Below are positions 1 through 64,000 of a DNA stretch of 64,000 nt, piece by piece (position 1 is the stretch's first letter; the number at the start of each line of letters is the position of its first letter). A model generated the notes under the pieces. It was not told the DNA's origin, did no database searches, and was given only the letters and a program-made list of their open reading frames with translations. This stretch comes from Synechococcus sp. C9 (lineage in GTDB: Bacteria > Cyanobacteriota > Cyanobacteriia > Gloeomargaritales > Gloeomargaritaceae). The stretch covers positions 558,001 through 622,000 of the forward strand of contig NZ_JALAAD010000001.1 in assembly GCF_022984075.1 (NCBI RefSeq), in the 5' to 3' direction. Position numbers and translations under genes: made by a program.

Positions 1-783
1 TTTAAAGTTGACATATCAACGTTTTCTAAGGCGTGTAAACATCGTAGCACCGAGCCGTTTCAAGTGATCCTAAGAGAACTGCAAAAACGGCTTAAACATC
101 ATCAAGGTGAATTTAAGCACTTATTCCCATTAGATTCTACCATTATCACCCTGACCAGCAAATTATTCTGGCACTACAAGCAGGTAAAATTGACGCTTGG
201 CCTGGATATAAATGAGGGCAATATCGGTGACGAATCAATTATATTTGGAAAGACTAATGACCATAAAATTGGGCATCTTGTGATTGGGACGATACCTGAG
301 AATGCCGTTGGTATCATGGATAGGGGTTTTGCTTCCTGGAAATTAATGGACGAAATGTGTAAACGAAATACATTGTTTATTGTGCGGATTAGAAATAATA
401 TGAAGTTGCAACCTGACAATCCGGATATTCGGGTAATTCAATTTTTTAATGAAGAGGAAAACACAGAATATAGGCTAGCGACTAACGTGACTTCGATGAC
501 GGATGAAGAGATTTGTTCAGCCTATCGTTTGCGCTGGCGAATTGAGTTGCTTTGGAAGGCACTAAAGATGCACTTGAAATTGGATAGAATCATTACCAAG
601 AATGAGAATGGTGTGCGGCTACAGATTTATGCCGTATTGATTGGTTATCTAATTTTAAGATTGCTGGAGATAGGTCACAATAAGACCTATGAATTGATTG
701 ACAAGTTGCGATATTTACAAATAGAAATAGGCCGACACTGTAGCTTCATGGAACTCGTAGGGGTAGAGCCGCTCGTAGGATAA
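1..783 (+). mobile_element. IS4-family transposase, start lost at window edge
   Basis: The reading frame is open from base 1, so the N-terminus lies outside the window; the GTG at 64 is an internal codon. The DDE catalytic layout of the IS4 family is visible: a first Asp in the LDSTIITL segment, a second in IMDRGFASW, and the Glu in a YREK-type motif (YRLRWRIELLWKALK). An insertion-sequence transposase cuts and pastes its own element. The frame stops at 783, and the element should end between about 784 and 833, because a receiver-domain frame resumes at about 834. Base composition is clearly more AT-rich than the neighbouring genes, consistent with recent arrival. The family call is secure; the exact terminal inverted repeat cannot be fixed because the left end is missing. 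Confidence 0.88.
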
Positions 784-851
784 CCCTGACCCCTTATGTT
801 AAGTTTTATTACGGACATTCAACACTACTGTTCAAAGACACCCCGATCTTT

Positions 852-1652
852 TTGGTCACCGCCCATGAAAGCATTATCAACCGCACCCGAGCTCGGTTGG
901 CGGGGGTCACGGAAATGCTCAAAAAACCGGTGCGTCCCGACGAACTGTTGAGGCTGGTCAACCGCTATGCCCCTTTGCGGCAGGATGTCCCCCCCGTCAG
1001 CCTTCCCATCCCCGAAGCCGAACCACCCAGCCCCGAACCGGTCTCCGAACCCGAACCGGTCACGGATCACCTGGCCGACCCGGTGTCCCAGGCCAACCAA
1101 CTCCTGCAACGCTATGCCGCCGGGGAACGGGACTTTACGGGCATCAGTCTGATTGGTTGCAATCTCCAGGGCGCAAATTTAGAAGGCATTAATCTAAGCC
1201 GAGCCGACCTCATGCTGGCGGATTTGAGCGGTTGTTTGCTCATCGGTGCCAAACTTACAGGTGCCAATCTGATCGGGGCGGAGATGGTCAAAACCAACCT
1301 GCGGGAAGCCAGTCTCGGCGGTGCCAATTTGATCGGCGCCAACCTCAGCCAAGCCAACCTGAATGGCAGTCAGTTGGTCGGAGTCAACCTCAGTTCCGCC
1401 ACCTTATATCAAGCCCGTTTGCGGGGAGCCGACCTGAGCGAAGCCTTGGCCGCCGGTGCCAACCTCACCAGTGCCGACCTGCAATCAGCTATCCTCTACG
1501 CCACCAATCTGCACGGAGCGGTATTGAATCAGGCCAATTTCGAGCAGGCCAACCTCACGGGGGCCAATCTCTGGCAAGCCAGGATGGAGCAGACCCATCT
1601 GGAAGGAGCGAATTTAACTGGTGCTGTTTTACCCCAGATCACCGGCGATTAA
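852..1652 (+). CDS. Pentapeptide-repeat protein with a decapitated receiver domain
   Basis: From about residue 100 the protein is built of A(D/N)LxX pentapeptide repeats, which form a right-handed quadrilateral beta-helix usually used for protein binding. The first 40 residues match the C-terminal third of a response-regulator receiver domain: VTAHES (conserved Thr/Ala region) and the KPV motif with its conserved Lys. A Pro/Glu-rich linker follows. In-frame coding continues upstream to about 834 (KDTPIFL), then runs into IS4 sequence, so the phosphoacceptor part of the receiver was removed by the insertion. The TTG at 852 is only the first usable start codon left. The remnant may be untranslated or produced from a promoter in the IS. 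The function of the intact protein is unknown. Confidence 0.8.
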   Translation: MVTAHESIINRTRARLAGVTEMLKKPVRPDELLRLVNRYAPLRQDVPPVSLPIPEAEPPSPEPVSEPEPVTDHLADPVSQANQLLQRYAAGERDFTGISLIGCNLQGANLEGINLSRADLMLADLSGCLLIGAKLTGANLIGAEMVKTNLREASLGGANLIGANLSQANLNGSQLVGVNLSSATLYQARLRGADLSEALAAGANLTSADLQSAILYATNLHGAVLNQANFEQANLTGANLWQARMEQTHLEGANLTGAVLPQITGD

Positions 1653-1691
1653 ACGCTAGAAAATGAACCCTGTACTGCCTATTTCATTCAT

Positions 1692-1803
1692 GGGCATCTC
1701 TAAAAATAGGTCGCAGGGGCGTAGCCCCCGTCTGTGGTTCTCAATATAATATGGGTATCTCAGCGAAATAATCTGCCAGTGGTGACAATAAATAGAGGTG
1801 CCC
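1692..1803. repeat. MITE-like element, family B (copy 1)
   Basis: The element begins GGGCATCTCTA and ends TAGAGGTGCCC, an imperfect 11-bp terminal inverted repeat. Its core GGTCGCAGGGGCGTAGCCCC forms a GC hairpin. It encodes nothing. Together with the next two repeats it fills the gap between the pentapeptide gene and the HNH gene. Confidence 0.75.
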
Positions 1804-1826
1804 TCATATCTATCTGATTTATCTGA

Positions 1827-1937
1827 CATAGCAATCCTAAATAACAATGGAATAGGGGTCGCAGGGCACCGCCCCGTTCTGGTTCTGCAAAATTTCTGCT
1901 TGTTAATTTTGTTAATTAATCATTAGGACTACCATAG
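1827..1937. repeat. MITE-like element, family A (copy 1)
   Basis: The left end ATAGCAATCCTA and right end TAGGACTACCATAG are diverged copies of the 13-bp terminal repeat seen perfectly at 39913-40013. The core at 1856-1889 is the same GC-rich hairpin sequence as in family B, here as GGGTCGCAGGGCACCGCCCC. Confidence 0.7.
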
Positions 1938-1954
1938 CAGTTAAAAAAAAAATA

Positions 1955-1988
1955 GGGTCGCAGGGCACCGCCCCGTTCTGGTTCTGCA
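1955..1988. repeat. Exact second copy of the repeat core
   Basis: These 34 bases are identical to 1856-1889 in family A copy 1, with start points 99 bp apart. No terminal repeats surround this copy, so it is a partial duplication of the core. Confidence 0.8.
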
Positions 1989-1994
1989 TCGGAG

Positions 1995-2279
1995 TCACGA
2001 AAAAATGCCGGTTAATTCCTTAACCCTATCGGAAAGAAATCGGGCTTCATGGATAAATCGCTTGCGATATTCAGGATGTAGTTGGAACCACTGTGCCGGA
2101 GGCATATTCGCTTTTTCAGCATTACATTTGTGGCAAGCGATCACCCGATTGGATGGATTGTCGAGGACTCGGCGACGCAACTTAAACTCCCGCCACCGAG
2201 ATAGGGGGACAACGTGTTCAATAGTCAAGTCTTCCGTACTGCCACAGTACACACAGGCTTGCACCTTTGTCCTGTTCAT
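1995..2279 (-). CDS. Small HNH endonuclease
   Basis: A 94-residue single-domain HNH protein. The motif is complete: a first zinc pair CVYC near residue 9, IEHVVPLSRW containing the catalytic His, a central Asn in NPSNRV, and a second zinc pair CHKC near residue 50 followed by NAEK. HNH nucleases nick or cut DNA with one metal ion; small stand-alone forms are common in cyanobacteria and their targets are mostly unknown. The ATG start lies immediately before the zinc-binding region. The gene sits between short dispersed repeats with no obvious partner, so a selfish or repair role cannot be distinguished. Confidence 0.85.
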   Translation of the reverse strand: MNRTKVQACVYCGSTEDLTIEHVVPLSRWREFKLRRRVLDNPSNRVIACHKCNAEKANMPPAQWFQLHPEYRKRFIHEARFLSDRVKELTGIFS

Positions 2280-2416
2280 ACATCAATACCTCCCATCGCT
2301 GAAATCTTAACAACTTAGCGGTTAAAGAATTTTCAACCCCGTTGGACGTTTTGAGTATTCCTAATTCTTATTTTAACTGACTTTTAAGCGACTGCAAAAT
2401 TGGCATCACAATATCA

Positions 2417-2524
2417 GGGAACCTCTATTTATTGGAACCAATCATCAATCCCATCGTTGGCATACCCATATTCCCCAGAACCAAGGGCGTTGCGACTGCT
2501 AACTTTGAATTGATAGAAGTGCCC
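2417..2524. repeat. MITE-like element, family B (copy 2, degenerate)
   Basis: It starts GGGAACCTCTA and ends TAGAAGTGCCC. The core is eroded (CCAGAACCAAGGGCGTTGCGACTGC), but the sub-terminal AACTTTGAATTGATAG stretch matches copies near 52.4, 56.1 and 62.5 kb. Confidence 0.65.
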
Positions 2525-2561
2525 ATCATTCAGCGAACCCCCATAGGGTTTTGGCTGGCAC

Positions 2562-3371
2562 CTATGGAGAAACAAACCGTTGACAATCAGTTCGGTAAGC
2601 GTCTAATTGCCAATGCTTATGAAGTGCATTGAAACCCATTTGATTCGCTTGTGGGCAAAACGCTTGGGGGGGAATCTCGTACTCTATGACAAAAACGGGC
2701 TTGCCTGCCTGGATGAACGGCAGAAGCCGATGACACTCTCGGTTGGTGAAGCATTCTTCATTGAGAATCCAATCAAAATAAGACAGCAGATCAGGGATTT
2801 GTTCAATATCGTTTTTTAATCCAATAGCCAGCCCCCGTGCTTTAGCCGTATGCGCAAGCCAGACATTGTAGGCGATTTGATCATCGTCAGCTAACGGGAA
2901 ACCAGTGTCATGGGCGTAACCGTCAACATTATCAGGATCAACGCCATCGCAACCTTTTTGAACAGCCAAATCCAGTCGTGCTTCCATAATTGGAGCAAGC
3001 AGGTTCAGGCGACGAATATCCAGCCACTGTTCCCCTGGCCAGCCTGCCATGTTTTTTCCCAATACCTGGGATGGGAACCGGGAGGCATCGGGCCGCCAAT
3101 TTTCATAAGAACCTGCACTGAAGTAACACATCACAAAAACACCACGCTGATTCAGGGTTTCAATGATATTGGGCGATGTGTCAAACAAATCCAGGTTGAA
3201 CACCTCCACATCCAGATTTATGTCAATTTTGCCCGTATATTGAATTTGCCAAGATACCTTTGGGGCAAGCGGGCTGGATGTAACGTTGACGTTTGTAGGG
3301 GTTAGAGCCAATCTGCAAGCCGACCCAATCAGGTTGACCAGCAAAAATATCATCAACGTGCGCTGTATCAT
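2562..3371 (-). CDS. GH114-like (endo-alpha-1,4-polygalactosaminidase family) exported protein
   Basis: A TIM-barrel protein of the GH114 family, whose characterised members hydrolyse alpha-1,4-galactosaminan-type polysaccharides. Visible family features are WQIQYTG near the mature N-terminus, GVFVMCYFSAGSYENWRPD, the acidic GVDPDNVDGY strand that should carry one catalytic carboxylate, and WILNEEC carrying the other. A hydrophobic leader (MIQRTLMIFLLVNLIGSAC) ends at a Cys but has Gly at the -3 position, so lipidation is uncertain. The open frame extends to a TTG at 3404, but an AAGGGA ribosome site six bases before the ATG at 3371 favours that start. The natural substrate in this organism is unknown; its own exopolysaccharide is a reasonable guess. 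Confidence 0.8.
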   Translation of the reverse strand: MIQRTLMIFLLVNLIGSACRLALTPTNVNVTSSPLAPKVSWQIQYTGKIDINLDVEVFNLDLFDTSPNIIETLNQRGVFVMCYFSAGSYENWRPDASRFPSQVLGKNMAGWPGEQWLDIRRLNLLAPIMEARLDLAVQKGCDGVDPDNVDGYAHDTGFPLADDDQIAYNVWLAHTAKARGLAIGLKNDIEQIPDLLSYFDWILNEECFTNRECHRLLPFIQAGKPVFVIEYEIPPQAFCPQANQMGFNALHKHWQLDAYRTDCQRFVSP

Positions 3372-3507
3372 TCCCATTCCCTTGGGATGGTTCATCTCAC
3401 CCAACAGAGGTTAAACAGCAAGCGCTGGTGGCTATGATCAGCTTACCCCCAGGGCTATGGAGAAAATACTTCCATGCCAAAATGAGCCGATGGCGATACC
3501 AACCCCA

Positions 3508-4218
3508 TCAATGCTGTAGGACGGTGGATTCCACCAACCACCACAGGTCGCCCCCCTGGGGTCGAATCAAAGCCGCCGGGTACTGTTCCCCTGCGGGTTG
3601 GGCGGCGGTCACCTGGCGATAGGCATGGGCTTTATTGGCACCAGCCACCATAAAAATCACACACCGCCCAAAATTCAGGGTGGGAATGGTCAAGGTCAGG
3701 CGGGGTTCATTCCCTTTGTGCCCCACCGTCACCGCCCGGTCACAGACCTGCAAGGCCGCCGTCTGGGGAAACAGGGAAGCAGTGTGGCCGTCCTCCCCCA
3801 TGCCCAACAAAATCACATCAAAGACGGGAAATTCCCCCGGTTTGAGGGCAAAAAACGCCTGCAATTCCTGTTCATAGGCCGCCGCCGCCGCTTCCGGGGT
3901 CAGGGGCACTGTGGGCATGGGATGGATGTTACCAGCGGGGAACGTTACCCGGTCTAACCAGGTTTCCCGTACCATCCGGTAATTGCTATCCGGGTGATCC
4001 GGGGGCACAAACCGTTCATCCCCCCAAAACAGATGGATTTGGTGCCACGGCCAGGATTGGGTGGCAATGTGTTCATACAATCGCCTGGGGGTACTCCCCC
4101 CCGCCAAAACCAAGGTTGCTCGCCCCTGTTGGTCAATGGCGGCAAAAACCCGCTTTTGGATCAGCATCAATGCCTGGGCAGTCAGCGTATCGAGGTCGGG
4201 ACAGATGACTTGGTTCAT
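3508..4218 (-). CDS. pgl: 6-phosphogluconolactonase
   Basis: It hydrolyses 6-phosphogluconolactone to 6-phosphogluconate in the oxidative pentose phosphate pathway, the main NADPH source in darkness. The DevB/NagB-like fold is shown by LVLAGGSTPRRLYEHI (phosphate-binding loop), FWGDERFVPPDHPDSNYRM, and LLGMGEDGHTASLFP carrying the catalytic His. The frame opens at 4266, but that would overlap the divergent lptB; the ATG at 4218 (MNQVICPD) gives a protein of about 236 residues, the usual family length. It is transcribed divergently from lptB with about 50 bp between them. Confidence 0.92.
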   Translation of the reverse strand: MNQVICPDLDTLTAQALMLIQKRVFAAIDQQGRATLVLAGGSTPRRLYEHIATQSWPWHQIHLFWGDERFVPPDHPDSNYRMVRETWLDRVTFPAGNIHPMPTVPLTPEAAAAAYEQELQAFFALKPGEFPVFDVILLGMGEDGHTASLFPQTAALQVCDRAVTVGHKGNEPRLTLTIPTLNFGRCVIFMVAGANKAHAYRQVTAAQPAGEQYPAALIRPQGGDLWWLVESTVLQH

Positions 4219-4268
4219 GGCAGTTTGGGGAAAAGTGGTAAAATACCCGCCAGCATTTGGCATCACCT

Positions 4269-4988
4269 GTGAAAATCATACTTGAGAACATCCACAAATC
4301 CTACGGGCGGCGGCCGGTGGTGCGGGATGTCAGTCTGAGCATCGCCCAAGGGGAAGTCGTGGGACTCCTGGGGCCCAATGGGGCGGGGAAAACCACCACA
4401 TTTTACATCATTGTCGGCATTGAACGTCCGGATTTGGGGGTGGTGCGTTTGGAAAACCAGGACATTACCCCCTGGCCCATGCACCGCCGGGCCCGCCTGG
4501 GAATCAGCTACCTGGCGCAGGAAGCCAGCATTTTCCGTCATCTGACCATCTATGAAAATATCCTGTTGGTTTTGCAGGAAACCGGCGTGCCAGAAATCGA
4601 GCGGCGACCCTATGTGCGCAAACTACTGCGGGAGTTTCGCCTAGAATCGGTGGCCCAGACCCTAGGGGGACGGGTTTCCGGCGGGGAACGGCGGCGGGCG
4701 GAAATTGCCAGGGCGTTGGCGGCTCGACCCCAATTTCTCCTGTTGGATGAACCCTTTGCCGGGGTTGACCCGATTGCCGTACAAGAATTGCAGGCGGTGA
4801 TTCGGCAACTGCGGCGGCACCAGTTGGGGATTTTGATCACGGATCACAATGTCCGGGATACCCTCGCCATCACCGACCGAGCCTATATTCTCCACAACGG
4901 CTGTACTTTGGCATCAGGCACCGCCGAGGAACTGTACCAGGACCCCCAGGTGCAACAGTACTTTTTGGGCAGTAACTATCAGGCATAA
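4269..4988 (+). CDS. lptB: LPS export ABC transporter ATPase LptB
   Basis: This is the cytoplasmic ATPase that drives lipopolysaccharide extraction from the inner membrane with LptF/LptG, which are not in this window. The Walker A is GPNGAGKTTT, the Q-loop region is SYLAQEASIF, the signature is VSGGERRRAEIARAL, the Walker B is LLLDEPFAGVDP and the switch His is in ITDHNVRDTL. The Ala-Gln-Glu Q-loop and the GVDPIAVQELQ stretch are specific to the LptB subfamily. A GTG at 4269 gives the normal N-terminus VKIILENIHKSYG; a TTG at 4257 is also in frame. No strong ribosome site is seen for either. Confidence 0.93.
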   Translation: MKIILENIHKSYGRRPVVRDVSLSIAQGEVVGLLGPNGAGKTTTFYIIVGIERPDLGVVRLENQDITPWPMHRRARLGISYLAQEASIFRHLTIYENILLVLQETGVPEIERRPYVRKLLREFRLESVAQTLGGRVSGGERRRAEIARALAARPQFLLLDEPFAGVDPIAVQELQAVIRQLRRHQLGILITDHNVRDTLAITDRAYILHNGCTLASGTAEELYQDPQVQQYFLGSNYQA

Positions 4989-5124
4989 ACGGCGATGGAG
5001 TGGTCATCCCAGGGGTTGCCTGCACTGGCAGGTAAAATCTATTATATTTCCGTAGGGGTGTTGCAATGACGGCTGTAGCCCGTAAAATGGGAACACTAGA
5101 TAGGGCATTTACTGGAATGTAACC

Positions 5125-5427
5125 GTGATTACCCTGAGTTTGATGAACCCTGCCCAAGGCACCTCCATCCGGGACTGGAGCTTTAAGGATGAAACGGTGA
5201 TCCGTATCGGTCGTGCCCCGGACAACGAAGTGGTACTGCTGAGTTCCGTAGTCTCTCGGCATCATGTGGAACTGCGGCGGGAAAACAACCACTGGGAACT
5301 CTTTAGTCTGGGAGCCAATGGCACCTTTATTGATGGGGAACAGGTCACGGATCAGGCCAAACTCATGGACGGGGCTACCATCCGCCTCGCCGCTTCCGGA
5401 CCAATCATTCAGGTCAAAATTGATTGA
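5125..5427 (+). CDS. FHA-domain protein
   Basis: A 100-residue protein consisting of one forkhead-associated domain, a phosphothreonine-binding module. The diagnostic residues are present: IRIGRAPDNEV (Gly-Arg), VVSRHHVEL (Ser-Arg-His) and NGTFIDGE (Asn-Gly-Thr). It starts at a GTG. It would dock onto a Thr-phosphorylated partner, presumably made by a Ser/Thr kinase encoded elsewhere. It is followed 71 bp downstream by a STAS-domain gene on the same strand, so both may belong to a phosphorylation-linked signalling unit; this is inference from proximity only. Confidence 0.87.
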   Translation: MITLSLMNPAQGTSIRDWSFKDETVIRIGRAPDNEVVLLSSVVSRHHVELRRENNHWELFSLGANGTFIDGEQVTDQAKLMDGATIRLAASGPIIQVKID

Positions 5428-5498
5428 CCATCCGTAGGAAAAAGGGCTTATCATAGAAAATTAAAACGATTTTCAGGAGTGGGGCGATTTCTGAACAT

Positions 5499-5858
5499 TT
5501 GCCATTGACCGTAAGTTTGCGGGGCACCAGGGAGGTGACACCTACCTATCAGGTATTTCGCCTGACGGGGATGTTGGATGCCTTTTCGGAACAAAACATT
5601 CGTAAGGTATTGCAACAGGCGGTGGAAACCGGCCCCAACCAGGTGATTCTTGACCTGAGCAAGATTGAATTTATTGACAGTTCCGGCTTGGGCATCCTGG
5701 TGCAAACCGCCAAACAACTCCAAGCCAACCAAGGTCACCTGCAGGTGGTCACCAATCCCCGGGTCACCCAGGCGGTGAAGTTGGTGCGGTTGGAACAATT
5801 TTTATCCCTCCAGCCCTCCTTGGAGGCGGCTTTGGCGGCGATCCCTAGCACCAGTTAA
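5499..5858 (+). CDS. STAS-domain anti-sigma-factor antagonist
   Basis: A single STAS domain of about 119 residues, the fold of SpoIIAA/RsbV-type partner-switching proteins. The phosphorylation loop is intact: LDLSKIEFIDSSGLGILV, where the Ser in DSSGLG is the residue normally phosphorylated by an RsbW-type kinase. The likely start is TTG at 5499; a GGAG lies about 20 bases upstream, which is rather far, and a second TTG lies at 5505. No cognate anti-sigma kinase is in the window. It stops 13 bp before the convergent end of chlN. Confidence 0.87.
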   Translation: MPLTVSLRGTREVTPTYQVFRLTGMLDAFSEQNIRKVLQQAVETGPNQVILDLSKIEFIDSSGLGILVQTAKQLQANQGHLQVVTNPRVTQAVKLVRLEQFLSLQPSLEAALAAIPSTS

Positions 5859-5871
5859 GAATAATTAATAA

Positions 5872-7260
<1,389 letters not shown>

Positions 7261-7285
7261 TTAAATTATCGATTTAAATTATCGA

Positions 7286-7585
7286 TCAAGGTTTATCTTC
7301 CTGAAAGGGATCAAAATCGAGATATAGTGCCTCCACGATTCGGTCAAAATTGTTACCGCTTGAACGCCAGAGCAACGGCATCAATTCTGATACCTGCGGC
7401 ACTAAGCCTGCCATAATTCCCACAATTAACTCTGATGGCAAACGACGGGCAACTTCTACCCCCTCCTGATTATAAATAATTTCGTAATGATCTTGTAAGA
7501 TTGGGAGTAGCCAAGCAGAGTTAGCCACAGCATAATCACGCCATTTGTCGGCTAAAGTCTTCAGAAAATCATCTAAGTTTGCCAT
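7286..7585 (-). CDS. DUF5331-like small protein in the chl operon (copy 2)
   Basis: A 99-residue soluble protein with no catalytic motif. It is related to the next gene upstream: both have an aromatic N-terminal helix, a PQ..(E/D)(L/M)LP-like segment and a near-identical ending (IVEALYLDFDPF here, IIDALDLNFDPF there). Such proteins, called DUF5331 from memory of the family, occur near chlL/chlN in cyanobacteria; their role is not known to me. It lies 37 bp before chlN and 21 bp after its paralogue, so co-transcription with chlL and chlN is very likely. A helper role in dark protochlorophyllide reduction is inference from position. Confidence 0.75.
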   Translation of the reverse strand: MANLDDFLKTLADKWRDYAVANSAWLLPILQDHYEIIYNQEGVEVARRLPSELIVGIMAGLVPQVSELMPLLWRSSGNNFDRIVEALYLDFDPFQEDKP

Positions 7586-7606
7586 TTATCAGCCCCCTTC
7601 AAAAAA

Positions 7607-7972
7607 TTAAAAAGGTGTGGAATCTGCTGTCGGTTGATCCCCAATGGTTTCTCTCATTGGTTCTGTTGATTCCGGCAGTTGCGCTACGGGTTTTGCCAAC
7701 TCTTTGAAGGGGTCAAAATTCAAATCCAGAGCATCAATAATGGCATCGGGATTGCCCTGGCTGAGTTTGAAAAAAGTGGGCAACATATCTAACAGTTGGG
7801 GAGCCGCCATCGTGATTACACCGAGGATTAACCCCGCATCAGGGCGACGACCATTATCAGGGGTTTTGAACCCCCGTTGTTTCAGATAAACCTCCAACCA
7901 AGGGCGATGATTTCGCACGTATTCCAACCAGGTATTTCTTAAGGTCCCCTTAAACTCTTCAAACGCTGCCAT
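7607..7972 (-). CDS. DUF5331-like small protein in the chl operon (copy 1)
   Basis: A 121-residue paralogue of the following gene. The common core covers roughly residues 1-90 (WLEYVRNHRPWLEVYL, PQLLDMLPTFFKL, IIDALDLNFDPF); the last 30 residues are a Pro/Thr-rich tail absent from the other copy. There is no signal peptide or membrane segment. It begins 31 bp after the chlL stop. The two copies probably arose by tandem duplication; divergence is high, so the event is old. Function is unknown. Confidence 0.75.
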   Translation of the reverse strand: MAAFEEFKGTLRNTWLEYVRNHRPWLEVYLKQRGFKTPDNGRRPDAGLILGVITMAAPQLLDMLPTFFKLSQGNPDAIIDALDLNFDPFKELAKPVAQLPESTEPMRETIGDQPTADSTPF

Positions 7973-8002
7973 AACCGTTCCCCCTATGACTACAGCCCTA
8001 GC

Positions 8003-8851
8003 TTAAACCATCAGGAGTTCTCCTTGGGGTTGGGTAGGGGGATGGAGGTAGAAATCCGACAGCAAATTGAACAATTCCCGATCCGGGGCATCCTGGGGAA
8101 CCACCCCTTCGGGACGGGCTAAAATTTGGTCGGCAATGTTGAGATAATAATCACAAACCGGTTGTAAATGGGGGGCGGTTTCCGCCATTTCAAAAATGGT
8201 TTTGCCCTTCACCCGGGAGATGCGAATATCATCAATTAAAGGCAATACTTCCAACACCGGCATGGGCACGGCGGACGTATATTTATCAATCAAATCCCGT
8301 TTGTTCGTGCGATTGCCAATTAAACCAGCGAGGCGCAGGGGATGGGTACGGGCTTTTTCCCGCACGGAAGCGGCAATCCGATTGGCGGCAAACAGGGCAT
8401 CAAAGCCATTATCGGTGACAATCAAACAGTAATCGGCGTAATTTAAGGGGGCGGCAAAACCACCGCAGACCACATCCCCTAACACATCAAATAAAATCAC
8501 ATCGTAGGCATCAAACGCATTTAATTCCTTGAGCAATTTGACGGTTTCACCTACCACATAACCCCCACATCCGGCACCGGCGGGCGGCCCCCCTGCTTCC
8601 ACACAATGCACACCACCGTAGCCCTGATAAATAACATCCTCCGGCCAAACATTTTCGTAGTGGTAATCCCTGTCCTTGAGGGTGTCAATGATGGTGGGAA
8701 TTAAAAAACCCGTCAAGGTAAAAGTGCTGTCGTGTTTGGGGTCGCACCCAATTTGTAATACTTTTTTACCCCGTTTGGCGAGGGCGGCGGAGATATTGCA
8801 ACTGGTGGTGGATTTGCCGATGCCACCTTTGCCGTAAACTGCGATTTTCAT
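8003..8851 (-). CDS. chlL: Light-independent protochlorophyllide reductase ATP-binding subunit L
   Basis: ChlL is the NifH-like iron-sulfur ATPase that passes electrons to ChlN/ChlB. The P-loop is [13 protein letters not shown] near residue 8, and the two cysteines that bind the bridging 4Fe-4S cluster are in AGCGGYV and [18 protein letters not shown] is diagnostic for the NifH/BchL/ChlL group. Length (282 residues) is normal. It is the first gene of chlL-DUF5331-DUF5331-chlN. The upstream non-coding region is AT-rich, but I could not identify a clean promoter. Confidence 0.97.
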
Positions 8852-9098
8852 GCCACACTCCTGGCGTTGGGTCTAGGTCACATTATCCCTAGTTTTTCAC
8901 ACCTAATCCCCAATCCTTCAACAGTTCTCTAGGGAAGATTATGTATCTTTGGGTTTCTTTAGATATTGCAATACTGGCTCGGGCAATCGTCCCTAAATCG
9001 TGAGTAAAAATTTATATTTTTTTATATTTTTTAGATGGCTCCGCCGTAGTTCCCATCACTGGCGTGGCATAGAGCTATCCTCAATGAGACTGGCATAA

Positions 9099-9220
9099 GG
9101 GCACCTCTATTATTTATTGCCACCACTGGAAGATTATTGCGCTAAAATGCCCATATTATTGAGAATTATTGAGAACCAAGACGGGGGCGGTGCCCCTGCA
9201 ACCCATTTTGAGAAGTGCCC
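9099..9220. repeat. MITE-like element, family B (copy 3)
   Basis: It starts GGGCACCTCTA and ends AGAAGTGCCC. The core at 9171-9204 reads GAGAACCAAGACGGGGGCGG followed by TGCCCCTGCAACCC. It lies in the 500-bp gap upstream of chlL; the remainder of that gap (8852-9098) is AT-rich without genes. Confidence 0.75.
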
Positions 9221-9227
9221 TAAAGAT

Positions 9228-9307
9228 GGCAACCATAATCCTATGGAAAGTTGGCTGGAAGTTGATTTCCGTAAGTACCGTTGGCATCATCGTTTAGGAT
9301 TGCTATG
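9228..9307. repeat. Degenerate family A end beside family B copy 3
   Basis: A clear right terminus TAGGATTGCTATG lies at 9295-9307. A weak left partner (ATAATCCTA near 9235) is possible. The core is missing. Confidence 0.45.
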
Positions 9308-9355
9308 TCGTTGTGCGTTGCCACGTTGAATTTTTTAGTAATTTTAACCCTGGTA

Positions 9356-9820
9356 TCAACCGTTACCCCCAGAATTAGCCGGTGCTGAGGTGGGTACCCG
9401 GGCGTAATCATCCTGAAACCGCACAATGTCATCTTCCCCCAGGTATTGGCCGTTTTGCACCTCGATTAGGATCAAGTTGATCACCCCCGGATTCTCCAAA
9501 CGGTGGGGCGTACAGGGGGGAACATAGGTGGATTCGTTGGAATTTAACAACATTTCCCGGTCACCACAGGTGACTTTCGCCGTGCCGGAAACCACAATCC
9601 AATGCTCACTGCGATGGTAATGCAATTGTAAGCTCAAACGATGCCCTGGCTTGACCTCAATTCGTTTGATTTTGTAATTCCGGCCTTCCTCCAATACGGT
9701 AAAACTCCCCCAAGGGCGCAATTCGGTAGCGGCTCCCGGCATTTGCCCCGTTGGCATCGGCGGTACTGTCCCGCGGCTGACGGACATGGGCGGCACCGTA
9801 TGGTTGGAACTGGGATTCAT
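9356..9820 (-). CDS. Cupin protein of the mannose-6-phosphate isomerase type II family
   Basis: A single cupin barrel of about 154 residues matching the stand-alone C-terminal domain of type II mannose-6-phosphate isomerase/GDP-mannose pyrophosphorylase: RPWGSFTVLEEG, then SLQLHYHRSEHWIVVSGTA with the metal-binding His-Glu-His set, and PHRLENPG. Such small proteins may isomerise sugar phosphates, but activity is unproven for the stand-alone form. The open frame reaches 9910, but the ATG at 9820 has a GAGG ribosome site at the right distance and matches the family length. The first 30 residues are a Pro/Thr/Met-rich low-complexity lead. Confidence 0.83.
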   Translation of the reverse strand: MNPSSNHTVPPMSVSRGTVPPMPTGQMPGAATELRPWGSFTVLEEGRNYKIKRIEVKPGHRLSLQLHYHRSEHWIVVSGTAKVTCGDREMLLNSNESTYVPPCTPHRLENPGVINLILIEVQNGQYLGEDDIVRFQDDYARVPTSAPANSGGNG

Positions 9821-9945
9821 AAATACCTCATTCAGGGAAGCGCAAGGACAGGTCACTGGTTTGATTATACCCACAGCCAGGGGTTGAACCGGCACCAGAT
9901 TGACGTACACTAGCTAAGCATGGATTTTGAGGGCAAGGTACGGTC

Positions 9946-10695
9946 ATGGCAGTCATTGCGGGTAATTGGAAGATGCACAAAAATCGGGGGGAGGCCTTGG
10001 CCTATCTCCAGGAATTTGCCCCGTTGGTGGCCGGGAGTGACCAGGAGATTGTCCTCTGCGCCCCGTTTACCGCCTTGGCCGTTCTCTCGGAACCATTGGC
10101 AACCACGGGCATTGCCCTCGGTGCCCAAAATGTCCACTGGGAGGCCGCCGGTGCCTACACCGGGGAAATTAGCCCGCCCATGCTCACGGATTTGGGGGTG
10201 CGGTATGTGATCATCGGCCACAGCGAGCGACGGCAGTACTTTGGCGAGACGGATGAACGGGTGAATTTGCGCCTCAAAGCCGCCCAAAGGCATGGACTCA
10301 TCCCCATTCTCTGCGTGGGGGAAACGGAGGAACAACGGCACCAGGGGCTGACCGAAGCCCATATCCTGGCGCAACTGGCCCAGGGCTTGGTGGGGGTAAA
10401 AGTCCCCCAGGTGATCATCGCCTACGAACCCATTTGGGCGATTGGTTCGGGCAACACCTGCCCTCCGGAAGAGGCCAATCGGGTGATTGGGGTGATTCGC
10501 AAGGAGATCACGCTCCTGCAACAGGCCACCAGCCAAGCCACTGATCATGTCCGAATTTTGTATGGCGGCTCCGTGAAACCGGATAATATAGACGACCTGA
10601 TGGCGATGCCGGAAGTGGATGGGGTGTTGGTGGGTACCGCCAGCCTCGAACCCCAGGCGTTTGCCCGGATTGTCAACTATCGGGTGGCTCCCTAG
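9946..10695 (+). CDS. tpiA: Triosephosphate isomerase
   Basis: It interconverts dihydroxyacetone phosphate and glyceraldehyde 3-phosphate in glycolysis and the Calvin cycle. All catalytic residues are in place: the Lys in GNWKMHK at the N-terminus, the His in [13 protein letters not shown], the Glu in AYEPIWAIG, and the phosphate loops YGGSVKPDN and [10 protein letters not shown]. It is 249 residues. It converges with chlM, overlapping its 3' end by 23 bp. It is divergent from the cupin gene with 125 bp between start codons. Confidence 0.96.
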
Positions 10696-11395
10696 GGCGT
10701 TCAAAATCCAGCAGACAGGCGAAATAAAAGCGGGTACTGATCTGGGTACGGCGGCGCAACTGCCAGCCCAGGGCGGTGAGGGTTTGGGTCATGCGCACTT
10801 CCGGGTGTAAATAGGCACGGGTCGCTTTGCTGGCACCGGGGAAAATGCTCCCCACCCGCTTCAGGGCACTGTAAAACCAGGTTTGGGGCGCAAAACTAAA
10901 AATGACCCGCTGGCGGGCACAACCAGCCAAATGGCTCAGCATCCCCTGGGCTTGTGGGGTGGGATAGTGAATCAGCACATCCAGGCAGATGACGATGTCA
11001 TAGATGCCCTGCAATTCCTCCAAATCCCCCACCCAAAATTCGATATTTTGGTCAATAAATTGCCCCTGGGCATTGCGCTGGATCAGGGCTTGGTTTTTGG
11101 CTTCCTGCACCATTTTGGGCGAAATATCCCCCGCCCGTACCCGTGCCCCCCGTTGCGCCAAAGGAATCGTTAAACTGCCTGTACCACAGCCCACATCGGC
11201 AATCGTGACCCCGCTTAAATCCCCTGGCAACCAGTCCAAAATCGTAGTAATGGTGCGTTGATGCCCCAGGCGAATATCCGCTTGTACCTGATTCACATCC
11301 CCGGTGCCATAGATATTGCGCCAACGCTCAAAACCGGTGCCGTTAAAGTAATTTTTGACAACCAATTTTTCATCCACCGGGGGCATATGCTTCAT
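10673..11395 (-). CDS. chlM: Magnesium-protoporphyrin IX methyltransferase
   Basis: It methylates the C13 propionate of Mg-protoporphyrin IX using S-adenosylmethionine, the step after Mg chelatase in chlorophyll synthesis. The N-terminal [19 protein letters not shown] block is specific to ChlM/BchM. The SAM-binding motif I is [16 protein letters not shown], and motif II is [15 protein letters not shown]. The frame is open to 11494, but the family begins just before [10 protein letters not shown], so the ATG at 11395 (MKHMPP) is preferred, giving about 240 residues; 11386 is an alternative. Its last 23 bp overlap the convergent tpiA. Confidence 0.93.
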
Positions 11396-11457
11396 CGCAG
11401 GTTTGGGTAACGTCACCCTTTCGAGTGTACCGAGTTTACGCAGAAATGACGGGGAAA

Positions 11458-12801
11458 TTACTGAGGAGCGGCAGAATTGAGATGAAACCGCCAATCCCGC
11501 CCAATCCGCACCGTCACATCGGAATTGAGAATCCCCGTGCTGTCCACCCGGATTTCCCCAAACCCCAGGGCAGTCTGCACCGCCTGCGCCGCCGCCACAT
11601 TCCCCTGTTGGGCAATAATCACCGTTTGATTCAAGGTCTCATGCCAGGGCACCTCCCGATAGAGGCGCTGATAGCCTGCTTTTAGCAATTGCTCGGTCAA
11701 AGCCGTCACCGCCCCCCGTTCGCCCGTACTGTCCTGGAGCACCACCTCAATCTGCGCCAAATTCATCTCCCGCTCAGCAACACCGGGAACCGTCAAGCCA
11801 AAATGTTGCACCGCCACCCTCTGAATGCGGGTCGGGTCAGGAATCCAATAGCTTGCCAATCGCCCGGAAGTCCCAAACTGTCCTGGCAACAGGATCATTT
11901 GAAACTTTTCCCGGGACGTTTCCTGGGCAAAACTCGCCAGCGCCAACAACTCCTCCCCGGTCAAATTCGTATCCACATATTGCCGGATCACCCCGAAAAT
12001 CTGGGGCAAACGGGTAATATTTTGGGGAGTCAACGCCTGCTCCTGGAACGCCCGCATAAACATCTGTTGCCGCTGAATCCGCCCAATATCCCCCAGCCCA
12101 TCCTGGCGAAACAGGAGAAAATGCAGGGCTTGTTTGCCGTTGAGTTTCTGCAAACCCGCCTTGAGATTGATGTACAAATGCTGGCTGTCGTCCTGATATT
12201 TCAAATCCTTCGGCACATTGATCGTAATTCCCCCCAGGGCATCCACCAACCCCTCGATCCCCATCGGATTCACCCGCACATAGCGGTCAATGGGCACCCC
12301 ACCCATCAGCGCACTCACCGTTTCCGCCGCCAAAGCAGGACCCCCCTGCTGATTCGCCTCGTTCAACTTACTGTAGGGGTCATTTTTGATCAACACCTGC
12401 GTATCCCGGGGCAGGGAAATCGCCGTCACCGTAGCGGTTGTGGGGTCAAACCGGAGGAGAATCATCGTATCCGTCAAACCCTCAAAATCATTCACCCGTT
12501 TTTGATAGCCCGCTTGCGGATCCAGGCTCAGCACTTTGATGCCCATAAACAAAATATTCACCGGGCGACTGAGCCGGGGCACCCCAAAAAACCCCTTCGC
12601 CAACGGTTCTCCAAAAAAGGTTTTCGCCTCCTCCTGGCTGAGCCACCGTTGTTGGAACGGCGCACCCTGGAGCAGTACCGCCAAACCCGCCCCCACCGCC
12701 GCCGAACCCAGCCCCAACACCGTAAACAGGGTCAACCACAGCCAAGCAGAACCCCGGCGCCGTAGTTTCGGGGGGGCGACACGGGTGGGAGTAGGGGTCA
12801 T
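11458..12801 (-). CDS. LCP (LytR-CpsA-Psr) family protein with LytR C-terminal domain
   Basis: LCP proteins transfer lipid-linked glycans onto peptidoglycan or other wall polymers outside the cytoplasmic membrane. The layout is a short basic cytosolic tail, one membrane helix at about residues 18-45, the LCP domain from NILFMGIKVL to about residue 280 with the conserved LTDTMILLRFDP, ISLPRDTQV (catalytic Arg/Asp region) and GDIGRIQRQQ, and a C-terminal LytR_C domain ending in the conserved VRIGRDW. The ATG at 12801 is preferred over a GTG at 12819. The acceptor in cyanobacteria is not established; surface polysaccharide is likely. Confidence 0.88.
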   Translation of the reverse strand: MTPTPTRVAPPKLRRRGSAWLWLTLFTVLGLGSAAVGAGLAVLLQGAPFQQRWLSQEEAKTFFGEPLAKGFFGVPRLSRPVNILFMGIKVLSLDPQAGYQKRVNDFEGLTDTMILLRFDPTTATVTAISLPRDTQVLIKNDPYSKLNEANQQGGPALAAETVSALMGGVPIDRYVRVNPMGIEGLVDALGGITINVPKDLKYQDDSQHLYINLKAGLQKLNGKQALHFLLFRQDGLGDIGRIQRQQMFMRAFQEQALTPQNITRLPQIFGVIRQYVDTNLTGEELLALASFAQETSREKFQMILLPGQFGTSGRLASYWIPDPTRIQRVAVQHFGLTVPGVAEREMNLAQIEVVLQDSTGERGAVTALTEQLLKAGYQRLYREVPWHETLNQTVIIAQQGNVAAAQAVQTALGFGEIRVDSTGILNSDVTVRIGRDWRFHLNSAAPQ

Positions 12802-12850
12802 GGACACAAACAGCCTCACAATCGCTAATTAAGCCTAGCTCAAATTGCCT

Positions 12851-13192
12851 TCAAGGTAAACGGCGAGACAACTGCGCCACCCCCGGCAGTTTCAGGGATT
12901 GCCCCCGCCAGAGCCGCAGCATTAACCACAATTGCAGGACGAAATAGGCGGAAGTCATCACACTATTCACCGCCAAAGCCGGTAGTGCCAGGGATTCCTG
13001 CTGTGCCAAACTGCCAAACAAAACATACATCACCAACCATAAACCCGTGATGGTAATGACGCTCCGACTCAAATCCCGTTCCGAGCGAGAGCGGGACGCA
13101 TTGGTGAATAAATTCCATACTGCCGGAGCCAGACCCACGACCGGCAAAAGGTAAAACAATAGCTTCAAACGATGCACTGCCTGGGTGGACAT
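12851..13192 (-). CDS. Small membrane protein of unknown function
   Basis: A 113-residue protein with three predicted hydrophobic segments, near residues 9-27, 44-62 and 68-92. A charged loop SRSRSERDLSRS separates the first two, and the tail is basic. I do not recognise a family. It starts at an ATG and ends 49 bp before the start of the LCP gene on the same strand, so co-transcription is plausible. Confidence 0.6.
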   Translation of the reverse strand: MSTQAVHRLKLLFYLLPVVGLAPAVWNLFTNASRSRSERDLSRSVITITGLWLVMYVLFGSLAQQESLALPALAVNSVMTSAYFVLQLWLMLRLWRGQSLKLPGVAQLSRRLP

Positions 13193-13321
13193 CTGCCAAA
13201 AACAGCCTAATTTAGGACGATGATTGACGGTTGCACTACTAACTATAGCAAGTTGAAGGGATTAGTGAACAGTAGTACTAAAGGGCACCATGTGTTGATT
13301 AGTAATTTATGAACACTTTTC

Positions 13322-13432
13322 AGGCATCTCTATTTATTTGTATTACCAGAAGGTTATCGCACCAGAATACCCATACTATTGAGAACCACAGACGGGGGCT
13401 ACGCCCCTGCGACCCATTTTTAGAGATACCCT
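13322..13432. repeat. MITE-like element, family B (copy 4)
   Basis: It starts AGGCATCTCTA and ends TAGAGATACCC. The core at 13381-13415 contains GACGGGGGCTACGCCCCTGC. It lies in a 429-bp gap that also contains the next element and, at about 13245-13280, a decayed family A left half sharing GATTAGTGAACAG with the copy at 39913. Confidence 0.75.
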
Positions 13433-13436
13433 AGTA

Positions 13437-13542
13437 TTATGACAATCCTAAATCAGCATGGCACAGGGGTCGTCCTTGGTTCTGGAACATTTCTGTATGC
13501 CTACGGCACGCAATCTAACATTCATCGCATAGGATTACTATG
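13437..13542. repeat. MITE-like element, family A (copy 2)
   Basis: The left end is ATGACAATCCTAAA and the right end TAGGATTACTATG. The core is shortened to AGGGGTCGTCCTTGGTTCTGG. Only about 4 bp separate it from family B copy 4. Confidence 0.65.
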
Positions 13543-13621
13543 AGGTCAGGATAAAGCGATGCCAAGTTGTGGAAAGAATGAAACTAAATCAAAACTGCAT
13601 CAGTATTGACCAGGTGGCGCT

Positions 13622-14821
13622 ATGACCCTACCCATCAGTTTGTGCATGATTGTCCGGGATGAGGCTGACCTGCTCCCCGCCTGTCTCGCCAGTGTCCGGG
13701 GGGTGGTGGCGCAGATGGTCGTGGTGGATACGGGTTCCACAGATGATACGGTCAGCATTGCCCAAAACGTGGGAGCAACGGTGGCATCGTTTCCCTGGCA
13801 GGATGACTTTGCCGCCGCCCGCAATTATTCCCTGGATTTGGCGCAGGGGGAATGGATTTTGGTGCTGGATGCGGATGAAGTTTTACTACCTAATGCCGTT
13901 CCCCTGATCCGAGAAGCGGTGGCTCAGCCCGACCTGTTGGCGGTGAATTTACTGCGGCAGGAGTTGGGCAGTCAGCAGACCCCCTATTCCCTGGTGTCCC
14001 GGTTATTCCGCAATCGCCCCGACATTCGGTTTCAACGGGCGTACCACGAATTGATTGACGATAGCATTACCCAAATTCGCCAGCAGGAACCCCATTGGCA
14101 GGTGGGCACGATTCAGGCAGTAGCTCTGCACCACCGGGGCTACACCCAGCACGCCATCCAGTCCAAGGATAAATCGGCGCGGATGGGGCGGATTTTGACC
14201 CAAGCCCTCGCCCGTGACCCCCAGGATAGCTACCTCTGCGCCAAATTGGGGGCCTGGCACCTCGCTGCAGGGGAACTGACACAGGCGTTTCACCTCCTGA
14301 CCCAAGCCTTGACCAGCCAACCCCCGGAACCGATGGTGCAGTACGAAATTCACTTCCATTTGGGGTTACTGCACGGACGGCAGGGGCAGTGGGACAGGGC
14401 GCAAACCCACTACGAACAGGCGATTGCCACCCCCGTGCCCCCCATCCTCAAACTAGGGGCATATACGAATCTGGGCAGTTTGTACAAAGAACGGGGTGCC
14501 CTCAGCCCCGCTCGCAGACTGTTTGAGCAGACCATTCAAATTGACCCCACCTGGGCAACGGGTTACTACAATTTGGGGTTAACCCTGAAGGCACTCAACC
14601 AGCTTCCCGAGGCGGTTCAAGCCTATGAACAAGCCCTCAGCCTCGACCCCACGCTGGCGGCGGCGCACCAAAACCTCGGAGTTGTCCTGTGTAAATTGGG
14701 GGATTTGGTCACCGCCCAAGCCCATTGGCAAAAAGCCATTGCTTTATATCAGCAACAGGGTTCCCCCGCCGGTGAGAAATTACAGCAGGAATTGCAACAT
14801 TTGGGGTTATTAGGACGTTAG
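13622..14821 (+). CDS. Family 2 glycosyltransferase with TPR repeats
   Basis: The N-terminal 190 residues are a GT-A glycosyltransferase: LCMIVRDEADLLPACL, VVVDTGSTDDTV, and the metal-binding LVLDADEV. From about residue 200 to the end there are several tetratricopeptide repeats (for example TNLGSLYKERGALSPARRLFEQ and YYNLGLTLKALNQLPEAVQAYEQAL). GT2-TPR fusions of this kind occur in polysaccharide and protein glycosylation; donor and acceptor cannot be read from sequence. It starts at an ATG preceded by repeat-rich DNA and is followed by sbcC after a 130-bp gap with its own promoter. Confidence 0.87.
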   Translation: MTLPISLCMIVRDEADLLPACLASVRGVVAQMVVVDTGSTDDTVSIAQNVGATVASFPWQDDFAAARNYSLDLAQGEWILVLDADEVLLPNAVPLIREAVAQPDLLAVNLLRQELGSQQTPYSLVSRLFRNRPDIRFQRAYHELIDDSITQIRQQEPHWQVGTIQAVALHHRGYTQHAIQSKDKSARMGRILTQALARDPQDSYLCAKLGAWHLAAGELTQAFHLLTQALTSQPPEPMVQYEIHFHLGLLHGRQGQWDRAQTHYEQAIATPVPPILKLGAYTNLGSLYKERGALSPARRLFEQTIQIDPTWATGYYNLGLTLKALNQLPEAVQAYEQALSLDPTLAAAHQNLGVVLCKLGDLVTAQAHWQKAIALYQQQGSPAGEKLQQELQHLGLLGR

Positions 14822-14876
14822 CAACCCCCGGCAAAAAATCGGTTCCAAAATAATTCCCATCTCTCCCATATCCCCC

Positions 14877-14905
14877 TTGGAACCCCAGAACCCTTAGCCT
14901 ATAAT
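14877..14905 (+). promoter_or_regulatory. Sigma-70-type promoter for sbcC
   Basis: TTGGAA at 14877-14882 and a perfect TATAAT at 14900-14905 are separated by 17 bp, the optimal spacing. The site lies 50 bp before the GTG start of sbcC. Confidence 0.6.
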
Positions 14906-14955
14906 GGGGTAGGATCGGTGCGTAAAACCTTGTTGATTCCCTTCCCCCAAATTTT

Positions 14956-17900
14956 GTGATTCCCCGGCAATTAACCCTCAGTAATTTCCTAAGTTATCGT
15001 CAGGCCAGCTTAGATTTTACCGGCCTACACACCGCCTGTATCTGTGGGCCCAACGGTGCGGGCAAATCCTCTTTGTTGGAAGCCATGACTTGGGCGTTGT
15101 GGGGAGAATCCCGTGCCCCCAATGCCGATGACGTGATTCGTACCGGCTGTATGGAAGCCCGGGTGGATTTTAGCTTCAGCAGTGGCGGTCAGACCTACCG
15201 GGTGATTCGGGCACGCAGGCGGGGGCATAGCACCCTAGAGTTTCAGGTTCTTGCCCAGGGACGCTGGCAACCCTTGACCCAACGGGCGATCAAGGATACC
15301 CAGGATTTGATCAACCGGGAATTGAAACTGGATTATTCCACCTTTATCCATTCCGCCTATTTGCGCCAGGGGCGAGCGGATGAATTTATGCTCAAAACCC
15401 CCAGCAAACGCAAGGAAGTATTAGCGAGTTTATTGCAACTGGATCACTACGATGAATTGTCAGAGCAAGCCAAAAAACGAGCCAATGACCATGAACTTCA
15501 AGCCAAAAACCTCCAGCAAACCCTGACCGCCCAAGAATCGGAATTAGCACAGGAACCAGAAATTCAACAACAATACCAAGCCCTACAAAAAGAAATTCAG
15601 GTAACCCAAATTACTACAGAGCAATACCAAACCCAACTGCACCAATACCAAACCCAACAACAGCAACGGCACCAGTGGGTTGAACAGCACCGATGGCTCA
15701 GCCAACAACGCACCCAACTCGGCGAGGATTACGCCCAAACCCAAACCCGCATCGAGCGGTTACAACAACACATTACCCAACTCGAAAACCTTTTAGCCCA
15801 AAGCGAAACGATTACCCAAGCCTATCAAACCTACACCGACCTGCAACAACGGGAAGAACACCTGAACCAACAGTCCCAACGGCAACAACAACTCCAGCGG
15901 GAATACAATCAATTACAAGCGGAATATCAGCAGGTATTGCATCAACTCGAACTGCAAAAACAACAGCACCACGCCCAACGCCACGCCCTGCTCCAGAACC
16001 TGGAAAAACTGGATTTAATCCGCCAAAGTGCCTCTGAAATTGCCCCAGCCCTCGCCCAACTTGCCGCCGCCCGCCGACAACTCCAGCATCTCGACCAGCA
16101 AGCCGAGCAGTACAAACCCCTCTACAACCACTATCAAACCCTCCGGCAACAGCAGGAACAGACCCGTGCCCGCCAGTCCGCCCAACTCCAGGAGCAGGAA
16201 CGGCAACTGGCGCATCGCCAGGAACAACTCAACCGCCTGGGCAACCTAGAGCAGGAACAGGCAGAACTTGCTCGGGAATTCGCCGAATTAGATAAAAAGA
16301 AAGTCTATTTAGACCACATCGAAGAAAAGGGAAAAGAGCGCAGAAGTTTTCAAGATAGCCTCAACGCCCGTTTACAAAACTACGAAACCCAACTGGCACA
16401 ACTTATTAAAAAAAGTGAATTGCTCCAACAACCGGAAGCCGTCTGTCCCCTCTGCGCCCGCCCCCTCGATGCCCAGCACTGGCAGGTGGTGCAAAAAAAA
16501 CAGGAATTAGAACGCCGAGAATTAGAAGAAGCCATCTGGCTCACCAAGGAACAAATTACCGTCACCGGCAGGGAACTTCAGGTTTTACGAGAGGAATACG
16601 AACGGATTAAAAAGCAATGCCAATACCGGGAACAACTCAACCAAAAACAAGGGCAACTCAATCAAAAAATTCAACAAAAGCAGGAACTCCAAGCCCAAAT
16701 TGAGCACATTCAGGTTCACATTCAACAACTAGAAGCCAGCCTTGCTCAACCGGAAACCAGCCCCGAACTTGAGCAAATTACGGCAAGTCTAGCGGCGATC
16801 AACTACGACGAACCAGCCCACATCTGCGCCCGTGCCGAAGTAGAAAAATGGCGGTGGGTGGAAATTAAACAAGCGGAAATTCAAAACGCCGAAAAAGAAC
16901 ACGCCACCCTATCGCTACAACTAGCGCAATTAGAGCAAAAATGCCGGGATTTAGAACACCAAATTACCCAAGCGACCCACCATTGCCCCCTGCGTTACCA
17001 ATTGGATAACATTGAACAACAACTTGCCGATTTAGCCTATGATGCCTCTACCCACCAAGCCATTCGTCAACAATTACAGCAACAACAATCTGCCCCCTTA
17101 CGCTATCAAGAACTCCAACGGGCACAACAGGAATATCCCCACCTGATTGAAGAAATGCAAACCCTCACCGCCACTGCCGCTACCAAGGCACAACGGATAC
17201 AGGAACTCGAACAACAATTGGATAGCATTGAAAACACCCTTGCCCAACTCCCCGATTTAACCGCCACGATTAGGGAACTGGAAACTCAAATTCAAGCGCA
17301 ACAACAACGATTACAAACCCAATACATCCACAGCGGCACCCTACAACAACGACTGCAACATCTCGCCCAACTGCGCCAGCACTACCAGCAAGGGCAACAG
17401 GAACTCCAACGGCATGAACATCAACAGCAAATCTATCGGGCATTGACCCAAGCCTTCGGGAAAAATGGCATTCAAGCCCTGATGATCGAGCAGATTTTAC
17501 CCCAATTGGAAGCCACCGCCAATCACATTTTGGGACGTTTAACTAACCATCAACTCCATGTGCGGTTTGTGACTCAAAAACCCAAAAAAAGCGGCGCTAA
17601 CAAAAATCAACTGGTGGAAACCCTGGAAATTTACATCGCCGACCATCAGGGCACCCGTCCCTACGAAACCTACTCCGGCGGGGAAGCCTTCCGGGTGAAT
17701 TTTGCCATCCGCCTTGCCCTCGCTCGTCTGCTCACCCAACGGGCGGGAGCTACGTTACAGCTATTAATCGTGGATGAGGGGTTTGGCACCCAGGATGCCC
17801 AGGGCTGTGACCGGCTGATCGCCGCCATTAGTGCCATTAGCGATGAATACGCCTGTATCCTGATGGTGACCCATATGCCCAACCTGAAAGAGGCTTTTTC

Positions 17901-17958
17901 CACCCGCATCGAAGTTAGTAAAACCGAGCAGGGTTCTCAGGTGCAATTGGTATTGTGA
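14956..17958 (+). CDS. sbcC: SbcC/Rad50-type exonuclease subunit
   Basis: SbcC is the SMC-like ATPase of the SbcCD nuclease that opens hairpins and processes DNA ends. The 1000-residue protein has an N-terminal Walker A CGPNGAGKSSLLEAM, two very long coiled coils, a zinc hook CPLC at about residues 497-500, and a C-terminal signature TYSGGEAFRVNFAIRLALAR with Walker B LLIVDEGFGTQD. It starts with a GTG. The coiled coils are extremely rich in Gln (many CAA/CAG codons). The nuclease partner sbcD is not adjacent; the next gene, overlapping by GTGA, is an oxidoreductase. Confidence 0.93.
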   Translation: MIPRQLTLSNFLSYRQASLDFTGLHTACICGPNGAGKSSLLEAMTWALWGESRAPNADDVIRTGCMEARVDFSFSSGGQTYRVIRARRRGHSTLEFQVLAQGRWQPLTQRAIKDTQDLINRELKLDYSTFIHSAYLRQGRADEFMLKTPSKRKEVLASLLQLDHYDELSEQAKKRANDHELQAKNLQQTLTAQESELAQEPEIQQQYQALQKEIQVTQITTEQYQTQLHQYQTQQQQRHQWVEQHRWLSQQRTQLGEDYAQTQTRIERLQQHITQLENLLAQSETITQAYQTYTDLQQREEHLNQQSQRQQQLQREYNQLQAEYQQVLHQLELQKQQHHAQRHALLQNLEKLDLIRQSASEIAPALAQLAAARRQLQHLDQQAEQYKPLYNHYQTLRQQQEQTRARQSAQLQEQERQLAHRQEQLNRLGNLEQEQAELAREFAELDKKKVYLDHIEEKGKERRSFQDSLNARLQNYETQLAQLIKKSELLQQPEAVCPLCARPLDAQHWQVVQKKQELERRELEEAIWLTKEQITVTGRELQVLREEYERIKKQCQYREQLNQKQGQLNQKIQQKQELQAQIEHIQVHIQQLEASLAQPETSPELEQITASLAAINYDEPAHICARAEVEKWRWVEIKQAEIQNAEKEHATLSLQLAQLEQKCRDLEHQITQATHHCPLRYQLDNIEQQLADLAYDASTHQAIRQQLQQQQSAPLRYQELQRAQQEYPHLIEEMQTLTATAATKAQRIQELEQQLDSIENTLAQLPDLTATIRELETQIQAQQQRLQTQYIHSGTLQQRLQHLAQLRQHYQQGQQELQRHEHQQQIYRALTQAFGKNGIQALMIEQILPQLEATANHILGRLTNHQLHVRFVTQKPKKSGANKNQLVETLEIYIADHQGTRPYETYSGGEAFRVNFAIRLALARLLTQRAGATLQLLIVDEGFGTQDAQGCDRLIAAISAISDEYACILMVTHMPNLKEAFSTRIEVSKTEQGSQVQLVL

Positions 17959-18995
17959 ACCGGATTGCCATTATCGGGGCGGGGGTAGTCGGTGCCGCCA
18001 TCGCCTGGGAATTGTCCACCGTACCGGACTGGGAAATCCATCTGTTTGAAGCCCAATCATCCCCTGCCCAGGGAGCCACAGGAGCCGCCTTGGGATTGCT
18101 GATGGCGGTTTTGAGCGAACGGGGGGCGCAAAAACGTTTGGCAAGTTTGCAACGTTATCAACAAATACAAACCCAAATCCCTATCCCTGGCAATTCCCAA
18201 GGCATCTTGCATTTATATTATGACTCGCAGGATTGGCAGAAAAATTTGGCTAAAATTCCCCGCCGACAAGCCCAGGGTTGGGTATTAGAAATTTTTACGC
18301 CTGAACAGGTAAAGATGCGGTTTCCAGAGGTCAATTATAAAAATTTATGCGGTGCTATTTTCGCCCCCCAAGAACGGCAGGTTCAACCAGTTAAACTCAC
18401 CCAAAATTGGCTGAATATTGCCCAACAGCGGGGCGTACAAATTCACTATAATTCCCCAGTGATAGAAGTCATTCCCGGAGCACCCATCCGGTTGAAATTA
18501 CCTAATTGGGAACAGGAGTGCGACTGGTTAATTATCAGTGCGGGTTTAGGTGCCACCCAAATTGCGGGGTTAACGGCTCCTTTTGAATTAGCACCCGTCC
18601 TTGGGCAAGCGGTGGCAATTGATTGTCCCGAATTAGCTCATTCGCCAATTTTCTATGGCAATGATATAGCGATTGTTCCCCAGGATTCGGGAGTGGTTTG
18701 GGTGGGTGCAACCGTGGAATTTTCTCCATCCAAACAACCCCTACCCGACCCAAAATTATTAGAGCAACTTTGGCAAAACGCCACCAATTTATGCCCCCTT
18801 TTGCGAGGGAAATCCTGGCAGAGGCAATGGTATGGTTTACGACCTCGACCAGTGGGACAGACCGCACCCATTTTACAAATTGACCCCGGCTGTCAGCGCA
18901 TCCTTTGGGCAACAGGTCATTATCGCAATGGGGTTTTATTGGCTCCTTTTACCGCCGATTGGGTGCGCCAAACCCTCCAAACCGCTACGGTATGA
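17955..18995 (+). CDS. DadA-type FAD-dependent oxidoreductase
   Basis: A 346-residue D-amino-acid-oxidase-fold enzyme. The FAD-binding GxGxxG motif is IAIIGAGVVGAAIAWEL at the N-terminus, followed by GATGAALGLL. The C-terminal LRPRPVGQTAPIL and GHYRNGVLLAPFTADWV are typical of the ThiO/DadA group, where the His-Tyr-Arg stretch helps bind the substrate carboxylate and flavin. Glycine oxidase (ThiO, thiamine synthesis) is possible, but the substrate cannot be decided. The GTG start overlaps the sbcC stop (GTGA), so the two are translationally coupled despite unrelated functions. Confidence 0.85.
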   Translation: MNRIAIIGAGVVGAAIAWELSTVPDWEIHLFEAQSSPAQGATGAALGLLMAVLSERGAQKRLASLQRYQQIQTQIPIPGNSQGILHLYYDSQDWQKNLAKIPRRQAQGWVLEIFTPEQVKMRFPEVNYKNLCGAIFAPQERQVQPVKLTQNWLNIAQQRGVQIHYNSPVIEVIPGAPIRLKLPNWEQECDWLIISAGLGATQIAGLTAPFELAPVLGQAVAIDCPELAHSPIFYGNDIAIVPQDSGVVWVGATVEFSPSKQPLPDPKLLEQLWQNATNLCPLLRGKSWQRQWYGLRPRPVGQTAPILQIDPGCQRILWATGHYRNGVLLAPFTADWVRQTLQTATV

Positions 18996-19046
18996 TGGGT
19001 ATTTTTAATTTAATTCTTTTTTGAATCCCTGATAGGTTTAATTAAC

Positions 19047-19101
19047 AGGCACCTCTATCAATCGCAAACTACCGGTCGCAGGGGCATCGCCTTTGGTTCT
19101 G
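19047..19101. repeat. MITE-like element, family B (left half only)
   Basis: AGGCACCTCTA at 19047 is followed by a core CGGTCGCAGGGGCATCGCC and TTTGGTTCTG. The right end is missing. Confidence 0.55.
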
Positions 19102-19121
19102 AGTAATTGAAATTGCAACAA

Positions 19122-19712
19122 CTATGGATGAATCGTGCCATCGGGCATCACCGCCCCGGTCAGATTCGCCCCCGTGAGATTCGCACCCCGCATACTCGCC
19201 CCCGCCAAATTTGCCCCTGCCAGATTCGCCCCCGTGAGATTCGCCCCCCGCAGGATTGCCACCACCAAAAATGCCCCGGTTAAATCCGCCCCGGCGAGGT
19301 TAGCGTGATAAAGATTTGCTTCCGTGAGATTGCTATGCGCCAAGGAACAGCCTTGCATCTGGGCGTTCAACCCATCCACCCCCCGCAGATAGGCTCCCCG
19401 CAAATCCGCCTCCTGCAACTGCGCCTCCCCAAAATTGGCAAAAATCAAATCCGCCTCCCGCAAACCCGCCTGGTTGAGCCGCGTACGGGTCAGGTTACAC
19501 CGGCAGAGAATCGCCCCCCCCAGGTTGGCACCCGTCAAATCCGCCTCAAATAAATCCGCCCGGTACAGGTTTGCCCGTTCCAGCACAATGCCGGGGAGTT
19601 TCATCCCATGCAAATCCACCCGGTTCAAGTCCACCCGTGCAAAATGCCGCTCCCCTTCCAGGTAACGTTGCTGGAGTTGTTCCGCCGTCAGTTGGGTTAG
19701 GGTCATGGGCAT
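19122..19712 (-). CDS. Pentapeptide-repeat protein
   Basis: A 196-residue protein. After a 20-residue helical lead (QLTAEQLQQRYLEGERHFARVDL) almost the whole chain is A(D/N)LxX repeats, with about 30 units forming a beta-helix. The lead resembles the segment before the repeats in the protein at 852-1652 (LLQRYAAGERDFTGISL), so the two belong to the same subfamily. Function is unknown. An ATG two codons downstream is an alternative start. Confidence 0.87.
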   Translation of the reverse strand: MPMTLTQLTAEQLQQRYLEGERHFARVDLNRVDLHGMKLPGIVLERANLYRADLFEADLTGANLGGAILCRCNLTRTRLNQAGLREADLIFANFGEAQLQEADLRGAYLRGVDGLNAQMQGCSLAHSNLTEANLYHANLAGADLTGAFLVVAILRGANLTGANLAGANLAGASMRGANLTGANLTGAVMPDGTIHP

Positions 19713-19743
19713 CGTACCAATGAATTAATTAAAAAAAATTAAA

Positions 19744-20241
19744 TTACAAACCAATCACATATTTGCGCCATTCCTGGTTGGAACCACCCCGCAGATGCTT
19801 GCTCACCTCAAAATGTAAACTGCTGTGGGGACGACGGGGACGCTGGCGCAGGGGTAAGCGGGCTTCCTCCGGGGTACGATTGCCTTTTTTGATATTACAT
19901 CGCACACAAGCGGTAACGATATTTTCCCAGGAATCCCCCCCACCCCGGGACTTGGGAATCACATGGTCCAAGGTTAAATCCTCCCCCGTATAGCCACAAT
20001 ACTGACAACTATGCCCGTCCCGATGGAGGACATTACGGCGGGTTAAGGGAATTTCCTTGTGGGGAATGTTCACATAATGCCGCAGACGGATAACCGTAGG
20101 TAAGGAAAAATTGGGGTAAATTACCTTACCATTATGTTCCAATTGCTCCGCCTTGCCCTTGAGAAGCAGTACTGCCGCCCGTTTCCAGGTGGTGATATTC
20201 AATGGCTCATAGGAAGCATTCAGCACCAACACCTTTGCCAT
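19744..20241 (-). CDS. HNH endonuclease of the conserved cyanobacterial type
   Basis: A 165-residue protein with an N-terminal domain (KVLVLNASYEPLNITTWKRA) and a C-terminal HNH motif: CQYCGYTGEDLTLDHVIPKSRGG, then NIVTACVRCNIKKGNRTPEEA. All four zinc cysteines and the catalytic His are present. This family is widespread and usually single-copy in cyanobacteria and other bacteria; a role in DNA repair is suspected but not established. ATG at 20241 is chosen; a GTG one codon earlier is possible. It is unlike the shorter HNH protein at 1995-2279. Confidence 0.88.
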   Translation of the reverse strand: MAKVLVLNASYEPLNITTWKRAAVLLLKGKAEQLEHNGKVIYPNFSLPTVIRLRHYVNIPHKEIPLTRRNVLHRDGHSCQYCGYTGEDLTLDHVIPKSRGGGDSWENIVTACVRCNIKKGNRTPEEARLPLRQRPRRPHSSLHFEVSKHLRGGSNQEWRKYVIGL

Positions 20242-20302
20242 CACTTCCCCAGGGCAAGAGCAAGATTTGTCAAGATATTAACACAATTAAACGAAGCCGT
20301 GT

Positions 20303-21484
20303 TTAGGAAATGCGGTAGGCATCCGGGCCATTCCGCAGGGCGAAGGCGAAGGAATCCCGGGGATTTTTGCCAATCCACAAAATGTACACCCCCAAGGCGA
20401 GCAGAGCCACCCCCGCCAGCCAACCAAAAACCTGCCGCAACCCCAGCCCCACCGCCAGATTCCCCAACAGGGGCCCCGCCATTGCAATCCCCAGGTCAAA
20501 CCCCCCCAGACATAGCCCAAAACTGCGCCCCCGCTCCTGAGCATAGGAACGATCCGCAATCAAAGCCGCCATACCGGGGATCAACAGCCCCGCCCCCATC
20601 CCCTCCAACACCCCCGCCAGCACCAACCAGGGCACCCCCTGCGCCCACCACAAAGTGACCATCGCCAGCCAATAGCAGGCCAAGCTGACCGTAATCAGCC
20701 GCCCCCGCCCCCACCGGTCCGCCACCTGTCCCAACGCCAGCCGCACCGAAAAACTCGCCACCGCCACCGCCGTATAAAACAACCCCGGATTCATGGGGAT
20801 GCCCTGCCGTTTGATAAATAGGGGGATAAAAATCTGCAAACTGCCAAACAACAACCCCACCAGCAAAAACACCAAAGCAGGTGTCCGTAGGCGAGGCGTT
20901 AGCAATAACCCCCACGACATCCCCAGGCTCGATGCCGCCCGTGCCCGTTGCGGTTCCTGTACCCCCCAAGTACACAAGCCCCAACTCAACCCACCCAGCA
21001 GAGCCGACAGGGTAAAAATCGCCGTGTATTGTCCCTGATCCGCCAAAAAACCCCCAATCGCCGGCCCCAACGCCACCCCCACCGGTTGCGCCAAGGTCAT
21101 ATAGCCCAACACCTGCCCCCGCTGAGCCGCCGGAGCCAAATCCGTCACCAGAGCCAAATACCCCGTCGCAAACGCCGCCACACTCAACCCGTGATACGCC
21201 CGCAGTACCAGCAGAGCCGGAATCCCCTGCAACCAGAGATACCCCAGGGGAGCCGTCGCCAACACCAGCAAACCAATTTGAATCCCCAGCTTGCGCCCCC
21301 TCGCATCCGTCAACCGCCCCACCGGCTCCCGGAACAGCAACATCCCCACCGCAAACGCCCCGATCACCCAGCCAATCTGGGCATCGCTCGCCCCCACCAC
21401 CTCATCCAAATAAAGCGGCAAAGTCGGCAACAGCAAGGTCAGCCCCAACCAAAACAACAACGCCGACCCAAACAACCGCCCCAT
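20303..21484 (-). CDS. MFS transporter
   Basis: A 12-helix major facilitator of about 393 residues. The N-terminal half has the loop motif GRLTDARGRKLG (motif A) between helices 2 and 3, and LVTDLAPAAQRGQVLGYMTLAQPVGVALGPAIGG (motif C-like), typical of drug:proton antiporters. The second half has a repeat of motif A (GQVADRWGRGRLI). The substrate is unknown; efflux is the best guess. The ATG at 21484 (MGRLFGS) is preferred over 21505. Confidence 0.87.
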   Translation of the reverse strand: MGRLFGSALLFWLGLTLLLPTLPLYLDEVVGASDAQIGWVIGAFAVGMLLFREPVGRLTDARGRKLGIQIGLLVLATAPLGYLWLQGIPALLVLRAYHGLSVAAFATGYLALVTDLAPAAQRGQVLGYMTLAQPVGVALGPAIGGFLADQGQYTAIFTLSALLGGLSWGLCTWGVQEPQRARAASSLGMSWGLLLTPRLRTPALVFLLVGLLFGSLQIFIPLFIKRQGIPMNPGLFYTAVAVASFSVRLALGQVADRWGRGRLITVSLACYWLAMVTLWWAQGVPWLVLAGVLEGMGAGLLIPGMAALIADRSYAQERGRSFGLCLGGFDLGIAMAGPLLGNLAVGLGLRQVFGWLAGVALLALGVYILWIGKNPRDSFAFALRNGPDAYRIS

Positions 21485-21691
21485 ACATCCTTGCAAACCT
21501 TTCAAATCATCCCCCGCTGACCAACCAGTCAGATTGATAATTAAAGTACCAAGTTTATTAAAAATTGTATCTTTTTTGACGGCATAGCGGCGGGTAATAC
21601 CGATGGCGCAGGTTAATTCATCCAGGTAATCTCAAATGATTGATGGGAAGCACCAAATTACTCAAAGCCAGAATAAAGCCACGCACTGCTA

Positions 21692-21765
21692 TCATCACCC
21701 TAAACGGGAATAGCATCGGGATCGCAGGTGCACCGCCCCCATCCTTGATTCTGCGGAATGTTTGT
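21692..21765. repeat. Decayed family A/B repeat core
   Basis: TGCTATCATCACCCTAAACG resembles the family A end, and CGGGATCGCAGGTGCACCGC followed by CCCCATCCTTGATTCTG is a mutated core. It lies in the 357-bp gap between the MFS gene and the kinase gene, where nothing else was recognised. Confidence 0.4.
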
Positions 21766-21841
21766 TCCTGCATCGAATCGGCTGGCTCAATCCTTAGCTC
21801 TTGAAGTATGAAATTTTAAGTATGAAATTTTTACTCACGAT

Positions 21842-23389
21842 TCAAGTGAGACTGCCGGATAACTGGGCTTGCCATACCGAGGAATCCAGGGTCGTATCTA
21901 CTGTTGTTACCAAAGGTAATTCGGCTGGGGTAAAAGGCTCCCATTGTTGCAATTGTTGTGTTAATAAATCTGCCGTTGCATCCGCAATATCCCCGGTACG
22001 CAAACGCAATCGCTCTCGCAACACTTCTACGGGGGCTTGCACATGAATGATTCGCACAAAGACAGTTAAATTTTCCACCTTTTTTAATACCTCTTGCCGC
22101 AAATGTACCCGGTCGTATTTGGCATCCAAAACCACCGATTGCCCCTCAGATAAGAGCGCCAAAGCCACGCGCAATAATTCCTCATAGGTACGCTCAGTCA
22201 TGGCGGGGGTATAGAGTTCCGCACCGCCTTTTTCGTGCAAATCAATTCCTGCCAAATGCTTCCGCACCGCATCCGAACGGATATGAATTGCCCCATAAGT
22301 TTGGCTGAGATACCGGGCAACCGTAGATTTTCCCGCCCCCGATAAACCCGCCATCACCCACAACCGGGGCGTTAACCACTGACTATAATGCCAGGCGAAT
22401 TGGTAATAGCGAATCGCTGTGGTTTTTGCAGATTCCCGCAAGGACGCTGGTGCCCCCGCATCACTCGCTAAAAAAGAATTTACCTTCGCCCGAATATACG
22501 CCCGGATACTGCAATAAAACGGGAGTAATCTTGCCGCTAAATAGTCCCCGGTTAATTCTAAATAGCGATTCAAAAAGGCATAGGCTAAATCCCTGCGCCC
22601 CCGAAACTCTAAATCCATGACCAAAAAGGCGACATCATACACCGTATCGGTCAGGCGAAATTCCTCATTAAATTCAATACAATCAAATACACAGGCGCGT
22701 CCCTCAAAAAAACAGATATTCCCCAGATGTAAATCCCCGTGACATTCCCGGATTTTCCCCAGGTTTTGCCGCTCGATAAACCAATCCCGATGTTGGGTTA
22801 AATAAGTATCCGTAAACTCCCGAATTTCTTGAAACTCTTTAGCCAATCCCCAGTCTTTTGTATAGGATTCCGTCGCCTCATAATTGCTATCCACCACCCG
22901 CTTGAGCATTTCTAAAGAACCAAAACTGGTAATATATTCGTTGGTGGGAGATTGTTGGTGAAATTGGGCGATTTGGGTGCCTAAATTTTCTAAATCCTGC
23001 ACCGTCAATTTCCCTTGCTCAAAACAGGTGAGCCACAAATCCTGTTCGTTGAATTGCCGCATCTTAACCGCATATTCCACGATTTCCCCATCATTGCCCA
23101 ACCCGTATTCCCCCTGGTTATTAACAGCAATGGGCAGGACTTCTAAATATAATTCCGGGGCTAACCGTTGATTTAATCGTAATTCCTCATAGCAAAAGGT
23201 GCGGCGTTTTTCCAGGGTAGAAAAATCTAAAAACCCAAAATTCGCCGGTTTTTTCACCTTGTAGGCATAATCCCCGGTCAAAATCACCCAGGAAATATGG
23301 GTTTGCTTGAGGCTGATTGCCCGCACCGGATGGGGATAAAATGCCGCCCGTTGCATCTGTTGGATCAAAGGGGAGAGCGTCTCAGCCAT
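21842..23389 (-). CDS. Bifunctional APH-like and P-loop kinase-like protein
   Basis: A 515-residue two-domain protein. Residues 1-320 resemble aminoglycoside phosphotransferase-fold kinases: CHGDLHLGNICFF (catalytic HGDLHxxN) and VFDCIEFNEEFRLTDTVYDVAFLVMDL (metal-binding Asp). Residues 330-515 are a zeta-toxin/gluconate-kinase-like P-loop domain: GLSGAGKSTVARYL and VVLDAKYDRV. This fusion is known in many bacteria as an AAA family ATPase without assigned substrate. The ATG at 23389 overlaps the end of the usp gene by 8 bp, so hisD, usp and this gene appear to form one unit. Confidence 0.86.
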   Translation of the reverse strand: MAETLSPLIQQMQRAAFYPHPVRAISLKQTHISWVILTGDYAYKVKKPANFGFLDFSTLEKRRTFCYEELRLNQRLAPELYLEVLPIAVNNQGEYGLGNDGEIVEYAVKMRQFNEQDLWLTCFEQGKLTVQDLENLGTQIAQFHQQSPTNEYITSFGSLEMLKRVVDSNYEATESYTKDWGLAKEFQEIREFTDTYLTQHRDWFIERQNLGKIRECHGDLHLGNICFFEGRACVFDCIEFNEEFRLTDTVYDVAFLVMDLEFRGRRDLAYAFLNRYLELTGDYLAARLLPFYCSIRAYIRAKVNSFLASDAGAPASLRESAKTTAIRYYQFAWHYSQWLTPRLWVMAGLSGAGKSTVARYLSQTYGAIHIRSDAVRKHLAGIDLHEKGGAELYTPAMTERTYEELLRVALALLSEGQSVVLDAKYDRVHLRQEVLKKVENLTVFVRIIHVQAPVEVLRERLRLRTGDIADATADLLTQQLQQWEPFTPAELPLVTTVDTTLDSSVWQAQLSGSLT

Positions 23390-23780
23390 GCACCACCAAC
23401 ACCGCACAGGGCGCATCCGCCACGACCTGGGCACTCACGGACTGCCGCAAAATCCGCTCCACCCCCGTCAACCCCCGACTGCCGATGAGAATTAACTCTG
23501 CCCCCGTCGCCGCCGCCCAACCTACAATCTCCTCTGCCGGGTCGCCTGTTAGTATTTTTATACTACAATCGCAGGATACCATTTGCTGACACCATGCCAA
23601 ACAGGGGGTCAAATCCGGTTCCGGGTGGGGCACATCTGCCGGGCTGTCGGCGGGAATGGGTGGTCGTACATACACCAACTGTACCTGGGTAACCTGGCTC
23701 ACCTGGAGCCAACCCAAGGCTTGCAGTACCTTTTGGGCGGTACTCCCACCATCCACAGCCACTAAAATCGTTTTCAACAT
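23382..23780 (-). CDS. Universal stress protein (UspA family)
   Basis: A 132-residue single USP domain: ILVAVDGGSTAQKVLQAL at the N-terminus, and GSRGLTGVERILRQSVSAQVV at the C-terminus. The ATP-binding pattern G-x2-G-x9-G-S is nearly complete, but the third Gly is Gln (RQSVS), so nucleotide binding may be weak. The ATG shares one base with the hisD stop (TGATG), and the kinase-like gene begins inside its 3' end, indicating tight coupling. Confidence 0.9.
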   Translation of the reverse strand: MLKTILVAVDGGSTAQKVLQALGWLQVSQVTQVQLVYVRPPIPADSPADVPHPEPDLTPCLAWCQQMVSCDCSIKILTGDPAEEIVGWAAATGAELILIGSRGLTGVERILRQSVSAQVVADAPCAVLVVHG

Positions 23781-25072
23781 CAGGGTTTCAAGCGTAGGCG
23801 CACCGATTCTGCATGGGAATGCAAGCCTTCGGTTTCCGCTAACACTACCACAGCTTCTCCCAATTGGTGCAAGGCGGCCAAGGAAGCGGAGACAATACTG
23901 GTGGATTTCAGAAAGGTCTCTACCCCCAGGGCAGAACTGTAGCGCGCCGCCCCGCCGGTCGGGAGGGTGTGGTTGGGCCCCGCCAGGTAATCCCCCAGGG
24001 CTTCCGGGGTGTGATGGCCCAGGAAAATCGCCCCCGCATGGCGAATCTGGGGGAGCAGTTCCCAGGGTTCCGCCACCGCCAACTCCAGATGCTCCGGGGC
24101 AAAGTCATTCGCCAGTTCCGCCGCCTGCGCCAGGGATTCCACCACCACCACCAGCCCGTAATGGGCAATGGATTTTTCCGTCAACAGCTTGCGGGGATGC
24201 GCCTCTAATTGGACGGCTACCTGCTGGACAACCGCCTGGGCCAGGGTGCTATCGGTGGTGAGCAAAATCGCCGCCGCCAAAGGGTCATGCTCCGCCTGGG
24301 CCAGCAAATCGGCGGCCACCTGGGGGGCCTGTGCCGTTTCATCCGCAATGATCAGTACCTCCGAGGGCCCCGCCAAAGCGTCAATCCCCACCCGGCCATA
24401 GACCTGTTTTTTCGCCAAAGTTACATACACATTTCCCGGCCCGGTGATCACATCCACCCGGGGGATCGTCTGCGTCCCAAAGGCCAACGCCCCAATCGCC
24501 TGCGCCCCGCCGATGCGGTAAATTTCCTGCACCCCACATTCCTGGGCCGCCACCAATACCGCTGGATGCACCGCCCCTTCGGCCCCCGGCGGCGTGACCA
24601 TCACCACCCGTTCCACCCCCGCCACCTTCGCTGGAATACAGTTCATCAACACCGTGCTGGGATAGGCCGCCCGCCCCCCCGGCACATACACCCCCGCCCG
24701 GTCCACCGCCGTATAACGCTTGCCCAAAACCATCCCATCCGGGGCAAACTGCACCCAGGTCTGGGGCACCCGTTGCTGGTGAAATTCCGTAATGCGTTTG
24801 TGCGCCAAGCGAATCGCCGCCAACAATTCCGGGGACACCTGCTGGTAGGCGGCATCCAACTGGGAACCGGAGACCAAAAAATCCGCCGGGGTGAACTCCT
24901 GCTGGTCAAACTGGCGGGTATAGTCCACCAAAGCCTGATCCCCCCGTTGCTGTACCTGGGCGAGAATCTCCCGCACCTGTTCAGCCTGCGCCTGGGTATC
25001 CGTCAACCGCTGGCTAATTCGCCCCAACTCGGCTTTGGCCTCTGTCCCCTGGGTGACAACACGTAGCATCAT
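23780..25072 (-). CDS. hisD: Histidinol dehydrogenase
   Basis: It catalyses the last two steps of histidine synthesis, oxidising L-histidinol to histidine with NAD. The family signature is present from VITGPGNVYVTLAKKQVYGRVGIDALAGPSEVLI onward, with zinc ligands in LLAQAEHDP, and the catalytic ANDFAPEHLEL and GPNHTLPTGG segments. Of the possible starts, the ATG at 25072 (or 25069) gives the normal N-terminus MLRVVTQG; a GTG lies at 25087. hisG is 31 kb away in the window, so the pathway genes are scattered, as usual in cyanobacteria. Confidence 0.95.
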   Translation of the reverse strand: MMLRVVTQGTEAKAELGRISQRLTDTQAQAEQVREILAQVQQRGDQALVDYTRQFDQQEFTPADFLVSGSQLDAAYQQVSPELLAAIRLAHKRITEFHQQRVPQTWVQFAPDGMVLGKRYTAVDRAGVYVPGGRAAYPSTVLMNCIPAKVAGVERVVMVTPPGAEGAVHPAVLVAAQECGVQEIYRIGGAQAIGALAFGTQTIPRVDVITGPGNVYVTLAKKQVYGRVGIDALAGPSEVLIIADETAQAPQVAADLLAQAEHDPLAAAILLTTDSTLAQAVVQQVAVQLEAHPRKLLTEKSIAHYGLVVVVESLAQAAELANDFAPEHLELAVAEPWELLPQIRHAGAIFLGHHTPEALGDYLAGPNHTLPTGGAARYSSALGVETFLKSTSIVSASLAALHQLGEAVVVLAETEGLHSHAESVRLRLKP

Positions 25073-25181
25073 CGGGTTGACCCCCACTTCATGTCTTTAC
25101 CCTGTTGTAGCTTAATCTGACCGCCATTCAGGGCACTTGGTTAAGTCCTGTTAAGAATTTTCCCACCTGCCGCCGGGAGTG

Positions 25182-25211
25182 TTGACGAACTGATTTTAGA
25201 TGCTCTATATT
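25182..25211 (+). promoter_or_regulatory. Sigma-70-type promoter for rpsT
   Basis: TTGACG at 25182-25187 and TATATT at 25206-25211 are separated by 18 bp. This would give a leader of roughly 65 bases before the rpsT start, and may also feed tatD and the rpo genes. Confidence 0.55.
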
Positions 25212-25283
25212 TATAAAGCACTTGTGTTGTCGGACGAGTGCCATGATCCTACCGCTGTCCGGGTTGTTGCTGGGGTAATTTGT

Positions 25284-25577
25284 GTGGCTAACATCAAATC
25301 TGCCATTAAACGGGTCAAAATTGCCGAGCGTAATCGGTTACGCAACAAAGCTTATAAGTCCACGGTCAAAACCTTAATCAAGAAATGTCTGCTCGCCGTC
25401 CAGGCTGGGGATGTCGCTCAGGGGGAGGTTGCCCTGCGGTTCGCCTACAGCAAAATTGACAAGGCGGTGAAACGGGGGGTTCTGCATCCCAACAACGGTG
25501 CCCGTAAAAAAGCTCGCCTCGCCCGCAAATTGAAGCAGTTGGAAGCCCAAGCCCAGACCGTTGCCCCTTCGGCTTAG
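25284..25577 (+). CDS. rpsT: 30S ribosomal protein S20
   Basis: S20 binds 16S rRNA in the body of the small subunit. The N-terminus [21 protein letters not shown] is unmistakable, followed by the basic helical bundle, with the conserved KGVLHPNN-type segment present as [20 protein letters not shown]. The open frame reaches back to 25200, but the true start is the GTG at 25284, directly before ANIKS, with a GGGG ribosome site upstream; this gives 97 residues. It is followed by tatD with only 5 bp between, then rpoB, an order widely conserved in cyanobacteria. Confidence 0.95.
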
Positions 25578-25582
25578 TTGCC

Positions 25583-26374
25583 ATGCCCCCCTTGGTGGAT
25601 ACCCATGTGCATCTCAACTTTCGGGACTTCGCCGGGGAGGAGGGGGAGGTACGGCGGCGTTGGCAAAAGGCAGGGGTGGTGGGGCTGGTGCATTCCTGCG
25701 TGACCCCGGCGGAATTTCCGGAGATTCAAGCCCTGGTGCGGGAGATGCCGGAATTGAGTTGTGCGGTGGGGTTGCATCCCTTGGAGGCGCATCAATGGGG
25801 GCGGGAGGTATGGCAAGCCATCGAGGTGGGGATCGCCCAGGGAGAGCGGGTGGTGGCGGTGGGGGAAACCGGTTTGGACTATTACAAAGCCACCAATCGC
25901 AGTCAGCAGGAACGGGCGTTTTGGGAGCAATTACTGCTGGCGCAGGCGCACGGTCTGGCGGTGATCATTCACTGTCGGGAGGCGGCTCTGCCCATGCGGG
26001 AACTGTTGGCAAAATTCTGGGCGCAGTGGGGAGCGGTGCGGGGGGTGATGCATTGTTGGGGCGGTACACCGGAGGAAATGCAATGGTTTTTGGACTTGGG
26101 GTTTTACATCAGTTTCAGCGGCATTATCACGTTCAAAAATGCCCGGCAACTCCACGCCTGTGCCCCCTTAGTGCCAGCGGAGCGGTTGTTGGTGGAAACG
26201 GATTGCCCGTTTTTGGCGCCCGTCCCCCATCGGGGTCAACGCAATGAACCCGCCTATGTCCTACACGTGGCGGAAAAGGTGGCTGTTCTGCGGGGGGAAT
26301 CCTTAGCCCAGGTGGCGCATCAAACCACCGAAAATGCCCGGAGTTTGTTTCAGTTGCCGGTTGTGGTTGCTTAA
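25583..26374 (+). CDS. TatD-family metal-dependent DNase
   Basis: A TIM-barrel hydrolase of 263 residues with the full metal site: DTHVHL (His-x-His) at the N-terminus, AVGETGLDYY (Glu), IIHCREA (His), MHCWGG (His) and VETDCPFLAP (Asp). TatD enzymes degrade DNA 3' ends and also D-aminoacyl-tRNA-like substrates in some cases. Its place between rpsT and rpoB is a conserved cyanobacterial arrangement. It starts at an ATG 5 bp after the rpsT stop. Confidence 0.92.
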   Translation: MPPLVDTHVHLNFRDFAGEEGEVRRRWQKAGVVGLVHSCVTPAEFPEIQALVREMPELSCAVGLHPLEAHQWGREVWQAIEVGIAQGERVVAVGETGLDYYKATNRSQQERAFWEQLLLAQAHGLAVIIHCREAALPMRELLAKFWAQWGAVRGVMHCWGGTPEEMQWFLDLGFYISFSGIITFKNARQLHACAPLVPAERLLVETDCPFLAPVPHRGQRNEPAYVLHVAEKVAVLRGESLAQVAHQTTENARSLFQLPVVVA

Positions 26375-26395
26375 TGTTGTTCAGGGGATGGTGCC

Positions 26396-29300
26396 ATGAG
26401 TCAGTATGATACCTCGTTTTTGTTGCCGGATTTGATTGAAATTCAACGCTCCAGCTTCCGTTGGTTTTTGGAGGAGGGGCTGATTGAGGAATTGAAAAAT
26501 TTCTCCCCGATTACGGACTACACGGGCAAGATTGAACTGCATTTTTTGGGGGAACAATATAAACTCAAGCGCCCCAAATATGATGTGGAGGAGGCGAAGC
26601 GGCGGGATGCGTCCTATGCGGTGCAGGTGTATGTCCCGGCGCAATTGATGAATAAGGAAACCGGGGAAATTATTACCCAGGAGGTGTTCATCGGCGACCT
26701 GCCTTTGATGACCGACCGGGGGACCTTTATTATCAACGGGGCGGAGCGGGTGATTGTGAACCAAATTGTCCGCAGTCCGGGGATTTATTACAAAGAAGAC
26801 AAGGACAAAAACAACCGCCGTACCTACAGTGCCAGTTTGATTCCCAGCCGGGGGGCGTGGCTGAAATTTGAGACGGATAAAAATGATTTGGTGTGGGTGC
26901 GGATTGACAAAACCCGCAAGCTCTCCCTGCTGGTGCTGTTGAAGGCGATGGGGTTATCGGATAACGAAATTTTTGACAGTTTGCGCTACCCGGATTACCT
27001 GCACAAAACGGCGGAAAAAGAGGGGAATCCCACGGAAGAGGAAGCCCTGTTGGAACTGTACCGGAAACTGCGCCCGGGGGAACCGCCGACGGTGGGCGGG
27101 GGGGAACAACTCCTGCATTCCCGGTTTTTTGACCCGAAGCGTTACGACCTGGGCAAGGTGGGGCGGCACAAGCTGAATAAAAAGTTGGAACTGGCGGTGC
27201 CGGAGGAAATTCGGGTGTTGACCCGGGATGACATCCTCAAGGCGGTGAATTATTTGATCAATTTGGAGCATGGCACCGGGGAGGTGGACGACATTGACCA
27301 CCTGGGCAACCGCAGGGTGCGCTCGGTGGGGGAATTGTTGCAGAATCAGGTGCGGGTAGGGTTGAACCGCCTGGAACGGATTATCAAAGACCGGATGACC
27401 AGTGCGGAGGCGGAGCGGCTGACCCCGGTGAATCTGGTGAATCCCAAGCCGTTGGTGGCGGCGATCAAGGAGTTTTTTGGCTCCAGCCAGTTGTCCCAGT
27501 TCATGGACCAGACCAATCCCCTGGCGGAGTTGACCCACAAGCGCCGGATCAGTGCCCTGGGGCCGGGGGGGTTGAGCCGGGAGCGGGCGGGGTTTGCGGT
27601 GCGGGACATTCACCCGTCCCACTACGGACGCATCTGCCCGATTGAGACCCCGGAAGGGCCGAATGCGGGGTTGATTGGCTCCCTGGCGACCTATGCCCGG
27701 GTGAACCAGTACGGTTTTATTGAAACCCCCTTTTACCGGGTGGATCACGGCAGGATTCGCCGGGACTTGCCGCCGGTGTACATGACGGCAGACCAGGAGG
27801 ACGAACGGCGGGTGGCGCCGGGGGACATTCGGGCGGATGAGCAGGGGAATATTTTGGAACCGCTGGTGACGGTGCGCTACAACCGAGCCGTGACCCAGTG
27901 CGAGCGGCAGGAGGTGGAATTTGTGGCGGTGTCCCCGGTGCAGGTGGTGTCGGTGGCAACCTCGATGATTCCCTTTTTGGAGCATGACGATGCCAACCGG
28001 GCGTTGATGGGTTCCAATATGCAGCGGCAGGCGGTGCCCCTTTTGCGTCCCCAGCGTCCGTTGGTGGGTACCGGGTTGGAAGCCCAGGCGGCGCGGGATT
28101 CGGGGATGGTGGCGGTGAGCCGCACGGATGGGGAAGTGACCTATGTGGATGCCAGCCGGATTGTCGTCCGTAGTACCCAGGGGATGGAAATCACTTACCC
28201 GTTGCAGAAGTACCAGCGTTCCAACCAGGACACCTGCATCAACCAACGCCCTCTGGTCTATGTGGGGGATGAGGTACAGCGGGGGCAGGTCTTGGCGGAC
28301 GGGTCAGCCACCGAGGGGGGGGAATTGGCTCTGGGGCGGAACGTGCTCGTCGCCTATATGCCCTGGGAGGGGTACAACTACGAGGATGCGATTCTCATCT
28401 CCGAGCGGTTGGTGTCCGAGGATGTCTATACCACCATCCACGTGGAGAAGTACGAGATTGAAGCCCGCCAGACCAAACTCGGTCCGGAGGAAATCACCCG
28501 GGAAATTCCCAACGTGGGGGAGGATGCCCTGTCCCAGTTAGACGAAAACGGCATTATTCGGGTGGGTGCCTGGGTGGAAGCCGGAGACATTTTGGTGGGC
28601 AAGGTCACCCCCAAGGGGGAATCGGACCAGCCCCCGGAGGAAAAGCTCCTGCGGGCGATTTTTGGGGAAAAAGCCCGGGACGTGCGGGACAATTCCCTGC
28701 GGGTGCCCAACGGGGAAAAGGGGCGGGTGGTGGACGTGCGGGTCTTCAACAAGGACTACAAGGACGAACTGCCCCCCGGGGTGAACATGGTGGTGCGGGT
28801 CTATGTGGCCCAGAAACGCAAGATTCAGGTGGGGGACAAAATGGCCGGTCGCCACGGCAACAAGGGAATCATTTCCCGGATTTTAGCCCGCCAGGATATG
28901 CCCTATTTGCCCGATGGCACGCCCATTGATATTGTTTTGAACCCCCTGGGGGTGCCCTCGCGGATGAACGTGGGGCAGGTGTTTGAATGCCTGTTGGGGC
29001 TGGCCGGGTTGCACCTGGGCAAACGGTTTAAGCTGATTCCCTTTGATGAGATGTACGGCCCGGAAGCCTCGAAAAAGCTGGTACATAGCAAGTTGCAGGA
29101 AGCCGCCCGCAAAACCGGCAAATCCTGGCTGTTCAACCCGGAGCATCCCGGCAAGGTGATTTTGACCGATGGGCGCACCGGCGAACCCTTTGACCGGCCC
29201 GTGACCGTGGGCTGTGCCTATATGTTGAAACTGGTGCATTTGGTGGACGACAAAATCCACGCCCGTTCCACCGGCCCCTACTCCCTGGTTACCCAGCAAC

Positions 29301-29686
29301 CCCTGGGAGGGAAAGCCCAGCAGGGGGGGCAACGGTTTGGGGAAATGGAGGTGTGGGCCCTGGAAGCCTTTGGGGTGGCGCACATTTTGCAGGAACTGCT
29401 CACGGTCAAATCCGACGACACCCGGGGGCGCAACGAAGCCCTGAATGCCATCGTCAAAGGGCGGCCCATCCCCGAACCCGGCACCCCGGAGTCCTTCAAG
29501 GTGTTGATGCGGGAATTGCAATCCCTGTGTATTGACATCGCCGCCTACAAAAACAAGGAGGACGAGGTCACCGGGGAAACCACCGTCGTGGAAGTGGACT
29601 TGATGACCGACCCCGCCGGGGCCCGGCGGGTGCCCCCCCGACCCACCGCCTACGAATCCCTGGGGCGGGATGACGATGAGGACTAG
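26396..29686 (+). CDS. rpoB: RNA polymerase beta subunit
   Basis: The 1096-residue beta subunit contributes half of the active-site cleft. Recognisable blocks are [19 protein letters not shown], the rifampicin region [52 protein letters not shown], and the [10 protein letters not shown] region near residue 815 that contacts substrate. The ATG at 26396 follows a GGGGA ribosome site. The normal order rpoB-rpoC1-rpoC2 follows. Confidence 0.99.
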
Positions 29687-29740
29687 GTACCGGTGAGGAG
29701 TGACACGATTTAATGCTAATGTACTGCATGGAGGGAGACC

Positions 29741-31705
29741 ATGACCCGGACTGATTCAGGTAGTTTTGATTTTGTCAAAATCCGTATTGCCTCCCCGGAG
29801 CGCATCCGCCAGTGGGGGGAACGCACCCTTCCCAACGGGCAGGTGGTGGGGGAAGTCACCAAGCCGGAAACCATCAACTACCGCACCCTCAAGCCGGAGA
29901 TGGACGGGCTGTTTTGCGAGCGGATTTTCGGGCCGGTCAAGGACTGGGAATGCCACTGCGGCAAGTACAAACGGGTGCGCTATCGGGGCATTGTCTGCGA
30001 ACGGTGTGGGGTGGAGGTGACCGAATCCCGGGTGCGTCGCCACCGCATGGGCTATATCAAACTCGCCGCCCCCGTCACCCACGTCTGGTATCTGAAGGGG
30101 ATTCCCAGTTACATTGCCATCCTGCTGGATATGCCCCTGCGGGATGTGGAGCAGGTGGTGTATTTCAACGCCTACGTGGTCTTAAACCCCGGCAACGCCG
30201 AAAACCTCAGCTACAAGCAACTCCTCACCGAAGACCAGCGCATGGAGATTGAGGACGAACTGTACCGGGAGGATACCCACCTGAGCGGGGTGGAAATCGG
30301 GTTTGGGGCCGAGGCGATCAAGCAGTTGCTCCAGGACCTGGACAAGGAACAGGACGGTCGCCGGGGTTTGGAAATCGAAGCGGAAAACCTGCGCCAGGAG
30401 ATTGCCACCGCCAAGGGGCAACGGAAACCCAAGCTGATCAAACGCCTGCGGGTGATTGACAGTTTCATCGCCACGGGAGCCAAACCGGAGTGGATGGTCT
30501 TGGACGTGATCCCGGTGATTCCGCCGGAATTGCGCCCGATGGTGCAGTTGGACGGGGGGCGGTTTGCCACCTCGGATTTGAATGACCTGTACCGGCGGGT
30601 GATCAACCGCAACAATCGCCTGGCCCGTTTGCAGGAAATCCTGGCCCCGGAAATTATCGTCCGCAACGAAAAACGGATGCTCCAGGAGGCGGTGGATGCC
30701 CTGATTGACAATGGCCGCCGGGGGCGCACCGTGGCTGGCCCCAACAACCGCCCTTTGAAATCCCTTTCGGACATCATCGAGGGCAAACAGGGTCGGTTCC
30801 GGCAGAACTTGCTCGGGAAACGGGTGGACTACTCCGGGCGTTCCGTGATCGTGGTGGGGCCGAAGCTGAAACTCTACCAGTGCGGTTTGCCCCGGGAGAT
30901 GGCGATTGAACTGTTCCAGCCCTTTGTGATCCACCGGTTGATCCACTTGGGCATAGTCAATAATATCAAGGCCGCCAAGAAAAAAATCCAACGGGAGGAC
31001 CCGGACGTGTGGGACATCCTCCAGGAGGTGATCCAAGGGCATCCGATTCTGCTCAACCGGGCCCCCACCCTGCACCGCTTGGGGATTCAAGCCTTTGAGC
31101 CAATTTTGGTGGAGGGGCGGGCGATCCAACTGCATCCCCTGGTGTGCCCCGCCTTTAACGCCGACTTTGACGGGGATCAGATGGCGGTACACGTGCCCCT
31201 GTCCTTGGAAGCCCAGGCGGAAGCCCGGATTCTCATGCTCGCCGCCGGGAATTTGCTCTCCCCCGCCACCGGCCAGCCGATTATTGCCCCGAGTCAGGAC
31301 ATGGTGCTGGGGGCCTACTATCTCACCGCCGAAAATCCCGCCCCCCAAAAGGGGCAAGGCCGGCACTTTGCCAACATGAACGATGTGATTTTGGCCTATG
31401 AGCAAAAACAGGTGGATTTGCACGCCTGGATTTGGTTGCGTTACGACGGGGAGGTGGAAGTGGAACCCGCTGACCGCAAAAAAGGCATTGGCGAAGAAAC
31501 CCTCCTGCGGACCGAAACCCAGACCCGCAGTGATGGACTGACCGAGACCCTGGAGGTGTACGGGCAAAAACGCCGGGGCGACCGCATCCAGGAAACCCGG
31601 AAAATTCGCAGTACCAGTCAGGGCTATCGGGTGCAGTACATTTGCACGACTCCTGGCCGGGTGATTTTCAACAAAACCATTCAGGATGCCCTTGTTACTG
31701 GTTAA
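29741..31705 (+). CDS. rpoC1: RNA polymerase gamma subunit (N-terminal beta-prime)
   Basis: In cyanobacteria and plastids the beta-prime chain is split; this 654-residue protein is the N-terminal part. It carries the zinc ribbon ([13 protein letters not shown] with CERCG), the lid/rudder region, [21 protein letters not shown], and the catalytic magnesium loop [16 protein letters not shown]. The start is fixed by a strong GGAGGGAG ribosome site. The 55-bp gap after rpoB shows no terminator. Confidence 0.99.
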
Positions 31706-31750
31706 CTGAATCCGTAAATTCCCTATCCCTTTACCGTCGGAGGTCTGACC

Positions 31751-34700
31751 ATGAACCAACCCGCCCCCCGCCCCCTGTTTCGCAACAAGGTGATCGGCAA
31801 AGGCCAGTTGAAGGAGTTGATTGGCTGGGCATTTAGCCGCTATGGCACCGCCCGCACCGCCCAGATGGCCGACTGTATCAAGAGCATGGGGTTCCGGTAT
31901 GCCACCCAAGCCGGGGTGTCCATCAGCATTGACGACCTGCGGGTACCCCCCAGCAAGCCAGAACTGCTCCAACAGGCGGAGGAGACGATCCAAGCCACCA
32001 AGGAGCGGTACGACCGGGGGGAAATTACCAAGGTGGAACAGTTCCAAAAGGTGATTGACACCTGGAATGCCACCAGCGAAACCCTCAAGGATGACATGAT
32101 GCGGAATTTTGAGCAGACCGACCCCCTCAACCCGGTGTACATGATGGCCACGTCCGGGGCCCGGGGGAATGTCTCCCAGGTGCGCCAACTGGTGGGGATG
32201 CGGGGGTTGATGGCCGACCCCAATGGGGAAATCATCGAGCAACCGATCAAGGCCAATTTCCGGGAGGGGTTGACCGTTACGGATTACATTATTTCCTCCT
32301 ACGGGGCCCGCAAAGGTTTGGTGGATACGGCCCTGCGGACGGCGGACTCGGGTTATCTGACCCGCCGGTTGGTGGATGTGGCCCAGGACATGATCATCCG
32401 GGAGACGGATTGCGGCACCCAAAAAGGGGTGATGCTGCGGACCCTGCAGGTGGGGGAACGGCAAATTCCCCTGCGGGAACGGTTGGTGGGGCGGGTGGCC
32501 GCCCGGGATGTCCTGCATCCGCAAACCCAGGCAGTGCTGGTGGCCCGCAACCAGTGCATTGACCACGAGTTGGCGAAAGCGATTGTGAAAGCCGGGGTGA
32601 CGGAGGTGATGGTGCGTTCCCCCTTGACCTGCGAAGCCAGCCATTCCATTTGCCAACACTGCTACGGCTGGAGTTTGGCCCACGGCCAGTTGGTGGATTT
32701 GGGGGAAGCGGTGGGGATCATCGCCGCCCAGTCCATTGGCGAACCCGGCACCCAGTTGACCATGCGGACTTTTCACACCGGCGGGGTGTTTACCGGGGAT
32801 GTGGCGGAACTGACCCGGGCCCCCTTTGCGGGCGTGGTGGAACTGGGCAATGAGGTACCCACCCGGGCCCACCGTACCCGGCACGGGGAAGATGCGCTGG
32901 TGGCGGAAGGGGACATGGTGTTGCGGCTGGTGGGGGAGACGGAAACCCGGGAATTTACCCTGGCGAAGGGGAGTATTCTGTTAGTCCAACCGGGGGCCCA
33001 GGTACGCCCGGGGCAGGTCTTGGCGGAAAAACCCACCACGGGCCATACCCGCCGCACCACGGAAAAAGCCACCCGGGACGTGTCCACGGATATTCCCGGC
33101 GAGGTGTACTGTGCGGATTTGCAGGTGGAGGAAAAACAGGACCGCAGTGCGGGCAGTGACGGGCAGTCCGCCACGATTCGCAGTACCCAACGGGCGGGGC
33201 TGATCTGGGTGCTGGCGGGGGAAGTGTACAATTTGCCCCCAGGGGCGGAGCCGGTGGTGCAGACCGGGCAAGAAATCCAGCCGGAAACTGTCCTGTCCCA
33301 GACGGATTTGATCAGCGAACATGGGGGCTTGGTGCGCCTCAGCCACGGGGAAAACCACCGGGGCAGTCGGGAAATTAAAATCATCACTTCGTCGGTACTT
33401 TTGGATCAAGCCAAGGTGATCAAGGAAACCCTGCACGGGAGTGAACATTACGTCTTGGAAACCCGCACCGGCCAGCGGTTTGCCCTCAAGGTCAGCCCCG
33501 GCAGTAAAGTCACCCACGGGACGGTGGTGGCGGAATTGCAAGATAGCCAATACCGCACCCAAACCGGGGGAATTGTCCGCTATGGTGCCGGGCTGGAAAC
33601 CATCCGCAGGGGGCGGGGGAGCAAACAGGGCTACGAAGTGACCCACGGGGGTACCCTGCTGTGGATTCCCGAAGAAACCCACGAGGTGAACAAGGATATT
33701 TCCCTCCTGCAGGTGACCGCCGGGGAATCGGTGGAAGCCGGGACGGAGATTGTCAAGGACATTTTCTGTCAAACCAGCGGGGTGGTGGAGGTAGTGGAAA
33801 AAAATGACATCCTGCGGGAGGTGGTGATCAAGCCGGGGCAGGTATTTTTGGTGGACGACCCGAACCTGGCGATGGAGCGGCATGAAACCCTGGCCCAGCC
33901 GGGGGAAACCGTCCTGACCGGGGTGACGGCGACCGACCTGAGCTTGGTGGAATATGTGGAAACCCCTGCGGGGGCGGCCCTCTTGTTGCGCCCGGTGGTG
34001 GAATATTCCATTGCCGACGAACCGGCGGTGCCCAGCCAGGAGGCCATGCACGAATCCGGGGCGGGGATTCGCCTGCGGGCGGTACAACGCTTGAGCTACA
34101 AGGATGGGGAGCGGGTGAAATCTAAAGACGGGGTGGAATTGCTCCGTACCCAACTGGTGCTGGAAATTGGCGAGGATGCCCCCCAATTGGCCGCAGACAT
34201 TGAATTTATCCCGGACGCTCAGGACCCTACCATCAACCGCTTACAGTTGGTGATCCTGGAATCCCTGGTGGTGCGGGCGGACGAGGAAGCCGACCAAATC
34301 CAAGGCCGTACCCATACCCAAATTTTGGTGCAGGACGGCCAGACCATTCTGCCCGGTTCTCCCGTGGCACGCACGGTGATGCTCAGCCGCACCGGTGGCT
34401 TTGTCGGGCGGATCGTCCAGGAGGGGGGCACGACCCGCAAATTGGTGGTGGTCACCTCGGAAGACCAGTTCCAGGTACCCTTGGACGGGGCAAAAGCGCA
34501 GGTACGGCCAGGGCAAATGCTCCGGGCGGGGGATGAATTGGCCCCTGGGGTGACGACCCCCGAATCCGGGCAGGTGGTGCAGGTGAGCCAAGACCACGTT
34601 ACCCTGCGGCTGGCCCGTCCCTACCTGGCCTCAGCCGGTTCGACCCTCCACGTCGCCCACGGGGATTTGGTGCAACGGAACGAGCGGCTGGTGACCCTGG

Positions 34701-35599
34701 TGTTTGAGCGGGTGAAAAACAGTGACATTATCCAGGGTCTGCCCCGGATTGAGGAACTGCTGGAAGCCCGCAAGCCCAAGGATTCCTGCCATCTGGCCCG
34801 CCGTCCCGGTCAGGTGCAGGTGACCCGCCGCCCGGATGACACCTATCAGATCAAGATCATCGCCAGCGATGGCACGGTGGTGAATGACATCACGACCGAC
34901 CCGGGGCAAAACCTAGTGGTCACGGACGGGGAAATGGTGCAGGCGGGGGACCCCCTCACGGATGGCCCGGTCAACCCCCACGAACTGCTGGAGTTGTTTT
35001 TTGAACTCTACCGGGAAACCGAGTCTCCCTACGAAGCCTGCCGTCACAGTTTGGAAAAGGTGCAAACCCACCTGGTCAACGAGGTGCAGGGGGTGTACCG
35101 CAACCAGGGGATCGAAATTTCCGACAAGCACATTGAGGTGGTGGTGCGGCAGATGACCGCCAAGGTGCTGGTGGAGGACGGGGGCGACACCATGCGACTC
35201 CCTGGGGAAATGATGACCCTGCGGGAAATCGAAAGCCTGAACAACACGGTGCCGGGTGCCCCAGCGCAGTACAGCCCCAAGTTGATGGGGATCACCAAGG
35301 CGGCCCTGAACACGGATAGTTTCATTTCGGCGGCCAGCTTCCAGGAAACCACCAAGGTCCTCACCGAAGCGGCCATCGAAGGGCGGGTGGACTACCTGCG
35401 GGGGTTGAAAGAAAACGTGATCATCGGGCGGTTGATCCCGGCGGGGACGGGCTTTTTCGCCGAAAGCTCCAGCGGCTATCGCCATCGCACGGTGGTGGAC
35501 GTGCCGGAGAGCGAAGAAGAAGTCCTGGTGCTGGACGAGGACATGGTAGACGACTCCACCGACCCCCGCCAAGTCCTGTTGGAAGCTGAAGACGAATAA
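31751..35599 (+). CDS. rpoC2: RNA polymerase beta-prime subunit (C-terminal part)
   Basis: This 1282-residue chain holds the bridge helix and trigger loop. The start of the trigger loop, [16 protein letters not shown], lies near residue 330-345, and the conserved sequence resumes at [14 protein letters not shown] near residue 997. The roughly 640 residues between are the large SI3 insertion typical of cyanobacteria, made of repeated beta-barrel modules. The zinc ligands [13 protein letters not shown] are present. A GGAGG ribosome site precedes the ATG. hpnA follows after 8 bp. Confidence 0.99.
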
Positions 35600-35607
35600 C
35601 CCCCCGG

Positions 35608-36591
35608 ATGGCACAGGCGTTGGTGACTGGGGCAACCGGGTTTGTGGGGGCGAATCTAGTGCGGCTCCTGCTCCAACAGGGGCATCGGGTGCGGGTACTG
35701 GTGCGGCCCCAGAGTTCCCAGCGCAATCTGGCGGGGTTAGCCGTGGAGTGCGTAACCGGCGACCTGTTCAGCCCGGAATTGCCCCAGTACCTCCAGGGGT
35801 GCGACGTGCTGTTTCACGTGGCCGCCCACTATTCCCTCTGGCAAAAAGATAAAGATCACCTCTATCAGGTCAATGTCCTGGGCACCCGGCAGGTACTGCA
35901 AGCCGCCCAATTGGCAGGCGTACCCCGCACTGTTTACACCAGTTCCGTGGCGGCCATTGGGGTAGGGGCACCCGGACAGGCGGTGGACGAAACCCACCAA
36001 AGCCCGGTGGAGACGCTCATCGGCCATTACAAAAAGTCCAAATACTGGGGGGAACAGGAGGCCCGGCGGGCGGCGCAATCCGGGCAGGAGGTGGTGATTG
36101 TCAACCCCACCACGCCGATTGGGGCTTGGGATGGGAAACCGACCCCCACCGGGGAAATTATCCTGCGGTTTTTGCGGGGACAAATGCCAGCTTATGTGAA
36201 TACGGGTTTGAACTTTATCCCGGTGCAGGACGTGGCTTGGGGGCATCTTTTGGCATGGCACAAAGGTCAATCCGGGCAACGTTATATCCTGGGGCACACG
36301 AATTTATCGTTACAGGAATTTTTACAAAAACTGGCACACATGACGGGCTTACCCGTTCCCCGCTGGCAGATTCCCGTGCAGATTCCCCTGGCGGTGGCCT
36401 GGGTGGATGAAATCCTGTTGGGTACCTTGGGGAAAAAGCCCAGCCTCGCTTTAGATGGGGTACGCATGGCGCAACAAACCATGTATTACAATGCCCAGCG
36501 GGCGGTACGGGAATTGGGGTTGCCGCAGACGGATTTAGACCAGGCAATTCGGGAAGCCGTCGCTTGGTTTCGGCAGGAGGGGATGGCCTGA
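35608..36591 (+). CDS. hpnA: Hopanoid-associated sugar epimerase
   Basis: A 327-residue extended short-chain dehydrogenase/epimerase. The NAD-binding motif is ALVTGATGFVGANLVRLLL, DVLFHVAAHYSLW is the conserved Ala-Ala-His segment, the active-site Tyr-Lys is in GHYKKSKYWGE, and VNPTTPIGAWDGKPTPTG is characteristic of the HpnA group linked to hopanoid modification. HpnA function is still not well defined; the name rests on sequence. It begins 8 bp after rpoC2, and its TGA overlaps the ATG of murG, so it is coupled to both. Confidence 0.82.
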   Translation: MAQALVTGATGFVGANLVRLLLQQGHRVRVLVRPQSSQRNLAGLAVECVTGDLFSPELPQYLQGCDVLFHVAAHYSLWQKDKDHLYQVNVLGTRQVLQAAQLAGVPRTVYTSSVAAIGVGAPGQAVDETHQSPVETLIGHYKKSKYWGEQEARRAAQSGQEVVIVNPTTPIGAWDGKPTPTGEIILRFLRGQMPAYVNTGLNFIPVQDVAWGHLLAWHKGQSGQRYILGHTNLSLQEFLQKLAHMTGLPVPRWQIPVQIPLAVAWVDEILLGTLGKKPSLALDGVRMAQQTMYYNAQRAVRELGLPQTDLDQAIREAVAWFRQEGMA

Positions 36592-37658
36592 TGCCCAAAT
36601 TGTTGATCGCCGCCAGTGGCACGGGTGGGCATCTCTTTCCGGCTCTGGCGGTCGCCCAGGCGTTACCCACCTGGCAGATCGAATGGCTGGGGGTGCCGGA
36701 GCGGTTGGAACAGCAACTGGTGCCCTCTGCTTATCCTTTGCATCGGGTGCGGTTGTCCGGGTTGCCGGGGGGACTGAATCGGCGCACCGTGCAGGTCTTG
36801 GCGGAATTGTGGACAGCCACCTGGCAGGTACGGCGGTTATTGCAAGCGGGGGGTTTTGACCTGGTGTTTACCACTGGGGGGTACATTGCCGCTCCGGCGA
36901 TTTTGGCCGCCCGTTCCCTGGGCAGACCCGTGATTTTGCACGAATCGAATGCCCTCCCCGGCAAAGTCACTCGCTGGCTGGGGCGGTGGTGTGCGGTGGT
37001 AGCCCTGGGATTTGCCGAAGCCCAAGCCCATCTGCTCAGGCACAAAACCGTGGTGGTCGGCACGCCAGTCCGTCCCGATTTCCTAGAAATTACTGCTCTT
37101 AAAGAAAATGTAGCAACCATCCCCCGTGATGCGTTTGTCATCCTCATTACCGGGGGGAGCCAGGGAGCAGTGAGTTTGAACCAACTGGTGCGTCCCTGTG
37201 TCCCGGCCTGGGTGGCACGGGGTTGGTGGGTGGTGCATCAAACCGGCGACCAGGATCCGGACTACGGCAGTTACCAACATCCGCAGTACATCGAACGGGC
37301 GTTTTTCCCAGATATGGCGGCTTGGATGGCTCGGGCGCAGGTGGTGGTGGCTCGGGCGGGCGCAGGCACGTTGAGTGAATTAGCCCTGTTGGGAAAACCG
37401 GCGATTTTGATCCCCTACCCCTGGGCGGCGGACAATCATCAGCAGTACAATGCCGATATATTTGCCAAACAGGGAGCCGCAGTGGTCAAACGCCAATCGG
37501 CCTTAACTCCCACTGAATTAGATGCCTTGCTTACGGAACTGGCTGGGGACACACAACGGTTAAGCGAGATGGGGCAAGCGATGGCGGCCTTGGCCGTGCC
37601 GGACAGTGCCCAACGGATGGCGGAGGTGTTAGCTTCCTATCCCGTTCAGAAGTCTTAA
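36591..37658 (+). CDS. murG: UDP-GlcNAc:lipid I N-acetylglucosaminyltransferase
   Basis: MurG adds GlcNAc to lipid I to make lipid II on the inner face of the membrane. Family motifs are LIAASGTGGHLFPALAVA (the first G loop), LHESNALPGKVTRWL, ILITGGSQGAVSLNQLV, VVARAGAGTLSELALLGKPAILIPYPWAADNHQQYNA. The ATG shares one base with the hpnA stop (TGATG). It is about 355 residues, the normal length. It is the last gene of the plus-strand rpo block. Confidence 0.95.
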   Translation: MPKLLIAASGTGGHLFPALAVAQALPTWQIEWLGVPERLEQQLVPSAYPLHRVRLSGLPGGLNRRTVQVLAELWTATWQVRRLLQAGGFDLVFTTGGYIAAPAILAARSLGRPVILHESNALPGKVTRWLGRWCAVVALGFAEAQAHLLRHKTVVVGTPVRPDFLEITALKENVATIPRDAFVILITGGSQGAVSLNQLVRPCVPAWVARGWWVVHQTGDQDPDYGSYQHPQYIERAFFPDMAAWMARAQVVVARAGAGTLSELALLGKPAILIPYPWAADNHQQYNADIFAKQGAAVVKRQSALTPTELDALLTELAGDTQRLSEMGQAMAALAVPDSAQRMAEVLASYPVQKS

Positions 37659-37705
37659 AAACGGTTTGGTGTTGCCATGATTGGGCATTTCATGTGAACC
37701 TAGGA

Positions 37706-37745
37706 ATTAAGAACAGGTTGGTGCCCTGCGACCCGTGACGTTCTC
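37706..37745. repeat. Partial repeat core
   Basis: AAGAACAGGTTGGTGCCCTG and CGACCC at 37710-37734 are a shortened copy of the shared core, upstream of family B copy 5. Confidence 0.4.
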
Positions 37746-37759
37746 AGTATAGGATTTAT

Positions 37760-37878
37760 GGGCACCTCTATAAATTCAAATTTAGCGGTCGCAGGGGGGC
37801 ACCCCCGCCCTTGGTTCTGGGGAATACGAGCATTCCCAGGATGGAATTTATGCTTGGATCAAATAAATAGAGGTTCCC
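37760..37878. repeat. MITE-like element, family B (copy 5)
   Basis: It starts GGGCACCTCTA and ends TAGAGGTTCCC. The sub-terminal AAATTCAAATTTAGCGGTCG and the core with GGGGGGCACCCCC match the copies at 56060 and 62541. It occupies most of the 296-bp gap before the lipoprotein gene. Confidence 0.75.
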
Positions 37879-37954
37879 TATAGAGATTCCCGATGGAGTC
37901 CAAATGAGTAATATGTTTGTTTTATGATAATGAAATTCCCATAGGCGAGGAGGC

Positions 37955-39181
37955 ATGGCGGTGCAACGGTGGGGCTGGCTACTGGTCTTGGGGTTAACCG
38001 GTTGTCAAGCGGGGGGGAATGCCCTCAAACTGGGGACGCTGTTGCCCTTGAGTGGAGACTTGGCGCAGTTTGGGCCGGGGATGCAGGATGCGGCCAGTTT
38101 GCTGGTGAAAACCGTGAATGATTGCGGCGGGGTGAACGGCCAACCGGTACAGCTGATTTCCGAAGATGACCAGACCCAGCCCAGTGCGGGAGTGAGTGCC
38201 ATGACCAAATTAGTGGATGTGGATCGGGTGGCAGGCGTGGTGGGAGCCGCTGGCAGTGCCGTATCCGGGGCGGCGGTGGATATAGCCGTGCGGGGGCAGG
38301 TGGTGATGATTTCCCCGGCCAGTACCAGTCCCGTGTTTACGGAGCGGGCGAAGAAAGGGGAATTGCAGGGTTTTTGGTTCCGCACTGCCCCCCCGGACAA
38401 TTTCCAAGGGGAAGCCCTGGCGCAGTTGCTCCAAAAACGGGGTTGGCAACGGGTGGGCATCCTGGCGATTAACAACGACTACGGGCGGGGATTGGCGCAG
38501 GCCTTAGAGCAGGGTTTAGCCAAAACCAAGGGACAGGTGGTGGCGACCCAGTTTTATGAGGGGCAAAGTGCCAGTTTTGATTCCGAGGTGCGGTCCGTGT
38601 TTGGTCGGAATCCCCAGGCGGTGGTGTTGGTGGGCTATCCCGAAACCGGCACGTTGGTGATGCGTTCGGCGTTTCAGCAGGGGTTTTTCCCCCGGATTCC
38701 CCTGGTGTTGACCGATGGGCTGAAGGATAACCAGTTGGCTCAGTTGGTCGGCAAAACCCCCCAGGGGCAATGGATCATCAACGGGGTGGTGGGCACCGCC
38801 CCGGCGGCGGCAGGGCCGGGGTTAAAGGATTTTCAGCAACGCTACCGGCAGGCATTCAACCGGGAACCCAATGTCTTTGCCCCCAACACCTGGGATGCCA
38901 CAGCCGTACTGGTCTTAGCGGCGCAGGCGGCACAATCGAACCAGGGAGCCAAACTGCGGGAAAAAATTACCACAGTGGCCAATCCCCCCGGCACCCCGGT
39001 GACGGACGTGTGCGAAGGGTTAAAGTTACTCCAACAGGGGCAGGACATCAACTACCAAGGGGCCAGCAGTGGGGTGGATTTTGACCCACAAGGGGATGTG
39101 GCGGGGGAATACGCCGTGTGGATGGTCAACCCGGATGGCACAATAAAAGTGATTGACACCATCATGGTAGGGGGTTCCTGA
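37955..39181 (+). CDS. ABC-type substrate-binding lipoprotein (amino-acid/urea type)
   Basis: A 408-residue periplasmic-binding protein of the Leu/Ile/Val-receptor family. A good lipobox LTGC puts the lipidated Cys at residue 17. The mature part begins LKLGTLLPLSGDLAQFG, then MQDAASLLVKTVNDCGGVNGQPVQLI, and the Ser/Thr pocket region MISPASTSPVFT. No permease or ATPase genes are near, so it may act with a transporter encoded elsewhere or as a sensor. Its stop overlaps the next ATG (TGATG), linking it to a DUF3318 gene. Confidence 0.88.
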   Translation: MAVQRWGWLLVLGLTGCQAGGNALKLGTLLPLSGDLAQFGPGMQDAASLLVKTVNDCGGVNGQPVQLISEDDQTQPSAGVSAMTKLVDVDRVAGVVGAAGSAVSGAAVDIAVRGQVVMISPASTSPVFTERAKKGELQGFWFRTAPPDNFQGEALAQLLQKRGWQRVGILAINNDYGRGLAQALEQGLAKTKGQVVATQFYEGQSASFDSEVRSVFGRNPQAVVLVGYPETGTLVMRSAFQQGFFPRIPLVLTDGLKDNQLAQLVGKTPQGQWIINGVVGTAPAAAGPGLKDFQQRYRQAFNREPNVFAPNTWDATAVLVLAAQAAQSNQGAKLREKITTVANPPGTPVTDVCEGLKLLQQGQDINYQGASSGVDFDPQGDVAGEYAVWMVNPDGTIKVIDTIMVGGS

Positions 39182-39801
39182 TGGATGAATTTGACCGGGA
39201 TGCGGAAATTGGCCGGTTATTGGACCTGCTCCCCGCCAGCAGTCGGATGAAATTGCGGGTGATTCCCCAGCCCCAACAAACGGAAGTCCTGACCGCACCC
39301 TTCCCCTGGCCCTGGCGGACGGAATGGCCGGTGTCCATCAACTTTCAGCTTTGGCAAACCCTGACCGAACCCCAACGGGACTTGCTGTTCCTGCGTACTG
39401 ACCGCTGGTTGCGGGGGATTGCCTGGTTCCGCCCCGGTTGGTCCCAGGGATTGATCCTAGCGGGTAGCGTGGCGGTGGCGTTCCAAGGGGTGCAGGGGGA
39501 CGGGGTCGGGGTGTTGGTGGGCGGCGCTTTGGCGGGCGTGGCCGTGCGTCAGCTACTCAGGAATTATCGTTCCCCAGCCTACGAATTGCAGGCGGATGAG
39601 AATGCCGTCACCATCGCCCAGCGGCGGGGCTATACGGAAGCGGAAGCAGCACGAGCCTTGTTATCCGCCATTGAACAGCAAGCCCAATTGGAACGGCGGG
39701 GTTTGACCTTTAATGAACTGGTGCGGAGCCAAAATCTGCGGGTGTTGGCTGGGTTATCCACGGTGGCGGTACCAAGCCATTATCGCACCCCCGAACGGTG
39801 A
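39181..39801 (+). CDS. DUF3318-like membrane protein
   Basis: A 206-residue protein with the pattern RLLDLLPASSRMKLRV, then PFPWPWRTEWPVSINFQLWQTLTEPQRDLLFLRT, which I recognise as the cyanobacterial DUF3318 family. A hydrophobic Gly/Val-rich stretch at residues 83-112 should span or enter the membrane. The C-terminal third is Ala/Glu-rich and probably helical. Its role is unknown. Start-stop overlap with the upstream lipoprotein gene suggests co-expression. Confidence 0.75.
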   Translation: MDEFDRDAEIGRLLDLLPASSRMKLRVIPQPQQTEVLTAPFPWPWRTEWPVSINFQLWQTLTEPQRDLLFLRTDRWLRGIAWFRPGWSQGLILAGSVAVAFQGVQGDGVGVLVGGALAGVAVRQLLRNYRSPAYELQADENAVTIAQRRGYTEAEAARALLSAIEQQAQLERRGLTFNELVRSQNLRVLAGLSTVAVPSHYRTPER

Positions 39802-39816
39802 AATTTAGATGTAATA

Positions 39817-39908
39817 GTGCACTTCTATTTATATTGGCATTACAAGCTGGAATACCCATACTATGGAGAACCAATCACGGGGGCTACGACCTATTTTTAG
39901 AAGTGCGC
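39817..39908. repeat. MITE-like element, family B (copy 6)
   Basis: It starts GTGCACTTCTA and ends TAGAAGTGCGC. The core is partly deleted (GAACCAATCACGGGGGCTAC). It directly precedes the best family A copy. Confidence 0.65.
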
Positions 39909-39912
39909 TATA

Positions 39913-40013
39913 TATAGCAATCCTACTTGATTAGTGAACAGAAATTCTCCAGAACCAAGGACAGGGTCAGTGCCCCTGCAACCCCTATTCCATTCTCATT
40001 TAGGATTGCTATA
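39913..40013. repeat. MITE-like element, family A (best copy)
   Basis: It has perfect 13-bp terminal inverted repeats: TATAGCAATCCTA at 39913-39925 and TAGGATTGCTATA at 40001-40013. The inner core is CCAGAACCAAGGACAGGGTC followed by AGTGCCCCTGCAACCCC. It is non-coding. TA at both outer ends would fit insertion at TA. It serves as the reference copy for family A. Confidence 0.85.
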
Positions 40014-40093
40014 GAATCCAGACTCGCTTCATCCCCACCACCAAGGGGTTACGGTTCGGTTAAGATGGGAAATGACTCCTGTTGGGCATCCCT

Positions 40094-40432
40094 ATGAGTA
40101 TTGTCACCCTCGTGGAAGCGATTTGGTTATTTAGTGCGGTGGCACTGGTGATTTTGATTTTGCTCCATAGTCCCAAGGGGGATGGGATTGCGGCAATTGG
40201 CGGTCAGGCGCAGTTATTTAGCAGTACCCGCAGTGCCGAAACCACCCTCAACCGGGTGACTTGGAGTCTGGCGGTGGTGTTTATGAGTACCACGGTTGTC
40301 CTCTCGGCGGGTTGGCTCCCCGGTAGTACGGTGAAAACCCCGGCATCTGCCCCCGTTACCTCACCCCAGGCGGCACCCATTCCCCCAGAACTACCGGCTG
40401 CCCCGTCTGAGCCGACTCCTGTAACGCCGTAG
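40094..40432 (+). CDS. secG: Protein translocase subunit SecG
   Basis: SecG stabilises the SecYEG channel. Of 112 residues, two membrane helices are clear: LVEAIWLFSAVALVILILLH and, after the conserved GGQAQLFSS, LNRVTWSLAVVFMSTTVVLS. The ATG at 40094 is chosen. After residue 80 the chain is a long Pro/Ala/Thr tail. The last 77 bp overlap the convergent 3' end of bvdR, so this tail is encoded antisense to conserved bvdR codons and may be a secondary extension. Confidence 0.9.
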   Translation: MSIVTLVEAIWLFSAVALVILILLHSPKGDGIAAIGGQAQLFSSTRSAETTLNRVTWSLAVVFMSTTVVLSAGWLPGSTVKTPASAPVTSPQAAPIPPELPAAPSEPTPVTP

Positions 40433-41345
40433 CCACCCGCAAAGCCGTTAAACTCTGTTCTGCGGACGTGTAAAGCGGTGTGCCTTGGGTTAAATGATTC
40501 AGTACATTGTCCATATCTTGATGGAACAAACCCTGGCGGCTGGGTAAACTTAAGGGCTGGTTTTGTTGGGGGGTCACCCAGGTTCCTTGGTCGCCGTTGA
40601 AAATAATTCCCCCCTGGGTGCCGAACAAACTAAAATAACGTTGATTTTCCCAAATAGATTCCCCTTTGCCGTAGGTCAATTCCACCAGGGTTCCTTGGGT
40701 GAACTGTAATTGGGCACTGGCATAACAACTGCGGTAATAACCGTTATGAACCCCATCCAGGTGATAGGTGCAAAACACCCGTTCTACCGTGCCCAGTAAA
40801 TCCAGCAAACGGTTAATCCGAGCCAGACCGGCGATGAAGGGAAACCCAAATAAATCCTGGTGATAAGTCCATTTTTGCGGTGCCGGATGTTGCACCACCA
40901 AATTCACCGACCGCCCCGATTGGATCGCACCTAATTTAGGTAAAACATCCCGCAATACCTGATGAATGGGGCTGAGCAATTCGATATGTTCCACGTGTAG
41001 AAATAAACCCTTTTGGCGGGCAAAATTGTATAGATTTTGAGCTTCAGCGTAATCCAGGGCGAGGGGATATTCCACCAGCACCCCCTTGCCATGTTCAAGC
41101 GCGTAACGGGCAATCTCCCCGTGCAGGGCATTGACTGTGGCAATGATGACTATATCCACCGCGGGATGCCCAATCACCTCCCGCCAATCCCCACAAGCCT
41201 CGGCTGGATAACTGCTGGTCAATTGCTGTACCTTTTCCCAGGTGTGTCCCGCCACCGCCACCAACCGTGCCCGTTCATCCTGCGCCAAAAATTCTGCTCG
41301 CCGGGTCGCCGCATACCCCGTGCCAATCAAACCAAATCCCAGCAT
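40356..41345 (-). CDS. bvdR: Biliverdin reductase (cyanobacterial BvdR type)
   Basis: A Gfo/Idh/MocA-fold NAD(P)H oxidoreductase of about 329 residues. The Rossmann motif is GLIGTGYAATRRAEFL. LVEYPLALDYAEAQNLYNFA, LLHVEHIELL-like LFLHVEHIELLSPIHQ, and PAPQKWTYHQDLFGFPF strongly recall Synechocystis BvdR, which reduces biliverdin IXalpha to bilirubin and affects phycobilisome pigments. The comparison is from memory. The ATG at 41345 follows the stop of the wecA-like gene by 2 bp. Its 3' end overlaps secG by 77 bp. Confidence 0.8.
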   Translation of the reverse strand: MLGFGLIGTGYAATRRAEFLAQDERARLVAVAGHTWEKVQQLTSSYPAEACGDWREVIGHPAVDIVIIATVNALHGEIARYALEHGKGVLVEYPLALDYAEAQNLYNFARQKGLFLHVEHIELLSPIHQVLRDVLPKLGAIQSGRSVNLVVQHPAPQKWTYHQDLFGFPFIAGLARINRLLDLLGTVERVFCTYHLDGVHNGYYRSCYASAQLQFTQGTLVELTYGKGESIWENQRYFSLFGTQGGIIFNGDQGTWVTPQQNQPLSLPSRQGLFHQDMDNVLNHLTQGTPLYTSAEQSLTALRVATALQESAQTGQPVVLGEWVPPGVR

Positions 41346-41347
41346 TT

Positions 41348-42406
41348 TCAGGAACTCCGACGCATAATCCGTTGCCACACCCCCCAGCCCACAAACCCCA
41401 ACAGCAACGTGGCAATCGCCGCATAGACGGGCGCACCGGGAAATCGTGCCAGCACCAACGCCACACTCCCCGCCCACAAAGTCAGGGTGTAGATCACCGC
41501 CACCGTTCCTCGCTGGGACAGCCCCGCTTGGAGCAACCGATGGTGGAGATGGCGTTTATCCGGGAAAAATGGGGACTTCCCCCGGCGCAGACGGTCAATC
41601 ACCACCAGGGTCATGTCCAGCAAGGGTACTGCCAAAATAATGTAGGGCAAAATCACCGCCGCCGTCGTCACCCGTTTCACCATGCCAATCGTGCCAATCG
41701 CCGCCAGGGTAAAGCCCATGAAATAGGCACCCCCATCCCCCATGAAAATTTGCGCCGGGTTGAAGTTGTAGCGCAAAAACCCCAAACACGCCCCTGCCAA
41801 CGCCGCCGCCACCAACGCCGCCGCCGGTTGCCCCATAAACTGGCTGACAATTAACAACACCACCGCAGCAATCCCCGACACCCCCGCCGCCAGACCGTCC
41901 ACCCCGTCCACCATATTGATGGCATTGGTCATTCCCACCAGCCAAATCAGGGTCAAGGGCAGGCTCAAAATCCCCAGGGACACCAGCCCCAGCCCCGGTA
42001 TGGTGATAAAGTCAATCCGCACCCCCGCCGCCCAGACCAACCCCGCCAAGACCATCTGCATCACCAGGCGCACCCCCGGGGAGAGGGAGAACAAATCATC
42101 CGCCAGCCCAATCAAAAAAAAGCCCAGCCCTCCCAAGGTAGTCGCCCAAATCTGGGCATCCGCCGTCGCTTTCAAGGGGTTACCCGCCGCATCCACAAAC
42201 CCCCCCGCCCACCACACCACCAACAGGGCGACCAAATAGCCCGCAAAAATGGACACCCCGCCAATCCGCACAATCGGTTGCTGGTGAATTTTCCGCTCGT
42301 TGGGCACATCCACCTGCCCGCCCTGCAAGCCCCAATAGCGCACCAGGGGGGTCATCCACAGCACCACCCCGGCGGCAAGTAAAAAAGCCAACAGGTGAAA
42401 CGGCAT
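41348..42406 (-). CDS. WecA/TagO-type undecaprenyl-phosphate sugar-1-phosphate transferase
   Basis: A polytopic enzyme of the MraY/WecA family, about 352 residues. It attaches GlcNAc-1-phosphate or a similar sugar to undecaprenyl phosphate, starting O-antigen or exopolysaccharide synthesis. Motifs seen are VDVPNERKIHQQPIVRIGG, the acidic GLADDLFSLSPGVRL, NAINMVDGVDGLAAGV, FNPAQIFMGDGGAYFMGF, and the His-rich DKRHLHHRLLQAG that separates WecA-type from MraY. The ATG at 42406 lies 4 bp after the glyA stop. glyA, this gene and bvdR form a compact minus-strand run. Confidence 0.88.
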   Translation of the reverse strand: MPFHLLAFLLAAGVVLWMTPLVRYWGLQGGQVDVPNERKIHQQPIVRIGGVSIFAGYLVALLVVWWAGGFVDAAGNPLKATADAQIWATTLGGLGFFLIGLADDLFSLSPGVRLVMQMVLAGLVWAAGVRIDFITIPGLGLVSLGILSLPLTLIWLVGMTNAINMVDGVDGLAAGVSGIAAVVLLIVSQFMGQPAAALVAAALAGACLGFLRYNFNPAQIFMGDGGAYFMGFTLAAIGTIGMVKRVTTAAVILPYIILAVPLLDMTLVVIDRLRRGKSPFFPDKRHLHHRLLQAGLSQRGTVAVIYTLTLWAGSVALVLARFPGAPVYAAIATLLLGFVGWGVWQRIMRRSS

Positions 42407-42410
42407 CCGT

Positions 42411-43667
42411 CTAAACCGGCAGGGGTTCCCGTTGCGGCAAATAGCTGTAGAGGGGGAATGCCCCACACAACTGCGCCACCCGTTCCCGCCCCGACACATC
42501 CTCCGGGTGATACAGCCGGTCGGCAATAATTTCTGCCACTTCCGCAAATTCCGCCTCCCGGAACCCCCGGGTGGTCATCGCCGGTGTCCCCAGGCGAATC
42601 CCACTGGTCACAAACGGGGATTGGGGGTCAAAGGGAATCGTATTTTTGTTCACCGTGACATTGATTTCCCCCAACAGGGCATCCGCCGCCTTCCCCGTCA
42701 ACCCCGCCGGACGCACATCCACCAACACCAAATGGTTGTCCGTGCCCCCGCTGATGAGGTTGAATCCCCGTGCCTGCAACCCCTCCGCCAACGCCTGGGC
42801 ATTGCGTACCACCTGCTGAATATAGGTGCGAAAATCCGGGCGCAACGCCTCCCCAAATGCCACCGCCTTAGCGGCAATCACGTGTTCCAAAGGTCCCCCC
42901 TGCACCCCCGGAAACACCGCCTTATCTAACTTCTTGCCCAACTCCGGGTCATTGGTCAAAATCAACCCGCCCCGGGGACCCCGCAACGTTTTATGGGTCG
43001 TGGTCGTCACCACATGGCAATGGGGCAACGGACTGGGATGGGCACCCGCACACACCAACCCAGCAATATGCGCCATATCCGCCAGCAGATACGCCCCCAC
43101 CTCCTCCGCAATCGCCCGGAAGCGGGCAAAATCAATCTGCCGGGGGTACGCCGAATAGCCACAGATGATCAACTTGGGGCGATGTTGCAACGCCAACTCC
43201 CGAATCTGGTCGTAATCCAACCGATGGGTCTCCGGATGCACCCCGTAATGCACCGCCCGGAACCACATCCCCGACAGATTCACCGGCGACCCGTGCGTCA
43301 GATGCCCCCCGTGACTCAAATCCATGCTCAGAATCGTATCCCCAGGCTGGAGCAACGCCAGGAACACCGCCTGATTCGCCTGCGCCCCGGAGTGAGGTTG
43401 CACATTGGCGTGTTGCGCTTGAAACAACTCTTTTGCCCGGTCAATCGCCAACTGCTCCAGGGCATCAATCACCCCACAGCCCCCGTAGTAGCGTTTCCCC
43501 GGCAGACCCTCAGCATATTTATTGGTCAACACCGAACCCTGAGCCGCCATCACCGCCGGTGACGCAAAATTCTCACTAGCAATCAACTCCAAATGCTCCC
43601 GTTGCCGTTGCAACTCCTGGGCAATCAAATCCGCCACCACCCCATCCGTTGTTGCCAACTGCGCCAT
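42411..43667 (-). CDS. glyA: Serine hydroxymethyltransferase
   Basis: This PLP enzyme converts serine and tetrahydrofolate to glycine and methylene-tetrahydrofolate, and in cyanobacteria also joins photorespiratory glycine metabolism. Family blocks: [48 protein letters not shown], and the PLP-binding Lys in [13 protein letters not shown]. The ATG at 43667 gives about 418 residues and the usual start; a TTG at 43697 is also in frame. It is divergent from nfu, with about 120 bp between start codons. Confidence 0.96.
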
Positions 43668-43790
43668 TGCCAACTGCTCAGTCACCTTGCCCCCCAACCG
43701 GAAGTTTCACGTTACACTGGGAACTGGGTACAGGCACCGGCTCCCTGTCCCATGATAACCTGATTCCTTGGTAGGTTTGCGGAGAACATC

Positions 43791-44033
43791 ATGGTCGAAA
43801 CCCTAGCCCTGACGACTGACAATGTAGAGAAAGTCCTGGATGAAATGCGCCCCTACCTGATGGCGGACGGGGGTAATGTGGAATTGGTGGAAATTGACGG
43901 TCCCGTGGTGCGTCTGCGGTTACAAGGGGCTTGTGGTTCCTGCCCCAGTTCCACCATGACCCTGCGGATGGGGATCGAACGGCGACTGCGGGAATTTATC
44001 CCTGAAATTGCCGAAGTAGAACAGGTTTTTTAA
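43791..44033 (+). CDS. nfu: NifU-like iron-sulfur scaffold protein
   Basis: An 80-residue protein equal to the C-terminal domain of NifU. It has [23 protein letters not shown], and the cluster-binding CGSCPSS motif (two cysteines). In cyanobacteria this protein is a main carrier for 4Fe-4S clusters, including those for photosystem I. The start ATG is preceded by GCGGAG. It stands alone on the plus strand. Confidence 0.93.
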
Positions 44034-44195
44034 TTCCTCTTGTTCACCTGAAGGGTCACAATTAACTGCTGGGGTGCGTTGGCATCCTTGTTCAAAGTCA
44101 ATTGTCATCCCAGCGGAACTTTTGGTAGGAAGTGGGGAGTGCTACGCCTATAAATTTGCTGGAACATTTTTACCAAATGGTTGTGCCATGTGAAC

Positions 44196-44487
44196 TATAG
44201 CAATCCTAAATGAGAAGAGAGTTTCAAGTAAATAATGATGTCCTATGGTGATCAACCCCCAAAATCCTTTCAGGGAGAGAGGTTTGCTAAGATCAAGTCC
44301 CATGCCAGCATTAGTAAAGTGAAACTCTCCACAAAAGTACTGAGCAATGCTATGCTGTTCTTGTATTTTATTCCCATTTTTTGAATAAATAGAGGTGCCC
44401 TAGGGTTAGCTGGCGTGCCGTGGGCATACAGAAATTCTCCAGAACCACAGAGGAACCCCTATTCCATTTTCATTGAGGATTGCTATA
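44196..44487. repeat. Composite family A element with an unrelated interior
   Basis: The left end TATAGCAATCCTA (44196-44208) is perfect, and the right end GAGGATTGCTATA (44475-44487) nearly so. The last 60 bp match the best copy except that the GC core is deleted. Between lies about 230 bp not seen elsewhere, including a family B right end TAGAGGTGCCC at 44390-44400. The rest of the 466-bp gap shows no gene. Confidence 0.65.
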
Positions 44488-44499
44488 TTCCCTGCTTGA

Positions 44500-45132
44500 T
44501 CATTCTTGCGTGGGTTTGGCCTGTCCCAGACGGGGTTCTGTCCCCTGCCACAGCCGTTGGATATTGGTGCGGTGACACCAGATAATGTACAAAGTCGCCA
44601 ACAACGTATATGCCTGATAGGGTAGAGGAATTCCCAGCCCCACCGCCAGCCCCAGGGCAGTCACGCAGGCTCCCAGAGAACCCACGGACACAATCCGCAC
44701 CGTTGCCACCAGCAACCCAAATATGACCAAAGCCCCCACCGCCACCGGCCAGCTAAAAAAAGCCAACAATCCCAACCCGGTGGCCACGGATTTGCCTCCC
44801 TGCCAGTTGATCCATACGGATTTGCTGTGCCCCACCAGTGCCGTTAGGGCATAGACCAATTCCCACCAAAGCCGCCCCTCCCCAGGGTCAACGCTGGGAA
44901 ATACCTGCCATAACCAGCGAGCCAGCGCCACCGCCAGCACCCCCTTACCCACATCCAGGAGGAAAACCACCAGGGCTGGACCTTTTCCCAGGGTACGCAG
45001 GACATTGGTCGCCCCCGTAGAACCCGACCCCACCTGGCGAATGTCAATCCCTGCCCACCGCCCCGCCACATACCCAGGGGGAATCGAACCGCAGAGGTAA
45101 GCCACCAGTATCCACAGGAGATTTACGGTCAT
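44500..45132 (-). CDS. plsY: Glycerol-3-phosphate acyltransferase PlsY
   Basis: It transfers acyl groups from acyl-phosphate to glycerol 3-phosphate, the first step of phospholipid and thylakoid galactolipid synthesis. The protein is 210 residues with several membrane helices; motifs are AYLCGSIPPGYV, VGSGSTGATNVLRTLGKGPA, and the GHSKSVWINWQGGKSVATGLG loop. The ATG at 45132 overlaps the stop of the upstream gene (ATGA), so it is translationally coupled with the CRR7-like gene. Confidence 0.94.
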   Translation of the reverse strand: MTVNLLWILVAYLCGSIPPGYVAGRWAGIDIRQVGSGSTGATNVLRTLGKGPALVVFLLDVGKGVLAVALARWLWQVFPSVDPGEGRLWWELVYALTALVGHSKSVWINWQGGKSVATGLGLLAFFSWPVAVGALVIFGLLVATVRIVSVGSLGACVTALGLAVGLGIPLPYQAYTLLATLYIIWCHRTNIQRLWQGTEPRLGQAKPTQE

Positions 45133-45392
45133 GGGCGGGGTTTCTCCAAACGCACGGCATACCACTCGATAAATTCATCTGTGCCCCATTCCCAGCGACA
45201 GCCCGTATCCAATAGATACTGTACCCGCTCAGCGATGGTGGGGTAGGCAGACAATTCCGGGCTAATCTCCTCGACCTGCGCCAAAATCTGCCCCAGTTTC
45301 TCCCGCAATTCCGCCTCAGTGTAAAACTGCTCTGGTTCTCCTGGCATTAGGACAACGTAATGTTCACTTTGGTACATGAGTGAGTCAGCCAT
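45129..45392 (-). CDS. CRR7-like protein (chlororespiratory reduction 7 family)
   Basis: An 87-residue soluble protein. SLMYQSEHYVVLMPGEPEQFYTEAEL and the ending FIEWYAVRLEK recall the CRR7 family, known in plants as a factor needed to build the chloroplast NDH complex; cyanobacterial members are conserved but less studied. The ATG at 45392 has an AAGGAG site 10 bases before it; another ATG lies at 45413. It overlaps the upstream hsdR-like stop by 8 bp and the downstream plsY start by ATGA. Confidence 0.7.
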   Translation of the reverse strand: MADSLMYQSEHYVVLMPGEPEQFYTEAELREKLGQILAQVEEISPELSAYPTIAERVQYLLDTGCRWEWGTDEFIEWYAVRLEKPRP

Positions 45393-46056
45393 AGGGGGTT
45401 GCTCCTTGTCCATGATTGGCGGTTCTTGAGTGTAACCCGACCAGGTGTTTTAGCACTTGGGCGACCCGTAGGAGATTGCCAGTTGCATCTGACAGCAAAC
45501 TAAAGTTATCTGATAAACCAAATTCCCTGCCTGCTAATTTGAGAAATAAATAATCATAACCGTTGGTGACTAATCCAAAAATTGGGTAGTACGGGGTAGC
45601 AGACATATAAGCAATGGCTTGGGGAACCGCCCGAAGCACATTAAAGCCATTCCGTTTTCCTTCAATCACTACGAGCCAAAAATTGTCCTGGATCGTCAGG
45701 GCATCAATACGCCCTTCAAGGGTCATTCTGCCAGCTTCCGTATCCATTTGGGTTTGAACTGCTACCCAAGTTTCGCCTCGAATTCGATAGGGTGGGTCGC
45801 ATAAACCCAAAATATCCAACAACGGTGCAATTAAAATAATATTCAAAGTTCCTTCACTGACTTCACCCTCTTCTAAATAGGTCATATATCGTTGGGATAA
45901 ATGGTTAATTCCGGTAGTTTCTGTCGGCGTTAATTCCGGCAAAGGCATCTGCCACTCCAGGAAAAAATTGGGGTTTTGGATGCGTCTGCAACCCAATTTA
46001 TCCTCAAGGTCACGAAAGCTGAGAATGGCTTGAGTAATCGCTGTACTCGCAACCAT
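45385..46056 (-). CDS. HsdR_N-like restriction endonuclease-fold protein
   Basis: A 223-residue protein resembling the N-terminal nuclease domain of type I restriction R subunits, in the stand-alone form common in cyanobacteria. Visible are EGTLNIILIAPLLDILGL, the acidic EGRIDALTIQDNFWLVVIEGKRNGFN (PD-(D/E)xK-like Asp and Glu-x-Lys), and YPIFGLVTNGYDYLFLKL. No HsdM, HsdS or helicase part is near, so true restriction activity is doubtful. The ATG at 46056 has GGAG five bases upstream. It lies between ycf37 and the CRR7-like gene with tight spacing. Confidence 0.75.
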   Translation of the reverse strand: MVASTAITQAILSFRDLEDKLGCRRIQNPNFFLEWQMPLPELTPTETTGINHLSQRYMTYLEEGEVSEGTLNIILIAPLLDILGLCDPPYRIRGETWVAVQTQMDTEAGRMTLEGRIDALTIQDNFWLVVIEGKRNGFNVLRAVPQAIAYMSATPYYPIFGLVTNGYDYLFLKLAGREFGLSDNFSLLSDATGNLLRVAQVLKHLVGLHSRTANHGQGATPYG

Positions 46057-46066
46057 AGCCACTCCT

Positions 46067-46597
46067 TTATCCCGCTGGTGCTAGGCGTTTTCGTAGGGCA
46101 TTGGCACGTTGTTTCGCCGTAGGATTGTCCGGGGCAATTTGCAACGCCTGTTCATACATTTCCAGGGCTGGGGCGGTGAGTTTTTTCTTTTCGTAGGCGT
46201 GCCCCAAATTATTCATAGCGGTCACATACTGGGGTTGGCATTTGAGGGCTTCCCGGTACTGGCGAATGGCGAGGTCGTATTGCTCTTGGCTGAAATAGGC
46301 ATAGCCCAAAGCGTTATAGACTTTAGCTAAGCCCTCCGGGTCATTTTCATCCCAATTTTTGATCGCTTTTTGCAGTTGATTGATGCACTGCACATACAGT
46401 TTTTTACGCAGATAAATACTGCCCAATTCGTAGTAGTCCGCCGGGGTAGCCGTTCCCTCGGTGACCGCCCGCTGCAATTGGTTGAGCCGGGTTTCCGTAC
46501 TGCGGGTGCGCCAGACCTGCCGTGCCACCAGGACAGCGGCCACCACCAACAGGGTCAACAACCCCAACAGATAGGACGACTGCAGGACAAAATCCAC
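46067..46597 (-). CDS. ycf37: Ycf37-like TPR protein (photosystem I assembly)
   Basis: A 176-residue protein with one N-terminal membrane helix (residues 8-25), an Arg-rich turn, and three to four tetratricopeptide repeats from residue 52 on: DYYELGSIYLRKKLYVQCINQL, VYNALGYAYFSQEQYDLAIRQY, AMNNLGHAYEKKKLTAPALEMY. The order and the first helix match Ycf37, which helps assemble or stabilise trimeric photosystem I. It starts with GTG directly after the stop codon of the upstream gene. Confidence 0.8.
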   Translation of the reverse strand: MDFVLQSSYLLGLLTLLVVAAVLVARQVWRTRSTETRLNQLQRAVTEGTATPADYYELGSIYLRKKLYVQCINQLQKAIKNWDENDPEGLAKVYNALGYAYFSQEQYDLAIRQYREALKCQPQYVTAMNNLGHAYEKKKLTAPALEMYEQALQIAPDNPTAKQRANALRKRLAPAG

Positions 46598-46885
46598 CTA
46601 CTCCCCCCCGGTAGTCATGGTCAACGGCTCGGGCACCGTTAAATCTAAAACATAATCCGGGCTGGTGAAAAAGCCCCGCAGTTGGTTGGCCTGGTCATTG
46701 TAAAAAGAATAGGCTTGCAGACCCCAATGCCCGGTAAACCCATTCGGGTCCCCATTCAAACTCCCCGACCCCTCGTCCACCAACAGGGTGACGCAATTAT
46801 CGCTAAAGGAATTGCTGTCGTTTAACCGCACCCGCACGATGTAGTCCGTGTTGAATACCTGGCTGCCCACGCGGATCAGTGCCAT
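46598..46885 (-). CDS. Conserved small protein of unknown function
   Basis: A 95-residue soluble protein, MALIRVGSQVFNTDYIVRVRL onward, with mostly beta-type sequence and a C-terminal Pro/Thr/Gly tail. No motif is recognised. The start at 46885 is inferred because the residues after it look conserved-like, whereas the extension to 46924 runs into the hli terminator. Its stop touches the GTG of ycf37, so both are likely on one transcript. Confidence 0.6.
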   Translation of the reverse strand: MALIRVGSQVFNTDYIVRVRLNDSNSFSDNCVTLLVDEGSGSLNGDPNGFTGHWGLQAYSFYNDQANQLRGFFTSPDYVLDLTVPEPLTMTTGGE

Positions 46886-46921
46886 ATCGCCTCGTTGAAC
46901 CCACAATTCCAGGATAAAACA

Positions 46922-46947
46922 CAAAAAAGCCTGGAGTGACCCCAGGC
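46922..46947 (-). terminator. Rho-independent terminator after hli
   Basis: On the minus strand GCCTGG and CCAGGC form a 6-bp GC stem around a 7-base loop, followed by TTTTTTG. It lies 65 bp past the hli stop and before the next gene, so hli is probably transcribed alone. Confidence 0.75.
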
Positions 46948-47011
46948 CAGAAACTTCCTTGCCGGTTGCCCCAGGTGATCTGCGGGGACAAACCAGCGTT
47001 TTGGGCAGAAA

Positions 47012-47161
47012 TTACATCAGACCCAGTTGGGCCAAAATCCCTTTGCCGGTCAACAGTTCGGTCGCAATCCCGATCACAAAGCCCAACATCGCCAAACGGC
47101 CGTTCCAAGTTTCCGCAAAGTTGGTGAAGCCAAACTTGGGGGCAGGAGTTTGTTCTTGCAT
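47012..47161 (-). CDS. hli: High-light-inducible protein (single-helix chlorophyll-binding family)
   Basis: A 49-residue protein. The single membrane helix carries the chlorophyll-binding signature AETWNGRLAMLGFVIGIATELLTG, with ExxNGRxAM exactly as in HLIPs/SCPs, which bind chlorophyll and carotenoid, quench excess energy and assist photosystem II and chlorophyll synthase. It is easily missed because it is so short. A GAGGA ribosome site precedes the ATG, a palindrome lies just upstream, and a strong terminator follows. Confidence 0.95.
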   Translation of the reverse strand: MQEQTPAPKFGFTNFAETWNGRLAMLGFVIGIATELLTGKGILAQLGLM

Positions 47162-47182
47162 GACCCAATTCCTCAAACGGGT

Positions 47183-47200
47183 TTACATTAACAAATGTAA
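47183..47200 (-). promoter_or_regulatory. Palindromic operator candidate upstream of hli (HLR1-like)
   Basis: TTACATT-AACA-AATGTAA is a perfect inverted repeat with 7-bp arms, 22 bp before the hli start codon. The GTTACATT half on the minus strand equals one half of the HLR1 motif bound by RpaB, a known regulator of hli genes. The second half is inverted rather than direct, so identity with HLR1 is uncertain. Confidence 0.5.
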
Positions 47201-47280
47201 CCAACTCTCTGCGAAATGGCAACAAAATTTTACATTCTGCTGGTCTGGGGGACGCACAATGGGAAGAAAAGGGTTGCAGG

Positions 47281-48489
47281 ATGGGTGAAACGGGGATTTA
47301 TCCGGTGCGGGATTGGGCGGCGCTACGGGGGGCGTGGTGCTATGAGCAGGCACGGGTTTTGGCGACTGGGTCGGTGCGCCAACGGTTAGAGGCCAAGCGG
47401 TTGCGGGTGGTGGTCTTGGGGTTGGTGGGGCGGGGTAAATCCAGTTTGTTGAATGCCCTGGTGGGGGAACCAGTGTTTGCCACGGGGGCGGTGCATGGGG
47501 TGACCCGGGGGGCGCAGGCGGTGGACTGGCGGGTGGGGGAATACCCTGTGGAATTGGTGGATACGCCGGGGTTGGATGAGGTGGGGGAAACGGCGGCGGT
47601 GTGGGAATTGGCGCTGGGGGCGGAGTTGGTCCTGTTGGTGCTGAGTGGCGACCCCAACCGTTTGGAAATCAATATCCTGTCCCGGTTGGTGCGTTCCGGC
47701 AAACCGGTGATCGTGGTGATGAACAAGATGGATCAGTATCCCCCGGCGGCGCAGGCCCAACTCCAGGCTCGCTGGCAGGGCGGCAAATTGGCCCGGTGGG
47801 TGGCTGGGACGGATGTGGTCTGGGTGTCAGCACAACCCACGGGCTGGCAGAAAACGGCGACGGGCAAGGTGGTACGGCAGTCCCTCCCTCCCCAAGTCGA
47901 GGAATTGCGCCAGGTGTTGGTCAACCAGGTGCAGACCCTTGCGCCCGCCCTCTTGGCCCTCAATGCCCTGCACACCACCGCTCAACAGCCCCCCTTGCTG
48001 GCTCCTCCTGCCCAAACCGAAGCCCTGATCTGGCGAGCCAGTACAACCAAAGCCCTGGCGGTGGCGGTGAATCCCCTGCTGGGGGTGGATTTGCTGATTG
48101 GGGCGGCGGTGGATGGTGCCCTCCTATTGCGGTTGGCACGGCGGGCGGGGGTGACCTTGACCCCGGTGGAAGCCAGCAAGTTGCTGTACCTGATCGCCGG
48201 CAGTTTGGGGGGGCTGGGGGTGGGAAGCAGTCTGCTGGCGGGCATTTTGGCGGGGGGCGGGTTGTGGTTGCCCTACTTGGCTCTAGCGACGGGGCGGGGG
48301 GCGGTGGCGGGGTTGGCCACCTATCTGGTGGGGCGGCTGGGGTGGCAGTACCTGGTGCAGGGCAAAACCTGGGGCACGGGCAGTCCCCGGGAGCAGATTC
48401 ATCGGCTGGTGGGCGCCATTGACCAGGGGGCGGTCTTAGCCCGGTTGCGCCAGCATTTGCATTACCCCCCCGGGGATGGGATACAGTAA
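47281..48489 (+). CDS. Era-like GTPase with hydrophobic C-terminal domain
   Basis: A 402-residue protein. The GTPase domain (about residues 38-180) shows [20 protein letters not shown] (G1), a switch Thr in AVHGVTRG, VELVDTPGLDE (G3) and VIVVMNKMDQ (G4). The C-terminal 170 residues have several hydrophobic segments with Gly-rich repeats, like the DUF697 group, and likely bind the membrane. Such proteins are common in cyanobacteria and plastids; the function is not known. It starts with ATG and is followed by YtxH- and DUF948-type genes. Confidence 0.83.
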   Translation: MGETGIYPVRDWAALRGAWCYEQARVLATGSVRQRLEAKRLRVVVLGLVGRGKSSLLNALVGEPVFATGAVHGVTRGAQAVDWRVGEYPVELVDTPGLDEVGETAAVWELALGAELVLLVLSGDPNRLEINILSRLVRSGKPVIVVMNKMDQYPPAAQAQLQARWQGGKLARWVAGTDVVWVSAQPTGWQKTATGKVVRQSLPPQVEELRQVLVNQVQTLAPALLALNALHTTAQQPPLLAPPAQTEALIWRASTTKALAVAVNPLLGVDLLIGAAVDGALLLRLARRAGVTLTPVEASKLLYLIAGSLGGLGVGSSLLAGILAGGGLWLPYLALATGRGAVAGLATYLVGRLGWQYLVQGKTWGTGSPREQIHRLVGAIDQGAVLARLRQHLHYPPGDGIQ

Positions 48490-48523
48490 AGCCAAGATGG
48501 GCGAGTAAACGGGGCAAACAACC

Positions 48524-48829
48524 ATGAGCCGGAACAATGCGGGGGCATTTTTGGGGGGCTTGGTGATCGGCGGGGTGGCCGGGTTGGTGACGGGGATGGT
48601 CTTAGCACCCCGTTCCGGTCAGGAAACCCGTCGGGTGCTCCGCAAAACGGCGGCGGCCTTACCGGAATTGACCACCGACCTCTCCGACAATCTCCAACTC
48701 CAGGCGCAACGCTGGCAAGGCATACTCCAGACCCAATGGCAGGACACCTGGGAACGCCTGCACATGGCGATTAATGCCGGGCTAGAGGCGGGGCGGCAAG
48801 AACACCAACGCCAACAGAACCGTGGCTGA
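48524..48829 (+). CDS. YtxH-domain protein
   Basis: A 101-residue protein with a Gly/Ala-rich N-terminal membrane helix (AGAFLGGLVIGGVAGLVTGMVLAP), followed by RSGQETRR, which is the YtxH signature (LxAPxSGxETR), and a helical tail. YtxH proteins are linked to general stress in Bacillus. The stop lies inside the next gene (GTGGCTGA overlap), so the pair is coupled. Confidence 0.82.
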   Translation: MSRNNAGAFLGGLVIGGVAGLVTGMVLAPRSGQETRRVLRKTAAALPELTTDLSDNLQLQAQRWQGILQTQWQDTWERLHMAINAGLEAGRQEHQRQQNRG

Positions 48830-49253
48830 AGCAATTTTTATCCTGGGGTTATCGCTCCTACTGGTGGCCGTTTCCCTGACGGCGGTGCTGGTTGCCCTGA
48901 TCCCAGCGGTGCAAGAGATTGCCCGGGCCGCCCGCAGTATTGATAAATTAGCCGATACCCTCAGCCGGGATTTGCCCCCCACCCTGGATGCGATCCGTTT
49001 GACCGGCATGGAAATCAGCGACCTCACGGATGATGTGAGCCAGGGGGTACAGAGTGCCAACCGCATCGTCGAGCAGGTCAACCAAAGCGTCGAAAGCACC
49101 AAACAAACCGTCCGCCGTACCCAGGTGTCCACCCGGAGCGTCTGGGTGGGGATGAAAGCCGCCTGGAATACTTGGAAACGGCCCCCCGCCCCCACCTACC
49201 GCTTGCCCCCGGAACGCCCGTCCCCGCCAGAACTGCCCCCGGAATCCGGCTAG
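48822..49253 (+). CDS. DUF948-type membrane protein
   Basis: A 143-residue protein beginning with a membrane helix ([29 protein letters not shown]), followed by an amphipathic helical stretch of the DUF948 type ([44 protein letters not shown]) and a Pro-rich tail. The GTG start overlaps the YtxH gene by 8 bp. The YtxH-DUF948 pairing recurs in cyanobacteria; its role is unknown. Confidence 0.82.
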
Positions 49254-49300
49254 GGCGAAAACGATATAATAAAAGCTGGCCTTTTGTGTCTCCTCTGCCC

Positions 49301-50644
49301 ATGTCCCTGCCCATTGTCGCCGTGGTTGGCCGACCCAACGTGGGCAAATCCACCCTGGTGAATCGGATTGCCGGGGATCACTCGGCGATTGTCTATGACC
49401 AACCAGGCATGACCCGGGATCGCAACTACCGGCCCGCCTTTTGGCAAGACCGGGAATTTTTGATCGTGGATACGGGCGGCTTGGTCTTTGCGGACGACAC
49501 GGAGTTTCTCCCCCAAATTCGCCAGCAGGCGATGACGGCGATAGCTGAGTCCCAGGCGGTTATTTTTTTGGTGGATGGGCAAACTGGCCCTACCGCTGGG
49601 GATGCGGAAATTGCCCAGTGGTTGCGCCAACAGCCCCTGCCCGTATTCCTGGCGGTGAACAAATGCGAATCCGTCACCCAGGGGTTGACCCAGGCCGCCC
49701 AATTTTGGGAACTGGGGCTGGGGGAACCCTATCCCATCTCCGCCGGGCATGGCTCCGGGGTGGGGGATTTGTTAGATGCGCTGGTGCCCCATTTACCCCC
49801 AGTCGTGGGTGGCTCTGCCCCAGAAGCGATCCATGTGGCGATCATCGGGCGGCCCAATGTGGGCAAATCCAGTTTATTAAACGCCCTGGTGGGGGAAGAA
49901 CGGGCGATTGTCAGCCCCATTGCCGGTACCACCCGGGACAGCGTGGACACCCTGGTGGAGCGGGACGGGCAAGCCTACTGGTTGATTGACACCGCCGGGA
50001 TTCGCCGCAAAAAATATGTGGACTACGGCCCAGAATTTTTCAGCATCAACCGGGCCTTTAAGGCCATCCGGCGGGCGGACGTGGTGCTGTTGGTTTTGGA
50101 TGTCACCGCAGGGGTCACGGATCAGGACTTGAAACTGGCCAACCGGGTGATCCAAGAAGGCCGAGCCTGCGTCATCGTCGCCAATAAATGGGATGCCCTG
50201 CCCAAGGACAGCCATACCCTGCCTTTAGTGGAACGGCAACTGCGGAGCCGATTGTATTTCCTGGACTGGGCGGATTGCCTGTTCATCAGTGCCAAAACCG
50301 GCCAACGGGTGGAAAAAATTCTCCCCCTCGTGCAGTCCGCCGCTGAATCCCACCGCCGCCGGGTCGCCACCGCCGTCATCAATGAAGTCCTCGCCGAAGC
50401 CACCGCCTGGCAATCCCCCCCCGCCAACCGCCAAGGCCGCCAGGGGCGCATCTACTACGGCACCCAAGTCCAAAGCCAGCCCCCCACCATCGCCCTATTT
50501 GTCAACGACCCCAAACTGTTCAAGGACAACTACCGCCGCTACCTCAACCACCAATTTCGGGAACATCTGGGCTTCCGGGGCAGTCCGGTTCAGCTGATCT
50601 GGCGGGGCAAAACCGCACGCCAAGCCCAACGCCACACCCCCTAA
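49301..50644 (+). CDS. der: Ribosome biogenesis GTPase Der (EngA)
   Basis: Der has two GTPase domains in tandem and helps mature the 50S subunit. Domain 1: [28 protein letters not shown]. Domain 2: [36 protein letters not shown]-like C-terminal domain ends QLIWRGK. The frame is open upstream to 49172, but the ATG at 49301 ([15 protein letters not shown]) matches the family and gives 447 residues. A TATAAT at 49265-49270 may be its -10 box, without a clear -35. Confidence 0.96.
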
Positions 50645-50817
50645 TTTGGGGAATCCGTGCCACCATTGAACCCCAATTTTCCCAATTAATCAACTTTTTA
50701 CCATTTATTAACCCTTTCATAACCGGCAAGGCTATTTTATTTCCAGGCATTGGGAGTAGAATTTGGGATAAATGCAGAAGTCATCAGAACACTCATCACC
50801 GGGCGAGGGGCACAGGC

Positions 50818-52035
50818 ATGGACGAGATGATACAGCTGGAGGCGATGGACTATCGGGTGAGCGACCTGCCCTACACCGATTATTGCGTTGACCCCAGCAC
50901 CCCTGGCAAGGAAGTCTGGCATCGGGTGCAGGAGGACTCGGAACTATGCGGGGTGATTTTGCAACGGGAGGATCAGTTGGTGGGGATGATTTCCCGGCGC
51001 CGCTTTTTGGAACGGATGAGCCGCCCTTATAGCCTGGAAATTTATCTAAAACGCCCCATCGAAGCCATTTTGGAACTGGAAAATGTACCCGTTTTAGAGG
51101 TGCCTGGGGACGCTCGCATTGATGAAGTTGCCGCCGCCGCCCTGAATCGTCCCATTGAATTGGTTTACGAACCCGTGGTGGTCATTATCCCCGACCAGCC
51201 CCCCCGCCTGGTGGATTTGCATGTGTTGCTCTTGGCTCAGTCGCAAATGTTGGCGGCTACCAATGCCATTGTGCAGCAAAAAACCGCTGAGCTTCAAAGC
51301 AGTTTAGACCGGTTGACCGAGGAACAAAACAAGGTGCGGGAATATACCCGTCTGTTGGAAATCAAACAGATGGAAAACAAACAGCGCAACGACCTGCTCC
51401 AGGCGCAACAGGAAGAACTGAGCCGCAAAACCAAGGAAATCGAAGAACTCAATCAGAAGTTCGTCCGCATTGGGCAAATCCTTTCTTTGGAGGGAAAAAA
51501 GGCATTCCAAGCCACGTTTTCCGGGGTCAATAGCATCTGCAATACCACGGATCAAATTATTAGCATTGGGGAAGCCCTGGAAAAGGAATTAGAAGCGGTA
51601 GATAGTGCCACCAAAATTATCGAGGATGTGAGTAAACAGGTGCGGCACTTGGCGGTACAGGCGGCGGTGGTTGCCAATCAATCCGGGGGGCAATTGGCTG
51701 GGTTCGGTTATATCACCTCGGAAATTGGTAAATTGGTGAGCCAAACCTTTGAAGCCAGTAGTCAGGTGAATCGGATCGCCAGCCGGTTTCGCAGTAAAAT
51801 TCAAGAGAACGGGGAAGCGGCACGTTCCACGGCGGAAACCGCTCGTTCTCTCATCCAAAAAATTCAACGGGCGGAGGTTGCCCTCACCGAATTGGAGGAA
51901 GCGGTGGGCAGTGCTTTAACTCCGGTCAGTTCCCCGGAGGAGGTGCAAGCGGTGATTCGGGACGGAAGTGACTCCAGCACCCGTCTGCAAATTGTGGATG
52001 AGCCGACGACCCAGGTGCAGTCAGAAGCGCAATAA
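50818..52035 (+). CDS. Soluble CBS-like / MCP-signalling-like coiled-coil protein
   Basis: A 405-residue protein without membrane segments. Residues 1-135 look like a pair of CBS-type modules (YRVSDLPYTDYCVDPST, CGVILQREDQLVGMISRRRFLERMSRPY, then VPVLEVPGDARIDEVAAAALNRP). Residues 140-230 are a charged coiled coil. Residues 240-365 resemble the helical hairpin of methyl-accepting chemotaxis proteins (VRHLAVQAAVVANQSGGQLAGFGYITSEIGKL). No CheA or CheW gene is nearby. It probably senses a soluble ligand or redox state, but this is inference. ATG start; 173 bp follow der. Confidence 0.65.
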   Translation: MDEMIQLEAMDYRVSDLPYTDYCVDPSTPGKEVWHRVQEDSELCGVILQREDQLVGMISRRRFLERMSRPYSLEIYLKRPIEAILELENVPVLEVPGDARIDEVAAAALNRPIELVYEPVVVIIPDQPPRLVDLHVLLLAQSQMLAATNAIVQQKTAELQSSLDRLTEEQNKVREYTRLLEIKQMENKQRNDLLQAQQEELSRKTKEIEELNQKFVRIGQILSLEGKKAFQATFSGVNSICNTTDQIISIGEALEKELEAVDSATKIIEDVSKQVRHLAVQAAVVANQSGGQLAGFGYITSEIGKLVSQTFEASSQVNRIASRFRSKIQENGEAARSTAETARSLIQKIQRAEVALTELEEAVGSALTPVSSPEEVQAVIRDGSDSSTRLQIVDEPTTQVQSEAQ

Positions 52036-52254
52036 CGACATCACCCATTCCCGATTCAGCGACGGTAGTCCTGTTACAATTGGCGGTTTAGAGATGCCCG
52101 GTTCCCCCAGTATCTTGGTAGCTAACCGCAGAGGATTTGTGGGATGAATCTGGGATAAATAGAATTTTTGAGAACCAGGGCAAAACCCTACCCTTGTGCT
52201 TTTTGATTCCTGAAGTTTTTGATTCTTTAGCCATGAAAAGAGTATAAAATTTTA

Positions 52255-52383
52255 CCCACAATAGAACCAAGGACGGGGGCGGTGCCCCGGCGATGAGCAG
52301 TGAGAAGTGAGAAGCGAGATTCCCGAGAACCAAGGGCGGGGGTGCCCTCTGGGACTGCTAACTTTGAATTGATAGAGGTGCCC
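52255..52383. repeat. MITE-like element, family B, with two cores
   Basis: The right end TAGAGGTGCCC lies at 52373-52383, preceded by AACTTTGAATTGA. Two cores occur at 52264-52288 and 52327-52348, separated by GAGAAGTGAGAAGCGAGATT. The inverse of that stretch is also next to the core at 56100-56147. The left end is lost; a stray TAGAGATGCCC lies at 52089. These fill much of the 588-bp gap before the channel gene. Confidence 0.6.
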
Positions 52384-52560
52384 TTAATAGAGAAACACCC
52401 GTAGAATTTTATTTTTATCGAATCCTGATAGTGCCAGTAGCGTAAGGATGGGCGTTCAATCTCTCCGACTGCCTTTTCCGAAATGCTCCCTAGGGAAAAA
52501 TAACCATAAGAAAAAATAATCATATTAAAGCAATAGGGGTGTAATCCCGCAACCAGGAGG

Positions 52561-52569
52561 TGCTACAAT
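52561..52569 (+). promoter_or_regulatory. Extended -10 candidate for the channel gene
   Basis: TGCTACAAT fits an extended -10 box (TGnTATAAT-like), 55 bp before the start of the channel gene. No -35 box is convincing. A second possibility is TTGGTT (52574) with TATATT (52598), but this leaves little room for a ribosome site. Confidence 0.25.
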
Positions 52570-52623
52570 ACGCTTGGTTTTTAAGAGCTTTATTCTCTAT
52601 ATTCTGGGAAGTGAGGGGTCATC

Positions 52624-54207
52624 ATGTACCACACTGCACCGTTGTCATTAGTACCACCAATTGGGGAAACCTATTTTTCTGCTCTCATTTTGACACAAAC
52701 TGGGACGATGGATAGCTGGATTGCTTTGGATTGGGAGCGTTTGGCACCGTTTTTGTTGAATTTGATGGGTGCTTTAGGAATTTTTATTATTGCTTGGATT
52801 GTTGCCACCATTTTATCCGGTGTGGGTCAAAACGTTTTGAAACGGACGGGGCTGGACAATCGGCTTTCGGAGTTGGTTTCCGGTACGGCGGAAGCGCCGA
52901 TGCAAGCAGGTAAGTTGGTCGGGCAAATCATTTTTTGGTTGGTGATTGGGCTGGGGTTGGTGGGTGCCTTCGATGTGCTGAAATTGACCGGCATTTCCCA
53001 ACCTTTGACCCAGTTGTTAAACGAAGTGTTTGCCTATGCGCCCAAGCTGTTGGGGGGGCTGATTTTGGCGGTGATCGCCTGGGTGTTGGCGACGGTGACG
53101 AAGTTGGTGGTGGTGCGGTTGTCGGCTTCCTTGCGGATGAACCAGCCGGTGGCGACGGTACCTCGGGCGGAGGGGGAGCCGGTGCCGGTGACGATGGGCG
53201 AGACCCTGGGGACGGTTTTGTATTGGTTTGTACTGCTGTTTTTCCTGCCCTTGATTTTGGATACGTTGCAGTTACAGGGGCCGTTGCAACCGGTGCAAAA
53301 CCTTTTGAATGAACTGTTGTCGGCGTTGCCCCGGATTTTCAAGGCGGGCTTAATTGGTCTGGTGGGTTGGCTGGTGGCTCGTTTGGTGCGGGGGATTACC
53401 ACCAATTTGCTGGTCACGGCGGGGGCGGATCGCCTGGGGCAATCCTTGGGCTTACCGGCGGCGGAGGCGGATCAACCCCGTTTATCGGGTATGGCGGGGG
53501 CGGTGGTTTATGTATTGATTTTGATTCCCACGGTGGTGGCGGCGTTGGAGGCTTTGGAAATTCGGGCGATTTCCGACCCGGCGGTGTTGATGCTGAATAC
53601 GATTTTGACGGCTCTGCCCCGGGTGTTTACGGCGGCGGCCATCATGCTGGCGGCCTATGTGGCGGGGCGGTTTGTGGGGGAACTGGTGACCAATCTGCTG
53701 ACCCAGGTGGGCTTTAATCAGGTCGTGCAGGGGTTGGGAGTGCCTGCCCCGACGGAATCCCAGAAAACTCCCTCCCAGGTGATGGGGTTGGTGGTGGTGG
53801 GGGGTGTGCTCCAGTTAGGGGCGATTGCGGCAACGGAAGTGCTGGAAATCCCCACCTTGACGGCGGTGGTCACGGGTCTATTGGTGATTTTTGGGCAGGT
53901 CTTGGTGGGCTTGTTGGTGCTGGCGGTGGGGTTGTATTTGGCGAATCAGGTGTTTCGCTTGATTGCCAATGGGGGTACGCCCCAAGCCCGTTTGTTGGCG
54001 CATGGCACCCGGATTGCCCTGTTGGCATTTGTGGGGGCGATGGCACTGCGGCAGATGGGAATTGCGGCGGATATTGTCAACCTAGCGTTTGGACTGCTGT
54101 TTGGGGCGGTGGCGATTGCCCTGGCGATTGCCTTTGGTCTGGGGGGACGGGAAGTGGTGGCACAACAGTTGCAGGAATGGCGTTCCCAGATCAAGGACTC
54201 CCGTTAA
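52624..54207 (+). CDS. Conserved TM-helix protein of the mechanosensitive channel superfamily
   Basis: A 527-residue membrane protein consisting almost entirely of repeated units of the conserved TM-helix type found in CmpX-like channels: a hydrophobic helix, then NLLNELLSALPRIFKAGLIGLVGWLVARLVR; LNTILTALPRVFTAAAIMLAAYVAGRFVGELV; and similar at residues 50-85 and 155-190. Each unit ends in a short amphipathic stretch. The MscS beta-domain is absent. A final helix LAFGLLFGAVAIALAIAFGLGGREV is like the pore-lining helix. A role in osmotic or membrane-tension response is inferred from family. ATG start. Confidence 0.82.
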   Translation: MYHTAPLSLVPPIGETYFSALILTQTGTMDSWIALDWERLAPFLLNLMGALGIFIIAWIVATILSGVGQNVLKRTGLDNRLSELVSGTAEAPMQAGKLVGQIIFWLVIGLGLVGAFDVLKLTGISQPLTQLLNEVFAYAPKLLGGLILAVIAWVLATVTKLVVVRLSASLRMNQPVATVPRAEGEPVPVTMGETLGTVLYWFVLLFFLPLILDTLQLQGPLQPVQNLLNELLSALPRIFKAGLIGLVGWLVARLVRGITTNLLVTAGADRLGQSLGLPAAEADQPRLSGMAGAVVYVLILIPTVVAALEALEIRAISDPAVLMLNTILTALPRVFTAAAIMLAAYVAGRFVGELVTNLLTQVGFNQVVQGLGVPAPTESQKTPSQVMGLVVVGGVLQLGAIAATEVLEIPTLTAVVTGLLVIFGQVLVGLLVLAVGLYLANQVFRLIANGGTPQARLLAHGTRIALLAFVGAMALRQMGIAADIVNLAFGLLFGAVAIALAIAFGLGGREVVAQQLQEWRSQIKDSR

Positions 54208-54291
54208 TCAGGCGGGGAATGGGGGCGGGGTTTTGTATCGTCTTCACAATCCGCTTGAAACATTGCCTCACCCCCTGACCCTTACAGCCTT

Positions 54292-54345
54292 TTACAGTCA
54301 TTTCACAAAAAGATGCAACACTTTTTAGCCACTTGTAATTGCTCT
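54292..54345. repeat. IS630-like terminal fragment (copy 1)
   Basis: TTTACAGTCATTTCACAAAA and GCAACACTTTTTAGCCACTT, followed by GTAATTGCTCTA, recur at 62481-62533 and, inverted, at 55926-55970. They are probably transposon ends left after decay. Confidence 0.55.
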
Positions 54346-54378
54346 ATACCCTTCTACGACAGGGTTTTTAACTAAAGG

Positions 54379-54411
54379 TGAATGTTACAAACTTGTTTGA
54401 AATTACTATAA
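54379..54411 (+). pseudogene. IS630-type transposase stump
   Basis: ATGTTACAAACTTGTTTGAA encodes MLQTCLK before a stop. The same peptide start (MSQTCLKVLYLPKYSPDLNP) opens the larger fragment at 55696-55878 on the opposite strand. It is a broken remnant with no function. Confidence 0.5.
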
Positions 54412-54473
54412 TCATTTCCAATCTAAGTTGTTAGTTCAACTCGCCCTCTCTAGACTTTAGGGAGTTTTTAAGC

Positions 54474-54545
54474 TATAGCTAAGCATACAAAGGTTGACAT
54501 GATATGGGTCGCTGGGCGTAGCCCCACATTGGTTTCCCATAGCTT
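54474..54545. repeat. Short repeat (AGCTAAGC-type) fused to a repeat core
   Basis: TATAGCTAAGCATACAAAGG and TTGACAT at 54476-54500 recur at 55691-55717. The following GGGTCGCTGGGCGTAGCCCC is a copy of the MITE core. The gap 54208-54627 contains only such remnants. Confidence 0.5.
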
Positions 54546-54627
54546 GCGTGGCGTAGCCATGAATCTTAAGGCGACAACCTTAACCTACCTAGCTATATTA
54601 TAGAATTAGCAATGATTGGAGGATGTT

Positions 54628-55518
54628 ATGTTGAAACGATACTTTAGCTTTCTATTGTCCACCCAGATGGTGTTGATGATGTGTTCACCAGCTTTAGCAA
54701 GCTTTATTGATCGCGAACTGCTGGAAAAGGCAAAGCCATTTTTGGAAATAACGGACTTGATGGTTACTAATCGTGTGCCAAGGATGGACTGCCGGGTAGA
54801 CCACCCCGTTCTTGAAAACTTAATTGCAAATAATCAAGAAACGGGATTAATTCTCGCTCAAAGAATGGATGATGATCGTTTCAATCCATCTGCTCACCTC
54901 CGGCGTGGTTTTCTTTGGAGCATAGGCGTGGATCCGGACTTTCCTGAGCCAGTTGAAATCTTTTTTTGTAGTGCGTATGAAATGCTTAAACGTTATGTTG
55001 ATGGTGAAAATGTTCATATTATTAAGCCAACAAAGAACTTCAATTTTGAATGGATAACAGTTAATGGTTATGAAACCTTGATAGACCTCGAAATTGCTCC
55101 TTTGAGTGAGCTAGAAGTTGTTTACTATACGGTAGATGGGGAACGGGAGTATTTTTATGATGAGGAAGGCAGAACCGTTTATCCTTATTATTTTGCGTAT
55201 GATGAACGCCTGATCTGGCCTGCCCATTTAGAGAGATTGCACATAGAAAATCCCGATGTTCAAATCAAATATAAATCCATTACTCTTGCTCAGTTCTTTG
55301 AGTTAATGAAAAAGCAGGATGCTCACACATCCCATGAGCTATGGGATCGATGGCAATTACCGAAAGATAATATATTACGACTTCAAAACCAGTTGGATTA
55401 TAGAACTGCTCCCGAGTACGAAAGACTAAGGAAATTTTGGAGAGATTACAAAGAATTGTGGAAGGAAGTACCTAAACGTTTGAGGGAATTATTTCAAAAA
55501 TACCCTGAGCAGGAATGA
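54628..55518 (+). CDS. Exported protein of unknown function, low GC
   Basis: A 296-residue protein with a signal peptide of the Sec type (MLKRYFSFLLSTQMVLMMCSPALA, likely cleavage after ALA). The mature chain is rich in acidic and aromatic residues, with two well-separated cysteines (MDCRVDH and FFCSAYEM) and a Tyr-rich VYYTVDGEREYFYDEEGRTVYPYYF segment. I recognise no family. The ATG at 54628 has a GGAGG site. Base composition and codon use are much more AT-rich than neighbours, and transposase fragments lie on both sides, so horizontal arrival is likely. Confidence 0.7.
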   Translation: MLKRYFSFLLSTQMVLMMCSPALASFIDRELLEKAKPFLEITDLMVTNRVPRMDCRVDHPVLENLIANNQETGLILAQRMDDDRFNPSAHLRRGFLWSIGVDPDFPEPVEIFFCSAYEMLKRYVDGENVHIIKPTKNFNFEWITVNGYETLIDLEIAPLSELEVVYYTVDGEREYFYDEEGRTVYPYYFAYDERLIWPAHLERLHIENPDVQIKYKSITLAQFFELMKKQDAHTSHELWDRWQLPKDNILRLQNQLDYRTAPEYERLRKFWRDYKELWKEVPKRLRELFQKYPEQE

Positions 55519-55527
55519 ATATACCGC

Positions 55528-55631
55528 TATTTGGTGCAGGTTTGGGTAGTATAGGACTCAGAGACATCTACCACCGTCACAATTTTCTTCTGCGCTTGAA
55601 ACTTCAAGAACCGCTTGAACCGATAGTGGGA
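55528..55631 (-). pseudogene. TnpB (IS200/IS605 OrfB) C-terminal remnant
   Basis: On the minus strand the frame SHYRFKRFLKFQAQKKIV continues as TVVDVSESYTTQTCTK and then stops. This matches the TnpB region around the third RuvC motif and first zinc-ribbon cysteine (ESYTSKTC). The remainder of the protein is gone in both directions. Confidence 0.6.
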
Positions 55632-55690
55632 CTAGGTGAGCGTCTCCGAACCGTCTGACTACCGATGTGTCGCTTTGGTAGAAGGAACGC

Positions 55691-55717
55691 TATAGCTAAG
55701 CAGGCAAAGGTTGGCAT
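55691..55717. repeat. Second copy of the AGCTAAGC-type repeat
   Basis: TATAGCTAAGCAGGCAAAGG and TTGGCAT match 54476-54500 with few differences. The two copies are direct repeats on either side of the low-GC gene. Confidence 0.55.
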
Positions 55718-55878
55718 ATAGAGCAGAGGACTGAATCTATAAGATCATAAAGATTTTGGGTCGTAGATGTCATGGTTTTTCTAACTCTTTGCTTGATTCT
55801 ATGCCATTGATGCTGAATCGGATTTAAATCGGGAGAGTATTTCGGTAGATATAGTACTTTCAAACAAGTTTGCGACAT
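55696..55878 (-). pseudogene. IS630-family transposase remnant
   Basis: The 60-residue frame contains LYLPKYSPDLNPIQHQWHRIKQRVRK, the conserved final Asp/Glu region of IS630 DDE transposases (PxYSPxLNPIE, here Gln replaces the catalytic Glu). No N-terminal catalytic part is present, so it cannot be active. Confidence 0.75.
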
Positions 55879-55925
55879 TTGCCTTTACCTGCAAACCTTG
55901 TCCTAGAAGGGGATGCAGTGATGAC

Positions 55926-56046
55926 CCGTGCCTCAAAGTGTCGCATTTTCTTGTGAAACGACTATAAGTGTTTACGGGATGCGGCTGTAAACCCACTTGC
56001 TCTAAATCTTCATGAGAACCAAACCTTGAACTTTAATTGGTGAACA
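55926..56046. repeat. IS630-like terminal fragment and associated repeat (inverted copy)
   Basis: 55926-55970 is an inverted match to 54292-54345 and 62481-62533. 55972-56046 is an inverted match to 62665-62740, sharing CTGTTCACCAATTA at one end and CCCGTAA at the other. No gene is seen in the whole of 55519-56291. Confidence 0.55.
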
Positions 56047-56059
56047 GGCTGTAGCTTTA

Positions 56060-56184
56060 GGACACCTCTATAAATTCAAAGTTAGCGGTCGCAGGGGGGC
56101 ACCCCCGCCCTTGGTTCTAGGGAATCTCGCTTCTCGTTTCTCACTCCTCTAATTCGTCTGAGATTGCTATGGCTAGAGATACCC
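56060..56184. repeat. MITE-like element, family B (copy 8)
   Basis: It starts GGACACCTCTA and ends TAGAGATACCC. The core contains GGGGGGCACCCCCGCCC. The inner 85 bp match the inverse of 52300-52383. Confidence 0.7.
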
Positions 56185-56291
56185 CAACAAGGACTTGTTA
56201 CACTTGATGAAGGGAATCCCGAACAATCTTAACCTTCGTGTTAGCCTGCTAAAGGTATTGCGTAACATCCAACTGAGTGATTGAGACCCTC

Positions 56292-56498
56292 ATGAATTCC
56301 ACCCCCACTTCCGACCTGCGGGCAGAATTGCGCGAAGACCTGCGGGACTACGTTGCCCATCTCCAGGTACACATGGCGTTACAATTTCGCAATTTAGTAC
56401 CCCCGGTGTCTCCCCAGAGCCAGGATATGCGGGAACAGATGTTGGGACAAACCCAGGCGGACTTGGAAAAGCGGATTTCCCGCCAAATGCTGGGGTAG
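56292..56498 (+). CDS. Small protein upstream of hisG
   Basis: A 68-residue, charged helical protein (LRAELREDLRDYVAHLQVHMALQF and DMREQMLGQTQADLEKRISRQMLG) of unknown function. The ATG at 56292 is the most likely start; the hisG ATG immediately follows its TAG. Coupling to hisG suggests it is a real gene. No family was recognised. Confidence 0.55.
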   Translation: MNSTPTSDLRAELREDLRDYVAHLQVHMALQFRNLVPPVSPQSQDMREQMLGQTQADLEKRISRQMLG

Positions 56499-57182
56499 AT
56501 GCTGGTCATTGCCCTGGCGAAGGGCGCCCTGCTGGGCGATAGCGTTGCTCGGTTATCCCAGGTGGGTATGGATTTTCGTCCCCTCCTGGCGGCGGATAAC
56601 CGGTTTTTGCAGATGAACGACCCCCACACGGGCACCCAAGCCCTGCTGGTACGCAACCAGGATGTGCCGGTGTATGTGGCACGGGGGCAGGCGCATTTGG
56701 GCATCGTCGGCTATGATGTCCTGCGGGAATCCCAGGCGGAGGTCGCCCAGTTGGTGGATTTGGGGTTTGGTCACTGCCGGATGTCCGTGGCGGTGCGCCA
56801 GGATAGCCCCTACACCTGCGCTTTGGATTTGCCCGCCTACAGCCGGGTTGCCACCAAATTCAGCCATTGCGCCCGGGAATTTTTCACCGCTTTGGATTTG
56901 CCCGTGGAACTGGTGCCCCTGGCGGGTTCCGTGGAACTGGGCCCCATCACCGGCATGGCGGAAGCGATTGTGGATTTGGTCGCCACCGGCCGCACCCTGC
57001 GGGACAACGGTTTGGTGGAGCGGGATGTCTTATTCCACAGCACCGCCCGATTGATCGCCCATCCCCTCAGCTACCGGCTCAACCAGTACGGGTTGCAGGA
57101 ATTAACTGCCCAGCTTGAGCGCATCCAGGTACATACCGCCCACAAAACCGATCTTGAGCATATTCAGCAACGAGAGCCATAA
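56499..57182 (+). CDS. hisG: ATP phosphoribosyltransferase, short form
   Basis: HisG performs the first step of histidine synthesis, joining ATP and PRPP. At 227 residues it is the short form, which normally needs the regulatory partner HisZ, not found here. Typical blocks: [50 protein letters not shown], and the PRPP-binding [34 protein letters not shown]. The last 20-25 residues (after about ELTAQLE) have no family look and lie antisense to the end of ycf20, which they overlap by 81 bp. Confidence 0.93.
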
Positions 57183-57425
57183 GCCCACCCGCCGCCGACT
57201 ATAGACCCAACGGTTCAGGATTTCGGTGGCCAAGAGCAGGACGGCCATCGCCACCACATCAAACTGGGCAACCGCTCCCAGGGTGGTGCTGACGGCACCG
57301 GCTAAAAACGTGCCCAGGAAAAACGCCACCAGGTACAGCGACCAACTGGAAAAGGGTAACTTCAGCCACCCTTGCGCCGTTTGCCCCAACTGGTCGGCAA
57401 TCTGATTAAGCCGGGTTTGTTGCAC
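57102..57425 (-). CDS. ycf20: Ycf20-like protein (DUF565)
   Basis: A 107-residue membrane protein with two or three hydrophobic segments ([25 protein letters not shown] and [21 protein letters not shown]) and the conserved ending [22 protein letters not shown]. The family is conserved from cyanobacteria to plants and has been linked to non-photochemical quenching in algae. The start is a GTG at 57425 with GGAG six bases upstream. It overlaps secF at its start and hisG at its end. Confidence 0.75.
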
Positions 57426-58323
57426 GACGACTCCGCCACCAGGCCAGGGACGTACTGGCAATAAAGATACTCGAATAGGCGCCACTTAAAAAGCCCACAA
57501 TCAGGGCCACCGCAAACCAGCGCAGGGTTTCCCCCCCAAACAGCACAATCGCCACCAAACTCAACACCGTGGTCAAGGTCGTATTCACCGAGCGGGTCAA
57601 GGTCTGCGCCACCGCCGTATCCACCACCTCCTGGATCGGCCAGTCCCCATGCAGTTTCAGCAATTCCCGCACCCGGTCGTAGATCACCACCGTATCATTT
57701 ACCGAAAACCCCACAATCGTCAACAACGCCACCACAAAAAGGGTATCCACCTCCACCCCCGCCAACAGACCCAACAGGGCAAACACCCCCACCGTCACCA
57801 GCACATCATGGGCCAGGGCCACAAAAGCCAACACCGAATAGTCCACCTGAAACCGGAACGACAAATAAACCCCAATCCCCAGGAACGCCACCACCAAAGC
57901 CAACAGGCCACTGACCAAAATTTGGCGGCCAAACGTGGGGCCAATGCTGTCAATCTGGGTTTGATTCAGGTTCAATTTCCCCATCACCTGGGCTAATTTC
58001 GCCTGTACCCGCTCCCGTTCCGCCGGTGGCAAAAACCGAGTCCGCAGGGACACCCCCTGCCCCCCGACAATTTGCAAACTGCTATTGGCCAGCCCCAACT
58101 CCTCCAAGGCCGCCCGCAGGGGGGGCAAGGTCAACGGCTCAGGACACCCCTGGCGACAATCCCGCTCCAACTGCAACCGCGTACCGCCCACAAAATCAAT
58201 GCTCGGCCGCAGGGGAAACCCCGTCTGCACCCACAGAATTCCCATCGCCACCCAGCCGACCAAAATCACCGCCAGGGAAATCCCCCACCAGAGGCGTTGG
58301 TATTGAGTCACCCGCCACGTCAT
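57406..58323 (-). CDS. secF: Protein translocase subunit SecF
   Basis: SecF works with SecD to use the proton gradient in late steps of protein export. The six-helix RND-type fold is visible: RPSIDFVGGTRLQLE near the N-terminus, GPTFGRQILVSGLLALVVAF, VALAHDVLVTVGVFALLGL, FSVNDTVVIYDRVREL (conserved Asp/Asn-Asp) and RSVNTTLTTVLSLVAIVLFGGETL. The ATG at 58323 (MTWRVTQ) is preferred over 58353. The usual upstream partner secD is not adjacent; an unknown gene takes its place. Confidence 0.94.
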   Translation of the reverse strand: MTWRVTQYQRLWWGISLAVILVGWVAMGILWVQTGFPLRPSIDFVGGTRLQLERDCRQGCPEPLTLPPLRAALEELGLANSSLQIVGGQGVSLRTRFLPPAERERVQAKLAQVMGKLNLNQTQIDSIGPTFGRQILVSGLLALVVAFLGIGVYLSFRFQVDYSVLAFVALAHDVLVTVGVFALLGLLAGVEVDTLFVVALLTIVGFSVNDTVVIYDRVRELLKLHGDWPIQEVVDTAVAQTLTRSVNTTLTTVLSLVAIVLFGGETLRWFAVALIVGFLSGAYSSIFIASTSLAWWRSRRATNPA

Positions 58324-58383
58324 GGTTGTTGCACCGGTCAGGAACTGAACCAATTTTAGAACGTTTGGGCAACCTACCTGAAC

Positions 58384-59160
58384 TTAATTCGCCGTTCCAG
58401 CCCTCACCAAACGGGGTGGGAGCACACACTGACGTTCCTTAATTATCGCCCGGGCCTGGTGGGCCAAATCCGCCAGGGAACGGCATTCAACCGTCAACTG
58501 GGGGGTCAAACGTACCTTGACCAAGGGATTGACCAACAGCAATTCCTGCCGTAAGTCGGTCCCCAACACCTGGAACACCGCCAACAATACCCGTTCGTAC
58601 AAATACTGGGGAATCGCCAGATCACAGCAAAACGGCACCGGTTCCCCCCCCTCCCTGACCAGGGGTTGCTGGATATGCACAACCAACGCCGCCTGCAAAG
58701 GGTCATAAATCCGCAGGGACAATTCCTGACCCCCGGTGACCCAGCCCTTCACCCGCAGGGTTTGGTGCCAAGGAAACCGGCAACGGTATTGCCATTGTAA
58801 TGCGGCAATTTGCGGCGGTTCCGGGGTGGGGGTGATGTGTACTACCAGCCCATCACTCCAGGATTCCCAGGTATGGCTCGGTTGCTCCCACCGGCAACGG
58901 ACTTCCCAAGTGCCCACCTCCCACCGGCTCCAGGGCATGAGCAGTGCCAACCCCTGCCGGTTGAGGGACACCTCCTGCTGACGGTACCGTTGTCGCCCGC
59001 AACCCGTCGGCCAGTACCATTCCACCACAGCGGTTTGGCTTTCCCGCTCCGTCGTCCGTCCCCACAACCGATAGACCCCCGGCACCAGGGGCTTTTCTCC
59101 TTGGAGCCAGCAGTAGCTCCGGGGGGCATCCTGCCGTTGGAGCAAAAATTGCCACGCCAT
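58384..59160 (-). CDS. Conserved protein of unknown function
   Basis: A 258-residue soluble protein with many Trp, Arg and Gln residues. It appears beta-rich, with regularly spaced strands (VEWYWPTGCGRQRYRQQEV, WEVGTWEVRCRWEQ, LQWQYRCRFPW), perhaps two immunoglobulin-like modules followed by a helical tail. No motif or signal peptide is seen and I cannot assign a family. The ATG overlaps the stop of the upstream DHH gene (TGATG), and secF follows, so it belongs to a minus-strand run. Confidence 0.65.
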   Translation of the reverse strand: MAWQFLLQRQDAPRSYCWLQGEKPLVPGVYRLWGRTTERESQTAVVEWYWPTGCGRQRYRQQEVSLNRQGLALLMPWSRWEVGTWEVRCRWEQPSHTWESWSDGLVVHITPTPEPPQIAALQWQYRCRFPWHQTLRVKGWVTGGQELSLRIYDPLQAALVVHIQQPLVREGGEPVPFCCDLAIPQYLYERVLLAVFQVLGTDLRQELLLVNPLVKVRLTPQLTVECRSLADLAHQARAIIKERQCVLPPRLVRAGTAN

Positions 59161-60446
59161 CAGGTGACCTGTACTTGCTTTTCCGGGCTGATCAACCGCA
59201 GGAGTTTTTGCTTAATTTGGGTGTCGTACACCTCCCATTTCAAATTGGCGTAATTGGGATTGTCATTCAACCCCGCCAAAAACCCCATGGGAATCTCAAA
59301 ACCCCCCGCCTGGGACCGCCCCCCGCCAAAAAACCGCCCCTGGGGGTCATGCCCAAAAGCCTCTTTCAAAAACTCGTCCGGGTCCAGGGTCAATTTGGTC
59401 GTCCGCAGGGAACCAATCACCAACTCCCGCTCCCGGTCCTTGTCATAAACAATGCCATACACCACCGCCGTATGCACATTGTCCTCCGTGACCAAAAAAT
59501 CAGCCGCCTGGGGAATCGCATCCCGGGCATCGTAGCGCAGATAGCCGACCCCCGCCAGGGAAAAATTATTTTGGATCATGCGATTTTTCAACGCCCGCTC
59601 GATCACATCCATCGCCTGTTTACTGCGATTCACCTGGAGAATGGAGCGCAAGAGTTGGGGGTCATAATAACGGCTCAGGTACGCCACTGCCAGCAAATCC
59701 TCCTCCTGGGCTTGGAGCAGACCATTGGTGTCCGAGCGGATGCCGTGGATCAAAGCGGTTGCACACTTGATGTGTTCCGCCACATTCCGGTCTAAAACCA
59801 ACAATTCCCCCTGGAGATACTGGGTCAAAATCGTCGCCGTCGCCTTGATATGCGGGCGAATATCCACAAAATCCGCCGCAATATCCCCCCCCGTATGGTG
59901 GTCAATCACCGCCAGCACCGGCAATTCCAGCTGGTGTACCCACTGGGTCAACTGGCTGGTCGCCCCCTGGTTATCCACAAACACACACCCCTGGTAACTC
60001 TGCCAATCCCGGTCCTTCAGGGTGGAAGCGGGCCAGTTTTGCACCGGCATCCCGGTCAATTTCACCAGGGCAATATTTTCCTGATGGCTAATGGTACCGG
60101 CATACACCAGGTCACAGCGAATGTCATACTGTTGGGCAATCAACAGGTACGCCCAGCCGCAGGAGAGGGCATCCGGGTCGGGGAAATCCTGCAAAATCAC
60201 CAGATGCCGTTCCCCCCCATGTTTGGTCAGCAGGCGGTGCAGTTCATCCAAACGGTGGTCATTGAAACGCCGGGTTCGTTCCCCGGTCGGGGTCGCCAAG
60301 ACCATACTGCCCTGATGATTGCCGTTGAGAGCCAGACCATTCGGCGCCGTGGGGCTGTCTTCCACCGCCGCTGTTACCCCAGCTTCAGGTGGGGGGTTCG
60401 ATGCGAGGACGGGCGGGTTATGTGGGTCGGTCGGTTCGTTATTCAT
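59160..60446 (-). CDS. DHH/DHHA1 family phosphoesterase (NrnA-like)
   Basis: A 428-residue protein with an N-terminal low-complexity lead of about 70 residues, then a DHH domain: LQDFPDPDALSCGWAY (a DxDA variant), VFVDNQG, and VIDHHTGGD. The DHHA1 domain contains GRFFGGGRSQAGGFEIPMGFLAG, the substrate-binding loop. Relatives degrade short oligoribonucleotides or pAp, or cyclic dinucleotide products. The ATG at 60446 is used. A 12-codon hydrophobic reading frame precedes it in an ATGA overlap, noted separately. Confidence 0.86.
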   Translation of the reverse strand: MNNEPTDPHNPPVLASNPPPEAGVTAAVEDSPTAPNGLALNGNHQGSMVLATPTGERTRRFNDHRLDELHRLLTKHGGERHLVILQDFPDPDALSCGWAYLLIAQQYDIRCDLVYAGTISHQENIALVKLTGMPVQNWPASTLKDRDWQSYQGCVFVDNQGATSQLTQWVHQLELPVLAVIDHHTGGDIAADFVDIRPHIKATATILTQYLQGELLVLDRNVAEHIKCATALIHGIRSDTNGLLQAQEEDLLAVAYLSRYYDPQLLRSILQVNRSKQAMDVIERALKNRMIQNNFSLAGVGYLRYDARDAIPQAADFLVTEDNVHTAVVYGIVYDKDRERELVIGSLRTTKLTLDPDEFLKEAFGHDPQGRFFGGGRSQAGGFEIPMGFLAGLNDNPNYANLKWEVYDTQIKQKLLRLISPEKQVQVT

Positions 60447-60570
60447 ACCAGACCTAACAGAATCAAGAGGGCAATTAACATCAGATTAACATCCCCTTCT
60501 TTATAGTTTACCCTATCCCCTAACCCATGTTCCCCAATCAGGGTTTAATAGGCAAAACTCACAGACACCC

Positions 60571-60774
60571 CTATTCCCGCCGGGCTGAGCGTACCGCCGC
60601 CACAAAACACCCCACCCCCGCCGGGGTACTCAGGAGCAAAATCCCCCAGGTCAAGGGTGCCCCCAGTTGGGGATGCCCGTAGCTCAACTCAAACACACAG
60701 CCCACAGCGGCAATCGCCAGCACACAGGCACCCAGGAGAAACACGCCGCTCAAGGGGGTCAAAGGACTCATCAT
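60571..60774 (-). CDS. Small membrane protein next to def
   Basis: A 67-residue protein with two hydrophobic helices (FLLGACVLAIAAVGCVFEL and WGILLLSTPAGVGCFVAAV) and a basic C-terminus. It is unknown to me by name. Its ATG overlaps the def stop (ATGATGA), indicating coupling. Confidence 0.6.
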   Translation of the reverse strand: MMSPLTPLSGVFLLGACVLAIAAVGCVFELSYGHPQLGAPLTWGILLLSTPAGVGCFVAAVRSARRE

Positions 60775-61340
60775 GACCGCACCCGCCGCACATCCGCCAG
60801 GGAAAACCGGTTTTTGCTCAATTCCTGCGCCAGCGCTAGGGGATTTTCCACCCGGTCCACAAACATCACCCCCTGCAGATGGTCCATTTCGTGCAAAATC
60901 ACCCGTGCCGTCAGCCCCGTAAACTCCCGTCGGTGCAATTTGCCCCCCTCATCCTTAAAACTCACCGTCACCTGCGCCGGCCGCTTCACCGGTAAAAATA
61001 CCCCCGGAATGCTCAAACACCCCTCTTCGCCAATCTCACAAGCGTCGCTCTGGGCTTCCAGCACCGGATTGATCACAACCAAAGGCGGCGTAGCGGGATT
61101 TTCCGGGTCAATATCCACCACCAACATCTGTTTCAAAATCCCCACCTGGGGAGCGGCTAACCCAATCCCCTGCTTGCTGTACATGGTTTTGAGCATTTGC
61201 GCCACCAAGTCCCGCAATTCCTGATTAATTTGGGTGACTCGCTTGGCCGCCTGGCGCAACACCTTGCTACCCAAAAGTTCCACCTGGAGGGGTGGCGTTT
61301 TCAACCGAGTTTTGCTCACCGCTAGGGTAGAACTGGTCAT
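60771..61340 (-). CDS. def: Peptide deformylase
   Basis: It removes the formyl group from nascent proteins. All three signature motifs are present: GIGLAAPQVG, EEGCLSIPG (metal Cys), and HEMDHLQG (HExxH with catalytic Glu). The length of 189 residues includes a 20-residue N-terminal extension. It starts with an ATG, divergent from the gene at 61406. Confidence 0.96.
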   Translation of the reverse strand: MTSSTLAVSKTRLKTPPLQVELLGSKVLRQAAKRVTQINQELRDLVAQMLKTMYSKQGIGLAAPQVGILKQMLVVDIDPENPATPPLVVINPVLEAQSDACEIGEEGCLSIPGVFLPVKRPAQVTVSFKDEGGKLHRREFTGLTARVILHEMDHLQGVMFVDRVENPLALAQELSKNRFSLADVRRVRS

Positions 61341-61405
61341 GGCACCTGATTCGCAAATCCCTTGTCCTAATGTAGCATGGGGATATTCCCAGTGGCGGGG
61401 TAATC

Positions 61406-61732
61406 ATGGCAGAACCCAAACGCACCGTCCGGTTTCAATTTCCCGTAACCCCGGAACGGATACCTCAGTACATTAACATCACTTTGGCAAACCATATCAA
61501 TGACGATGTGGTGCTGGATTTCGGCTTTCTTGACCCCTTTTGTTTGCCCCCAGCCCTGCCGACCAATGGCTCGGAACCCAGTGGGGTGCTGGTGCAACCG
61601 GTGGTGCGGGTCGCCATGAATGCCCGGGTAGCGGAACAACTCTATCAGCAATTGCACAACGTACTGTCGGAACGCCGCCGCCAACGCCTGCCTGGGGTGA
61701 AACATTACCCCCATCAACCCCCCACCGTTTAA
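61406..61732 (+). CDS. DUF3467-like small protein
   Basis: A 108-residue protein. PQYINITLANHINDDVVLDFGFLD and VVRVAMNARVAEQLYQQLHNVL resemble the DUF3467 pattern (a ligand-free small alpha/beta protein of unknown role). It starts with ATG and sits 10 bp upstream of the response regulator, so the two may be co-transcribed. Confidence 0.6.
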   Translation: MAEPKRTVRFQFPVTPERIPQYINITLANHINDDVVLDFGFLDPFCLPPALPTNGSEPSGVLVQPVVRVAMNARVAEQLYQQLHNVLSERRRQRLPGVKHYPHQPPTV

Positions 61733-61742
61733 CCCCCTGGGT

Positions 61743-62417
61743 ATGTCCCTGCTGTTGGTGGAAGATGACCGGGAATTGAGCGAACCCCTCACCGCACTCC
61801 TGGCGCAACAGGGGTATCAGGTGGAATGGGTCAATGATGGGCAAACCGCCTATACGTTGGCAATGCAAAATAATTATGAATTACTGATTTTGGATTGGAT
61901 GTTACCGGGTTTGGACGGGTTAACGCTTTGTCAACGGTTGCGACAGCAGGGTTTGGCGACCCCGGTCTTATTTTTAACCGCCCGGGACAGTCTCACCGAC
62001 CGGGTGCAGGGGTTGGATGCGGGGGCGGATGATTATTTGGTCAAGCCTTTTGCGTTTGCGGAATTGGCGGCGCGGGTGCGGGCGTTACTGCGGCGACCTT
62101 TGGCGGGCACCACCCCGACCCGTTTGCAGGTGGGCACCCTGGTTTTGGAGCCAGAACAACGTCTTGCCTATCGGGGAGCGCGGCAAATTGTTTTATCGGA
62201 AAAAGAGACCCAACTTTTGATGCTGTTGATGCAACATCCGGGGCAAATTTTGTCCCATGCTCAGCTATTGGCGGGGCTATGGCCGGGGGAATCCCAGGCG
62301 GATCGCAATCTTTTGGCGGCGCAGGTGCGGCTGTTGCGGCGAAAATTGGAATGCCCCCCGGAACCGCCCTTGATTCAAACGTTGTATGGACGGGGCTATG
62401 GGCTGATCCCCTCCTAA
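61743..62417 (+). CDS. OmpR-family response regulator
   Basis: A 224-residue regulator. Receiver domain: LLVEDDRELSE (acidic pocket), LLILDWMLPGLDG with the phosphoacceptor Asp near residue 51, FLTARD, and DDYLVKPF with the conserved Lys. The C-terminal winged helix (residues 130-224) has ETQLLMLLMQHPGQILSHAQLLAGLW and ends in LIQTLYGRGYGL. It is similar in outline to RppA-type regulators. No histidine kinase gene is adjacent, so its partner is unknown. Confidence 0.92.
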   Translation: MSLLLVEDDRELSEPLTALLAQQGYQVEWVNDGQTAYTLAMQNNYELLILDWMLPGLDGLTLCQRLRQQGLATPVLFLTARDSLTDRVQGLDAGADDYLVKPFAFAELAARVRALLRRPLAGTTPTRLQVGTLVLEPEQRLAYRGARQIVLSEKETQLLMLLMQHPGQILSHAQLLAGLWPGESQADRNLLAAQVRLLRRKLECPPEPPLIQTLYGRGYGLIPS

Positions 62418-62480
62418 CAGTCCTTGGCGGGCATCCGGTAGCCATCCACCCTGGAATGGTCAGGAAAAAATTTGATATTT

Positions 62481-62533
62481 TATAGTCATTTTGATTTAGA
62501 ATGCGACACTTTTTAGATATTTGTAATCGCTCT
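62481..62533. repeat. IS630-like terminal fragment (copy 3)
   Basis: TATAGTCATTTTGATTTAGA and ATGCGACACTTTTTAGATATTTG repeat 54292-54345. It lies in the 654-bp gap between the response regulator and dnaJ, which contains only repeats. Confidence 0.55.
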
Positions 62534-62540
62534 ATTTCCT

Positions 62541-62662
62541 GGGTAGCTCTATCAATTCAAAGTTAGCAGTCGCAGGGGGGCACCCCCGCCCTTGGTTCTG
62601 GAGAATTCTTGTTTGTTAATCAAGTAGGATCGCTATAACGCTAATCAAATAGGACTGCTATA
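62541..62662. repeat. Chimeric element: family B left, family A right
   Basis: The left part GGGTAGCTCTATCAATTCAA with its core is family B, but the right side carries two successive family A ends, TAGGATCGCTATA (62625-62637) and TAGGACTGCTATA (62650-62662). Confidence 0.65.
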
Positions 62663-62664
62663 GT

Positions 62665-62800
62665 CTGTTCACCAATTACAGGATGCAAAATTTAGTGCTA
62701 ATGAGGTGAGAACAAGTGGGTTGACAGCCCTATCCCGTAACCCCTTAAAAGGCTGTAAGGCTCGTAGGGGCATGATCCCCGTTATTGGTTCTGGGGAATT
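62665..62800. repeat. Repeat shared with 55972-56046, plus a decayed core
   Basis: 62665-62740 matches 55972-56046 in inverse orientation. It is followed at 62754-62800 by a weak copy of the core (GTAGGGGCATGATCCCCGTT and ATTGGTTCTG). Confidence 0.5.
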
Positions 62801-62897
62801 TCTATTGGTTAATTGAGTCGGTTTATCATAGGGCAAATCTTGCAAAAATTTTAGGGGAACAGGCACGCCCGCTCCCCTATCGGATTTAATTAGATTC

Positions 62898-62962
62898 AGA
62901 ACCTTTATGGGCTGGTTCCGTTATAAATTGAGATTAAGGTTAAGAACCTAATGGGCTGGTTC
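62898..62962. repeat. Pair of hairpin-forming direct repeats
   Basis: Two 21-22-base copies of AGAACC(TTT/TA)ATGGGCTGGTTCC lie 45 bp apart. Each can fold with a GAACC/GGTTC stem. They lie downstream of dnaJ. Confidence 0.55.
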
Positions 62963-63071
62963 CTAAATAAATCACATTTTTACTATCGCATCTCCCTCAA
63001 CCTGGGTAGGGATTCCTTAATTATTTCTTTATATTGCTGACTGATGGCGAGATGTTAACCGCTGTTACGTT

Positions 63072-63959
63072 TTATAACGAAGTCGGGGTGGTTGGTTGGC
63101 GGGGATTAAAGCGTTCGATTTGGCGAATTTGTTCATACAGTTGCAGTTCTTGGGGGCTGAGTTCGGTGGGGACTTGGATCAGGAGTTCTACGATTTGGTC
63201 GCCCCGGGTTTGGTCTTCCCGCAGGTAGCCCCGACCGGGCAGGCGCAGGCGTTGGTGGTTTTGCACCCGGGGGGGGATGACCATTTTCACGGGACCGTCC
63301 AGGGTGGGGACTTGGACGTGGGCACCGAGGATGGCTTCGCTGGGGGTGATGGGCAGGGTGCAGTAGATGTCATCCCCTTGCAGGCGCAGGTGTTCGTCGG
63401 GGGTCACTTGGATATTTAGGTACAGGTCGCCGCCGTTGTCCCCTTGTTTTTTCAGGCGGATGCGTTGACCCGTGACCATGCCGGGGGGGAGGTTGATTTC
63501 CAGGGTGCGTTCCCCCAGGCTGAGCCGATGCCGACCCCCTTTGTAGGCTTGCTGGAGGGATAAATTCAGGCGGGCTTCGATGTCGCCGGGGGATTCCCAG
63601 GGTTCGGGGCGGGGTTCACTGCGGCGGGTAAAGCGGGTCAGGAGTTGGTCTAAAAAGTCCTGGAAGTCCAGGAAGCGGCTGTAGTCAAAGTCCGGGCTGG
63701 GGCGGGGGGGGGCTTCGCCCTGGAAGCCTTTTTGTTGCCAGTATTGCCCAAACCGGTTGTATTCCGCCCGTTTTTGGCTGTCGGAGAGGACTTGGTAGGC
63801 TTCGCCGATGATTTTGAATTGTTCTTCGGCGGTTTTGTCGCCGGGGTTGAGGTCCGGGTGGTAGCGGCGGGCGAGTTGGCGGTAGGCGCGTTTGATTTCG
63901 GCGAGGCTGGCGTTGCGGTCCACCCCCAGGATTTGGTAATAATTGCGGAAATTACGCAT
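63072..63959 (-). CDS. DnaJ-type co-chaperone without zinc finger
   Basis: A 295-residue J-protein. The J-domain (residues 1-70) carries the catalytic HPD in [12 protein letters not shown] short linker follows, then the DnaJ C-terminal beta-domains ([46 protein letters not shown]). No Cys-rich zinc region is present, so it is type II (CbpA/DnaJ2-like). It stimulates a DnaK ATPase. The ATG at 63959 starts 4 bp after the stop of the gene at the window end, which appears to be dnaK; a second ATG at 63977 would overlap it. Confidence 0.9.
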
Positions 63960-63963
63960 GGTA

Positions 63964-64000
63964 TTACCAGTTTTCATCGTCCCATTCCCGGCGACGGGGC
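63964..64000 (-). CDS. dnaK: C-terminal tail of a probable dnaK, cut by window edge
   Basis: On the minus strand the last 12 codons read [11 protein letters not shown] then stop, an Arg-then-acidic tail ending in Trp as in some cyanobacterial DnaK proteins. With dnaJ 4 bp downstream this suggests a dnaK-dnaJ operon. Only the tail is in the window, so the call rests mainly on context. Confidence 0.5.

Follow-up and report, generated by a model that had tools for sequence, protein, structure and literature searches.

The window analysed here is the whole stretch of 64,000 nucleotides between positions 558,001 and 622,000 of contig C1 in the 2.96-Mb genome of Synechococcus sp. C9 (G000), a member of the Gloeomargaritales, the cyanobacteria usually regarded as the nearest relatives of plastids. 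It opens with the 3' part of an IS4-like transposase gene (1-783, named by eye), which terminates in TAACCCTGACCCC, and a gene ending in pentapeptide-like repeats (A-N-L; 1140-1650) lies just upstream of the first of a series of short elements that recur along the window. These elements fall into two MITE families, A and B, in which a left and a right arm flank a common hairpin core; they are listed below.

1692..1803, minus strand: complete family B MITE, recognised from the sequence, with the arm lengths typical of elements with two B ends (BB)
1709..1741, minus strand: core hairpin of this B element, loop of the TAC type (covariance model R1, 52.4 bits)
1827..~1937, minus strand: worn family A MITE, with an A-type left end and A-type arms around the core
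1857..1886, minus strand: core hairpin of this A element, with a shortened stem (R1, 30.3 bits)
1956..1985, minus strand: extra core with a few bases of an A arm and without ends (R1, 30.3 bits)
2417..2524, plus strand: family B element with the hairpin deleted (GAACCAAGGGC-GTTGCGAC)
9099..9220, plus strand: family B element, core at 9172-9203
13322..13431, plus strand: family B element, core at 13382-13414
13438..13542, minus strand: family A element with the hairpin deleted
37760..37878, minus strand: family B element, core at 37787-37818
39913..40013, plus strand: complete family A MITE, core at 39951-39983
52263..52383, plus strand: two tandem cores with a GTGAGAAGCGAG-type spacer between them, followed by a B right end
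56060..56171, minus strand: A-core-B hybrid, at which synteny with the VI4D9 genome breaks
62541..62637, minus strand: A-core-B hybrid

The B element at 1692-1803 ends in GGGCATCTCTA and TAGAGGTGCCC and has TCAT on either side, a 4-bp duplication, while its A neighbour keeps a left end, CATAGCAATCCTA, with one mismatch and has a right end worn to TTAGGACTACCATAG; the core without ends at 1956-1985 has almost the same sequence as that at 1857-1886. Well-preserved copies of both families occur further along the window (A at 39913-40013; B at 9099-9220, 13322-13431 and 37760-37878). A first-pass annotation of this DNA had proposed two MITE-like families with different ends and the same core at 1692-1937, and this description holds for the genome at large: in the 2.96 Mb of sequence, a 20-mer of the core that is allowed up to three mismatches matches 225 times and the same pattern reversed matches 3 times, which excludes chance as the source of the copies. 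Its further statement that the families share the core "or its inverse" is right about the sharing, and the two forms are really one unit in two orientations, the orientation relative to the ends being constant within each element family.

The core is 31-33 nt long, with the consensus (A)GAACC-A-N3-5-CGGGGGC-NNN-GCCCC-TGCGACC, of which GAACC..CGGGGGC-NNN-GCCCCTGCGACC is kept across end families as the loop and flanks vary. Across genomes the invariant parts are GAACC (or AAACC), the stem and TGCGACC, and the loop is GGT, TAC, TTC, TGC or GGC. In an alignment of 89 distinct rows, 98.5% of stem cells are paired, the G-U pair of the stem is kept in 87 rows, and two-sided changes are confined to a single stem pair (seven CG to GC); the stem can also drop one pair on both sides, and it is shortened in this way in G002 and G003. 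Several A and B copies have lost exactly the hairpin, and short palindromes are expected to be lost at replication. In some cores of VI4D9 (L092:9130-9180, L096:9250-9310), GAACCA is separated from the stem by an insert of 21-22 bp (TACACCGCAGGTGCTTCTTT).

The ends of the two families were characterised in 860 kb of the G000 genome, in stretches picked partly around cores, which contain 55 elements with two A ends (AA), 19 BB, 16 AB and 4 BA, together with partial ones. Arm lengths are sharply fixed, at 39 or 60 bases for the left A arm, 61 for the left B arm, 45 for the right A arm, and 32 or 41 for the right B arm. Family A consists of elements of ~101-122 bp without coding capacity, bounded by terminal inverted repeats TATAGCAATCCTA..TAGGATTGCTATA and inserted with duplication of TA, as at L017:17989, where TA stands on both sides of the G000 element and the empty VI4D9 site has a single TA. 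Family B ends in GGGCACCTCTA, likewise as inverted repeats, with a target duplication of fixed length, 4 bp; in four genomes, perfect 4-bp duplications flank 16/45 BB elements, as against 2/115 AA elements and 1/40 hybrids. Because the ends and the target duplications differ (TA versus 4 bp), and because A is often nested in B, at a TA, the two derive from distinct transposons: they are independent MITE families, neither being a decayed form of the other. Coreless members of family B, with a different interior, also exist, and of the seven species of the genus only four have frequent A and B ends. The left A arm has 39- and 60-base forms, as seen at L006 ~1440-1500 and in many A elements, and the longer form contains GCTTGCGTGCCGTAGGCATA, a sequence similar to other short repeats of cyanobacteria. 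Three genomes also have A-type units in tandem, three to five nearly identical copies at a spacing of ~97-106 bp (L042:9647-10040, L041:5453-5977, L071:13994-14418 and G006:C72:8-237).

A full-length, transposase-bearing transposon with A or B ends, for which the first-pass annotation had suggested looking, was not found in the sampled stretches. The IS630 elements whose ends were read, a part of the copies, have other ends, TATAGTCATTT and TATAGTCAAGC/TATAGCTAAGC, so none of these is a parental IS630 with A ends, and the label "IS630-type" for family A rests on its TA duplication and TATAG ends. One G000 IS630 begins with TATAGTCATTTT, as does family C, described below.

Among 390 cyanobacterial genomes the core is present in 12, belonging to this genus and to one other family (f23), and it occurs with at least five end families (A-E) over these two cyanobacterial families. 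Family C (G306 and G277) begins TATAGTCATTTT and has the ends TATAGTCATTTTAATTAAAA..AGCTATA; family D (G089) has the ends TTACGCGGAA..TTCCGCGTAA and a second hairpin; and family E (G002 and G003) begins TATAGCTAAGC and has the ends TATAGCTAAGCTG..CTCAGCTATA, with the same 13-base left end found on a 945-bp IS630 of G002, the transposase of which is split over two frames. A core element of G289 has a B-like end, TAGAGGTGAC, and G191 and G259 hold cores in single copy. The earlier suggestion that the core is the unit that matters is thus upheld in part, since a sequence that recurs with five different end pairs is a unit in its own right. Carriage of the core by viruses was considered and rejected, viral contigs searched for it giving no exact match.

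How one core comes to lie between different ends can be followed by comparison with VI4D9 (G005; Gloeomargaritales, OV696605.1), a genome of the same genus that is 95% identical. The first-pass annotation had raised the possibility that ends are exchanged, and G000 indeed contains both A-core-B and B-core-A hybrids, which VI4D9 traces either to nested insertion followed by loss of the DNA between two cores or to junctions between distant loci. The clear case of the former is L027:9181, an A-core-B element that in G000 follows 26 bases from the start of a B element; its VI4D9 orthologue (L083:18117-18222) is an A element nested in that B with both cores present, and the inter-core DNA has been lost in G000. 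A probable second case is L014:8403, an A-core-B hybrid within the TGTA duplication of a B element of which the B core and right arm persist in VI4D9. Two further hybrids join flanks that lie 1.4-1.7 Mb apart in VI4D9: those of L024:11248 are found there at 588.7 kb and 2291 kb, and those of L017:11561 at 2864 kb and 1417 kb, the former neighbour of the right flank of L017:11561 now ending at another A-core-B hybrid, at 2.78 Mb. The hairpin of a hybrid may be of the A type or of the B type, which places the exchange in the 8-12 matching bases to one side of the stem or the other. The hybrids lack a common duplication around them (1/40 in four genomes), and the remnant of B that is predicted next to the A end survives in only a minority of them, so nested deletion is not the sole route to their formation. 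Over four genomes the ratio of AB to BA is 24:16; an excess of AB was rejected as a general rule, as it holds for G000 and G001 and becomes weaker with the inclusion of G005 and G006. In VI4D9, positions could be assigned to both flanks for a minority of the hybrids. A flank search of VI4D9, with a query that contained repeats, scored 40 of 505 candidates.

The association with rearrangement extends beyond the individual cases. Of 46 ends of synteny chains between G000 and VI4D9, 28 fall no more than 150 bp from a core, against 6.4 expected, a comparison in which chain ends may also reflect unaligned insertions and the random control was drawn from the same partly core-chosen stretches; in the stretches that were not chosen via hybrids, the figure is 10 of 17 chain ends, against ~2.4 expected.

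We therefore consider it likely that two independent MITEs each carry one exchangeable hairpin cassette, which acts as a recombination seam and yields both hybrids and chromosomal junctions. The cassette would ride in MITEs and move alone at no visible rate, and the core would serve as a seam for recombination between elements, because in each copy the hairpin has 8-12 identical bases to its left and to its right. After insertion of an A element into the arm of a B element, loss of the sequence from one core to the other could leave an A-core-B or B-core-A hybrid, and where the cores of distant elements recombine, the resulting hybrid would be a rearrangement junction. This reading draws on the target duplications, the nested intermediates, one clear and one probable passage from a nested pair to a hybrid, the two rearranged cases, and the presence of the core with five sets of ends. 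The same swapping of ends may explain how unrelated MITEs came to share the core, although no case of a coreless MITE acquiring one was caught, and the conserved core bases are presumably recognised by something. We claim the core as a cassette and a seam and assign it no biochemical role, as it has no orientation bias, no Rfam family and modest folding.

Other explanations place the weight elsewhere. An origin of one family from the other by decay or internal rearrangement, with the core marking the common ancestry of whole elements, could appeal to the shared core and to the similar size of A and B (both ~100-120 bp); the first-pass annotation had named such decay as a result that would count against its own proposal, but it is refuted by the differing target duplications, the ends and arms are unrelated, and well-preserved copies of each family exist with A inserted inside B, so that we regard it as scarcely credible. 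It is rather unlikely, in our judgement, that the core is a mobile element of the REP or small-dispersed-repeat kind that was inserted independently into several MITE families and then amplified by them. The small dispersed repeats of cyanobacteria (Elhai et al. 2008, a study cited in PMC3116915) are reportedly very short and lie inside other repeats, as the core does, but the core differs in occupying fixed positions inside MITEs. The presence of the same core in five end families would suit such mobility, as would the few cores without A or B ends and the single-copy cores of G191 and G259, and in Anabaena variabilis GTAG-15 REP dimers inside TATAGGA..ATTTGATT palindromes (PMC3733652) provide a precedent that is like family A in its TATAG..ATTTGATT-type ends and its central hairpin repeat. 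The core has the REP trait of a short hairpin with a conserved tag and tail in many copies; however, it is a single unit and not a dimer, has no GTAG tag at the stem end and has no RAYT that we could find, and, whereas REPs are identified by a GTAG tag or a CGTC-REP structure, with a stem of 8-9 bp that has A-T pairs at the base (PMC3733652), the core reads ..GCCCCCGTC.. on the reverse strand, and its stem has seven pairs, is G-C rich and is without these A-T pairs. Against mobility, too, each family has one core position and orientation, so at most one core gain per family is needed, and in the sampled pairs no core standing alone was matched by an empty orthologous site. Movement of the core by a RAYT or Y1 transposase was rejected, as the Y1 genes of the four genomes that also have A and B are of the IS605 type and are not flanked by cores, and G002 and G003 carry the core yet have no Y1 match. 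That the species with Y1 genes are precisely the four that have A and B ends is probably a coincidence; two Y1 genes of G000, both on contig C2 (20778-21131 and 39960-40313), share the same in-frame stop.

Selection may keep the core as a functional element, such as an RNA hairpin or a binding site for a protein, with a part in regulating transcripts or in assisting transposition; we hold this to be possible but less likely than not. That GAACC, the stem and TGCGACC hardly change between distant genomes as the loop varies is consistent with such selection, as are the pairing of 98.5% of stem cells, the seven two-sided CG to GC changes at one pair, the two-sided shortening of the stem in G002 and G003, and the G-U pair kept in 87/89 rows; recent spread, however, can mimic conservation. 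The RNA hairpin role that the first-pass annotation gave as an example is conjectural: there is one stem pair with two-sided change, a search of Rfam with the core gave no matching family, the orientation of the core relative to the neighbouring gene shows no bias (A elements: 43 along, 43 against), and isolated cores of the GGT type barely exceed shuffles in folding (z -0.7), those of the TAC and TTC types reaching just z -2.3. A role as a transcription terminator or 3' end was likewise rejected for want of an orientation preference, as was identity with a known RNA family, since none is in Rfam. Core-to-core recombination could also be combined with function, in that unrelated MITE families would pass one another a functional cassette that aids their persistence and that a protein of the host or of the element recognises when it is single-stranded; we hold this version to be unlikely, and under it the core would be an accessory part common to transposons of different transposase families.

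A shared module within different ends is already known from BOX elements of Streptococcus suis, in which boxA/C and boxE/F end pairs surround the same boxB, as are hairpin repeats within palindromes from A. variabilis. BOX elements (PMC3049150) resemble A and B in being small interspersed repeats whose one internal module can be bounded by either of two pairs of end modules, but the copy number of their core varies, unlike the single hairpin found here with at least five end families in two cyanobacterial families. The RUP element of Streptococcus pneumoniae, derived from IS630-Spn1 and described in PMC3049150 as a simple repeat, is like families A, C and E a MITE of ~100 bp with IS630-type ends, and the portion of that paper on which this comparison draws reports, unlike the situation for the core-bearing MITEs, no module that it has in common with other MITE families. 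New features are the number of end families with a single hairpin in common, the finding of a nested intermediate in the genome of a sister species, and the association of the core with rearrangement junctions. The usual account of bacterial MITEs makes them decayed copies of one transposon; in the elements described here one short internal hairpin is conserved over five end sets, IS630-type and others, amid surroundings that all differ, and the sharing of accessory modules by MITEs thereby becomes testable. The hairpin marks sites of recombination between elements and of chromosome breakage and rejoining between two close species. An unrelated high-copy repeat of ~98 bases, containing AATCAAGGCTTTTTGCATCC, occurs in many places in the VI4D9 genome.
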